From assembly GCF_041381155.1 (NCBI RefSeq), contig NC_091144.1, forward strand, positions 35,875,262 to 35,939,261: DNA of 64,000 nt. Direction: 5' to 3'. Positions 1 through 64,000 of the stretch are shown here, in pieces (position 1 is the stretch's first letter; every line of letters starts with the position of its first letter). Both the position numbers and the translations under genes were made by a program. This stretch comes from Argopecten irradians (taxonomy: Eukaryota; Mollusca; Bivalvia; Pectinida; Pectinidae). A model generated the notes under the pieces. That model was given only the letters and a program-made list of their open reading frames with translations, was not told the origin of the DNA and made no database searches.

Positions 1-425
1 GATATAGTGACCATAGTAGCCTTCTTTCAATTTGGATCAACCAGAGATTTAACAATACTTTGTCGATTCCATGTCAGATCATCTCAGGCAAGTATTTTCA
101 GCCAAATCACATAGGCAGAACTTGAGAAGAAGTTCAAAATTTGTGTTTTTTTTCAAGATGGCGGCTGTGCGGCCATCTTGGATTTTCGACATCGACCCGA
201 AAAAAATAAAAAATAAACAACACTTTGTCGGGGACCATGTCATGATCATGTTTCAAGCAAGTATCAGCCATAAGTCGACTCCAGTAAAACTTGGAGAAGA
301 ATTTCAAAAATTGTGTTTTTTTCAATATGGCTAGAAATGTGCCTTTCATGTCTTGGATTTCGGATTGAGACCCGAAAAATATACAACACATTGTGTTCGT
401 AGACCCCCATGTCCATGATCATTCA
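1..425. repeat. Tandem 'ATGGCGGC' bivalve-type repeat, about 2.3 units
   Basis: Units of about 166-174 bp, each with a 'caagatggcggctgtg...ggccatcttgg' palindrome, a 'gacccgaaaaa' block and a 'gaccatgtca.gatcat' block. The same unit occurs once more at about 14,830-15,060. The small open frames here are by-products of the repeat. Repeats of this look are common in bivalve genomes (from memory). Confidence 0.75.
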
Positions 426-689
426 ATAATTACATTATATTATAACTATATAGCATATTGGTTTATGATACGTGACATGAAAACATTCTCTTGGTACAGA
501 GAAGGGACCAATCCTAATTTCAAAGTTTATATGAGGCAAAAAGGAAAAGTCACAATCCACACTTTTACCAAACATTGCGCATACTGTGATATTGGAAACT
601 TTCTCAATCGCACGAGTTGTAGAACTTGAGAAACCGATCCCAACATAATTTCATGAATGTTTATAAGACGGTTACGGCTGCCTTGTGAA

Positions 690-840
690 TCTTGCAATTA
701 TGACGTCATTATTTTGTGAGCAAAACTTGGGTCATTTTTTCTGAAAAGTCCTGATGTTTAAAATCGCAAATACATGACGTCACAAAATTAATGAATCAAT
801 ACCTATCTGCAAGAGCAATAACTCTGTATTACGCAAAAAT
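690..840. repeat. CRE-bearing MITE, diverged copy
   Basis: Contains 'atgacgtcattattttgtgag' and an inverted 'catgacgtcacaaa', then 'gcaataactctgtattacgc'. These are core and right-arm blocks of the family whose best copy is at 3,663-3,833. The left terminal arm is degraded. Confidence 0.5.
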
Positions 841-1065
841 GTGTAAATTATAGAATTTTTGAAGGAATGTGCATCATGAATAAATAACCTGTAAAACATA
901 AATTCAAAATTTTAATATTCTAAACAAACCCTTTCTGAAATTATGCATGACAATAAATTGAATTGATGACATAAATGCAAACGCATGCATGCTATGAGTA
1001 TTTTGTTTTTATCCACACAACAAACTACATAGATTTAATGCTTTTTCACAAATCGCATATTATTC

Positions 1066-1290
1066 TGTATTTGCACATTACAGAGTTATTCTGCCCTTGC
1101 AAGGTAGGTAAGGAATTGTAACAAATCAAGTCGTATCGTAGAATGTGTCCATTTTCTACTCCCTCTAGGGCGGAAAAACCGAAGTTAAGTTTTGCTCACA
1201 CAAAATAGAACCGTTCACACAATTGAGATACCACTAACTAGCAAGGAGAGTCTAACTCTCGTTAAAATGTGCAAAAGACAGAGAATAACT
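1066..1290. repeat. CRE-bearing MITE, diverged copy
   Basis: The left arm reads 'gcacattacagagttattct' followed by 'gcccttgcaaggtaggta'. The right arm is a diverged inverted form ending near 'taactctcgttaaaatgtgc'. The TGACGTCA cores seen in other copies are lost. Confidence 0.45.
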
Positions 1291-1747
1291 AAGTGTCCTG
1301 GCTGGATATACCAATGTCTCGTCTCCATCTTAATTATTATAAATGAAATTTACATCGTATATGAATATTGATCAAGACTTAAGAAACTACTGTTCTTCAG
1401 CTTAATGAAATATTTTTTTTTTTCATGGACAAGGTGGTTTTCTAAATCTCATTAATAGGGTCTCACCTAGGTATTTGTTTTAAAAATCGCCATATGGATT
1501 ATATTTCTGACAATTGATTGGTCTCTCCTTGGGACTAGAGTTCTTATAAATATAATAGCCGATTAACTAATAAAACCAATATATAACTTCGAGTTCAATA
1601 TAGGTGCCCACTCACCTTTTTTCGGAAGCCTCAATTAACATTAAAATATATTAAAACCTAAAACCGATTTAAAGTTAGTATTATTTTGATTTCTTTTTAG
1701 TTGATAAAATGGTATTGATAATAAGCTAACCAATTGATCCTTATTAA

Positions 1748-2120
1748 GATGACATGCTCCACCGTTCACCCACACGGAAAGCCGAGCAGTAAACCGATGT
1801 CTTCACAATATTGAACAATTAATTTGTGTTTAATATCGTGTTTATATATTGTATAGATTAACACAAAAAAGTAAATATAAAATTATTTATTATTTCTTGC
1901 CCTTTGGTCGCATGCACAAATCATTAGCGTGTATCGCGTGTCCTTATAGGAGATGAGTGACGCCAAAACTCGGAATTTTTTCGGGTATGCAATTGATTAT
2001 TTTTGATATTTTTTATCTTGAAATAAAATTGGAAGCTCAAACTCAAAGGTGGTAATAATGTAAAGTAAGTAAAATGGAATCCCCTCTTATCCAATGGCAC
2101 AAATAGTAAACTGATAAAGG
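1748..2120 (-). repeat. GATGCTCCACC MITE (TA-flanked family), degenerate copy
   Basis: Reverse-oriented relative to the copy at 12,228. Shared blocks include 'catgctccaccg', 'ttggtcgcatgca', 'ttttttcgggtatgcaatt' and 'ggtggtaataatgtaaagta'. The right terminal repeat is no longer recognisable. Confidence 0.55.
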
Positions 2121-2704
2121 AAAACAAACTTCATACAGTTAATTTTTTACATATTAACATAAAAAATGTCTATCATAATATTGATAATCGTCTATCTGTA
2201 TCCAATCTTTAACACACAGAGTATCTGGTATCACGTCTAAACACGTTACAGTAATTTGTCTTCTGTATATGTAACAAGCATATTCTTGGCTTGGTTGCAA
2301 ACTCAGTTCACATTTGATATAGAGACTTATAACAAATATTTACTGGTGCATCAAAAACTGCTGGACTAAAAGTTTAAACAGTTGTTTAGGTATAATATGT
2401 TACACTTGTCAGTGGCAAGTCTCACTTTTTAGACTTCATATTAAATGCCAACATACAAAATTTCAACAATCAATAAGAAAAAAAGAGAAGAGTCCCCGAC
2501 CTTCAACATGCTTCCAAAATTACAAAATCCTATAACTTATCAATATAATACAATATGATACACGAGAAATTAATCTATAAATGAACACATGATAAATGGC
2601 ACATGTTGACTGATACAGTTTCTACTCCTCTACTGCTATATTGCACTGAAGTGAGCTATCATTTTATATACCATTAATCATTGAATTTATTGGAGGCTGA
2701 CTGC

Positions 2705-2817
2705 ACTATTGACCCATTCACCCCTGAAGATGCACTTAGACTAATCTAAATCAAAGGCTGGAATAGTCCATTTTAGAAATTCAGGGGTGAATAAGTTATA
2801 TAATAGTGAAAATCCAG
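2705..2817. repeat. Small foldback element with CACCCCTGA ends
   Basis: The left arm 'tattgacccattcacccctg' is answered by an inverted 'caggggtgaataagttatat' about 85 bp later. Related partial blocks occur near 8,716-8,790 and 12,605-12,640. Confidence 0.5.
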
Positions 2818-3662
2818 ATATAGTGATAGTCTGGAAAACTTCAAATTTCAAAACTGTAAAAACATAAAAAGAGCCATCATCAGAGATCCATGGTTGATCG
2901 CACTACATAACGCTGTGATAAGTGTAGCGTAGCGTTGTGCAAACAACCGAGGGTCTCAGGCGATGATAATGAGCTTGATATGTTTTTTTTTTAATTCTTG
3001 TAAAAACTGTTTAATGTTTGTGAATGGAGTTGATTTTGCCAAGTTATTGACTAGCTTGTTTAGAGAGTCACTAGAAAATTAGCCTTTCTAATGGGCAAAT
3101 GAGGTACATGGTAAGACTATATGGTAACAATATAAGAAATTGAGCTACATATCCTAAACCATAACACCTATTCATTCCACAAACATTTCAAAGCAAGACA
3201 GGACACAATGATGAAATGAGACACAGCGAATGTAGGCAATTACATGCCTCCCAACCCCTCTCCAATAATCTGTTCTGTTAGACAGGCATGTAACAAACCA
3301 AATATGATGAGATATATATAACATACAAACATTATTTAGCATACTTCTGCTGCATGTTTCGGAATTTACGGAAGTAAGCAAAATTATAAATCAATCAATT
3401 AATCATACAAAGATAATCACAACTATTATTACTGAGAAAAACGATATATATATTATTAAAGTTTTGTTTTAAAAAAAGTCTGAAATCCCTAAACCAGGTA
3501 ATGTTTGACTTTCAGTTGATACCTTATAGAAAATTTTAAACCAGGCAACACAATATCAAACTTAATTCATCAAAGAAACTGATTTATAAGAAATTGTTTG
3601 CAATATTACATTGTATCTATGAAAAGGCAACCAAAACAAAAAGTTAAATAACTTATTCCGTC

Positions 3663-3833
3663 TTTGCATATTACAGAGTTAGCTCCCTTGAGGGTAGGTA
3701 TCGATTGTTACGTCATTATTTTGTGAGCGCAATTCACGTTGTTTTCTCCGAAAAATATGACGTTTCACTCTCAAACACATGACGTCACAATCAATACCTA
3801 CCCGCAAGGGCAGATAACTCTGTAATATGCAAA
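3663..3833. repeat. CRE-bearing MITE, best-preserved copy (about 170 bp)
   Basis: Terminal inverted repeats of about 50 bp begin 'tttgcatattacagagtta' and end 'taactctgtaatatgcaaa'. Inside each arm is a cAMP-response-element-like block (TTACGTCA on the left, TGACGTCA on the right). There is no coding capacity, so it is a non-autonomous element. Confidence 0.75.
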
Positions 3834-4919
3834 TACACAATATGTTTATAAAGATTGAAAACGGAATGCCATTTTCTTTATTTGAGAAATGTTATGTCAT
3901 TTTCCATGTATCAGTTCATAAGAGTTCGAGACAGACATGGAATGATTTTTCTTGCTTCTGGTTAAAACCAGTGATTTCTTCAAGAAATTTAATTAATTAG
4001 CTAGTGAATTTGAAAGTATGAGCAATGCATGAATACTTTCTTATACTCCAAAATGTAATATTTATAATTTTTCTTCAGCTAGCTGGCCCTCAGGAAACCT
4101 CTTATTTTCAGGTGAATGAACCTTTTTGTCCCCCTACCTCTGGCTATAAATACATTAAAAAAAAATAAAGTACATTGTCGATGTGAGCTCTTGGTGTATA
4201 AAATATCACTTAATCACATGTATCAATTAGGAAATATTACATTATTTTAGTTGCTCTTAACTCGACCCTTTTAAAATTTGTAACAAAGAGCTTTTCAATT
4301 CAAATTCATACTGAAACATCAGAATAATCAAAATCAACCCCCTCCCCTTCACCCCCGATCTTCTATGCATAAATTATAGTTAAGACAAGTGTTTTAGATG
4401 TTTATAAAAATGCATTCTGTTGTTGTCTCATCTTTATACACGTGTTTGTACACTAGTGTTACAAAAGTCAGAGGAATGATATTGTGACCATTAGCTGATT
4501 GGTCTCAGCTTGATACGAAAGAGATCAAGAGGTTTAATCAACAGACAAAACAGACAACAAATAATACGACCCAAAATAGTATTATGATTTACATGTAATG
4601 TTTTTCTGATTGTAAGTGTAAAATAGACCACAAAAAATTATGCTACAAATGATGAAACAAACCTCAATATTAATAGGGCTATGATGTTATGTACTAAAAT
4701 ATTTAGAAATTTACAAATAGAAATTAACTATTGTAAACAGTACAAGTTTTACCAGGTTAAATGTTATCCGTTTTAAATCAAAGCAAGTGATTTTTGTGAA
4801 GACAATATTTTTGCAATTATGATGGATTTGTTGTTGTAGTTGTGTGAAGTAGTAATTCATGAGCAGTGAGGAAAATTAGCTACTAAAATGTATATGTGCA
4901 AGTAATATGATAAGTGTTA

Positions 4920-5275
4920 GCATATTATAGAGTTATCTGCCCTTGCAGGTAGGTATTGATTATTACATCCTTATTTTGTGAGCGAAACATCATATTTTTT
5001 TTTAGTGAAAATGACGTTATTTTCCCCTCTTACAGTATGACATGAACTCTATTCAGTATTTGCATATTACAGAGTTATCTGCCCCTGTGGGTAGGTATTG
5101 ATTGTGACGTCATGTGTTTGCAAGCGTAACGTCACTTGTTTAGTAGAAAACAAAGTGAATTGTGCTCACACAATAATGATGCAACAATCGATAACTAACG
5201 ACAAGGGAGCTAACTCTGTAATATGCAAAGACAGAGTATTGACGTCACAAGGGTAGATAACTCTGTATTATGCAA
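4920..5275. repeat. Cluster of CRE-bearing MITE arms (partial, complete, extra right arm)
   Basis: A lone left arm lies at about 4,920-5,035. A complete element with both terminal repeats lies at about 5,059-5,229. A further right arm at about 5,238-5,275 carries TTGACGTCAC and ends 'taactctgtattatgcaa'. This looks like repeated insertion into, or local duplication of, the same element. Confidence 0.65.
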
Positions 5276-5736
5276 TGACGAACTATAATAGAATGTAGAG
5301 TATCAAAAGTTGTCACAGAAAACTGAATTACCCTGTGGGCCTATAATCATGCCTCGTAAATTCCCAAAAAAACCAAGGTTAATAGTAAGACTAAGAGTTC
5401 ATATTTACTTTATTATTGTCATTTTCAAAAATGCTGGTAAAATAATGTCAGTATTTTACCATTATGGTATGTTCCCCAATAGAAAAAAGATCAAGGGATC
5501 ATGCAGTAGCTGCCCTAATAAATTTTCTCTAGATATATCCCAGGTATATTTTTCTCTCCTCATTTTTCATCCATTATCATTATATTAAATCAAAATACTT
5601 TAGTAGAAAAGTTGTAGGATGTGTGATGTGGATACTAATTTACAAAAATATTTAGTACTAAATGCCAAAATGATGGAGACATATGATAGTCTGCTTCTAA
5701 GAAGATCTAATTCATGCCCAACATGTATAAGTAAAC

Positions 5737-5945
5737 CGTATTCGCTGTAATTAGCACCCCTCCCCCTATAAGCCCTTCTCCCTTCTTGTGGAGAAATTGA
5801 AGTTTTATAAACGCCCCTCCCTCCCTTCCTATGTATTATCTAACTTTTTTCAGATATGTTTCATCCACAACTTACATTTTTGTAAATAAGCACCACTTGT
5901 TTTAATAATTTTTAAGAACCCTGGGTGCTAATTATGGCGAATACG
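5737..5945. repeat. MITE with CGTATTCGC terminal inverted repeats
   Basis: The left end 'cgtattcgctgtaattagca' and right end 'tgctaattatggcgaatacg' are near-perfect inverted copies of about 23 bp, giving a 209-bp element. The interior is rich in C/T and has no coding capacity. Confidence 0.6.
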
Positions 5946-6137
5946 ATACTAAAAGTTACAGTACAGAGAATGGGCGGCATCAAGGTCGGAGACACTAACA
6001 ACAGACACTAACAACACACATTTTTAGCACTAATATTCAGAGAAATATCACAAGTTCTTATAAATTGAATGCCAAGCTTATATTCTGTATTCACCTTTCT
6101 CCAAATAACTTAAACAATTTACTCGATCATTCACTTT

Positions 6138-9100
6138 TTACTCCACCTTCAAAAGTTTACTGAATTCTTCTTGTGGTTTTAACTTCCATGATTCTTTGAC
6201 TTTCATCCTCTTAAGTTGTCCATCCCTGAAAAAGGCATCATGACAATATTACAATTGATAAAGATTCTCAACAATTTCAGATGAGTCAGAAGTTTTAAAT
6301 GTAACTGATATCAGCTGCTACCTGTCTCTTAAATTTAAGGAAAATTTTAACTTAAAATTCTCAACAGAAGTAGAGGAAAAATTCTTAAATTAAGGACATT
6401 CCTTAAAGTTAAAACTGTTAGGTACATTTTGGAGCAAAATAATGGCCACTTCCCCTAAAGAAATTTTGCTGTATTTTTCCTATTATATGTAAATATCTTC
6501 CCAAATAAAGAAAAAATCTCTAAAATATTCATGTTTCAAGAAAGATGCAATTTAGTGTTTTCCCAAGTGAAAAGGTACAGGCCCTGAAATTATTGAGTAA
6601 GAAAATCATGTATAACAGTTTCAAAATCAAACTAAATATATAGCTTGGTGGTTTATAAGCTTATTGAAGAATCTTAATGTATTCGTATAGCAAAGGATTT
6701 TGAATTCATTTAGCAAACTAGCTTTATTAAATAAGGAAAAGCAGTCTAAGACCTACCATTCTAAATCTACTAATCCACCTCGCCTTGCGATTTCCTTTTT
6801 CACTCTATTTGCAAAAGTAACTGCACTTTCATTTTCCTGTAAAACAAAAGGCAAATTTAATAAGATAATGGGGAGTGACTGGGGCTTAATGTTAATGGTA
6901 CATGTATCTAAAATGAAAAGCTACGTGCAAATCAAATGAACTACCAGCATTTATTAGCATTTTGATATATATATATATTTTAATGAAATAGCAGTCATTG
7001 TTATTACTGCTACAGTAGAAGTTATACCTGAGCATGTGAATAAATCTGCGGTAATTTTAACAAAATGGACTCCTATATTTTAGTATCTCAAATTTCCAAC
7101 CTTAGAGTCAAAACTGTATGGAAAAACCCTGTTTGTACCTGACTCTCAAATTTCTAATAACTAACTAACTAACTAACTATTAAAGTAGTTCAAAAGTTGG
7201 ATGGAAAATCGTGTTATATATACTTGACTCTAAAATCTGAAATCCAGGAGCCCCAAAGTCATGTTATAAACAAAAACTTACTTTTTTCTCCATTGGAGGT
7301 AGATACCACACATCAGCCACAAGGGCCCAACTCGTCAATATCTGGAACACGTGACTCAACATACCCATCTTACTGCTATCCCAGAATGCATCTCCAAATC
7401 GTGGATCATACTGTCACACAAACACAGATAGGGAAGATCAACATCATAATATGATTACAAAGAAATTAATACAGGAGTGATCCATTCATAGTCAAGAGAA
7501 ATATTTACTATTGCCAGAATGTTGTTTACTGATTTCAAACATATTTTTATTGTTATAAACTATTGACAATAGGGATTCGACACAAGTTTTATTTAATTTG
7601 TACCTTATATCTAAAGTGGCATCTCTCAAAATCGAATCTACAGAAGACTCCAGCTATTCACAAAACAGTAAATTTGTGCGCCTATTTGCATGAAATTCTC
7701 AAGTTTTGTACTCAAAGTTAATTGCAAAGAAAACAATATTGACATCAAAACTTTATTGATCTGTGAATATTGCATTTAAAGGAATTGGTTGACGACAAAA
7801 TAAAACCTCTGCGAATAGATTCCATTTATGAAATCGCGAAATATAGACGCCACAAGTTTATAGCGCTATGTATACGGAAAGTTTATCACCAAATTTATGG
7901 GAATTTAGCATGACAAAACACACGTGTAACATTCAACAGATTACAATATACCTACCTTTATTGCTACTGGGTATATTGTAGATCCTACCTCAAAACTACC
8001 CTTCTTAAACATCACAACAGACGTATTGTTTATACAGGTACCTACAACATCCACTTGTAATCACAACAGACGTATTGTTTATACAGGTACCTACAACATC
8101 CAATGTAACAGAATAATAACATAAAACCTATTGATACCTCTGCTTTAAAGCCACGTAACATGTGTTACTAATGCAAGATACAACATTCAGAAAACATTGT
8201 ATATAAACATATCTGCTATTGCTAGAGTTCAAAGATAAACAGTCGCTGTACTTTGCCATTAAAGTAAATTAAAAAAAAACCCAAATGTCCTCAAGATTTT
8301 TAATTAAAAATTGCTATTAATGATCTCCCTCTACCCAGACTTTTAATTAAAAAATGCTATTAATGATCTCCCTCTACCCTTCCATATAAAATGGAAAGAG
8401 GCAGATATGGGTAAAATCCTTTTCTATTTCAGAAAACATTAGAATAATTATTGTGCGCTACTTTTAATTTATAATTATAGGTACAAGGGAGATAATTGCA
8501 TCAAAAATTGACCTCAAGATCCCAGGGAGATTTTGACACCAACATATAATATAAATATGTATAATTTCTCAGTCAGAATTTTTCCCTGTTTCTCTTCCTT
8601 TCAATTACACAATTCTATGTTTGCATATCTCACCTTCAGGAAATATCAATATTGGCAGTTTATCTTCATTGTCAACATGTTCTTTTAATCTGTAAAATAA
8701 AAATCAGATATCAACTAATTCACCCACAAAGACACATTAGGGTCTTCTAAATCAAAGACTAGACCAGTCCATTATGAGATTTTAGGGAAAAATCTGCCTT
8801 AGTGATTGACCACTTCTGAGAAGAGACCACCTCTTTTACAAGACCAACTTTTGAGTCGTAAATGGTCAATTTCAACAAAATTTGGTATGTTATAAAAAAA
8901 CATTTCTAAATTTGCTGTAAACATTTGATAATCAAGACACCTCCGATCCCAGCCTAAACCGTTTTGAACATTACGACTTTTTGAAGTTTGCTGTTATCCA
9001 TTCTTTTAAAAATTCTTTTCTGAACGTAAAAGTTTTGTGTTCTTATGTATCCATATATAAAGTCACATTAATTTGTTCCTAGACATTTTCGTCCAGACGG

Positions 9101-12100
9101 CAAGTTTTCTGGACAATCGGTGGCCAGATTATCGGTGGTCCACTGTATATAGAACATTTTAATCTGTTTTTTGAGTGGTCATTATGGCTGTAACACAATT
9201 AACAACTATATAACCCTTATATATAAGACTTACATTCTAGCTACAAGGTGACGATCCCTGGCCTCCGACCTCTCGAACCAGATATGTGAAGTAGCCCGAG
9301 ATAGAGCTCGTTGGACTATACCAAGGAATCCATTGTGGGCTTGTCCTACCTGTGATGTACAAGAATTTTAATTTTATTTGATTCATATCATGCTCGACTT
9401 CCCTGAATTTAATTGTGTTTATTGAGCAATCAGGATATGATGTTTTAACATGAATTGATGTACATTGTTTGCTTATTAAAATGATCCATTTCTCGATAAA
9501 ATGATTTTTATAAATTTAAAATCCTAAACCAAACAATTTACCCGAGTCATGTTAAGGTATAGCACCATTTTGTATTTCCTATACAGTTGTACAAATATGA
9601 TTCCAGTTACATTTTCTACAGATCATGTATAATGTTATAAGATATGCATAAATATTTTTAGTATTTTCGATGTTACCATACTTCATTCTGTATTTTCATG
9701 TGAACGACTTAATTTACACATAACTGTAAGCCTTAAAGCCAAGAGTTTAATAATCCATCAACACAGTGACTAAATTTGAGGATTTTAGAAAAGTTCTATA
9801 TTATAAAACTTGTAGTAGACTTTGTCATGACAACTAACTAATAATTGTTGTCAGTTTCAAAGTTGAATTGCACATAAAGAGATCGGTAAGTTAGTTGAAG
9901 AATATGGTAATGTATAACATAAAATGTTCGTAGGTACTTAATTTCATAATATTGAATTTAAGAATCTTTTGATGGTTAGAAAAATATTCGCTGAATAATG
10001 TAAAAAAACCCAATTGTCTTTGTTTCAATATTCATGATTCATTAGCAACCACAAAAACAACAAAGAATTCTACAAAACGATTATTTCATGTTCTACAGTT
10101 ATTTGACTTGACAATTTACCATAGCGTAACAGCTATCACAGGAGAGGATAATGATATCTATAGGAGAGGTATGGTTGGCTACACATATCCCATTCTTGGC
10201 AATGTTCTCTCGGTTGTGGAAGGTCAGCACCGCAGAACAAGCTCGGGCTAGCAGACGGTGAGACATCAGACTGGCACGCTTATTCAGTCTTTTCTTTAGA
10301 CTGTAGAAATACAAAAAAGTTTTGTAAAAATTCACATTCTACATATGTCATAATATGTATTTGCACAAAGCAATATATAGTTTATGTCAAGTTTTCAAAC
10401 CTGTTATTTCGTGATTAAATTGTCGAATTTCAAATATCCAGTATATTTCCAAAACGATTTGTATGATAATTGTGTATCATTGCAGTTGTAATCAGGGTAA
10501 CTGTTATCATTCTAATGATGCATATACTATGCAAATGTTAACATCTTCTGCCAAGTTTTTCATCTAGAAATAATAGAGCGTATCTTTGAACAAAGATGAA
10601 TCTTAAGTGAATACATATTCTCCACAAAAAAAAACATTAGTCAGGATTACACTCTATTCTTTCTTAAACATGTGTTGGATAAACTTGAAATAGATATTAA
10701 TTACAGCCAAATGAGAATATTGTTAATAGAATGCTTATTCTTTTTGTTAGCTTACTTCTTTCTTATTCATTGTGTTACCTATTTCTTACTTATTCATTGT
10801 GTAAGCTTATTTCTTACTTATTCATTGTGTTAGCTTACTCGTTTTCTGGTAGATATCCAATAACTGCTGTCGAAAGAATTAACCAGGACAGCCCGGTAAT
10901 TAGGACTAGTGTTCTGAAACGACAATATTCAACACTATAACACTCTCAATGTGTGTGGTTGAAATACAAAATGGCAATCAAGATCAAACATGATAAGTGG
11001 TATCTTTTGCATGATTTTGTATGTAACAGAAGATAAGAAAAATGTTATGGCCAGATCAGGGTTCAAACCCAGGACCTCTGAACAATAGCTAGATCAAACC
11101 AGTAAACTAAGTGTCTTTTGTATGAATTTATGATTTTCATGAGACATGGGACTAGTAGTGGTCTTTTGCATGATTAAATATCTTTATTTTGAAATAAGTT
11201 ACATCGTGTTAAATTTACCTAAAAGGTAAGAGGACAAAGTATCGCACAAAACATCCCAACGACCAGAGAATGGTTAGGCGTACACTGTAAAAACAGAAAC
11301 AACATTTAATGGGTAATGTGTAAAGAATTATACAGGATTACTGGTAACTTAAAATTGAATATTGATTGGCAACACCATTTGGTAATGAATAAAATATTGA
11401 ATAGCAACATCGATCATTTGGTGATGTACAGTTAAACACTTATCACAAACACTTTTTTAACTAACTTTACAACTCGTTTATGATAGTGGAAAAGGAGAAG
11501 TTCAAAGTTCAAAGTTCAAAGTTGGTTGCAATGGTGATTACCATCCTACAATATGGAATAATCTTGAAAATAGTGATTAGTCAGGACGTGGATGACTTCA
11601 CATAGCGAGTTTGAGTATTATCAGAATCGTGGTGACACTGTCAAAAATTTCGCAAATGATGGACACTTGTTAAACATACCAAGCACACTTGACTTACACT
11701 GAACCAAATTATCATCGAGCTCTTTCCGTGACAATAAAACATACCTGATAAATTGGTGGCCCAGTGTTGTTCTTGTGAGAAAATTCCAACTTTTGAGCTC
11801 TGCAAGAAAACCAAAACAATACATCTGAATCCCAGAAATATATCACTATTTACCAAAAGTAGCAAATGAATGGCTTTGAACCCATCACGTTAACTCAGTT
11901 GGTCTTTAGAATTTGTAGTAAAAATATTTATTTGAAGACTATTTTTTTCGAGATAAACCATCTGACAAGAATACTAAATAGTTTACCTACCTTCAGCTGT
12001 AAAGCACTGTGTTACATCATCCTCAATGATCGCCTTGAGAAAATCAAAAAGAATTCGTTACAATCAAAACACAGACTATCTGTTTACATCCCTTCGGAAT

Positions 12101-15100
12101 GAAAATAAAATTGCTAAATTGAATTCGGTAAATTTGTAATATAATACATTACAAATGTCTTTTTTTTTCTATATGTTTAACTCATTGACCTTAAAAATCC
12201 ATAATGAACTCTTCCGGCATTTGATTAAAGATGCCCCACCGCTGACAAAATGGTATTTTTTCACTATAAAAAACGGTAGCAGACGATTTAGTATTTTTCT
12301 TCAGTTACAAAAGTTACTTACTTTACACCATTACCACCATTTAAAAGTTTGAGCTTCTAATTCTACTTCAAGTTAAAAATTTGAAAAATAATTAATTGCA
12401 TCCCGAAAAAATTCTGTGACACTATATCCTATATGGAATGAAGTACTGATTGCGCATGCACCAAAGGCGAAATAAATTATTTTATATTATTTTTTTGTGT
12501 TAATTAGGCATATATATACATGATTAAACACCAATTATTGTTCAAATGATTAATATCATTTATGCTCTGTCGGCGGTGGAGCATCTTTAAGAAGAGCTCA
12601 AATGTGTCTTCAGGGGTGAATAAACTTAGTCATATATAACGCACTATGACAACTGATCGTTAATTACAGCGCTTATTACTGTACGATAATGTAAGTTGTG
12701 ATAAAAAAAAACTCTATGAAAATTAAGCCACATTTTAACACTTTTAATTTTGTACTCATGGAACAATAATCTGTTACAGTAAACTTCCAAATGCCTTTTT
12801 TTCCTATGAGATGCATGATTATATCGACGTTATATTTCACATGTGTAATTTCATGTAATATATAGAATACAATACCAATGTTATAAGCATTACACAGTTA
12901 TAAAACATTGTGATATCCATGGAATGGAGGCGTTTATATAACTTCTCAAGAAAAGGGTAATACAGTAATTGATATATAAGGGTTTTAAGTAAATTTACTT
13001 ACTTCAACTCCACATTTTGCAAAATACATGATGTCAGAAACATGGAATTCCTTTTTTAAATCTGTAATGTCATATTCTGGTCTTCTTGATGGCATCTTTA
13101 AACCTCCAATCGCGGAGATGGAGATATCACGGCGGATCACTTGTTTATCATGGCCTGGGAATGGAAAAGTTATTACTGTACAATTTATGCATAATTCAAA
13201 CAAATAAGTATGTACTATACAGTTGTATTGATCAGAGGGATAAATCCAAAATTTGACACTGATAATAATCTACAAATTCAATGAATATGTTAACCAAATG
13301 GTCCAAAAGAAACTTTAACGTTTAAATCATAAAAAAATTATTTGCTAAAAATTTGAATATTACATAATATTATAAACATCTCTTTTTGTAATAAGGATAT
13401 TCTCTATTTGGGATTAACTGAGCCACCTGTTTGAAAGTGGGTTGGTTGATAAGGATTTTTTTTTTAATTTCATTTCCAAAATAGGTAAAAGTGGTCCATT
13501 ATAACCTTCAACTATACTGAATATGGAACACTCTCAAAAGCTTCTGCAATTTTATGCATTTTTGAGACCAGCTAATATTACACTGAGAATTTTTTTTCCA
13601 TGATTATTTAAAATATTAGAAAAGAAAGATGTCTACAAAATTGTTTGCGTTGGCCATTCTCTTGAGTCAATCTGTCCAAACGAACATTTTTTCACTTCTG
13701 GCCCAAGAGGTTTGAAATCAAAGAGCTGACGGTACTTAGGTACAAAATGGCAAATTACCATTTTCTTTTTCTCTGTTGATCTGTTCTTCTTCCTCTTCCT
13801 CTTCTTCTTCTTCAGACTCTGATCGACCATACTGTCTTTTATGAGTTTCATTGTACAAGGCTATCCTCTCCTGTCCCCACTAAGTAACAGAAGAACAAAA
13901 TAAGGTGAGAGAATCCTAATAATTTCAGTTTATGTTAACAATAATCCTATAGATAACAAAACAAAAAGTATCAGAAGTTAAGTTCTTTTTGTAATTACAT
14001 CTGTTTAACATATGAGTCGGATGTATGTTGGAAAAAATAATGTGGTTTAATAGAGTATAAACTAATTGATGGCAATCCAGCAATATTGTGAGATTATCAA
14101 TCTGAAACAATCTAGATCACAGTTGATGCAAAATATTGAGCATGGCTGGAATTCGTCTGATTTTATTGGTCTTCTGAATTTATTTCTGGGTGTATAAGCA
14201 TTCAGTTTCAGTATGCTTTTAAGTTAATGTCACTGAAATTGAAACCTAAAAATGGGTAAGAGGTGCTAACGCTTATAGGGACCGGGGTGCTTATTTGGTT
14301 GAATAACTTGAATATGGTAGGACAATTTCTATATTCATTGCTTATTGCAATTGGGAAATTCTATATAATTAGACTTTTCCCATTCATCTGTATATTTTAA
14401 TCAGGTTAGACACATGCAACACAAAACAGGATAACAGTCATCCATTTGAGTAACTTAACTCATTTGAGTAATCTGATTAATAAATAAATTAATTAGCAAA
14501 TCACTTCCATTGCTTACTATATATATAGGGCTAAAATAGAACTCGTGTAAAATCTGAATCAAGTTAATCAACCATGACATTTTCACTGATGTTTCATGAA
14601 TGACATGTCAATCACGATTGCTATACAGCACAGACAGTGATTGCCATTTTACTACAAAGTGAGACAATAGAAATCAATAGTTTAGGTCAAATAAAAAAAT
14701 ATTCTTGTTTCTGGTAACATCCTTTAAAAATGAAGGGTCAGTAGGTAGGTTTTTTTTCTCAATATTTTTCTCTTCATCCCATTTTCTTGCAGTGAAAAAC
14801 TGAAACAGACTTTATTCAACTATCGCACTGATAGAACTTGAGATGAAGTTAAACATGTGTTTTCAAGATGGCGGCTGTGACGGCCATCTTGGATTTCGAA
14901 TTGACCTGAAAAATATCAACATTTGGTTGGGACCATGTCAAGATCATTTCAGGCAAGTTTCAGTCAAATCGTACTGGAAGAGCACGAGAAGAAGTTCAAA
15001 ATGTGAAAAGTTTACGGATGGTGCACTGCTGACAACAGACAAAACATTATGACTGCTACATTTATATATTGAAATGACCTAAAAATGTTTAATACAGCTT

Positions 15101-15625
15101 CATACATTTTCATTTAACATAATCCTGCATTTCAGTAACTAAATGATTACTCAAATGGATAACGGTTACTTAAATGCAGGATTGATACATATAGTATACT
15201 GCACAGGATTCAAAAAGGATTGTGCACAACACTACTGTAAGCAGATTAGTAAAAGTACTGCAGTTCATTAGAAATTATTTCGAATTTCAGCCACATACTC
15301 CAAAATCGCAATTTCTCCACCAACACAAATATGATGCCAAAAGCCCCCTCTTGAATTTCGAATAAATGGTGAAAAGTCACGATAAAAAATTGTAATAAAA
15401 AACTCGATTATCAACAGCTGAATTTGAGACATGGAAGACAGCATCTGAAGATTGTGCAGGATATTCATCGTAAAAATTTACCTGAAATACTTTTAGCATT
15501 AAGTCAGCATATTTTCTTCGCAAGCCTAGACTCTTTCCTAGTGAAGCAAGCACTATGGCTAGAATTATCAAGAGACAAAGTGGAGTAAACAACAACGTTA
15601 TCACGATCAAAAGTTGATCGTCCAT
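6138..15625 (-). CDS. Glycerol-3-phosphate acyltransferase, GPAT3/GPAT4 type (complete, 14 exons, 463 aa)
   Basis: Exons, 5' to 3': 15625-15482, 13879-13759, 13154-13003, 12033-11991, 11799-11745, 11284-11219, 10913-10839, 10300-10120, 9349-9234, 8689-8634, 8041-7956, 7410-7282, 6836-6757, 6225-6138. All borders are GT/AG, phases agree, and the sum is 1,392 nt with a TAA stop. The family transfers an acyl group from acyl-CoA to sn-glycerol-3-phosphate at the ER, the first step of phospholipid and triacylglycerol synthesis. Seen in the protein: an N-terminal hydrophobic segment (residues about 5-29), a hydrophobic hairpin (about 173-214), motif I NHTSPID (261-267), motif II FERSE (304-308), motif III FPEGTC (335-339) and motif IV YPVAIKY (360-366). 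Length and collinearity match animal GPAT3 and GPAT4 (about 434-456 aa), and I cannot decide between them. The start is the first ATG of an exon aligning with the family N-terminus. Oddities: ten consecutive Glu at residues 71-80, and a duplicated acceptor at the 8,041 exon. The introns carry MITEs. No break was found. Confidence 0.95.
8011..8102 (-). repeat. 49-bp tandem duplication spanning a GPAT splice acceptor
   Basis: A 43-bp block at 8,011-8,053 recurs identically at 8,060-8,102, a period of 49 bp. Each copy contains the intron end 'gttgtag' and the first codons of the exon encoding GTCINNTSVV. The copy nearer the rest of the exon keeps the frame. The other copy, if used, adds 49 nt, shifts the frame and soon meets a stop. 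Confidence 0.9.
8297..8379. repeat. Two-copy tandem repeat of about 43 bp in a GPAT intron
   Basis: 'ttgctattaatgatctccct' and its flanks occur twice, at about 8,297-8,336 and 8,340-8,379, with one or two differences. It sits in the intron just upstream of the duplicated acceptor. Confidence 0.85.
10741..10840 (-). repeat. Minisatellite abutting a GPAT splice donor
   Basis: About three units of roughly 30 bp built on 'cttacttattcattgtgtta'. The donor of the exon ending at 10,839 (GTAAGCTAAC on the minus strand) is the first element of the array. The same ten bases recur at the far end, near 10,748-10,757. Confidence 0.75.
11040..11125 (-). repeat. tRNA-derived SINE head in a GPAT intron
   Basis: Read on the minus strand, 'ttagtttactggttt' resembles a pol III A box. 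About 40 bases on, 'ctgggtttgaaccctg' resembles a B box. The cloverleaf is not well formed, so this is a SINE head or relic rather than a tRNA gene. Confidence 0.45.
12228..12587 (+). repeat. GATGCTCCACC MITE (TA-flanked family), complete
   Basis: The 360-bp element starts AAGATGC and ends GGTGGAGCATCTT, flanked on both sides by TA. The terminal repeats are imperfect (left arm 'gatgccccaccgctgac'). TA target duplication suggests a Tc1/mariner-mobilised non-autonomous element. It lies in GPAT intron 3. Confidence 0.75.
14830..15060 (+). repeat. Single 'ATGGCGGC' bivalve-type repeat unit
   Basis: One unit with 'caagatggcggctgtg', 'ggccatcttggatttcg', 'gggaccatgtca' and 'gagaagaagttcaaaatgtg', closely related to the tandem at 1-425. 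It lies in GPAT intron 1. Confidence 0.75.
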
Positions 15626-16968
15626 CTTAGGTTTCTGCCACAGTACTTCGATGTATAGCCGTGCGATTCAAACGTCTGGCGGACGGTGCTGTCTGGGTAA
15701 AATTGACGCTTGCAATGCTAATATTCAAAACGGAATGTCACTATCCGGAAATCGCTACAAATAACTTGAAATAATATAAACGAATATATAAATACAAATT
15801 ACTAGAATAAATCCAATTAATACCGAATTTATTTTAAGGCTCAAACAGAGACGAAAAAGTGCACCGTGCATGTGGAAAAAAACCCATAGAAAAACACGTA
15901 GATAATATAAGAGTGTAACTGAAACAGAGAGATTTAGACTGTTAGTTTATTTAAATCTCTGATAAACCTATGATAGTGATGATATTGCAAATATTAGTAT
16001 AGGCAATGAAATATCGGGTTTAAACACCTAACCTTTAAATTAACAAAATATTGAGACGAACTAGTTACGCGTACAAAAATTTCCCTATATAGGACCTATG
16101 GAACCTTTATTATACGATGTCTCATCAGAAGTCTTCAGTCTTACAACGAGGCCATGCCAACTACCTGTAAATTACCTGTGCATTTTAAGCGTGGATAAAT
16201 ACATTAAGAGTCTTTCTTATTCTAGGAGTTGATAAAATAAATGTTACAGTACACATTACTAGTGATAAATACAATATGTATATTCATATTTAAATGAATC
16301 GTTCTCCAATGTACATGTACATGTATATATCTAAAGACTGGTAAAACAGATTCGTGTATGTCTTTTTCAATCTCACGAATTTCACTACTCCGCAAAAGAA
16401 CTTAATGGTTCGGTCAGAAATGTGTAATTTACACAATTTTAGTTTCCAGAAAATAATTTTAACAATGGTTATATCCATTGCTTTATTTTTACCATACCAA
16501 TTTCCAAGGATTTATCAGTAAGTCTCGACGATGTCCGTGTATGCTCTTTCTTTAAATGATCCCAAAGCTAGGCAACATTAGTCCAGCGAAAGATGAAAAG
16601 GTATATACAGTGTACATAAATAATTGATTTTATTCAAAATAGCTTTGTAGTACAGGGGCGAATATTACGACATTCATGCGGAATATTTGTAATTAAAAAA
16701 AAAATAACCACTAGAATAAAATGGATCTTGCCAGCAGAGTAATTCTTTCATAAAACCATATAATTGAAAAATTTAATGTTTAGAGAGAAATATTGCCATG
16801 CAGATAGAGGATTAGAATCGTGCCTGCTACCCCTATTGCATGATCGTGTTTGGCGAGGATATTATCTTCCTCGTGCTCCCTAACGCCCCCCCCCCCTATA
16901 TAATTAGTACCGCCCACTTTAAATTTTGAGTGCTCGTAAACTGTGAGGAAGACTGGTTTCTGTACAAA

Positions 16969-17188
16969 GGCAATATTTCTTCACGTGAATTTCACGTGAA
17001 AAATTTCATGTGAATTTCACGTGAACTGGGTCAAAAAAGTGAATTTCACGTTATTTTTTTCGCATGAAATTCACGTGAAAGGGCCTTCACTTGAATTTTA
17101 CGTGAAAAGAATTTCACGTGAAAAAATTCACGCGAAAAGAGTTTCATGTGAAAAAATTCCCGTTAGATTCACGCGAAGAAATATTGCC
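16969..17188. repeat. Foldback element built from CACGTG (E-box) palindromes
   Basis: The outer ends are inverted copies: 'ggcaatatttcttcacgtga' at the left and 'cgcgaagaaatattgcc' at the right. The interior is an array of the 12-bp palindrome TTTCACGTGAAA and variants: five exact CACGTG sites plus CATGTG, CACGCG, CACTTG and TACGTG versions. A 67-codon open frame through it is a by-product. Confidence 0.8.
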
Positions 17189-17965
17189 TCGGATGAAGTT
17201 AACGTTTATACACAAAATCTATGAGGAATACAATTTTTACATGCATCGCAAATTATAGTGTGTTGAACATGAGATTTCGTTATATATCAAATGTATGCTT
17301 CCACTGTAAGATAAACGACGATCGTCAAAATGGGTTCGGCAGATAATCGGAAGCGAAGATGATATGGTACCGACTGTACATTTAATTTAGACGGACAGTC
17401 TCTATGTCCATATTACACATATTATATGTCGTGAATGGCAAAGTATATTTGGAGTCTAAACAAGTATCTATAATTACCATACAAACTATATATATACTAC
17501 CTTTACATGGCTTTCCAGCACTCATGAATTTCAAAGTCTTTCGTGGTTTTAGCGTTCACGACCGATTCTGGAAAAAATGTTCCAGACATTACCAACCACA
17601 TTCATCATCCCTGTTGTCTGCGGATATTGTTTTTTTTTTTTTTTTTTTTTTTTGTATTTCATCTTTACTATCACTGACTTATATTCATGTGACCACTAAA
17701 TTTAGACTTCTGTGTGATGTTACGTAATGATTCCTCCGTGTAACTCGTCGAATTTATGATACACGTAAATCAAGGTTTTGAGTTAACTCTTCATACATCA
17801 CATATTATTATTATAACAAGCCAAACTACCACAGACCTGTTTAATCCACTGTCGCCGCGCTAACGATGGCGCTATATATTTTAATTACAGGGGTCGGTAC
17901 GTATAGTAGTAATCACTAGTATCACAAGTATTAGTTTCCCAAAAAGCTAAGAGGGCTACGCGGAA

Positions 17966-18305
17966 AAATGACATTTTCACTATCTAAAACAGGAGCAGAC
18001 GATTTAATATTTTTCTTCAGTTACAAGAAATACTTACTTTACACCATTACCAACATTGAAAAGTTTGAGCTTCTAATTTTACTTCAAGTTAAAAGTATGA
18101 AAAATAATTAACTGCATCCCGAAAAAAAAATCCGTGGCACTATATCCTATATGGAATGAAGTACTGATTACGCATGCACCAAAGGCAAAATGAATTATTT
18201 TATATTATTTTCTGTGTTAATCAGACATATATATACATGATTAAACACCAATTATTGTTCAAATGATGAATATCATTTATGCTCTGTCGGCGGTGGAGCA
18301 TCTTT
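17966..18305 (+). repeat. GATGCTCCACC MITE, 5'-truncated copy
   Basis: Begins inside the element at 'aaaatgacattttcactatc' and runs to the intact right end GGTGGAGCATCTT followed by TA. It is over 90% similar by eye to the copy at 12,228. Confidence 0.7.
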
Positions 18306-18454
18306 AATATTTAAGGAATAGATTTTTGTTTTGTTGAGGTTATGAGGGTATAATGATCATGGAACACATGTAAATAATGTAACCACATAAAGTTTACAAG
18401 GGCAAGTTACTTTGGATGGGATAAGTCAGGGAATAACAGTGCATCCACATTGTT

Positions 18455-18790
18455 TCAACCTTGACTGTGCCCTTTCACGCTACCGATCACATTATACTGA
18501 CAACGGTCAAACCAATCGTCCCTTTTCCTTAATGACGAGCGCTAAACAGGAGCAGAATCTACCACTTTTATAGACTATATATGGTGTTTCTCTACCAACA
18601 GACAGAACCCAGAGCTTACATCACAGAGACGAGCGCTCAATCTAGCCAAAAGTGAGGCGGTGTCTAGGAAGACGCTAGGCAGAAGAAATTAAGTTAGGAA
18701 GAAGAGAAAACATAAAGTCCTAGATTTAGTCACTTTTTACGACCATACAATAGGGACAGCAGGTATAATTCTAACACTATTGAATCAAGG
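18455..18790 (-). repeat. AAAC-tailed SINE-like family, internal fragment
   Basis: Shares 'cacattatactgacaacgg', 'ccacttttatagact' and 'acagaacccagagc' with the copies at 55,650-56,180 and (inverted) 60,160-60,502. The AAAC tail is absent here. Confidence 0.6.
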
Positions 18791-20584
18791 ATTAACTCAA
18801 TAATTGAAATTCATCAATTTAATCACTAAATAACGGGTTTGATAAATATAGGATCTGGATCTAAAAACATCTAGTCTTGAGTAATTTTTTACAGTCTTCC
18901 AAAATATCATTCTTGCTAATGTGCTCATTGTTGACCTTGTATTGACCATTCGCCCCGCGAGGAAGCTTAATATAATGGAGGCTCTCCTCTGGTCAAGACA
19001 TAGTACAATAGACTGAAAAATAAAACAGTTTTTGCTGCTGCTTTATGTTCAGCATATAAAGGAAGTGGGACGACTGGCCTACCTGATGTCATTACATACT
19101 GATTATATAATTTGTCGGGATCATCTGTTCGGTGTCTTTGACAATGGCTTCAATGTGACCGCACTAAAAAGGTCAAGTGGTCCATTATACACTACCACAT
19201 CTCGACTGCCATGTACCACCTGCAGACCAACCAACCGAAACACTACCTATATCAATAATTTTAATGATCATAGGATATGCTTCAATTGCTGGTTAATTAT
19301 AAAATGCTCGTGCATGTAGCATAAATTTAATACGCGCTTGAATGGGACGCTGCACGCACATTAGATAAAAGTGTCTAAGACACGCACAAATAATTGATTG
19401 TTTATGTGAAATAGACATATCTTTGTGGGGGCGTTGTACCTTTTATAGTTTATATAGGAAATAACCACGACTGATTTATTGTCCAAAGTGCATGTTCATG
19501 ATTATAAGTCAATTCATGCATCATTAAAAATTACTAATTAATCTTAGTATCATATAATATGAGTTTATCATTCATATTGTAAATACTTTTATACGATGCA
19601 CTAGTTAAACTAAAATTGCTGAGATGTACAATTCTATTTCTATTCAAACAAATTGATATTAATCTGGATATTTTTGGAGACTAAGGTGTATCTATAATTA
19701 TTTACGATATATCTCGGTGCATATTATTATGAAAAAATGAGATCTTTAAACGGATTTTGGTCTAACATTTGCGTGTAGAATTAATTTTCATTCTTAGCGC
19801 AAACTTGCCATATTTGTTGCAATTTTCTTCTGTGTTGTATAAGTTATGAGGAAATGAATTTTTATACTGATAATAAGATAATAAAGAACTTATACTAGCA
19901 GCATAGTTTTAGTTAATATCAAAGAAATATTGAACCAACTTTTGCAAGTTAAGTTGCCTTACAAAGGTCATTTGAAATAATATTTAGAGGTCTATATAAT
20001 TACATAATTAAATCTCCGCCACATGATATAATTCAACCAAATTGAACGTAATTAATATTTTCAAATGTTTTTGATATAAAGACATCGTCACATGTCAGAA
20101 ATATTCAACCTAAATTTCAACAGAATTTATTACGATAATGTGAAAATCCAAAAGTAAATGATATTGTCAAATGTACTCTATATAGAGATATATGAAAAAA
20201 TAATCAGCTTCATTGATATTTATTACAATAACGTTAGAAGTCCACTTTGGCCATCGCCGTGAATCTCAGACAGCGGAATCCAAATTAAAATGGATTCATC
20301 ATTGAAGTTTTTACCCGTCATAGTGCGTGGTAAACTGCCTTGTAGAGCATTTCATTGTTGGTTGTATCATGTGTTACATGCCAATTACGTATTAAGGTAT
20401 GTAGAACCGCTATGTATAGGAAGAAAAAACGGCCCATTAAATGTGTTATGATGGCTGGGAGCTGTCGTCTGCCATGACAAGTGTAGCATCGTTTGTAAGC
20501 AAGCTTATTCACCTCTTGACAGGCATCCCCTCCGGCGTCACGGCTGAGGAAAGTTTACTGACAAAAGCCACATACACACAAAAG

Positions 20585-23500
20585 GTAAGTCGATTTTTCT
20601 GCCGTATTTTACACTATTTCACGTCTGAATTGGTATATTAAGAACACATTAAATTATCGACATGATGATTTTCAAATTAAGTTTACAGACATATTGATTG
20701 CGTCTATTTTTGACGATCAATATTCAACCAGAAAAGCTCATTTGAATAGGAAAAATGGCGTTGTGTCGAGGTTGCAGCATGATGTACGTCGTTTGTGTAT
20801 TTATCAAACAAAAACTACTGACCAAGATTTATTTTAAAGTCTAAAATCTGTGTAATTAATCATTAATGTTTTAAGTTTTGACTATAATTACGTCAACATG
20901 TACATTTGTTTAAAAAGCCACCATAGATTACATATCTGACAACAGCATAGACACGAATATTAGCTACATATGTACTGAAGTACACTTTATCTTGAGCAGA
21001 AATTGCATGTTTTTGTCCATAACAAATCATATCTGATTAAATTGTCACCGTATATAATTATACATATATTATCGCTCTAAATGATGCTTTATTTAATGGT
21101 GTAAGATATTACTTCACATTACATATTGTCACTTTGTCTGCCATGATGTTCACAAAGCTTTTGGCAATATAAGACATCATTTAATAGAATTTTAATTATG
21201 ATCGTCAAAGATGTGTATTTCAATAGTATTCATATCATTATTTTAGACTGAGACAGATATTGGTATTGTCTATGTAAGCATAAGTAATCACAGGGACTTG
21301 GCATGATTTTTCAACTAACGGTCATTATATAGTATATAATTATATTAGGTATGCCATGATTTCCAAGCATTCTTATTGGCTAACCCGTATCACGTGGAGT
21401 TCGATATAGAACATATCAAATCGGTGTTTCCATATTTAGAAACATCTTCCATATTTAGAAACATCCAGTTCATGTATTCCTTTGTGAACTTTATTGCTCA
21501 AACGTTGAAACGTTGAGTTATTCAGGGTACTGTCTTATGGTCAATGCTTTTCTTGTAATTTGTGCAGGTCCCTGTGTTACAATTTCAATGCCATCTGTAT
21601 ACGTAGAAAAGATTTGTTTATGTATGATCAATAGCCCATCAGGTTGGCTTTTATAGCTATACATGGCATTAGTAACAACATCAATGTTTATGTGTATTAC
21701 TGCTTCCTATCACGGCTTCAAAGGACATCAAAAGGACGAACTGAAACTTTATTAAATAGAGAAAAAACATGTTTTGGATAAGTCAGTGTATTGCAGAGTA
21801 CGAACAAACCTTGACCGAATCATCTGTCTCTTAAAATGGGCAACATTTATTTTGATTTATTGATCATGATAAGTTCGTTTTAAAATATCTCTGAATCATC
21901 TATGAGTGTCTCTTAAAATGAGCCAGTTTTACATTTAGCTTATTGATATGGTCATTTTAGAAATAGCAGAATGAACATAGCAACAAACAAAAAGTAACAG
22001 TGGTTTATTTGAAAAAAATATAAGCACTAATAAATAAAAAAGTTAAAAAAAACACCTTATATTTAAAATGGCAATATCAATAAACAAGACGTAAGTGTGA
22101 CTAATTTTAAGAGACAGACGATTCGGTCAAGAACAAACAAACCTCACAATTCCACACGAATGGCATAACCACACATGATCTCCATTCATAACAACACACC
22201 AATACTGGTGTCATATACCATTATGTTAGGCATTGCATTACATTTTGTGTAACTCATCATACAGACCTATTATACACGGTATACGTTAAGGTGCACTATT
22301 CTTTCTTCCATTCATAATGCAGTACTATCTCACCGGACTCATCCTCGTATTAATCTTCATGAACATCATCAACTATCTACTGTCGACCTTTCCCCCTTCA
22401 TTTTCTTTATTTCATTATTACGCTGGAACCCCACTTTGGTATTACTCAGATTTTTCTAGAATCTTTGTATTTATAGGCTAAGTAAAACTTTACATATAAT
22501 ATATATAATTTATTAATACATATATGTATTGTCGTTTGTTTTATTACATAGTGAGAAGGACTTTGTATATGTACACTAGTACTCATTTCTTCATCATCAT
22601 ATCTATGTTTATGTTTCCTTACATGTCTTCATGAAATCAAATATACAATATATGTTAAACCAAGGTTCACTATGTATAAGCAAATACACTTATGATTTTG
22701 ATGATATTGTCACGACTAAATGCTAAATGTCTAAACCACAAACCACACACCGTAAGTGGATGTTATAATTTGTCTAACATAACCTCTAAATTGATATTTT
22801 ATGTTAACAATTATGCTAAATGCACATTGTGGTTTTCATCGTGTTAATAAATTACATGTATGTTAATACAAAAAACGACACACTGTTCATTCACTTGTGT
22901 TTTTGTGAATATTACAATACATTCATTTATATGCATATGTAGACCAAATCGGTCATTTTTAAAAACCAAATTAAACATTTAACAAACCAAAGTAATCATT
23001 TTAAAAGAAATAAATAGTTGGTATTTTTATACAAATGATATTTACTTTTTCTGCATAGTGCAGTCAAATGAATCGGGATGCTTAATTAATACAAAAATAC
23101 AAAAAAAAAAAAAACACAAAAAAAACCCAATACAGTACTCCATTCAGTTGTGTCTTCTTGTATATCACAATATATGAATCGATATTAGCAACAGTTTGTT
23201 TTCAAATACATTGTTTCATGAACACATCTGAAAATTAGTGTTATTCGACCATTTTATGTTTTAGCATATGCGTGTTTTTTCATAACCCCCCCCCCCTCCC
23301 CCCAGATTGATTAGAACATAATTTATTTGTATTATACAAATGGGATCAGACGCAAGTTTAAAAATTTCAGCTATTGTCGATGACATTGGTGTGTTGCAAG
23401 GCATTTGAGATGCGCAAATTCTGTAAATTTCAGCACGTTTTCTTTTTCAGTCTGTCTTGGTCGTTGTAGTGAAATTGATAAGTAATTTGACAGACCTGAT

Positions 23501-23713
23501 GAATGTAGGTAAAATATCCCTATACATGTATATCAATATCCAAAATGCTTGCAAGATTTGTCATATACGATATGAATATTGAAATAATCTCTTTTCCCGA
23601 GCGCTCTTTAGGATATTTTGTTGATTAAATCCCTGTTATATATTATATTGTGAAACTTGCCATTCAAGCTCTGTTGTTTCCTTATACAAAGTGTTTCTAT
23701 ATTTAATCAATAC

Positions 23714-23746
<33 letters not shown>

Positions 23747-26141
23747 TAAAATAACAATGCATCGAAATATGTAATACAACATGATAAGTTGGCACAACAT
23801 CAACCAACTGAGAAAAGACAGTAGGGCTCCATATGTCTATGTCCGCCATGATTTGTCTAAAATAGAAACCAATGAACAGGCCGGGACATATGTTCTAGTT
23901 TCCTGTCGTATCCAATGACCTTTGGGCAACACCCCCAGGGGAACGATAAGGGACACACCTTTATAAGACCAGTTTTATATCCACGACAGAGAAATATTTA
24001 CGTGTTATTGTAATAACATGGATTTAAATCCCCAAACATCAGTTTCGTGTATGTGGTAAAATCCTATGGATGAAACGTAATTATCTCGGACATTATATAC
24101 ATACAGTTAGTAATGTCAAAGTTAGGAAACGTCACCGATGACATCTTAGCGGTTTGATCCAGTACAATTTGATAAGACTCTCCATACCCACTATGTATAA
24201 ATGCTTCATTAATTGAAATAGCAGTTATTTGCTGTGGTTATATAAATGCTAACTTAGGCATGGATTCTAATTAATTGTTTCGTATAATTAATTGGTAAGC
24301 GATAATGAGTTTATCAACTCATGGAATATTGTGTAGATCACTAGGTCATGTGCTCACTGGAGCGTAACACGGCTGTCCCCGGAGATGATTAATGTCTCAG
24401 TATATGACATACACTTCCTCTTAACCTTTACCCACGGGATCATGTGAAGGGTTGTAGAATTAATACAACAGTTATGTCCCCTTTTTATCATACACTTAAC
24501 TCATTAACAGCTAAAATGTAAATTTCATTTTATAGACAACTTTATAAATATAAAGTAAACGGAGTTAAATAATACTTAGGATAAATTTTTTAGACTATTT
24601 TATTTTAGTGGTAAGTGATCCGCATTTTGGCTTTTTCCACAATAGGCAAATGCGCATTCATAATATTTCATTGATTATTTCATAATATGTTATGGCGATA
24701 TAACACCTAATCTGAGTGTACCCAGCAAACTCAGCGAATAACATAAAACATATAGTATCTAATATAGATCATATCTTCAAAATTTAAAATTTATTGAGGA
24801 ACCCATTTTCATATAAAATTACGACGCAGTTGTATCAGCCAATCAGAAGCGACAATGTAATTACGTGTATGTCATTTTTGTCCTTTATGGAATAATTAAG
24901 TAATTGTTAGCCAATGAAAATGCTCGTTAAACGCAAAAGTGAATTATTATACTTAAGCTTTCTATGAAATTTGTCATCAGGTAAACGTTCATTAATCGAC
25001 CTTATACAGAAAATAACAGAAAGAGATCTTGGGCAAAATTATGTTCTTAATTAGTAAAAATCATATAATATTAATACATGGAATAAAGTTGTGATATTTC
25101 ATTGCATCAATAAGGTTCGTAAATCTATGATGTAACTAGGAGATATACAACATTAATTAAAGCATAGAACATACCACATTCAGTGAACGAAAGAAAAAAA
25201 AAATGAAATGGCATTTTATAATACTTGTTGGGTCTAGAAGCAATAACTTTAATTAATAGACTAAACTATATTCTATATCTTCAATCATTTATAATCATCG
25301 GCTTACACGAACCACAATAATTTACTTGCTTTAGCAAAACCTAACTTTATCGATATGGCAATAGAGAAGAATTTGATATGTATTTATTTTCTAATTCAAC
25401 AGACAGCTTGCAAATATATAAATACATAAAATATACAAAAGTAGATGATATCACAGTTAGTAAATGAAGTCAATATCAAAGATGCGTAATACAATATACT
25501 TTGATTTTCCTTTAAATAACAACTTTTTATTCCCAGTTTTTCCCACCACAGTTAACATTTTAACAACAATTATCTAAAGAGTTTTTTTTCTTAACTTTCA
25601 AAATCTGTACTTGTTAAAAAGTGAATTATTTTCATCGCAAATCCCCCACTGTTGTCCGTGGCTCTTGTATAATTTACTAAAAATGGCCAGTTTGATGTCT
25701 AAAATTGTTATTTGGCATAAGAAAGCTATAAATAATGTTTATACAAAGTCTCTCTGATTTAGTAATGCCAGAATTTATGCCTTTTTCTTTTTTGCTTTTG
25801 GTAAAATTAATAATTTGAAAATTGGTAACATAACGGACATTGTTTATGTTTCTATGGCAACCACGCGGATGATATTTCATAGTTACGAATGTGAAATAAT
25901 TAACTGTTGACAGATCTACATGCTCTTAATTTTCGTTCAATAAAATTTAACATTCATCGATGATGCATTTGCATTTTTGCCCAATCTGAAATTGGAGAAA
26001 TTCTGATAATGATTCATATATGTGTGTAACATGTGTATATTAGAATGTTTCTTTATTTATCGATTTATGTTTTCTGTAAATTCTTCAATATTGGAAGAAA
26101 TAAAGGTCAATGATAATTGATCTATTATTTTCTTATTTCAG
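20585..26141. other. Long gene-poor AT-rich stretch
   Basis: I see no coding exon. There is a complete MITE at 21,810-22,131, poly-A tracts near 23,101-23,128 and 23,712-23,742, a C-rich tract near 23,286-23,303, and otherwise unique AT-rich sequence. The promoter and any 5' non-coding exon of the secreted-protein gene at 26,142 probably lie here but could not be fixed. Confidence 0.5.
21810..22131. repeat. 322-bp MITE with 27-bp inverted ends and 7-8 bp target duplication
   Basis: The left end 'cttgaccgaatcatctgtct' and right end 'agacagacgattcggtcaag' are inverted copies over about 27 bp. Both flanks read (G)AACAAAC, a 7-8 bp target duplication that would suit the hAT superfamily. There is no transposase. 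Confidence 0.75.
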
Positions 26142-29100
26142 ATCATATCATCATGAGACTAACCAATTCATCTGTGGAATGGCTGGCGCTAGCAACATTT
26201 GTCTTAGTTGTTGTCGAGGCCCAAAGTAAGTTCTTAGTTTGCTTTGGTAGTTTTTTGGTTTCCTCTACTTACTGTAGAAACACATTTTTGGCGATACATT
26301 ATTTTAACGCTTATATCGAATTTCGAATTAAAACATCATTGCGACTATTGTTCTTAAAATAAATAATTTCCGGAGATTAGGATTGTTCTGTTATCTATAT
26401 ATACTGCAGTATTTACATTATAACTTTTTAGATAATATTCGGAAATTAGAATTGTTCTATTATATATTCCCATTCTTAATAAAAAAGAATATCCGGAAAT
26501 GTTCAAATTGTCAGTAATATTGCCATTGCAGACAACTGATTATCTATTTCGTTTTCAGGGGAATGTATAAGATACCTCAGTAGCGCGGAGGGATTATTTA
26601 AGAAACCGTTCTATATGAAGTCCCATTATCAAAATTCCATAATTACCAATGTGACATTGATTGAGCGACATTCCTACTACAAATGTGAACCGGCTGAGGA
26701 TAAATACGGAATCGATACTAGTGGCACGGAATGGTGGGTGTTTAAGGGGTGTGGAGGGGTGTTTGACATTGAGGAATGTACCGAGGGGAGAACACTCCAA
26801 CTCAAAGTCGAGGAGGAAATACCAACCGAACAGAGAGATATGGAAAAGAAAACCATGCAAGAATTCGGAGTTTTACAGGTAGGTGTCTTTACATCTTTTG
26901 TTTAGATCTGCTGCCACGAGACCTAGAAATGTGTCTATATACTAAATAATTTGAAATTAAATTGATGGCAATCACATATTCAAAAAGGTAACAATGTCGG
27001 TTAAAGAATCGTCCGCATATTCTTGAGAATTTACTACGAGAAAGTGTTCATTATTTTTTCAATGTCACTGGTCACATTATGTTGTATAAATACATAACTT
27101 CATAGAATAAAAAAAAATTACAGGAATAGATATGGTGGTTTTGCTACATGTTAGATCTGGAATTGGAATAGATTCATTCGTATTAATTTGCTATTAGGTA
27201 GAAAATGCTACAATTATAGCAAAAACTGTGTGGATTGTAACAATTGTCAATGGGTACATGTACATCCTAATTCCCAGCTTGGTCTTTTTCCGAAAAACGA
27301 TAACTGTCACAATTTTGTCGTGTAGTGCAAGACAGTTTGAAGGAATTATTCAGAATAATGTAACAAATAGGTTTTGATTTTACATGACAGTTTGTTTTCT
27401 AACAGAATGCCATGATAAACTATCATATATTGCGGTGCATCATTGACTTAATCAAACATCAATACATATCAACATTTTTATTTGTAATCTGTAAACAAAT
27501 TTTGCATGATGATTATTATTATATGTGCAATTGTAACACTGATGGTATTGTTGCTGTGTTTAACTCTCAGCCTTGATGTATGGTAAGCTTCGGGTCCGGA
27601 TCATCCCATATCCGTAGTTCAAATAACATTGACATGGGCGATAATATGTATTTTATATGTAACCATGCAACTTTTTCAATAATCATGAATCTTTTTCCTT
27701 TGATCTCCCTATTTCATTAAAATATATCTATCCACTAACATTGGTAACCGTTATCTTTTCATTATTCCATTCATCCATTCCTTTGACCTCCCTATTCCAA
27801 TAAGAAATACCTATTCACTAACATTGGTAACCGTTACTTGCATTCCATTATATATATTTACCAAATTCAGGTAAATTGAACTAATTAATCAAATAATCAT
27901 TTCTCATTACATTATATTTCTTGTTTATCATTACTTTTCTACTAAGAAGATCGTCTCGAAAATGAATTTGCCCAAACTGTACGATTTACGTCTTTATCCC
28001 TTACTTATATTAGATATATATATATACCAGGCAAGCATAAAAACCTGTCTCTTTTCTATATCAACATAACATTCATGTAATTGCTTCTTGTATATGTTAT
28101 ACGTGGATCCAAATTGTATGTCATTTCAAATTGTACTCCGACTTTACAGTTTATTTGATAGTAAAACATACCCTGCTAAATGTTGTAATAAAATCGTACA
28201 CAATTTCAGACAAGCGCTGAGATAAAGGAATTCGGTAAAAAATGCGTATAATTTTGTAGTTAGTGAATATAATTGTTTCGTTCTAGGACAATTCAACTTA
28301 AAAAGTGTTTTCTTGACTTCTTAATGTTGAAATATATCATAGCCTTGGAAAACCACATGCTTCTTTCTGTAATTTAATACTAGTTTATAGATTAGTATTT
28401 CTGCGAATATTTTCCATATTTATCCATTTAGTGAATGTGTTAGAACAATAACATACTAACAAGGTCAAGGTTCTTATTCAACTGAAATTCGCCAATGAGT
28501 TCAGGTTATTGTAAAAGTTAAGATTCCTTACTAAAATGTCTGAAATTCACAAAATGTTGCTTTATATATAGCTGAGATGCTTTATTATATAGCTAGGAGA
28601 AAAACCACCATGACTTGAATCACAATTCCAAAGTGATCTTATTGGTGTCAAGTCAATGGCCCAGGAAAACACTCCTTGAATAATAAATAAAATCGAATTA
28701 GTTGCTAATTTATATGGATTATTTTTAGATGCCCATTGTTTTTCATTTTTTTAATACCTGAAAGAACAAAAATATCAAATGCAGCTGAAAAATTTGAAGT
28801 CTTTCTAATGCCGGACATAGCTTGAATGTATATGGTTTGGTAGTTTCTGTAGATATAATATGTATACTTAGAATACTGTACATTATAAATATCTTGAAAT
28901 TAGAGTAGACGATATTCAATTAGAGAATTTAGTTTTAAAGTATTACTATATATTCTTTAAAGAGATGGGTCATCCTGTATCAATTACTAATAACTTAACG
29001 AATGATTTTTACATACAATGCATACCATTGGATTAATATCTTGTTATACTGATTTGATAATACATTAATGAACTTTGTAAATATTATAATAATCACTGAA

Positions 29101-29824
29101 CAACGTGATGAAATGCAGATATTATATATCAGGTAACACAGTGGAAAACTGGAAACTGTTATTTACTAAATAATTTGTTATTCAAACTCTTTAATATAGA
29201 GTGTAATTTAAAAGGAATGAAACAAGTAAATTTTGCAGATGATTTTAATGTTTTTTCCCCTCATCTTTCAAGTCATTTACAGTTAATTATTGGTTGTGAT
29301 GCGTTGTGAATGATTTCCTAAGTTACAGTTCTTTCAAAACAACAGATATATATTATTTTGAAAATTATAATTTGATTAAAATACAGATCCTTATAACCAC
29401 TCTTTTAATAGAGGATCTGACAACATCCCATAAGGGGTCACGTTCTGGTAACCTTAATTCCATCTGTATTAAGATCAAATGCATTTTATACACCTAGCTA
29501 CATCAATTGAAAACGACATTTCGTCCCATTAGATAAATACAATTACATTTGTTGAACCTTTTGGGCGAGATAACTAAGTTCACGAAAATAATTCTGACAA
29601 TTCTTCTAAATTATTTCGTCATTTGAAATTCAATTCCAAGATGATGGAAGCAACACCTTCATCGACCAATTCGAAAGGTCACCAGAACGTGCCCCCTATA
29701 GGGATGTTGTCAGATCCTCTATCGAACGAAGTGATAACATAAGTCTGTAGTTTAATCAGATTGTATTATCCATAATCTCACTTTCTGTTATTTTTCATTT
29801 CAGAGGGAAGTCACCAACTTCTGA
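26142..29824 (+). CDS. Small secreted four-cysteine protein, DUF3011-like core (137 aa, 3 coding exons)
   Basis: Exons 26142-26225 (ATG at 26,153), 26559-26878 and 29804-29824, all with GT/AG borders. Phases are 1 then 0, and the stop TGA is at 29,822-29,824. Residues 1-24 form a classic signal peptide ending VVVEAQ. The mature part has Cys27, Cys67, Cys89 and Cys98, an NVT glycosylation sequon at 55, and a charged Glu/Lys-rich C-terminal helix-like tail. The stretch V56 to I95 (VTL...S.YKC...YGID...WWV.KGCGGVFDI) follows, by eye, the pattern of the DUF3011 family (V.L..Q.S...C...WGY...IWV..GC.G.F), which has no assigned reaction. Function unknown; a secreted, possibly defence or extracellular-matrix role is only inference. 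An AATAAA follows 65 bp after the stop. A non-coding 5' exon upstream is likely because the first acceptor is only 11 nt before the ATG. Confidence 0.7.
29408..29722. repeat. MITE with about 47-bp inverted ends beside the last exon
   Basis: The left arm starts 'atagaggatctgacaacatc' and the right arm ends 'gatgttgtcagatcctctat', inverted over about 47 bp with few mismatches. The interior 'cgacatttcgtccca...gggcgagata' is related to about 35,495-35,560. It ends 81 bp before the last exon of the secreted-protein gene. Confidence 0.7.
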
Positions 29825-29888
29825 TTCTTCAAGACGGAGATGAGTAGAATAAATTAGCGCGCCGAACCAAATTATTTATAGTTACAGC

Positions 29889-29894
29889 AATAAA
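29889..29894 (+). promoter_or_regulatory. Polyadenylation signal AATAAA
   Basis: Consensus hexamer 65 bp after the stop of the small secreted protein, on the coding strand. Confidence 0.6.
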
Positions 29895-29899
29895 GGGGA

Positions 29900-32020
29900 T
29901 ATAAAACAATTAATCGGTGTATTGTTCAATTGTAAAGTAAAACAAAACAAAATTTTCTTTTTTATGCTAAATAAAACACAATCATTGAAGTACCTTCTCA
30001 TCGTACACTGTTAAAAGATAAAATTGAATGGTCGAAACAGCTTATCAAGGAAAGCACAATTATCAGAAATCGACTTTATATTGCAATTATAAAAGTGACA
30101 CACATATATTAACATATAACGCTATGAAGTGATAGAAAGTGTTTTGAACCAATTGCATTTCGGAAAAATTGACAAAAGCATAAAGTTTCATTACTGCCAG
30201 ACAACGAAATGTATTATAAAAACAAATCTTCACAGATTTAAGTATAACTTTGTTATCATTTATTTTCATTCGACTCAATTTTCGTGGATTATGATATTTT
30301 ACAATTTCATTGGCACTTAATTCGTGAAGTAGACCTTGAATATTCTGTTGGTAGCACATTATCAAATTAGAAACATACATGGTACAACAACCTAGAGAAC
30401 GTAACGGCGTTTCATTTCAAAGAAATAAACACTTCTTTACCAAATATAAAACCAAGGACATAACATAAACAGCACATATAATCATCAATTACCTATCGTA
30501 TCACGTGATCATTACATAAATTATAACTCAAAATGGAAAAGACAATGACCCATTTACGATAGTCGTGAACTGTCGTAAATGCCGTAATTTGTTTAACTAC
30601 AGATTTGGACCGATCAACGATATCACATGAGTAGTTTTCAGAAGTTTACGCTTGTTATAATGTGATCTAGGAGAGTAAGCTTGTGTGACAAACTGCCTCT
30701 ACTATTATTGACATACACTTTGCTTAAATGTACTGGATAAATTATGAACAATGCATACATGTATACATTTACAAAACTGATAAAATTTCACGGGAATTTA
30801 AATTTCTTGGGTCTCGTATTTAGGCCAAAATCAATGAATTTATACCTTATGGTCTGAAAACGAAAGCCAATGAAATTAAATCCCCGCGAATAATAATGGT
30901 TTCATAGAACGTCTTTCCTACATCTATTTACTGCGTGAGCTTTTGACATCAATATTATCTTTCATATCGTCATAATATATCATTATACAACAATATGTCA
31001 GAAAGGTATGAGAACTATACGAATTATTTATTATTAAAATAAATTTTAGAGACATTTTCATGAGCAATAAAATCAAAGAATAGTCCAAATACGTGGATCC
31101 ATTGTTCACTTGTCCAGGGCTATTCTTCAGTATCAATCGTAAAAGTCCGGCGCAACTCTTCTATTGTTGTACCTGCAAGTTTTTAACAGAAAGAATGAAT
31201 TACCTATACAGTACCACTCGTTCTTTGTATAGATAGAATGAAAGGAAATAAACAATGTCATAATTTCGTTGAACATTACCGTATTAATTCGTGGAGGCAA
31301 AGGGATACTACTGTGGAGATGGTAATTATAGTAACCGAATTGATGAGATTATTACAAGTCACATGTTCTTACCTTTTCATAGCGTTGTATCGAACCTCGA
31401 AGTAGTCAATGCTGGAAAATATCATGTTTTCATATTAAAAGCAATGATCATTTTTGTCATGACGTTAATGGAGACAGAACCTACCGATGAATCCAACCTG
31501 CCCAACTGGATTATATATGAGCAATGCTCATCTTGCTTATTTTACCGGCATAAGTGATAAAAAAATCAAAACGTTAAGAAAATATGACGCTTATTTGAAG
31601 AATTTTTTTTCATGTGTGTATTGTCTTGTTTTCGCATTCAGTGATTACCGTTAAGATATTTGTTTATTATTTGTGCCACCTTGTATTAATATGAATTGCT
31701 AAGATAAACGGATATTAAGATTGTCGATAAATGTTTGGGATACTTACTCCTCATTTTCTGGTTTAACGTCACTGAAAGAAGAAATGGCGGCAACATTATT
31801 TATGATATAATGCCAACGTTAATGATAAGATATGACATACATGTACATACTGTTATCCCACATTGGACAATTACAAACAAAAATTCACATGTAATTGCAG
31901 CTACATATATACTCTATAGGAAAGAAAATGTATATATCAGTATGATTTAACAAACGACACAAAGATATTATAAACATAGACATGTTGTAATATCAACAAG
32001 CAAATTCGTGGAATTTCCAC
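29900..32020. other. Intergenic stretch without recognisable genes
   Basis: AT-rich sequence. Open frames at 30,087-30,380 (minus) and 31,291-31,557 (plus) match no family I know and lack exon-like borders. It separates the secreted-protein gene from the 3' end of prominin. Confidence 0.5.
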
Positions 32021-33102
32021 ACCCCGCTTTCAGGACATATTGTAGGTAAACATTATTGAGGTTAGGTTTAACCTTGGTTGAAACATACCGTGGCAATCAA
32101 ATTTGGCCATGCCCTTAAGGCATTTGACCTTGTTACCAAGTTTGAAGAAAATCTGTTAATATTTATTAGAGTTATTGCATGGAAATGACAGAAAAAGACT
32201 TTTTTTTTATTAAATCAAAGGGCCATAACTCTGCTAAATAAGGTCCGTCGCAAGTGGCGATCGAACTTGGCCGAGCCCTTAAGACATTTAACTTTGTTAC
32301 CAAGTTTGAAGAAAATCTGTTAATATTTATTTGAGTTATTGCATGGAAATGACAGAAAATGACTTTTTTTTATTAAATCAAAGGGCCATAACTCTGCTAA
32401 ATAAGGTCCGTCGCAAGTGGCGATCGAACTTGGCCGAGCCCTTAAGACATTTAACTTTGTTACCAAGTTTGAAGAAAATCGGTTAATATTTATTAGTTAT
32501 TATATGGAAGTGGCATAAAATGACTTTTTTTTATAAAATCAAAGGGCCATAACTCTGCTAATTAAGATCTGCCAAAAGTGCCGATCGAACTTTGCTATGC
32601 CCTTAAAGCATTTAAATTTGTTGCCAAGTTTTAACAATATTAGTTTTAACATTTGTTTGTTATTACACAGAAACTGCAGAAAAATGGAATTTGAAGTAAA
32701 TCAAAGGGCCAAAACTCTGATAAATAACATCCGCTGTAAGAGTTGATCGAACCTGGCCAGGCAATAAAGGTATTCAACCTTGTTACCAAGTTTGAAGAAA
32801 ATCGGTTAATATTTATTGCAGTTATTGTACGGAAGTGTCAGAAACTGACTTTTCATATTTAAGCAAAGGGCCATAACTCCGCTCAATAAGGTGCGTTGAA
32901 AGTGGCGATCGAACCTGGCCGAGTCATTAAGGCATTTAACCTTTTCACCAAGTTTGAAGAAAATTGGTTGACATTTGTTACAGTTATTGTACGGAAACGA
33001 ATTGTTACAGACAGACGGACAGACAGACTGACAGACAGACGGACAGACTGACAGACAAACCCAAATTAATATTCCCCGTTTCGGGAAAGCGGGGGATAAT
33101 AA
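32021..33102. repeat. 160-165 bp tandem array of the 'GGGCCATAACTCTGC' type
   Basis: Six diverging units carry 'accaagtttgaagaaaat', 'caaagggccataactctg' and 'gtggcgatcgaac' blocks. The array ends in a CAGACGGACAGA-type tract at about 33,006-33,060 and then 'gaaagcgggggataata'. The left edge has the inverted 'ccccgctttc'. This is a repeat class I associate with bivalves. The 118-codon open frame on the minus strand is a by-product. Confidence 0.8.
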
Positions 33103-33473
33103 ATCAACAAAAATCGTAATTAAAGGTAAATGTATCAAAAAAAGTGCTAATAAAAAAATCAAAGATATAAAAGGAAATCTGCAAAGAACAATAATATAAG
33201 ACTAATATAAATGTATTAGATTATTTTTTACGGAATTTCAAACGGACATGAAGCACGTGTATAACAATTTAACCATATTTCTTCTTTGGAATACATTTTA
33301 ATGTAACAAACAGGTTTTGAGGACATAACAAACCACCAGCCTTGTATGAACACCATTTTCTAAAAGGAATGTCATAGCAAACGTCGTAGCATACACAGTA
33401 CAAAGTGCAAATTTACGTGCGGTACCCGAACAGTTTGATCGACAACCGGCGATATCTCAATAGTACATAGTAC

Positions 33474-36400
33474 TTACTCATCATAGCCTTCATCCTCGTT
33501 CATCTTTCTGTAATATTTAGATGTTCTTACAGCAATTATAACGGCAGGAACGGCGAACAATAAACCCCAGCCAAGTCCAAACCAAAACCCATTCTGTAAA
33601 AAGAAAGATATCAATCGTTCTTAGTTTGAAAAATCTAGTATTTAATTTGATTCAATTAGAAGAACTGTACATTTCTTCTATGAAACTGAGCAATAATAAG
33701 CGAAACGCTATGATATAGGTAATAATCACGTCGGGGGGTCCGCCTCAAGACGCATCTGAAGGCTAGAAGGCATTAGGGAGAAGTCTTAGTTTTGTTATTT
33801 TGTCATTTACATGTTATATATACGAGCCATTTTTACGATCAAATAATTATTATTTACCTCATTTTCAGATATATTTTGTTGCAAAATACTCGCAAACGAG
33901 TATATCGTTATCACGAATATTTTTGTATGGCACATACATATAGGCAGTTACATATCTCATACATACCAAAGCGTCTACAGTGTAACTGCACAGCATGGTC
34001 GTCATGGACTCGTACAGTGTCCATAGAGGTTCGCATTTAGCAAAGTCGTTGTATATCTGCAAATTAGGAAATATGACAAATAATTCAGACACCAAACTAT
34101 CATAGAATAGCAGGTCTGATACAACACACACACAATTGATCCATTGTTAGTGTTAAATACTTGTTTACAAATCTGTTGTTTCTACCATGAAGAATATATG
34201 TACGTCTCCAAAATATGGAAAATTCCAAAAAAAACTCTAACCAATAGGATCACTGATCTGGGTTCATGATTTGTTGACAAAATCTTACCATATCTCGGAC
34301 TTTTAGAATGTAACAGTCAACATAGGATAACATTTGGTTCTTGAAGGATACAGCTGCGGAACTCAAAACGGATGTGACGTTGTTCTGAATTTGATCGTCT
34401 GCTGCCGCAGCCGTTGCTAATACATAATCAATCTGTGCCTATATAAATGAAAAAGTCAAAGTTAATCAACCGGAATAGCAGGTCAATTCAGTATGGCATA
34501 TTTGTTTTAGCAAAATACATAAGATGAAAAGAAATGTAATCTTAATATGATTTTTAACATCGAATAATTTCTGCCCAAATTATAACAATAATTCATCAAT
34601 GAAAACTGCAATGCCATGCCTATGCTTCAATCCGGTACAAGCTGTTTGATATAAGTATGAAACAAGAACTATTTAACACTGTTAATACTATCCTCGATAC
34701 TCTAGGTGCTACTTTCACTGTAATATCCACCCCTGGACTATCTCATAGTAAAACTGGAGACAGTTCAGGAGAAAAAACAACTGACTAATCACAGACCAGC
34801 AAAGACTTCATTTGATGATTACAGAGAGAGCGACGCTCAACTTCAAAGCCATGTAGTCAACCACAGTGTACCGTGATTCGATTCTTTTGATGAACATCAA
34901 AGGACCACATTACCAGTGTGCTGTGTTGACTTTATTTTTGCTATGCCATAATCCATGGGTGGATATGACGTCAGTGATAGTAATCCCTGGAGTATAGATG
35001 ATGTGTCAATACGGGATATGCCGTTAAACAAGATGGCCGTTATAAATTTTTAATACTTACAGTAACACCTCCAATAGAATTCTCCAGAGCGCTTAATGAA
35101 GTCTGCAATGTCGTCTGTAAAATAAAACAGCATTAGAAATGGTTATGAATGTTATAAACAATTTCATGGGATATTGCTGCACGATATAAAGCGTAATTAT
35201 CTAGTAAAGTATCAATGGCGTTACCTCTGAATCTAAATTGGTATAATATAGATTGCGTTACCTTTGATGTATAGTTTACTTAACTTACCTTTGCTGATTC
35301 TACGGCTGGTAATTCAACATCCCGTATAGTTGTCATGGTACTTATGTGGTTCTGCCATCTTGACTACAAAATAACAAATTTGAAATTCTGGTGTTGTTTT
35401 CTAATCTGATCAAAATATAGATTTTTTAAAATCTGTTTAATCAATCTGAAAACATAAAAGGTCACACTGTGGTGACCTTTACATCAGTTTATTAACTGAA
35501 AATGACATTTTCGTCCCAGCATATACATTTAGCTATGTTGAGATCTCTGGGCGAGATGATTACTCTAAATGAATATGACAGCTCTTTTTATGGTGTCGTT
35601 TTTTGTGTCGCAGTACTGCCAAAAATCATTAAGCTCTTATTTGTGCATGTAAAATTAAAAGCTATGCATTGAAAGCACTGTAATTTTCAAAAAGTTGGTA
35701 ATGTTTGGTGCTGAATAACATATTAAAAAGCTCATCTTGATTCGTGAGTATGAAAAATACGGCACATATAACTTTAAAATAAAGTCCAGATTTCTTGATA
35801 CTTAATAGAAACGTCAATTATTTTTGACGTTTACAACAAGGCTTTCATTCACATCAATCAAATAAAGTAAAATTACCTGTGTGGTGCCTGTACACAGATT
35901 CTTAATGGACGTCATTGCAGATATAAGGGATGTGAAGTCAACTGTGGTAATGGTCTGGGCAAGCTGTAAATGTTAAAACATGTGTTATGTGACATATGTC
36001 TCTACTATAAGTTAAGTCAAATGTGTGTTCGCATTCTAATTATGACAAGGCCCTGAACTAGAGAACATGACAATTACAGATGGAATAGAAACGGCATCTG
36101 CATTTGTTTCTATTTTAAGTCACAACAAATCATCATATAACATTTATGTAAATTATTATAATTCTGTAAGCAAGGTATACAAATGAGTCATAATGTATTT
36201 TAACATTTTGAAATATGGCGAATTTATTTTTAAAACATGACTCAGTTTGGTTCCTTAAAGATGCTCCACCGCTGACAAATGGTATTTTTTTCTCTATCGA
36301 AAACAGGAGCAGACGATTTAGTATTTTTCTTCAGTTGCAAAAGTTACTTACTTGACACCATTGAAAAGTTTGAGCTTCTAATTTTACTTCAAGATAAAAA

Positions 36401-39400
36401 TATTAAAGATAATCAATTTCATCCCGCAAAAAATTCCCTGGCACTATGTCCTATATGGAATAAAGTACTGATTGCGCATGCACCAAAGGCAAAATGAATT
36501 ATTTTATATTATTTTTGTGTTAATTAGACATATACACACACGATTAAACACAAATTATTGTTAAAATGACGAGTATCGTTTATGCTCTGTCGGCGGTGGA
36601 GCATCTTTATTATATAGGCATTACACTGCTGAAAAATTAATACATTTGACACGAATTTTACTGCAATCAGAAACCACGTAGATTACCAAAAAGAAGTAGA
36701 ATGATTGTATCGAATGTACATCGAGAAAGAAGTTTTAAGATGAACTTAAGAATAGAAACCACTTAACGTAACTTTTAACTAAAGTCAAGAGAATTTAATT
36801 GTCTAATTTACTAGACATTAATCTTTGACTATGTTTCATTATCCTTTCACCAAATGCTACAAATTCATGCTACAGTAATCTTCGTTATAATGAAATAACG
36901 TATGCGAAGAATTTAAGAAATAAAAATGCAATGTACAAAACCGTGGAATTCATGGTAGCAAAGTCTATAGAGTCGATCCCGGAGTTTTTGAAGTCGGTCA
37001 GACTGCTCTGCATGTCGGGGGTTAGTACTTTAAAGTTGGAAAGATCTACGTTGTTGGTCATATCGTTTAGCTGCGAGTCAATGTCTCCGAGATACTGAAA
37101 CAAATTTCGATTTCAAAAAACTTAGTGCAGAAAGCAAATGGATTTGGCATTAAGCATTAAATAAATAAAGTCTATTTAACCATTTCCAAAAAAACTGAAA
37201 AAGGGTTATTTCCAAATTATACGTTGTTCCTTGTATCAAGCATTTCATTGGCTTTAAAATATGTTGTTATTTCATAATATAAAAACAAAGAATGACTCTG
37301 TTTGTAACGTTGTCTCTGATTGGCTGAAATAACGGCTGGCTGAAATAACGGCGTTATGTTTTCATAGACAAAATAGTCCATCAAGAAATATAGATCTCCC
37401 TGGGATTGAATTGAATTATAAGCATAAACTTAAAAATATGATATGTTAGAGAGCTGTAAACACGTGAATAGTATAATATGAAATGCCACGAGCCTTTATG
37501 TGAGTGGCAAATTATTTAACCGAGTTTTCATAAATTTCATATGACGTAGTCAAGAGTATAATATTCCATTTATCTCATAAAAAGTATTTTAAGCATTGAT
37601 AATTTAGTATTGTAAGCATTGATGTCACACATTTATAATTTCAACGGAGTATAAAAAAATTTGTTTGCAAATTGTGTATCACATGGAAAAATAGTTTTAT
37701 AGGGGTTTTATCAATTTAACGTCTTATCAACAGCCAGGGTAATGTGAGGACATACCAGGTTTGTTGGTTGAGGAAAGTCATCGACCCAGCGGTCAGTACC
37801 TGGAAACTGCCCCGTGTGGGATTTGAAATCGAGACCCAGAGGTGGAGGGCTTTGATAAAAGTTGTGAAACATTCTCCGATTTGACATTTCCGTCAACCGA
37901 AACAATCGTGTGTTTATGTCATGACCGTATGACATGGTTGAACAGGCCAGTTATGTGATATTCTATATATGCGACGTGGTTAGATCCATTTTTACATTCG
38001 AGACGTTTGATTAACATTTGTCAGTGTAAGCCTTCACTTAAATTGTTTTACACAACTTAACATAATGTATACTTCTCGAGGAACCTGCCCTACCTATCTG
38101 TGTGTAGTTGAGTGCTTACCTGTGAGTAGTTGAGGGCTTACCTGTGAGTAGTTGAGGGCAGTATCTAAAGGTAGTATAGCATCTAGATGTAACAGAGTAA
38201 ATGGCGCTTTGTTAGCCCGACAGCCTCTGAAACGTGGAACATATTACCCAGAGTTATTTAAAAACAAAGTTAGTGATAGACTATACTAACAGCTTTTGTC
38301 ATTATCATTAACATCTTATCACATTCTTAATATATACACTGGAATTGATTCAACAATATACCACTGCCTACTAAGTGTATGTTTTCTGTTGAACTTTCTT
38401 TCGTAGACTTTAAAAGCGTTTCAGGATCATATGAAGTTGTGATATTGATATTTAATGTTTTGAAAATGCTTTACTTGTATGTTTTACTTTTACTAGGAGC
38501 TCAATGCCGGCAATGCAAACAAATATGATAAAGTAAGAAAATACGTATTATTAACCAATATTGGTTATACAACGTATTTATTTGAATAACTTTTAATGTA
38601 GCGATGGTTTTTAGAGGCTACATATGTAGTTATCGCGATTTCAGTTGATTATCTTATCTTGTATACTTAATAAAGATGCTCCACCGCCAATAGAGCATAA
38701 ACATTATTTACCATTTCAATCGATTACCAGTGATTAATGTTTAATCGTGTATATATACATAGTTGTCTCATTAACACAAAAAAATCAAATGAAATAATTT
38801 GTTCTGCCTTTATTGTCTTCGTAATCTGTTCTTAATTTCATATAGGACATAGTACCACGGAGTTTTTTCGTGACGCAATTAAATATTTTCAATAATTTTA
38901 TCTTCAAGTAAAATAAGAAGCACCAACTTTTCTATGGGGGTAATGGTGTAAAATAGGTAACTTTTTGTTTCTGAAGAAAAATACTAATTCTGCTCCTGTT
39001 TTTGATAGAGAATAAATACCATTCATCAGCGGTGTAGCATCTTTAACGGTAAGAAAATGATCATATATACTTACATAAGAAGACTGTACATACTGATGGT
39101 GATTGATGCGTTACTCAACAACATTTCTCCCATATTAAAACTTGATAGTGCACCGGAATCCAAAAACTAGAAACACAGTTGATTAATAGTTAGTAAATAG
39201 AAATAAAAATTAATAATTAATACATGAACTTTCCATGAAATTGGTTTACATTTTCGTGATGCAGCGGTATCATAGTGCTTATTTGAGCATTAGTTTTATT
39301 TTAGCGCTTTCGCACTGTCTTTGAAGCGCTAATACATGTTCAGCTCTAAATTTTGTAAAATTATATTTCCGTTATTGAACCACCGAATTACGCTAATACC

Positions 39401-42400
39401 GCGCTAATAAATCATGATTTACATTTTTTCTCATTGGCGCTAAAATTTGACAGCGCTAAAAATTAGTACGTTTACAGTAATACCGAAATACTTATCTTTG
39501 AATTATTTTATTATATTTTATTTTATGTTTCAGGAATAACTGTTCACAATGACTATACAATAATCAATCGTAAACAATATACAAACTATTGTCATTTTCT
39601 ATCATTAAAACAAACCTGGATAGCGAAGTTTCTAAAACAGATAGCGTATCCGTATTTCTAAGAATGAAGACGATTAAACTTCCTATTTTTATAATGTTTT
39701 TTTTTCATCATTGAAATGAAGGAAAACTGAGGGCAGTTTCCTCTGAAAATTGACAGTAATCTACAGTTATATTTAACAACTATTGGTTACGGCTTAGTAG
39801 AGATATATTTGTATACTTACATCTTTGAATATAGTAAGGTCGATCATTGTCTGACAGATTTTTTCCAAGTTTCCACCAATCATAAATGAGAGTGTTGTTA
39901 GCAACATGAGGAGACCACCCAGGAGGAAGATAATCGCTGTGGCACTGAAATCACAGACAAATATTATAACGTACGGCTCGGAACGCAGCAGTTTACTGAT
40001 TTTAACTTTTTTATCGAATATCGGTTTATTTCGACCGTTGGCATTTATATTTTCTTATTTTCTTCGTTGTTCTTCTTTTGTAACAAAAGAGCAGCGCTCT
40101 TCATGTAATTTGCCTCTGTCCATTTGGCATTCATATGGGGTATGGATGCCAACTGAAAGACGTTCAATGCCTAAGTGGGGAGCGGAATTCGCGTCGTTTG
40201 CTCTGAAATATATGAAGCTTGCAAACATATGACGTCACAATTTGTATCTAAACGCAAGGATGGATACCTCTTGACAAATACGGAATTGCTGGATTATTTA
40301 AAACTTTATGTTCTGTTAGTAAGCGTTGTCCGTTTTATAGTAATAAAATGTGTAAATCGATCTTACAGTATCATGAGACATCCTCCACAGCTAGGAATAC
40401 AGCCTCTTTCTGTCGGCCGGACGTTCTCTCCTAGACATGCGCAGCCACACAGTATTCCAATCAAAAACATCAGGGGAACTAAGGAGAATACTCCCATCAA
40501 ACCATATCCGAAATAAATCCTGTCAAATAAAAGTAGGCAAGTTATTAAACCATACCCGAAATAAATTCTCCCAAATATAATTTCTGCGCGCAAAAATAAG
40601 CATACCAGGGATAAATCGGGTCAATTATACATAATGCCAATAAGCAAAACTATCAATTATTTAACACTCTACGGGCACATGCGACAGTGAATTTATATGG
40701 CTTTGTTTAGGTAAACATTATCAACAGACATTGGAACATCAAAAGATTGGTGGTTAAAATATCAATTCGCTTTCTTCGTATTTGGTTTCAATTCAAGATA
40801 AAATCTTTTGTCAAAATTCATATTGTCGAATCTATTGATGTGTTAAGAAAAATAGGAATTAGCAGAACACCAGCATCAACCTAATATTACATATTCCGTC
40901 TTTGTTTATTACAGAGTTAGCTCCCTTGTGAGTAGGTATCGATTGTAACGTCATTATTTTGTGAGCAGAATTCACGTCGTTTTCAGAAAACTATGATGCT
41001 ACGCTCGCAAACACATGACGTCACAATTAATACCCACCCGCAAGGGCAGATTACTCTGTAACATGCAAATACAGAATTTTTTTTTCTTGTAACCAACTCA
41101 CCTGTACAGATCATAATCCTTAGCAGTTGTAAATAGGGTTTTCATGTCTGCCTTTATTTTATCAGTCGGGAACGACTGGAATTAATAACGAAGGCAAGTT
41201 TGTGTGAACGATTGAAATGAGTAGCAGTTTGTTAATGTGGTACTTGCAATATGCGGTTACATATTGGAAAGGGAGAGACCATTATCCATAAAACATTCGA
41301 TATTCTATTTTGAGTCTAACAGCTAAGAATCCTATCGTAAAAAATGCATTCCTTGCGTAAAATGAGTTCACAGAAAAAATATTTTTTTACTCTGCTAATG
41401 TGTTTTCATGACATACTACTGTCAAAGTAATATCGTATAATTATTATATAAACCTATAATAAACACATGTACAAATTGTCCCTAAACAATAGAAAAAATA
41501 ATGACCGTCGTTTTGATAGAAATACAATATAAAAAATAGATAAAACATTTACGGAATCAAGATTGCTCATGAGGCTATCTATCATGGTATTCAGTGTGCT
41601 TTTGAAGGTGTTCATCGTCGTTTGTAGAGCTGGAATTAAAATAAATATAGTTAATAAACTCATTATTGTGTCAAATTATTGTGAATTTATTCCTAAACAT
41701 TAGACAAGCTTTAGTTTTCCCAATTTTCATTGGCTAATATACGGTCACGTAAAGTTCAATATCTTATGAAACAATAGTCAATATTCATGCTGTGTCGTTA
41801 TTACCCAAATATTGAGTTCTACAGGGTGACGTCCTATGACCATCGTTCTTCTTTTAATTAACATATACACCGGATAAGTTTTTTGACAAATCTAATGCAC
41901 AATTAAGGACGTTTGATTCGGTCAATATGGTGTTATATCTCATTGATAGAATCTATTATAATGCCCTCGGTCATTACTTAATTCCACCAAAGCGGTATAT
42001 AATATATCCATAATAGACCATAACAAAGATCAATTATTGATAGATATCAACGTTTTAAAGATGCTCCACCGCCGACAGAGCATAAATGATATTCACCATT
42101 TGAACAATAATTGGTGTTTAATCGTGTATATGTATGCCTAATTAACACAAAAAATAACATGAAATAATTTATTTCGCCTTTGGTGCATGCGCAATCAGTA
42201 CTTAATTCCATATAAGATATAGTGCCACGGAATTTTTTCGGGATGCAATTAATTATTTTTCATATTTTAAACTTGAAGTAAAATTAGAAGCTCAAACTTT
42301 TCAATGGTGGTAATGGTGTAAAGTAAGTAACTTTTGTAACTGAAGAAAAATACTAAATCGTCTGCCCCTGTTTTTAATAGTGAAAAACACCATTCGTCAG

Positions 42401-45400
42401 CGGTGGAGCATCTTTATCAGAAATGAAAGGCTATACAAAACCGAATGCATGCCAGAACATTTATTTCAAGTAAATTACTATTCGATACCTGGCCTCAATA
42501 TCACGAAAAAAAATATATGAGACTTAAGTTTAGCCGATAGAAGATGGCATTACAAAAAATTCCGTTAGTTTTGATTGGCTGAGCTAAACCTTAAATCTAC
42601 GATTTATTCATGATCTTGTAGCCTGGTCATTTCAGACTTAATTTTTAACTTAAAATGCTATAAAAGGAAACTAGAAAGTTAAAAAATTATTTTTGCAGTA
42701 TCAATAAAACCAATTATTATAATGTCGATGCATGTTTTCTAATATTTAAAGTTATATGTGCCGTAACTGGACAAAAATTTTGACATGTTATTTTTTCTTC
42801 ATTAATCAATTGAAAACCACAAAGTTTGATGAATTAAGCTGTGAAAGTCATTCAAATGACTTAATATGCCTTATAAATATTTGCTGACAACACATACATT
42901 ATATACTGTGAAGTTGTTGTATTTTATGCGTTAAGTATGTTTAGATGGAAATATACCTGCAGATATCACTTGACAATTACTAATAACACTGTAAAAATGT
43001 GAAATGAAATTGTAGACCACAATTTGGCTTCATGGTCTGACTGTATGTACTCATTTCAATTCACTACAGATGTAAATATAATAATTTTTGGTCTGCCAAA
43101 AATCATTTTCAGCTCTTATATGTGCTTGTAAAATAACCTATGGATTGAAAGTAGTGTAATTCTCAAAATGATGGTTACTTTTGGTAATGAATAACATATT
43201 AAAAGCTCATCTTGATTCGCGAGTATGAAAAATACGGCACATATAACTTTAAGCACCGATATGAAGACGGGGATGAGGTTGACCTTCTACCGGTGTTTTA
43301 CAAAAAAGACACCCGGTGTACTGGGAAATTAATACCTAGGATAACATAGATCTGCAAAGTGTGTGTGTTTTACTTACAGTCTCGTACTGTTACAGTTGAG
43401 TCGTTCACTGTTGTCGCTATGCCGTCCAATGCCGAACTTGCCTGTTAATAGTTATTCATATACAGTATAACTGTAATAATCCTCTCAATCAAATTTTGAT
43501 AGAGACGAAATGGAGAGTGTATGGTAGTCTACTGAAGATTTTAATCTTTGCTTAGAAACTTAGTATTTTGGACTGTGCCATGTTTATATGTGTAAAATGT
43601 GTGTAAAGACACGAGAAGACAATGAACAATACGTGTTATTAGAATGAACAAAAATGATAAGCTGAAAATATCTTTCAAAATATTTTGAACGAATCTTGAA
43701 AGAAATTAAAGCGCTGATATGCTATTCTACAAAGATATCTATAAATAATCAATAACACTTTGTTTGAAAGGGATAAAATAGGAGAGTCTTCAATTCTTCT
43801 TAGCAACAATATATATACCAAAAAGACCTACCGAACTGGCGATACCACTGAGGTTCTGAGCGACAACGGCGTCCACAGCCGACTGTGTAGAGGTCAAGTC
43901 TGGTAGCTACGAAGGACAAAAGTGTGTGAGCTTCAACACTATTTATTACGTACATAGCACATGAGAAAATATAAAATCAACAGTTTTTCTTACCCTACAA
44001 CTTCAGACATTTTCACTCTTCCGCTTTATGCGGAAGTCTATCGCTTTTATGACCGATCTACCACTTACCGCTTTAATATCCAAATATCCCGCTTTTGCAA
44101 ATATCTTTTGTTTCTTTCGATTTTCCTCATTGGATAGTGATTTGGAAGCCGCCATGGCGAATTCAAAATCAATACTCAATAGATGCACACTGGCTAGATA
44201 ATTAAGTAAACAAATGAGTTAAATTTTTTGCTAATATATTTTATAGTTTTGGAAACTTTACAAAATATTTTTGTGATGAATAACGTACTGTGGAGAAATC
44301 TGCACTCATGCTAAGACCAGACGTGGAGAAGCTGTCACAGGCGGTAGTGGGGACACAGTCACTGGAACACATGGACTTAGTGGTGGCGATGTCTGACGAT
44401 AAGGTACTTAGGGACGAGTCTAAGGTATTGGCTGCATTCTTTAGGGCCGTTATGTCACTGATTACCTGGGCCATATTTGTACTGATGGAATTCAGGGCTG
44501 AAAAAATACAAATTTAAATAAAGTCCTATAAGTGTTTAAGCTTCAGAGAATAAAATATTATAAATACGAATTCAAATCTAAATTTGAAATAAAACACTAA
44601 GAATAATATAGCTTCAGCGAATAAAAAATAAATAAAAACACACGAATTTTGTAATCCCCAATACTCCAGAGGTTATTATCACTGTCGTCATAGTAACTCC
44701 TGGAGTATCGAGGATGCCTCTTGTTTATAAAAAGTAATGTAAAAATCCGAAGGGTTCGCATGGGAGAAAATATTTGATTCGATGTTAATAGGCTTACTGT
44801 TATATTTTTCGTGTTTCGTTGTTGGATATACTATTTCAAAACTTTACAACAACATATATCTGTATTATATCATAACTTATTAATCTGAATAATTTTCTAC
44901 CCGAGAACTAAATTACTCTTTGATAGCCTTGTTACCATAATGAACATATTCAATAGACTGATGTCGAGGGATGGATACCTGTACTATTCGTTAACTGATT
45001 GCTCCGAGTGACCGCGTCCTGGTGTAATCACTTCATTTTAAATCGAAGAACAGATCTTTAACGTACAATAACCTTCCTGCTTCATACTTACTAGTGTCGA
45101 GCGTCAGGACAGCGTTGATGACGGTGGTGATATCAAGGGTGGAACTTATAGAATTGTACACCAGCGGACCAAGATCTGAAGCATTATAAAACATTAGGAT
45201 TTTATTAAAAGATACCAGTATACATATTTCAGTATTTACGCTTACGTACGATTTAATGGATAGTACGTTGTATTTATTGGTAGCTCAAAAACGTGATAGA
45301 CCATATATTATTTTTTGATGATGTGATATACCATATATTATTTTTTGATGATGTGATATACCATATATTATTTTTTGATGATGTGATATACCATATATAT

Positions 45401-48400
45401 ATTTTTTTGATGATGTGATATATTTCAACATTATGTTTGTAACGATTTATCTGTCATTACATTGCAATAAAACTTTTTAAGATACCATAAAATCATTTAT
45501 AAATATACTATAAACCAATTTATTTAAGCATTGGTGTCACTATTTTTAACTACATCGAGTATAAAAGAAATTTTGTTTGCAAACTGTGTGAATCCGCGTA
45601 CGATTCTCACAAAAGTTTGCAAACAAAATTCATTTTATAACCCGATAAAAAAGTTTTATCAATGCTTATTATTAATTTTTCAGACTACTTGATAATCTAA
45701 AATACGTTTATTCGTATGATTTCATCGATTTTCCAATGGATTTTTTTTCTAAATCAGTACGCAACGTGACGTCTCTATTGTGACGTCAGGATGACGTCGG
45801 GTTTTAGCGACATCCTCAGATATTTTAAAAAGAATCTGCTAATCAGAAAGTCGGATTTAGTATGAAAAAATATTGTCGCCTGCGACTTAATTTCGCGGAT
45901 TTTGTGGCCGATACAAATTCTGCAAAAATAAATCACCGCAAAAAGTTTTGACTATAAGTTCATGTTTCATATACGCAATTTATAGAATAAGTAGGGCAAA
46001 ATATGTATCGGTTGCGAAATTAAATCGTCGCGAAAATAAGTTGGTTAACAGTATACTATTTTTGACTTTTCTACCACTTGAATGCAGAAAATCGTCTTTG
46101 AAAATCTTAAATCTTTAATGTAATGAGCTCATGCATTACTCATAAGTATATATATATAATATTCTGTGTATGATAGCAATGTTTGCATGTATAACAGTCA
46201 ACTAACCTCCTATATCTGATATGACAGCTCGACTAACTATATCGTACATATCCAAGGCGATATATGTAAGTTCCTGAAACATAAAATACAGAATGTGTTC
46301 AATAACGTATGAATGTGAACCATTAAAGCTTTAAATGTAGAAAAATGATACGCATTTGTTATACTGAAAAATATGTTTTAATCTGTGACATGACGCACTT
46401 ACAGTGTATATATAGTCTATATATGCCGGTGTATTTATTTATATTGAGGTTGCTGTAAAACAGAGATTAAAAATACAATTTATACCTCTGAAGGTTCTAT
46501 TTTACATTGCATTGTACTGTCTATACACAAAAGGGTTCGCATGAATTGCCACAAAATAAAGTTTACACAAACATTATGTGTGTAAGCCGTGTACAATGCT
46601 AGTTATTGAGCTTTACAAAGGGGGATAACCTGTACTCACACCGGCCGAATTGTTGACGTAAGAAGTTAAATCATCCAAGTTATCCGCTATAGTGACATCA
46701 GCGTAATCAAGCGCTTTAGTAAACCGGTCGTTTGTAGTGTATACACAAGCTGCAGAAGCCCTAAAAATAAAACATTATTTAAATGATCACTACCATTCCA
46801 AAACAGCTTTTAATGTTTTGAATGTAAAACGAGATTGTTAATTTTGTAGAGTTGAAAACGTTTTAGGTTACCGTCAATACTACACTTATTATCACCTTCT
46901 AAACAATTCAATTATAATTTTAAAAAAATCAAAACGCGGGTCGATTTATGTTTCCCGCTGTCGTCATAATCACCGCACGTTAGTTGACTAACACTGCTGT
47001 ATACGGCAAAACAGCCATGGATCTTTACTGTAAACATATATAAATTACACAGGGAAACTTTTGTTTGGTGTTGTAACCTCATCTTATGTCATCGATATAT
47101 ATTTTCTTATGTTATGATTGTTTTTAAGAAAGTTTTGTCTCGGATGTAGTGGGCTTTTAATAAATCTTATTTTGGAGGTGCCAATAGCTTGAATTTATAA
47201 TCAAGAGTATAACTTACAATAAACAAACAGATAGAAGGAAGAGCGCCTGCGCAAATCCCATTCTTTTGCAACCTTCATTTTCGTCATAAACCTGGAACAA
47301 TTTACAAATATCGTTTGATGCAAGCATTATCTATTATCATTTCTTTTGTTAATTATAAAAAACCACCAAGCAAATACATATGATTTATCTTGCAAATCAT
47401 TGTATCTTGCTTTTAAATGTCCAAATTGAATGCTTGAATTATGAAAAATAATTATATACCAAAAATAGTATGTCTCTTTGGATATCAATCTAGACACATT
47501 ATTTGATTTACATATCACGTATTTTAAAAAAAATAAACGGAGAAATTTTGATTGCAACTTTATACACATACTGTTTTGTCTATTAATAAATAATTAAATA
47601 TTGCATTCTTTTTCATATTTTCTTTCTGTAAAAAGATCAGAGAATGACTCGAGAACCCGATGTAAACCACTACATTGATTCAAACCATTTGGATTTAATC
47701 ATAGCCCCATGAGTTGCAAAATGATGACGTCAATGCTTAAAACGAAAATGTACATACCTGTTTCAGATCGCCCCCACAGTTACCGCAACATCGGCAACAG
47801 CAGAAACAGCAGCCACACAGAGGCATGAATATAACGTAGAGTAATCCGAGGACAAAACAGATACCAAAGCCCATGGCATAGTTAACGAGCTGTGGAGAGA
47901 TAAAATAATCTGTTTCATCATAAGTCATTAAAACATGTAAAAGGAGACTCAATATAATGATGTAATCGTTAGTTACAGGATAGTGCTTTAGTCCTTTCAT
48001 TCTGGTGCTTTTTCATGGAATTTCAGTCCGCCATTAGTTTTTTTTGGTATCGGCGATTAATTTTCATTCTCCTTGAACACATTTTATTCTCTTTTTTTAC
48101 GTTACAAATAGTAAGCATTGCTCAAAGTTCATCAGATTCACTACCGGAAATACCTTTTTTACAACAGTTAATATTGTACATTATTTAATGATACAGATGC
48201 AGCGCGAAAAGCGCTAAAATAAAACTGCATCTAAAATAAGTGCTTTTACAGACACAAGAACTTAAGTCATACTAATTGAATAGTTGCACATTACCGATAC
48301 TGCAATGAGCAGCAAGCTTATGACGTATACAACCGAGCAAAAATTAAGATGTATTTATGGAAAAACAGAAATAAAGCGCAATATTTTGGGAGCCTATCTT

Positions 48401-49956
48401 CAAGATTACACAAAGTATTGTGTTTCTTCAGTAATGTGATCAAAGCCTGATGGATATTTTTTTATTGAAATAGTGATAAAGTTCATTTGTTTAAATATCA
48501 ATCTGATGCATTTTCACCTTGTTGACAACCCCTATTCTTGTTTTTTAATTGATAACATATCCAATCCTAACTGATCAACATATCCGCCAGATTGTAGTTA
48601 TATTTACTTACCTCCATGTAGCGTTCTCCAATATCGAAGTTATTGTTTAAGACATCTTTGATCAGAGCTGTTGATAAATGAAGACAAAATATATATGTAA
48701 TGAATCATAATTACCTTTTATTGTTGATAAATCTCATATGCTATTGAATATGTAGAGGATCTTACATGAATGACTATGTAATATGAAGTTTATTAAACAA
48801 GTTTAATACTTTTATATCAAATTATTTAACGAGTTTAACAAATTGCATTTCACATAGTCAAGAGTATAAGATTCATTCATCACAAAACCAATTGTTATGG
48901 AAATATAGATGAAAATTTCAATATCGTTATTATATATGAGTGGTGAAATGAGGCTCAGATTTGACGTTGCCGTCTACCGAGACAATCGTGAGACGTCATA
49001 TTTTGATAATGCGTCATTCTTACCTCTGACATCACAATAGTGGTATTACACATGTGTCTTACGATATTTACGTCGTGGCTGAACGGTTCAGTTATGTGAT
49101 ATATTACATTTATAAAATATTGAAAGTATAAATGTATAACTGGCGAATAAATGAATAACACGTGCTATGTTCAGTTCATTCATAATTTTCCAGAATATAA
49201 ACCTCTATGTTAACGAAAAGATATACATTTATATAACGATCTGGGTTTTTTCAGTTCATAAGTAGATCCACTAGATATCAAAATGTTAATTTCTATTGCT
49301 CAACATATCCATTTCATCAATCAATATTAGAAATTATTAATAAATAAGATTTCTTAGTAAATGTAAAAAAAATATTTTTGCACTCTTCATTTTGTCACAT
49401 CAACAGCAAATATTGCATTTGTGTGAATTGGCATCTAGATGGTGACATTTCATATATACATGACAAAGTGGCAAACAAGTAAAGCATATTGAACATGACA
49501 GAGTGTTATAATTATCAAAAAAGGGACACAATGTAAAATAAAGAAAAGCATGAGTGGACTTGAAAACAACTCTGCCTGCTACTATGACATTAAACGTTGA
49601 ACAATTCATTTCTGTTATAAAATCATACTTTTGTCAGAAACCATAATTATAAAAAAAATAACTGTAAGCACAATTCGTTGACGATACTTACTAAAGGGGA
49701 AATCGTTTGGTTGTACAGTGTTGATAAAACTTCTCGTGAAGGCGAATAGCAATCCTAGGCCATCGTCAGAGTAAGAATTAACCGTTTTATAGGATATTCC
49801 CGATGGTGGTGTCCCCCACGTAACGGTTCCGTTCCCCCAGGCTGTGTTACCGTAGCTATCTGTTATGATTCCGGCCCTCACTACTCCGACCCCCGCGGCC
49901 GACACCAGGACGAGAAGACACCCTAGCCATATCCCGTCCAATCTAACCGCCGCCAT
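33474..49956 (-). CDS. Prominin (CD133 family) pentaspan membrane glycoprotein (complete, 24 exons, 840 aa)
   Basis: Exons, 5' to 3': 49956-49692, 48667-48612, 47889-47758, 47291-47218, 46760-46640, 46273-46207, 45175-45092, 44497-44289, 43906-43832, 43441-43378, 41629-41553, 41175-41102, 40519-40367, 39944-39821, 39657-39616, 39166-39075, 38226-38142, 37094-36942, 35963-35877, 35363-35289, 35114-35061, 34438-34289, 34056-33967, 33593-33474. Phases agree and the sum is 2,523 nt. Prominins bind cholesterol and shape plasma-membrane protrusions such as microvilli and photoreceptor discs. Seen: signal peptide (1-28), membrane segments at about 112-131, 163-184, 437-459, 486-507 and 804-826, two large extracellular loops, a cysteine-dense first cytoplasmic loop (nine Cys in residues 132-145), a second conserved PTERGC block after TM3, and a short acidic tail EDEGYDE. 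Human PROM1 is 865 aa with the same topology. Oddities: the exon ending at 36,942 uses a weak donor (GTTTTG), the exon ending at 38,142 has a duplicated donor, and the TAA stop overlaps a GTAAGT, so a longer tail is possible. I cannot decide between paralogues. Confidence 0.95.
34690..35010. repeat. MITE with TACTCCAGG-type ends, in prominin intron 21
   Basis: 'atcctcgatactctagg' and 'atatccacccctgga' on the left are answered by inverted 'tgggtggatatgacg' and 'cctggagtatagatgatg' on the right. A compact relative lies at 44,655-44,720 in intron 7. Confidence 0.5.
35600..35780. repeat. Dispersed repeat shared with 42,749-43,252
   Basis: 'gccaaaaatcatt', 'gaataacatattaaaa', 'agctcatcttgattcg' and 'acggcacatataacttta' follow in the same order as at 43,080-43,252. 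It lies in prominin intron 19. Confidence 0.65.
36258..36607 (+). repeat. GATGCTCCACC MITE, complete (prominin intron 18)
   Basis: 350-bp element from AAGATGCTCCACC to GGTGGAGCATCTT, flanked by TA on both sides. Confidence 0.8.
37605..37680. repeat. Fragment of the GCATTGATGTCAC repeat
   Basis: 'taagcattgatgtcaca' followed by 'gagtataaaaaaatttgttt', as in longer copies at 45,515-45,830 and 58,650-58,990. Confidence 0.5.
37711..37935 (-). repeat. tRNA-type SINE in prominin intron 17
   Basis: On the minus strand, 'ggtctcgatttcaaatccc' resembles a pol III B box. Downstream lies 'ccctggctgttgataagacg', the 3' tail motif also present in the AAAC-tailed family at 55,378-55,490 and 60,160-60,502. 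The A box is weak. Confidence 0.55.
38115..38158 (-). repeat. 22-bp tandem duplication spanning a prominin splice donor
   Basis: Two perfect 22-bp copies at 38,115-38,136 and 38,137-38,158, with a diverged third to the left. Each perfect copy carries the same donor (CTCACAG|GTAAGC on the minus strand). The exon ends in frame at the first donor. The second would add 22 nt and shift the frame. Confidence 0.9.
38673..39043 (-). repeat. GATGCTCCACC MITE, complete (prominin intron 16)
   Basis: Reverse-oriented 371-bp copy flanked by TA. It ends 31 bp from the exon ending at 39,075, so it occupies the donor-proximal part of the intron. Confidence 0.75.
40085..40270. repeat. Relic of a dispersed element with 'ccaactgaaagacgttcaat'
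   Basis: 'gtatggatgccaactgaaag' recurs inverted at about 57,725-57,750 ('ctttcagttggcatccatag'). Overlaps open frames antisense to prominin, which are by-products. Confidence 0.45.
40900..41069. repeat. CRE-bearing MITE, complete (prominin intron 12)
   Basis: Both terminal repeats are present ('attacagagttagctccctt' and 'cagattactctgtaacatgc'), with AACGTCA and TGACGTCA blocks. It begins 32 bp past the donor of the exon ending at 41,102. Confidence 0.75.
42058..42414 (-). repeat. GATGCTCCACC MITE, complete (prominin intron 10)
   Basis: 357-bp reverse-oriented copy, AAGATGCTCCACC to GGTGGAGCATCTT, flanked by TA on both sides. Confidence 0.8.
42749..43252. repeat. About 500-bp element with AAAGTTATATGTGCCG ends
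   Basis: Left 'aaagttatatgtgccgtaa' and right 'acggcacatataacttt' are inverted ends. The right third is repeated at 35,600-35,780. No coding capacity. Confidence 0.55.
44655..44720. repeat. Compact relative of the 34,690 MITE
   Basis: 'aatactccagaggttatta' and the inverted 'taactcctggagtatcgagg' form a 60-bp hairpin in prominin intron 7. Confidence 0.5.
45292..45423. repeat. 30-bp tandem repeat, about four copies (prominin intron 6)
   Basis: 'tgatgtgatataccatatat' repeats every 30 bp with almost no differences between the middle copies, so the array is young. Confidence 0.9.
45515..45830. repeat. Dispersed GCATTGGTGTCAC element with internal inverted repeat
   Basis: Contains 'aattttgtttgcaaactgtg' answered by 'gtttgcaaacaaaatt', and a right part with 'cagtacgcaacgtgacgtc'. 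It is collinear with 58,650-58,990. Prominin intron 6. Confidence 0.65.
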
Positions 49957-52527
49957 GTTGTTAATTAATCAAAGTATACAAGATTAAACATATTTCACAG
50001 GTTTTTGTAATGAAAGAACACTTCACTTTCCCGAAGGAATATCTCACTCTTTGATATAAATACAATTTGAAATCACAGACGCAATAGGAATCTATACTCC
50101 AATGTGTTCGATGTGAATATTCAAGACACAATCCAAGCACATAACTGTTTCACATGTTGCATTGCTCTTCCAATACTTGGTAATAAGTCCATTTGTAATA
50201 TGTTTATCAATCTGTTATATCAATAAATGATAAACATTCCCATAGTCGTGGACAGTTAAGGTCACTAGAAAAACAGGTAAATATATCGAGGCATCAGAAG
50301 GGAAAACACATTAATAAATTAATGGACGAACTGAAATGAACATATAGACTTTGAAATATTATAATTCTTGATTGTTGACCGATACCCCATTCATCCTTAG
50401 GTTAAATCGGCTTTACACGGTAGATCATGTAAAATTAGGTTAGTCTTTACACAAACAGTAAATAGTCGGTGTAAACTAATCCGGATTAGTTTGCCTCTAT
50501 TGTAAGAGTTAAATACATGTCATGGTCTTTGATCGCTTCGTCTGTGTTGAACTTTATTTAATTTGAAGTCGTGTTGTATGGATGATAGTTACTTTTTTAT
50601 TATACTAAATTGAAATAAGGATTCACAAAGAAAGTATGTTGAAGATCAAATTGAGTAAAATGGTGGTAGTGACACGGTAATGCTTATCTTTGAGTTCGTC
50701 ACATAATGTACAATGGAGTGTGTTCATAACAAACTAAATAATCATTTCATACATATGGGGTATCAAGCAATCTTTCATGTTATTTGCAATTTTAGGAAAC
50801 GAGTATTCCCAGAAAATGTAATAGTGCACCCAATCAACTGTAAATTCAAGTGACCTTCATGACTTAATGGATAAGTCGACAAAGAATACATTCCTGGAGG
50901 AGACTACATATGTGTAGACAACTTTCCTTTTCGACGACAGCAATAAACTTTGGACTAAAGACTTCTCTTTATATTTAAAAGGTACACTACGTGTCACGGT
51001 GAAGCTAAAAGAGTTCAGCTAATTCCCCAACCGTGTCACATTATTTGCTTTTGCTAATATTTTATTTCCATTTGTAATGGCTTTACGGCTTGTTATGATT
51101 TGAGTGTGTACAGTGCCGGATATAACCTTTCAGTATGGCTATTTGATATTTTGGTTTTCCTGCTTTGTCGAAAGATGTTCTCCCTTGTCATTAGGTAAGC
51201 TTTATGTGAACCATGTATAGAAATCTTTTAACAATTAACATATCCTCTAGGTTAGTTTCGTATTCGAATGTAGTATTTCGTAACAAAACGTCATAACAAA
51301 AAGCCTTTGTCTTTCTAGATGTCAACTTGTGATGTACGCGGAATCAAGATAACCGTGTGTATTACTCTAGACCCGTGTGAAAACTTATAATACCCATGCC
51401 CACACAAGACAAAGGCTATTGTTTTGGTGGCTGCGAAATCGTATTTCCGTAATATGATAGACCTTATTATTTGTTCCTCAGTTAATAATAAATTACAATT
51501 AAAAATATAAATATGAATAAATAAATATGAACAAAATAATATGTATTTAATCGGCAGAGTAACGTTATCTTATATTTTTTATATATTATTTACGTTGCTA
51601 TTTTCGCGACAATGCCGTCAATGATTGTCATATAATAAATGTATTTGTATATACTATATCAGTAGTTTGAAACGAATCGCACTTTGAGTTAAATATCAAT
51701 GATAGCGTGATTTCGATAAAATAGTATTTTTCATTGATAATAGTTTTATGACATAAATACAAAATTATGAAATGGTTTTGGTAAAATCAAACTATATGCA
51801 TTCAGTATACTGTCATCAATCAGAAAGCGTTGCAAGACGCAAGTCTTTTGTTTCATTACTCGACGTTGATATCAAAGAGTCTACAAAAGTTTGTTTGGTC
51901 AAAACAACTGATAATGTCAAAATAATGATTGGGATTTGTGAAAGACCTGAAAATGAGTGTCCAATCCCATTATTGGCATTTAACAAATAAATTAGAATGA
52001 AAATAAAATAAAGTTTAAACGTAATTATTTTGTTCCGGCACCTTCTTCTTCCGTTTGACATATCTTTGCCATTGTTTAAATTTGGACTCACTAAACTTTG
52101 AAATAATTGCGACTTATAGATAATGAAGTTTGTGAACTCAGGAAACGATATTTCTTATTGTGGCAGAGCATATTGTCATGTTATGTTTATATTTCCGGAA
52201 AAATAATAGTGATGATTGAATTTTACAGTCGGGTCGATTTTCCTACCTATCTTTATTGATAATACAAACGATCTTATGGTATCGGTAATCCAAGTCTAGA
52301 TAGAAATCCAATATACTCAAACTTAAAAAGTGAGGGTAGGGATACCCATGATTGATAACCGTTAGACGATTTATGATGCTTTCGTAATTTTATCTAATGT
52401 CTACAAATGATGATTTTCAAAAATCTTTCCATGGAAAACCAAAAAATTTTCTAATAAATACAGTACTTTTCATAGAGTGGTATTACAGTTAACTTCTAAA
52501 TTGACCATTGCAACAATAAGATTTGAT
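49957..52527. other. Intergenic region between prominin (minus) and the cytokine candidate (plus)
   Basis: The two genes are divergent, so both promoters must lie here. I see no clear TATA box. Open frames at 51,772-51,990 and, antisense, 51,816-52,091 show no recognised domain. Otherwise AT-rich unique sequence. Confidence 0.5.
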
Positions 52528-55011
52528 ATGGCTGTTCTACGTAAGTAACGATAATGCAATATACTCAACACTATTCGTTGGCTATATTTTTTTTAAATAC
52601 ACAACAAGTACTAAGTTAACGTAGGAGGAAAGATTCTTACGTCTTCGTTCATGATTATAAGACTGTAGATATAAAATTAATCTTTGTCGCACAAAACTTT
52701 CAAAGGGGGGCTTCATACTGGATTAGTTTTTGTCTTACAAAGCTTTCAAAGATGTGCTTTAGTGTGGTGGCTGATTTGTACCATTTTCGCTTTTTATATT
52801 GTTGGAAAAACGCAAAAATGCGAAAATCCAATGTTACCTTTTCGCTTTTTATATTGAATTAATTTTTGTCGTACAAAACTTTCAAAGATGGTATTTAGAT
52901 AGTAAATTAATCATTGTCTCATGAAACATGAATATCTAAGACCGGCTTTAGATATTGAATAAATCTTTTTCTGAGAAAAGTTTCAAAGACGGGGTTAAGA
53001 TATAAATTATAATTAATATTTGTCGTACAAAACTTGACCTGCAGGGCTCTTTACCTTCATCGCTTTGGTTGCGTATGTGACTTCCACCTTGCCATGTGTA
53101 GTTCGCCTGACAGAGACCGTTAGGATTGACACTTCTTGCTCCTGTAATAGAGAGGGTTACAGATCCCCTCCGACCTGTTCTATCGACTCCCTGAATTGGA
53201 AAATAAGAAACGCCGAAAGACAACTCACACACGCAATCGACGCATTTGTAAGTTTTGAAATGGTTTTTCTTCTACGACAATGTTTATGTATAAAAAATAT
53301 TTTGCTTATGAATCCCAAAAACTAAATTTATTGAATAAAATAATAAGATGAAAGAAATGCTCTAAAATGCGACCATAAATTGTTCGAAAGAAAACTAACG
53401 CACGCAATCGATGATGTTGTAAGCTTTTTTTCGGCAACGAGTTTATTGAGCAGAATTTCTTTTGAATCCCGTAAAATTATTCGTTAAAAATGGCAAGATG
53501 AAAGAAATACTTTCAAAAGGCAATAAGAAATTGTCAGAAATTGATCCTACACTTTTAACTTTTCAGTTAACCCCAATTGCCGGTCAATTGGACTGTTCTG
53601 GTCAGCATAGACTAGCTCTGGTGTCCAGTGACACTTCCGATCTGGTAAGTTATTCATCTTCACGGAATTTGTTTTTGTTTGAAAAAGTTTTTTGATTCAT
53701 AACATCTTTTCATACTATTGGAAAATACATTTCTGCACTCTCCAGCTAATATTATGTACGTATTTTGAGGGAATACATCGTAAGGAATAAAAGTTCGGTA
53801 TTAGGAAAGTATGACTATAGAACATTGAGTAGTAAAAAGATATACACACTTTTATTATAGAAAATATTAATTGAAAATCATTACGAAGTCATTTTGAGTA
53901 AGAGATTCTTCGACATGTAGGTTGATGTTATAAAAAAATCCAATTTTTTTGTTAATTTCGTATGAGTTTTTATGAAACTCATCTCAAAGTTTTGATTCTT
54001 GCTCGCCAATGTTCGCAAAACAAAAACGTCTTAGACTTGTTTCATAAAATCTCATACGAAATGAACGTTTATTTAGGACCCTACAAATAGTTTATGGGTA
54101 ACACATGGTATGTTACCTGACTAACTATATAAATGTTAATGAAGTAATTTCGCCTATTGACCGGTCAATAGTTTTACTGTTGACCGGGGCGGAACGTTTG
54201 CATGCGTTTATTGTTGACCTCATAATTAATTGTTGACGTCATAATCACCGGCGCCTGAGACTATATGAATGAGATTAGATACAGGTGTAATGAGCTCAAT
54301 AGCTGAGCACAAAAAAAAAAAAAATCAGCGGCGCTCCAGATCGCCCCAAATACCGGTATTCTTTCGGTGAAAGTCTTTCTCACCAGAAGCTCAGTGATTA
54401 GTTTAAGATTTCGGTTCAGGTAACAAAACAGTTGTTTCATGCCTTTTCAGTCAACAGTCAAACCTCTTTCCCGAGGTGTTGGGACCAAACCGATGAACTG
54501 TTTTCCGGGTTCATCGGGTTAGTCCCAACACCTCAGAAAAAGAGTTTTGACTGCTGATTGAAAAGGCATGAAACAACTGTATACTATTTTATACCTTATT
54601 TTAGTTTCACTGTCTGTGTATTCTGCTAATTTGTTAAAGAGTAAAAAATACAATAATTTGCGAGTGTTATTTTCAAATTAACATTTTGTCTATTTTCAGA
54701 TATCGTCTCTCCAAAATGGAATACAGATGCTGACACAGGTTGCTTTGAACATATCGCTCAGCAACTGCTCTTCTACCGGTCAGTGCTCCTCTGCTGTCCA
54801 TCAGACGCTTGGTGACGTCATATGTGAGATGAAGCGCATGCTCATGTTCGTCGATTATGACGTCAATATTTTTAGCGCAACGATGACTCATGCTTTGATG
54901 GAGGACAGGACAGATCGCGGGTTATTCACGTGCGCTAGTCTTGAGACAGGTCGCGAAGTCCTTAGATTTTTGGAAATGGACATAAACCGAATTTTTAGAG
55001 AATTACAGTGA
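52528..55011 (+). CDS. Candidate long-chain helical cytokine, secreted (complete, 4 coding exons, 201 aa)
   Basis: Exons 52528-52540, 53045-53247, 53567-53644 and 54700-55011, all GT/AG. Intron phases are 1, 0, 0, with TGA at 55,009-55,011. Residues 1-21 make a strong signal peptide (MAVLRLFTFIALVAY...). The mature part is about 180 aa with Cys at 36, 38, 49, 82, 121, 127, 140 and 176, and sequons NIS (115) and NCS (120). Four helix-prone stretches are visible: about 49-80, 94-118, 128-152 and 174-200, the last ending LRFLEMDINRIFREL. In vertebrate long-chain class I cytokines the first intron is phase 1 after a tiny signal-peptide exon (13 nt in EPO) and later introns are phase 0 (from memory). 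Length, topology and exon plan fit; no sequence motif names a family. If right, it would act extracellularly on a gp130/Domeless-like receptor and JAK/STAT, which is inference. The exon-2 acceptor has a weak pyrimidine tract. The gene model is firmer than the family call. Confidence 0.75.
52676..53040 (+). repeat. About 50-bp degenerate tandem repeat filling intron 1 of the cytokine candidate
   Basis: Units built on 'ttgtcgtacaaaactttcaa' recur at about 52,676, 52,722, 52,855, 52,904, 52,953 and 53,003. A different AT-rich insert lies at about 52,770-52,850. The last unit runs into the splice acceptor of exon 2. Confidence 0.75.
53956..54066. repeat. Short foldback element (cytokine candidate intron 3)
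   Basis: 'atttcgtatgagtttttatg' is answered by 'cataaaatctcatacgaaat' about 60 bp later. Confidence 0.6.
54428..54580. repeat. Near-perfect 153-bp hairpin element (cytokine candidate intron 3)
   Basis: Arms of about 70 bp, from 'acagttgtttcatgcctttt' to 'aaaaggcatgaaacaactgt', meet at a loop of only about 10 bases near 54,503. A transcript of this intron would fold into a long double strand. Confidence 0.85.
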
Positions 55012-55215
55012 ATCTATGTGAACGTCGACAAGTTAAATGTTGAAGGTGTTGAGAGCAGAGAATACGGGGCTTCATGGTTCCTTTGAAAACATAATTCAAC
55101 AAGAGATCGTCAACAACTTTAAATAGTATAAATTATTATATTAGCTTTACTCTGTCTTTTGCATGGGTACACTATTTTATGTTTTGTAACTCTTTTTCTT
55201 TTATTGTATAAAAAC

Positions 55216-55221
55216 AATAAA
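55216..55221 (+). promoter_or_regulatory. Polyadenylation signal AATAAA
   Basis: Consensus hexamer 205 bp after the stop of the cytokine candidate, on its strand. Confidence 0.6.
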
Positions 55222-55377
55222 CATCTAGTTATATTACGTGTTTCTTTCCTTTCTAACAATTTGTTAAATATGACAATTTATCTGTTTTATGACATATAAA
55301 GAATTGTTAAATATGACCATTTATCATAACACATATATATAATTGATATTATTAGATAGGTATAAATAGGTAAAGAG

Positions 55378-55490
55378 TCTCATAAAACGCGCACCTCGCA
55401 CTTCACTCACGCTAAACACAGCATGCATTGGAGGCCGTCCTTACATAACCCTGGCTGTTAATAGGACGTTAATTTATCAAACAAACAAAG
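55378..55490 (+). repeat. AAAC-tailed SINE-like family, tail fragment
   Basis: Contains 'ggaggccgtccttacataac', 'ctggctgttaataggacg' and the tail 'atcaaacaaacaaa'. It is inverted with respect to the copy starting at about 55,650, so the two face each other. Confidence 0.65.
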
Positions 55491-55649
55491 TCGATGGCCT
55501 AAAACAACAACTCTTTCCTTTGCTCAATATAAAGGAATCTCGAAAGAAGGATGAAGTACTAGATTAAGACTAAGAGGCAAACAAGCGAGATATAATTCGG
55601 GGTATATATGGAACTTGAACAACATCAGCAGGGTTACCGAGCTCAGATT

Positions 55650-56180
55650 GTAAGGTCAGTCTCTTTGTTTGTTTGATTAATTAACGTCTGGACTAGTCCT
55701 ATTAACAGCTATGGTCATGTAAGGACGGCCTCCCATGTATGCTGTGTGTTGCGTGTATGTTATGCGAGGTGCATGTTTTAGGAGACTGCGGCATATTCAT
55801 GAAATGTCTTCTTGTATAGTGGAACTGTTGCCCTTTTTATATTGTTTTATCATTGAAGCATGCCGCCGAATGCACCAAGCAACACATCCCAGCCGGTCAC
55901 ATTATACTGACAACGGGCGAACCAGTCGTCCCACTCCCTATATGCTGAGCGGTATGCAGGAGCAGAAACTGCCACTTTTATAGACTTTGGTGTGTCTCGG
56001 CCAGGGGATAGAACCCAGAGCCTTCCTCACACGGGCGAACGCTCAACTCAAGGCCAAAAGTAAGGCGGTGCCAAGGGAGGCATTAGGAAACATAAAGTCA
56101 GTTAGGAAGAAGAGAAAAGAAAATATCCTAAATTAAGTCGTCTTTTACGATTATATAATAGGTGCAGCAAGTAAAATTCT
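55650..56180 (-). repeat. AAAC-tailed SINE-like family, long copy
   Basis: The minus-strand 3' end is the AAAC tail ('gtttgtttgattaattaac' on plus). The body contains 'cggtcacattatactgacaa', 'ccacttttatagact' and 'gatagaacccagagcc', the last resembling a pol III B box. The same body is found at 60,160-60,502 (inverted) and in part at 18,455-18,790. Confidence 0.65.
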
Positions 56181-56875
56181 AATAAGAACAGTATTTGTGT
56201 ATGGTTTAAAGAAATAAAAAATAAACAAGACAGATGAGGTAATGGCAGACACATTCCATTATACAAACTCTCCACGAAAAAAACTTTGATAATATAAGCA
56301 TAAGCTCATAAAACAAGGCAAAATCATGGAATGGAGTAGAAAAGATATGCAATGATCAAAAAGACATTACCGTTCATTGGGAATATATTGGGGAGGAAGA
56401 GTAACCAGTACTTGGCAGTGTTGTCATGATTTGTTAGAAGGCAAAAGACGAGAGAGAAAAGTTTTCCAACGAAAAGATAGCAACTTATTGCGACGTGCAT
56501 CTGAGAAAGACAGAACAGCAGGATAGAGCACGAGGAATTAATAAATGACAGTTGCATTGAACAGTGAAACATAGAAAAAAAGCTTTCAGACTTTATATCA
56601 TATATGGCAAACAAAGCTGTTAACGAAAATTCACAGAATAATCCATCTTTGAGTGACATTATAGCTGTTGAATGTTTATCAAGCCAAACATATCACATTT
56701 AACAGAAACCAACTTTCTTTGATCAAATAACATCTACATGACAAGTAGACCTTCTTGTCGTCTGGGATTGTGTTCGAAATTGTTTCTGAATGATCTATTC
56801 TGAATGAGACTTCAAATTTTATGTGTGAAACTAGAGAGTCCAAGAAAGATAGAGCTTCTACAGGCAACTCCTAAT
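56181..56875. other. Spacer with unassigned open frames
   Basis: The 111-codon minus-strand frame at 56,324-56,659 is hydrophobic and cysteine-rich but shows no family signature or splice context. I regard it as non-coding or as flank of the gag fossil that follows. Confidence 0.4.
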
Positions 56876-57365
56876 AGTTCAGCCGCAGGTCAAAGATAAC
56901 AACAGGATTTTAGAAGGTGCCAGAGGACCTAAGCTTCCATCTTTCGAAGAGAGAAAGGACAACATAGATGCCTATATAGAGAGGTTTGTCAGATATGCGT
57001 CAGCACAGGGTTGACCTCATGAGCAGTGGGGAGCTAACCTCGGAGCATTACCTAAGGGACGACCTTTAGATGATTTCACTCGCTTGTCAGTAGGGGATTC
57101 GTTGAACTTTGACACTCTCAAGAAAGCGTTTTTAAAGTGATTTGAGAAGACGGAAGAGGGATTTCGGAAAAGTTTTAGATGAGAAAGAACGGATCCCGGT
57201 GAGACGTTTGGTCATTTTATGACGAGGCTAGATGGTTATTTGAAAAAGTGGGTTGAGATGACAAACATGCAGACGTCATTCGACGGATTGAAAGATTTGA
57301 TTGTGAGGGACCAGTTTCTGCATTGCTGCGACAAAGAGCTGGCATAGAAGAACATATGCTTATCA
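56876..57365 (+). mobile_element. Fossil Ty3/gypsy-type gag fragment
   Basis: The translated sequence shows gag-like blocks (for example LPSFEERKDNIDAYIERF and later FGHFMTRLDGYLKKWVEM), typical of the capsid region of invertebrate Ty3/gypsy elements. It is clearly broken, with several breaks. No pol region or LTRs were recognised around it, so it is an old isolated fragment. Confidence 0.65.
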
Positions 57366-57465
57366 CGTATTAACGCATAGCTAATGTACGGATTTCTCCT
57401 CTAAACGTATAAAACGTACTGTATTCGTGGGGTTCACTAAACAAAACCGCGAGAAAATTACGTCA

Positions 57466-57800
57466 TTCAAATATATTTACATTCTCAGTGCAGTCCCACT
57501 ATGTAACCTTACCAAACGCAGTGGGCAGTTATAGACAAAGAACTTCAAGCACTTATCATGACGCCATTGTCATTGTGACATCACAATTGCCGTGCCAGCG
57601 ATCACGAAAGACGGCTGTTCAAATGGCTGTTCCATCCTGATAACGAATGATTAATTCATTAAAGATGCAAAATTCCTTGGGATTACATCATAAAGTTGTA
57701 ACCAAATGTAAATAAAAGCATTGAACGTCTTTCAGTTGGCATCCATAGCCAATGCTTGAATGAACGTCACTTTTGACGCGTATTTATACATTAACAGTGA
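57466..57800. repeat. Dispersed repeat 'gtcccactatgtaacc'
   Basis: Shares 'gtcccactatgtaacctta', 'caaacgcagt', 'tcacaattgccgtgc' and 'atgtaaat' blocks in order with 61,640-61,900, and its first part with 60,605-60,680. The right end carries 'cgtctttcagttggcatcca'. Confidence 0.65.
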
Positions 57801-58121
57801 ATGAGATCAAGGCGCTTATTCGGTAAAATACACACCTTCATTTATGTCGTTCCTAAAGATCAAACTCTAATAAATATATAACTGGAACATGGTTGTAACA
57901 TTGCATAGATAGGGGAAAAAAACGACGTCTTTTTTCATGCTCTCCGGAAATAAACACATTTTCCGTCAAATTTGGATAGGCTGTTACATTATTAAATCAT
58001 TTCCAAGGCTGTTCCAACAATGCGTATAGCCTCAAATAAATAATAAATATCTCATTGCGATTACAAGCGTTGTTATGATAAACCTTTCGAAAATGTAAAT
58101 ATAAGAAATAATTGTTATTCT

Positions 58122-58236
58122 TTGTTGTTCACTGGTGTATGAACGTTATTTTTTGACAGATTTTCAACATGATGCGCTGAAGCCTGACATTAACAATATC
58201 TGTCAAAAATGACGTTCATACACCAGAGAACAACAA
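58122..58236. repeat. Short foldback element
   Basis: 'ggtgtatgaacgttattttt' and its inverted partner 'aaaaatgacgttcatacacc' enclose about 50 bp. Confidence 0.75.
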
Positions 58237-58385
58237 TATTTTTTTTCTTAAAACAGACTCGCAATTATGTGAATGTTTGCGAAAACCATGTAGAGTTGGG
58301 CAGTCATGTGAAAATGAGTAGATTTAGCACAGATGTCTGGTGTCTATAGACTGTTATTTGACTTGTGAGGTCCAATAAGTTAAGT

Positions 58386-58613
58386 TACTTACCTCTTTAA
58401 ATTGTTTCTTCTCTACCGCTTCGGATTTCCTCTTGGCAGACATTTTTTATGTGCATGGGCCCACCACTTCAAACCAAGTGATTCCCGACAGTGACATCTC
58501 CATGTACAACGCATTGCCGAAGAGTACTCCGCAGAAAATCCGGAAAATTTTCAGTCCGGACGATGTTAGGCTGGGAGTCATAGGTGTCCGGATTATGGAG
58601 GGTTCACTATATT
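58386..58613 (-). mobile_element. 5' end of a Tigger/pogo-like DNA transposon (truncated)
   Basis: Read on the minus strand it begins near 'agtgaaccctccataatcc', resembling pogo/Tigger termini. About 170 bp later comes ATGTCTGCCAAGAGG (MSAKRKSEAVEKKQFKE), then a GTAAGT donor at about 58,391. This looks like the first short exon of a CENP-B/pogo-type transposase. The rest of the transposase and the other terminus are not in the window. Family call is by resemblance only. Confidence 0.4.
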
Positions 58614-58649
58614 GAATTATAAAACATCGCACGTTTTTGTGTTTGCAAT

Positions 58650-58990
58650 TGTTATATTTAAGCATTGATATCACATTTTTTTAAAATTTAATCAGGGTAT
58701 GAAAGAAATTTCATTTACAAACTGTGAATCCACGTAGCGGATTATCACAAAGTTTCCAAACAAAATTTCTTTCATACCCAGATGAAATTAAAAAATATTT
58801 ACATCATTGCTTATAATTAATTTTCCTGACTACTTGATAAAATAAAAGTACGTTCACACGTATGATTGATCATTCCATTGATTGTCCAAGGGAATTTTTT
58901 TTCCAAATCAATACGCAACGTCAATGTTTTTATTGTGACAGCACGACAACGTAGGGTTTCCGCGTCATTCTCGATCTCTAAACATTCTCG
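58650..58990. repeat. Dispersed GCATTGATATCAC element with internal inverted repeat
   Basis: Collinear with 45,515-45,830: 'taagcattgatatcaca', 'catttacaaactgtgaatcc', its inverted partner 'gtttccaaacaaaatttctt', then 'caatacgcaacgtcaatg'. Short direct duplication 'attctcgatctctaaac' near 58,968-59,002. Confidence 0.65.
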
Positions 58991-59389
58991 ATCTCTAAAC
59001 ATTCCTATTTATTGGACATAGAGATATTTTTATTGATGATATGCCCACCTTTAGAAACATAAAAATTCATGATGCGTTTATGTTTTGGGTGCCAGTATAC
59101 AATTATCGGCAAATGATCTAAATGAATTACGCATCACATAGACACAAATACCCTTCCCTTGGTATAAATATTACATTCGCTCTTAGTCAGCCAACTGTTA
59201 CTTTGCCGCTTATGGTCCATTAAGTATAATATGTGCATTGAGTGTCAGTAGTTACGAGTGAAAGATCAGTTGTTTTGCATCAGTCGACATACGATGACAG
59301 TTGTCAATAGAAACAAAAGCTGTGACCAATAAACTAGAACGGTGGGTGTCATCACAAGGCGTTACGAGAACTATCCATAAACACTGTTT

Positions 59390-59398
59390 GATATAAAG
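59390..59398 (+). promoter_or_regulatory. Possible TATA box of the PAN/fibrinogen-like gene
   Basis: GATATAAAG lies 51 bp upstream of the chosen ATG, a reasonable distance for a short 5' UTR. It is a weak call in AT-rich DNA. Confidence 0.3.
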
Positions 59399-59448
59399 AC
59401 GTCCAGATATTTGTACTATTACATATGTACATCTTTATATATCAGACA

Positions 59449-61607
59449 ATGAAATTGCAGTTCTTCGTTTTGGTATGTACAGCGGCCATCGCATCCACCA
59501 TGGTATACGACATTAACTTATTCAGTAGAATACACCACGTTATACCGACCAATTTTGATCCAGTCACTTCGAATACAGAAATCCAAAGTCGAGGAATGTG
59601 TGCCATGAGATGTAAACAAGAATATTTGTGTTTGTCCTTCTCCTACACGGAGACGGACAGAAGATGTGACACCTACGCCAAGGCACTTGTCGAGGAGGAG
59701 AATGCTGACTTGTCCAATTCTACTATGTACTTCACGAAGGATATCGGTAAGCGTGTTTGTCTAATTTTAACTAGGCCTTCAAATGCATGATTAAAATCGT
59801 TTCCTACAGCTTGGAATAATTACTGCGTATTTTTGCGATTCAGCATTTGTTTTATTGAAAATATATCAAGTGGGCTTTTTTGTTGTTATTATTTTGGCAG
59901 ACGTAGCGCTCCTTAGGATCTGACGACTGAAATCAAAATTTATTTATCGTGTTCATGATTCATTAGCAGTGAATACTTTGTGTAAATATCACAAATACTT
60001 TTTATTTACAATCCAATATGTTTTAAGTTATCAACAAAGTGGCGAGAAATCCAGGATAGTTTTCCGCTGTACAATTAAAGAGCAGAATGAAATATCGAGT
60101 ATTCTAATTGGTCAATTCTAGTATGTGAAATCCCATAAACACCATACATAAACCTGGGGCGGGATCGCTGCATATTGTCTGGGGTCCACCCGGTCGGTCG
60201 CTATTACATCATAGTTTATCTTTTCTCTTCTTCCTAACTGACACACCAAAGTCTATAAAAGTGGTACTTTCTGCTATCGCTTAGCGCTCAGCATACATGA
60301 AGTGGGACGGCTGGTTCGCCCGTTGTCAGTATAATATGACCGGGTGGGGTGTGTTGCTTGGTGTCTTCGGCGCCATATACCGCAGTATATACACGCACCT
60401 CGCACAACATACACGCAACACACCACATACATGGGAGGCCGTCCTTAAATGACCATAGCTGTTTATATGACGTTAATTAATCAAACAAACAAACAAACTA
60501 TCTAATGATAGTTTGAAATTATTTGCATTGCTATTCTCATGGGAAAATCATTATCGAAGAAAATTTTATTTAAAATTTTGCTGTTTTATAAAGTTATATT
60601 TACATATTCACTGCAATTCCACTATGTAACCTTACCAAATGCAGTTGGCATTCATCAGTGCACGAACTGTCAGACGTCAAAATTGTTGTGTCTAATTATA
60701 GATTTACAGAAAATTTTATTTTTATAAAGACTTGTCTATATTGTAATTTGATGTGCTTTTTAGTTCAAGGTAACAACGAAGAGGCAAGTCAAGCAGCCCA
60801 TGCTGAAAGCACTACGGTTGCCGTAACAGAAGGAATTGGTGTTCCATGGTCATGCGACATAGATAACTCATCATCCTGGATCGTGAGTATAATTTATTAA
60901 TGAAAAAAACCTGCTATTTTTGTTCTTTTTATTTCATCAGAACAATCGGCTATCTTTATTTTAAGGGAAATTAGAATAAATAAAACGCAGTATTATTGGA
61001 AGACGAGAGATGAGACTCCTGATGTTACATTGAACAACTATCGATCTAAGAAATAAGTAACTGCCATTGGTAAAATATTATCGTCGATTAATCCCATCTC
61101 CAGGTGATTATGACGTCACAAAAATCGCTTCAAATAATAGCGTCATAATCACCAGATGGTGATCGACTAATCGACGGTAAAATGTACTTTACCCGCGTCA
61201 TTTTTGGGATCTCGAAACCGCCGTATTTTTATTTTGTACATGTAACAGAATGATTTAAAATTAAGGAAAAACTGAAATTATATTTTAACAGTAGCATGTA
61301 GTTGTCAAAGAACAGAGAAAATTTAATTCTAAACATTTCCGAAATAGATGTTTCCATTCTTCTCATGTACTTTGATCTCTTTGAATTTTCTTTTTTTTTA
61401 ATATTGTGTAGGTAATTGTGTTTTTTCATAATTATATATCCTTATGTAGTCATTAATGTCGATCTACATGTATTCCATCTAAAACGTCTATGATATTTGA
61501 ATTCCCGTAGGTTATACAGAGACGAACAAACGGGAATCTGAATTTCACCCGCAGCTGGGCAGATTACAAGTCTGGATTTGGTAATCTAGAAAAGGATTGT
61601 TGGATAG
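59449..61607 (+). CDS. Secreted PAN/apple plus fibrinogen-like protein, 5' part (3 exons, open at 3' end)
   Basis: Exons 59449-59746, 60764-60882 and 61511-61607, GT/AG borders, phases 1, 0 and 1 (the last still open). The N-terminus MKLQFFVLVCTAAIAS is a signal peptide. An in-frame ATG 24 nt earlier (59,425) is the alternative start. Residues about 45-100 form a PAN/apple-like module with Cys51, Cys55, Cys61 and Cys73 (CAMRCKQEYLCLSFSY). Exon 2 encodes a short Ser/Thr/Ala linker and the start of a fibrinogen-like domain (GVPWSCDIDNSSSWI). Exon 3 gives its hallmark VIQRRTNGNLNFTRSWADYK and GFG. The fibrinogen C-terminal half (Ca-binding and recognition subdomain) must be encoded further right, and I find no such exon before 64,000. 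Fibrinogen-related proteins in molluscs are secreted recognition molecules or lectins. That role here is inference from domain type. The usual N-terminal Cys of the fibrinogen domain is not evident. Confidence 0.8.
60160..60502 (+). repeat. AAAC-tailed SINE-like family, copy with full tail
   Basis: Contains 'ggctggttcgcccgttgtca', 'gaccgggtggggtgtgttgc', 'ggaggccgtccttaaatgac' and ends in four AAAC units at about 60,484-60,500. It lies in intron 1 of the fibrinogen-like gene. This is a repeat I associate with bivalves. Confidence 0.7.
61080..61178. repeat. Short hairpin element in intron 2 of the fibrinogen-like gene
   Basis: 'tcgtcgattaatcccatctc' and 'caggtgattatgacg' are answered by 'cgtcataatcacc' and 'gatcgactaatcgacgg', leaving a loop of roughly 30 bp. 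Confidence 0.7.
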
Positions 61608-63130
61608 GTACGTAAGAATTAGAGAATATCATGACATATAATTACATTTCTACTGAGGTCCCACTATATAACCCTACCAAACGCAGTTGACATTTATCAC
61701 TCCATGAATTTTCATCCTCTTATTATGACGTCATTGTGAAGTCACAATTGCCGTGCAAATTGATAACGGAAGATGTCAAATGACTGTTCCGTCATTATAG
61801 ATGCAAGCTCTTGAGATATTATCATAAAATTGTTGATCAAATGTAAATATAAGTGTGAAACTGTAACTAGCTAACAATTATGAGAGTATGAGTGCCAACT
61901 AGACAGCGGCAAATTCAACACGAAGGGTGAACCGTCTCGAAAAATGTTAGTGTCAACGGGCGTGACTGACACACAAAACAGAAACCGGACTACGTATCCG
62001 GAACTATTTTGACGACAGTATTTTAAAATATAGATAGACAACAAACCATGAATTTTATCGTACTAAAAGCTTCAGATACAAATAAATTAATAATTAATTC
62101 AAAGTGACAAAATAAGTTTAAGACTGGATAAAATCAGTTAGTTATTTTAATTCCGGATTTACTCTTTGCTGACCGCCTCCGTTTATTGTACCGACACGGC
62201 TAGGGGAGTGCCGTTTCGTTTGCACAGATTTTCGAAGTTTTTACTTTGGGCGCATTTGGCAAACAAAAAGCTATTAATACATCATATTTGTATTTTAATG
62301 GGGTTTCTCATGTGCAGATATGGTGTTGTTGTTACGTGTGCTCAATGTTAAAATTAGAAAAACATCATGCAGAACAGTCAAATTCTTAAACAACGCTTAT
62401 TTTGACCGAGTTTACCGGCGTTTTAATCGCTGTCCAGAACGGTTTTCCTAAAAACAAAACATTGTTTTGGAGACCTTGGATATCCGTCAGTCTAAAATAT
62501 ATATTAGATGGAGTTAAATAGATCTGTCATTTTTTCATAAAATGGGGCCGTTTTTGGTCATAACGTCCCTTGTCCTTTGTCGTTGTCCAGTTGGCATTCA
62601 TACTCCCATAATTGCTCCAGACCTCATCCTTCATATCGTAGACCTGATACTAAGACTTTTTGGTAAACACTTTGATTAATCAATTAACCAATATATTTCA
62701 GAATCATTTCTTTAATTTTGTGTGAATACTAAAACAAAAATTGTTTCCAATGAAGCCTGCAGATAATGATGAAACTATTATGTAGCTTTCATTGTCATAT
62801 ATACCATAGCTTTATCTATTTAACAAATGATCATAGAAAAAATACATATACAAAAATATAACATGGACAATGTCACTGGATATCAGAAGCCATGTGTGAT
62901 AGTATTTTGGACAAAACATGGCGATTTTACTATTATAAAGGTCTAACACTAAGCATTGCTTTGTCTGCTTTTTCCATTTGTGCACCGTTTTGCACTGCGA
63001 ATGAATGTCTTTTCTTTAAAATCCGTTTCAGCAGTTGCAAAAAAAAAAAAAAAAAAAAAAAAATAAATAAAAAATATCAAAGGCGATAACAAATAGCAAC
63101 TTCTTAAAGATAAAAAATCACCACATATTT
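61608..63130. other. Region after the last visible fibrinogen-like exon
   Basis: Holds a dispersed repeat at about 61,640-61,900 (same family as 57,466-57,800) and a poly-A run at about 63,039-63,061. No further fibrinogen-like exon was found. The small open frames show no known domain. Confidence 0.5.
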
Positions 63131-63145
63131 CATTTGATCAATATA

Positions 63146-63310
63146 CGAGGGGTGTTCCAAAAATAATGTCATCTGGCCTTTATTTTGTGCAAATCGTGAC
63201 GATTGTACTCAAAACCGTCTTTGCTGTTGCATATTTAAAACAAAATAAAAGGGCAAACATTGACACATAAAGAGAGTTAAAGGGAGATAATCAACATTAA
63301 ATAATGGAGG
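63146..63310 (+). mobile_element. Possible mariner-like element terminus
   Basis: 'tacgaggggtgttccaaaaa' resembles the terminal inverted repeats of mariner elements (TACGAGGGGTGTTC...). No opposite terminus and no transposase were seen in the window, so this is a truncated end at most. The right limit is a guess. Confidence 0.4.
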
Positions 63311-63419
63311 CCGCGCCGAATATCACTAAAAGAATACAATACTAGCAAAGTAATTGTCATTAGTCTCCAATGGGTAGAATAAGTTCGTTAATTTGGCGTA
63401 CATAGAACAAATGCTTACC

Positions 63420-64000
63420 TTACCTAGGGGTTGTCATGACTTCTACTTTATGGACAAGACCTTCCTCGCTTGTGAAGACCCTGGTGATATAACCAAGAGA
63501 CCAATTGTTTCTGCCAACATCCTTGTCCCTTAATACATGTAGCACAATGTCTCCTACAGCCATGTTTCTCCTTTCTTCATTCAACTTCCGATGCGGAAAG
63601 TGAGATATTGGGCTTGCCAATGTTTTCAAAATATGTTTTTAAGAAGTTTCACTTTCTTCCATAGGCCTTGCGTAAAAAAAAATAGAAAATTGTTTGAAAC
63701 GATGAGACCCTAAGTTGGATTGTTTGAGGTCAGTCTTTAGGGTCTGAAGCTGTGGTCTAATGTCTTTGTCATCGTCTGGATTCTGAAGAACGAATTCGTT
63801 CTCAGATTCCCCTTTATCTTTTATAGTCTGGACAGGTAACGATCTTCTTCCTTCATCCACTGGCTTTTTGTCTGTCTAGTTAGCTTTGGTAACGAATGTG
63901 ATGTATCCACTCTGTTTTCTAGAACCGTCTCTTTTTGTTGTAAAAATTGGTCTGCTAAAATGTGTGTTCACGCAGCTGGTGACTTTTTTGAAGGACATGG
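63420..64000 (-). mobile_element. Fossil BEL/Pao retroelement, pol C-terminal region
   Basis: On the minus strand the end of pol is recognisable: NMAVGDIVLHVLRDKDVGRN followed by WSLGYITRVFTSEEGLVHKV matches the DUF5641 region at the C-terminus of BEL/Pao polyproteins. More pol-like sequence continues to and past the right window edge. The copy is broken, with several breaks visible. No LTR was identified on the left side. Confidence 0.7.

Follow-up and report, generated by a model that had tools for sequence, protein, structure and literature searches.

Does the genome of a bivalve mollusc encode a ligand of the class I helical cytokine type, and could a small four-exon gene of Argopecten irradians be the gene for it? 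The question is raised by a stretch of 64,000 nucleotides of contig NC_091144.1 (assembly GCF_041381155.1, forward strand, 35,875,262 to 35,939,261), called here the window, in which an initial annotation had proposed an undescribed invertebrate long-chain class I cytokine, feeding JAK/STAT through a gp130/Domeless-type receptor. A 2026 survey records JAK, STAT and a homologue of the IL-6 receptor in Mollusca, places IL-6 itself in vertebrates only, gives Upd for insects and a lectin-type ligand for crustaceans, and suggests that the molluscan module responds to different ligands (PMC13203501). In the literature on molluscan and invertebrate ligands, which included few subscription journals, no molluscan class I ligand is named in the titles and abstract openings among the matches listed.

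The gene and its surroundings

The gene consists of four coding exons whose ends were placed by exact motif, the model being known here from the genomic sequence alone. Its parts are as follows.

52528–52540, + strand: coding exon 1, 13 nt; the ATG and the start of the putative signal peptide (MAVL and one base); ends in phase 1
52541–53044, + strand: intron 1, 504 nt, GTAAGT...CAG
53045–53247, + strand: coding exon 2, 203 nt; the rest of the putative signal peptide, an N-terminal extension with Cys22, 36, 38 and 49, and most of predicted helix A; ends in phase 0
53248–53566, + strand: intron 2, 319 nt, GTAAGT...CAG; contains a second, tandem copy of the exon 2 end
53567–53644, + strand: coding exon 3, 78 nt; residues 73–98, with the predicted A-B link and Cys82; ends in phase 0
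53645–54699, + strand: intron 3, 1055 nt, GTAAGT...CAG
54700–55011, + strand: coding exon 4, 312 nt including the stop; most of predicted helix B, predicted helices C and D, the sequons N115 and N120, and Cys121, 127, 140 and 176
55216–55221, + strand: candidate poly(A) signal AATAAA, about 200 nt 3′ of the stop

Joining these exons gives 606 nt, that is, 201 codons and a stop, with introns of phases 1, 0 and 0, and in this way the coordinates, the length of the protein, the phases and the 13-nt first coding exon originally described were all reproduced. The donors of the three introns are GTAAGT in every case, a hexamer of which the + strand of the 64-kb window has 15 copies, counting these three, and the acceptors finish in CAG; the GC content is 0.45–0.50 in the exons and 0.29–0.34 in the introns. 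The acceptor of intron 1 is weak, with pyrimidines at 7 of 14 positions, and for this reason an earlier scan, which demanded a stricter pyrimidine tract and at least 180 codons, missed the real gene; among 60 simulated windows the same scan picked up a single locus by chance, of 186 aa. A gene-finder that asked for a frame of 195 codons or more, starting with ATG and a hydrophobic N-terminus and interrupted by three introns with GTAAGT donors and CAG acceptors, returned a single chain from the real window, namely the candidate gene, and none from both strands of 300 order-4 Markov windows, a figure to be read as descriptive and not as a clean test, because these settings were picked with the gene already in view. 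All this makes a convincing case for a four-exon gene for a small secreted protein.

The duplication noted in intron 2 is a tandem one of about 170 nt (53214–53384 and 53385–53540) that takes in the last 34 nt of exon 2, the donor and the start of the intron; in the second unit the donor is GTAAGC, and this copy of the exon end is probably unused. Between the two copies, 27 of the 34 coding columns are identical and 88 of the 115 intron columns (one-sided P 0.46), so that the duplicate was dropped as evidence of selection on the end of exon 2, coding and intron columns being alike. Intron 3 holds a hairpin-forming inverted repeat (54428–54580) with arms of 42 nt that are 93% complementary, perhaps, as a guess, a small mobile element; another inverted repeat, with arms of 92 nt and 84% complementarity, occupies 55376–55787, just 3′ of the gene.

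Upstream of the start codon there are two palindromic TTCN(2,4)GAA sites, TTCCGGAA at 52193 and TTCCATGGAA at 52427, which are not used here as promoter evidence, their number being near that of chance (computed at about one per kilobase). The 1 kb upstream has no strict NF-kB or ISRE motif, and a relaxed kB pattern matches once on the + strand and three times on the − strand; no ATTTA element occurs before the first poly(A) signal.

As for the neighbouring loci, exons of a prominin (CD133) gene, a kind of gene found in many kinds of animal, lie on the − strand between 36885 and 49968, with Pfam Prominin matches at E≤1 in five of the six frames scanned; one of these frames (47737–48012, E 8.3e-15) is above the curated cut-off. 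An open frame on the + strand (59392–59790) begins with a hydrophobic stretch and carries a PAN domain (PF00024, E 2.1e-06), and a possible secreted two-exon gene, also on the + strand (26117–26905, with GTAAGT at 26226), comprises two frames with no Pfam match at E≤10. On the − strand, 63420–63638 matches DUF5641 (PF18701, E 2.2e-06), a domain that occurs in retroelement polyproteins.

The protein and its predicted fold

The protein has the signal-peptide-like start attributed to it: near the N-terminus the ten-residue mean hydropathy is 2.39, and a manual reading of the −3/−1 rule places the best cleavage after S18 (V16/S18), leaving a mature chain of about 183 residues. Since the N-terminus is hydrophobic, the protein would be secreted. 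The two N-glycosylation sequons reported at the outset are present at N115 and N120. The count of eight mature cysteines has to be corrected to nine (22, 36, 38, 49, 82, 121, 127, 140 and 176), eight being obtained only if counting begins at residue 23. Four of these precede predicted helix A, one is in the A-B link, three are in or near the B-C link and helix C, and the ninth is where helix D begins; the sole tryptophan, W56, lies outside helix D.

With regard to relatives, Pfam gave none for the whole protein or for the exon-2 and exon-4 frames, the only matches being weak and meaningless ones over the signal peptide (E 0.58 and 0.097), and hence no profile of another secreted family was encountered there. 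Neither the whole protein nor exon 4 matched any PDB sequence at E≤10. Viral contigs, searched with the whole protein, and prokaryote genome contigs, searched with exon 4, gave no relative either, with single-sequence queries of a kind that catches close relatives only and in collections that are poor places for the relatives of an animal gene. Within the 64-kb window tblastn found no paralogue, only the gene itself and chance matches with E of at least 4.7.

AlphaFold2 was run without an alignment on the spliced mature chain and, separately, on exon 4. For the spliced chain it places helices at 51–79, 94–119, 129–165 and 174–200, with low confidence (mean pLDDT 42.7, pTM 0.31) and with A-B, B-C and C-D links of 14, 9 and 8 residues, without any long C-D crossover; such links would equally suit a simple up-down bundle. 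For exon 4 alone, also with low confidence (mean pLDDT 58.0), the helices are 100–120, 129–148, 153–165, 182–190 and 193–200, separated by a short B-C link of 8 residues (121–128) and by a long C-D stretch (149–181) with the short helix 153–165 inside it. The C-D crossover therefore differs between the two models, 149–181 as against eight residues, and both are too weak for topology; the chain is predicted, at low confidence, to be helical. The relation of exons to helices first put forward, with exon 2 for helix A, exon 3 for the A-B loop and exon 4 for helices B to D, holds roughly: exon 2, which ends at residue 72, inside predicted helix A (51–79), covers most of that helix, and C and D lie wholly in exon 4 along with the greater part of B, but in the spliced model exon 3 also carries the last residues of A and the first of B, with introns 2 and 3 falling within the ends of helices A and B.

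The hydrophobic moments, compared with residue shuffles (P values per segment, uncorrected for several tests), exceed those of the shuffles in helix A (51–72, P 0.006; 51–79, P 0.014), helix C (129–150, P 0.03) and helix D (179–200, P 0.003). Helix B (99–120) has no clear excess (P 0.07), and the amphipathicity of 150–167 is no higher than in the shuffles (P 0.88). Four helix-prone segments had originally been seen, and AlphaFold2 predicts four helices, at low confidence, of which A, C and D are amphipathic and B is unclear.

In the PDB, Foldseek returned 111 matches with the spliced model and 70 with the exon-4 model, and in the viral library 148, none at E≤0.001 with these poor query models; in the best 50 of each, there is no natural cytokine among the named entries, several viral matches carrying no name. 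The best PDB TM-score by query length in the best 50 of the 111 was 0.50, for the designed two-domain bundle 7jh6; 6y07, a designed granulopoietic protein, is also among the PDB matches listed for the spliced model, and designed IL-2/IL-15 and IL-4 mimetics are among those listed for the exon-4 model. Marseillevirus LCMAC103 supplied the top viral match, in the best 50 of 148, with an uncharacterized protein (E 0.15, probability 0.82, TM 0.44). None of these matches was given any weight, and in view of the poor models the outcome of the search is taken as uninformative. Neither a link to a known cytokine fold nor a confident contrary fold was obtained.

Likeness to known helical cytokines

Long-chain class I cytokine genes have a tiny phase-1 first coding exon followed by phase-0 introns, and the gene described here, with its 13-nt phase-1 first coding exon and its phase-0 introns, has the same plan. 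The EPO gene has five exons, with coding lengths of 13, 146, 87, 180 and 156 nt that sum to 193 aa and phases 1-0-0-0; IL-6, also with five exons and 212 aa, has coding exons of 19, 191, 114, 147 and 168 nt, which sum to that length, and the same phases. The candidate gene shares with both the start of the gene (13 nt in EPO, 19 nt in IL-6), the phases 1-0-0 and a similar total length, but is without their last phase-0 intron, as if the last two exons had been fused; its last exon, at 312 nt, comes close to the combined 315 nt of the last two exons of IL-6. No sequence match to EPO or IL-6 was found among PDB sequences, and the phase pattern 1-0-0 alone is not rare, at about 7% as computed from phase frequencies.

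Some marks of particular families are absent from the 201 residues, among them the PROSITE signature of IL-6, C-x(9)-C-x(6)-G-L-x(2)-[FY]-x(3)-L, and FxxK, the site-3 motif which at the start of helix D characterizes the LIFR-binding cytokines LIF, OSM and CNTF. As these two and the helix-D tryptophan are all missing, the protein is not to be filed as IL-6 or as LIF/OSM, although it could still work like them.

The likeness to LIF and OSM is of another kind, beginning with the tiny phase-1 first coding exon and the four helices, here predicted. LIF, with coding exons of 19, 179 and 411 nt that sum to 202 aa, has six cysteines as against nine in the candidate, which has one coding exon more. 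In OSM, Cys49 belongs to the A-B loop and Cys167 to helix D. LIF and OSM are described as having an N-terminal extension before helix A which is disulfide-tied to helix C, and this may explain why neither needs an alpha receptor (PMC10022904); in OSM, a Cys49-Cys167 bond and a free Cys80 are reported (PMC8355150). In the candidate, cysteines occupy comparable places, namely the N-terminal extension, the B-C/helix C region, the A-B link and the beginning of predicted helix D, a parallel which is our own and has to be read with the many pairings that nine cysteines allow in mind. Apart from the missing site-3 motif, there is no detectable sequence similarity to LIF or OSM in the PDB sequences.

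An up-up-down-down bundle requires long links, and in IL-6 a short helix lies within the C-D loop (PMC7378365). The exon-4 model would fit this requirement, and its helix 153–165, at low confidence, would be like the C-D loop helix of IL-6, but the spliced model would not fit it. Among invertebrates, the Unpaired ligands of Domeless in Drosophila (Upd1–3) are, by description only, likewise secreted and helical; recombinant Upd3 is reported as mainly alpha-helical by circular dichroism (PMC7378365), and a 2017 survey identified homologues of Upd2 in Drosophila species only (PMC5385356). CgIFNLP of the oyster Crassostrea gigas, also compared by description only, is another invertebrate protein said to resemble a helical cytokine, but it differs in its likeness to class II cytokines, as stated in a review (PMC9756803), and in its size, as it runs at about 15 kDa (PMC8218723).

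What the protein could be

The best explanation, to which we would give a probability of about 0.4, is that the gene encodes a helical cytokine of the JAK/STAT type, about 183 residues long, which would be secreted and would carry N-glycans and disulfide bonds; the label of cytokine is a good guess, short of a result. It is favored by (i) an intact spliced frame with GTAAGT donors, the sole such chain in the window and one with no counterpart in the 300 simulations; (ii) the gene plan of EPO and IL-6, in which phase-0 introns follow a first exon that is tiny and ends in phase 1; (iii) four predicted helices, of which A, C and D are amphipathic, together with the short B-C link and long C-D stretch of the exon-4 model; (iv) and finally, cysteines placed as in LIF and OSM. 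Against it count the lack of a relative in Pfam, PDB sequences, viral contigs and prokaryote genomes, the low scores of the spliced model (pLDDT 42.7, pTM 0.31), its links of 14, 9 and 8 residues and its introns 2 and 3 within helix ends, and the best 50 of 111 PDB Foldseek matches, where none is significant or a natural cytokine. To these are added the absent IL-6 signature and FxxK, the position of W56 outside helix D, the nine cysteines where LIF has six, the frequency of the phase pattern, the unclear amphipathicity of helix B, and the lack of ATTTA before the first poly(A) signal. In other words, the gene plan and the placement of the cysteines would point to a class I cytokine, the link lengths only partly so. 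From the first proposal of an invertebrate long-chain class I cytokine, the gene, the secretion signal, the exon plan and the predicted helicity have stood, but no search by sequence or structure has tied the protein to a cytokine.

If the protein is such a cytokine, its helices A to D would pack up-up-down-down, the N-terminal extension (Cys22–49) would be disulfide-tied to the B-C/helix C region (Cys121, 127 and 140) and the A-B link (Cys82) would be bonded to the start of helix D (Cys176), both as in LIF and OSM. Through the A/C face and through the end formed by helix D and the A-B loop, it would bridge two class I receptor chains of the gp130/Domeless-like kind, and this bridging would activate JAK and STAT; were the likeness to LIF and OSM real, a separate alpha receptor would not be needed.

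The strongest of the other explanations, which we hold to be nearly as probable as the cytokine, is a lineage-specific secreted, cysteine-rich helical protein with some other job, such as gamete recognition, defence, pheromone or matrix, which would act by binding a non-cytokine partner and would have its cytokine-like exon plan by chance. Fast-evolving secreted helical proteins do occur in marine invertebrates, as in the case of abalone lysin, and a protein of that sort would agree with the lack of relatives in all four collections, with nine cysteines and a cysteine-rich N-terminus, with links of similar length in the spliced model, and with structure matches among which no natural cytokine is listed. 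What it leaves to coincidence is the joint match to class I genes, in which the cysteine placement comes together with a 13-nt phase-1 first exon and with two introns of phase 0 close to the A-B link.

A four-helix growth factor of another receptor class, whether class II (interferon- or IL-10-like) or a CSF-1/SCF-like protein that binds a receptor tyrosine kinase, would suit the helical prediction and the cysteine-rich chain too, but class II and CSF-1-type genes have exon phases other than 1-0-0, and we hold it to be decidedly unlikely. The oyster CgIFNLP, likened to class II helical cytokines (PMC9756803), lends it some precedent, although at about 15 kDa that protein, compared by description only, is smaller than expected for a mature chain of 183 residues (PMC8218723). 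It is highly improbable, lastly, that the exons join up by chance, or survive in a decayed state, and that no such protein is made: the weak first acceptor and the coding columns of the exon 2 end, not better conserved than the rest in the intron 2 copy (P 0.46), would be in keeping with this, but the three GTAAGT donors, the intact frame of 201 codons, the GC contrast between exons and introns and the 0 of 300 simulated windows speak against it.

Returning to the class I cytokine, its fullest form would be a true ligand of the gp130 type in an invertebrate outside both insects and chordates, which would have kept the ancestral 1-0-0 plan and a tethered N-terminus like that of LIF and OSM, with ligand, receptor, JAK and STAT together before the split of protostomes and deuterostomes; in this form we consider it doubtful. 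If the gene does encode such a ligand, a receptor module without a known ligand would become directly testable. If this were true, the origin of class I cytokines would shift back to early bilaterians, and a search by gene plan could find ligands in other phyla where sequence similarity fails.
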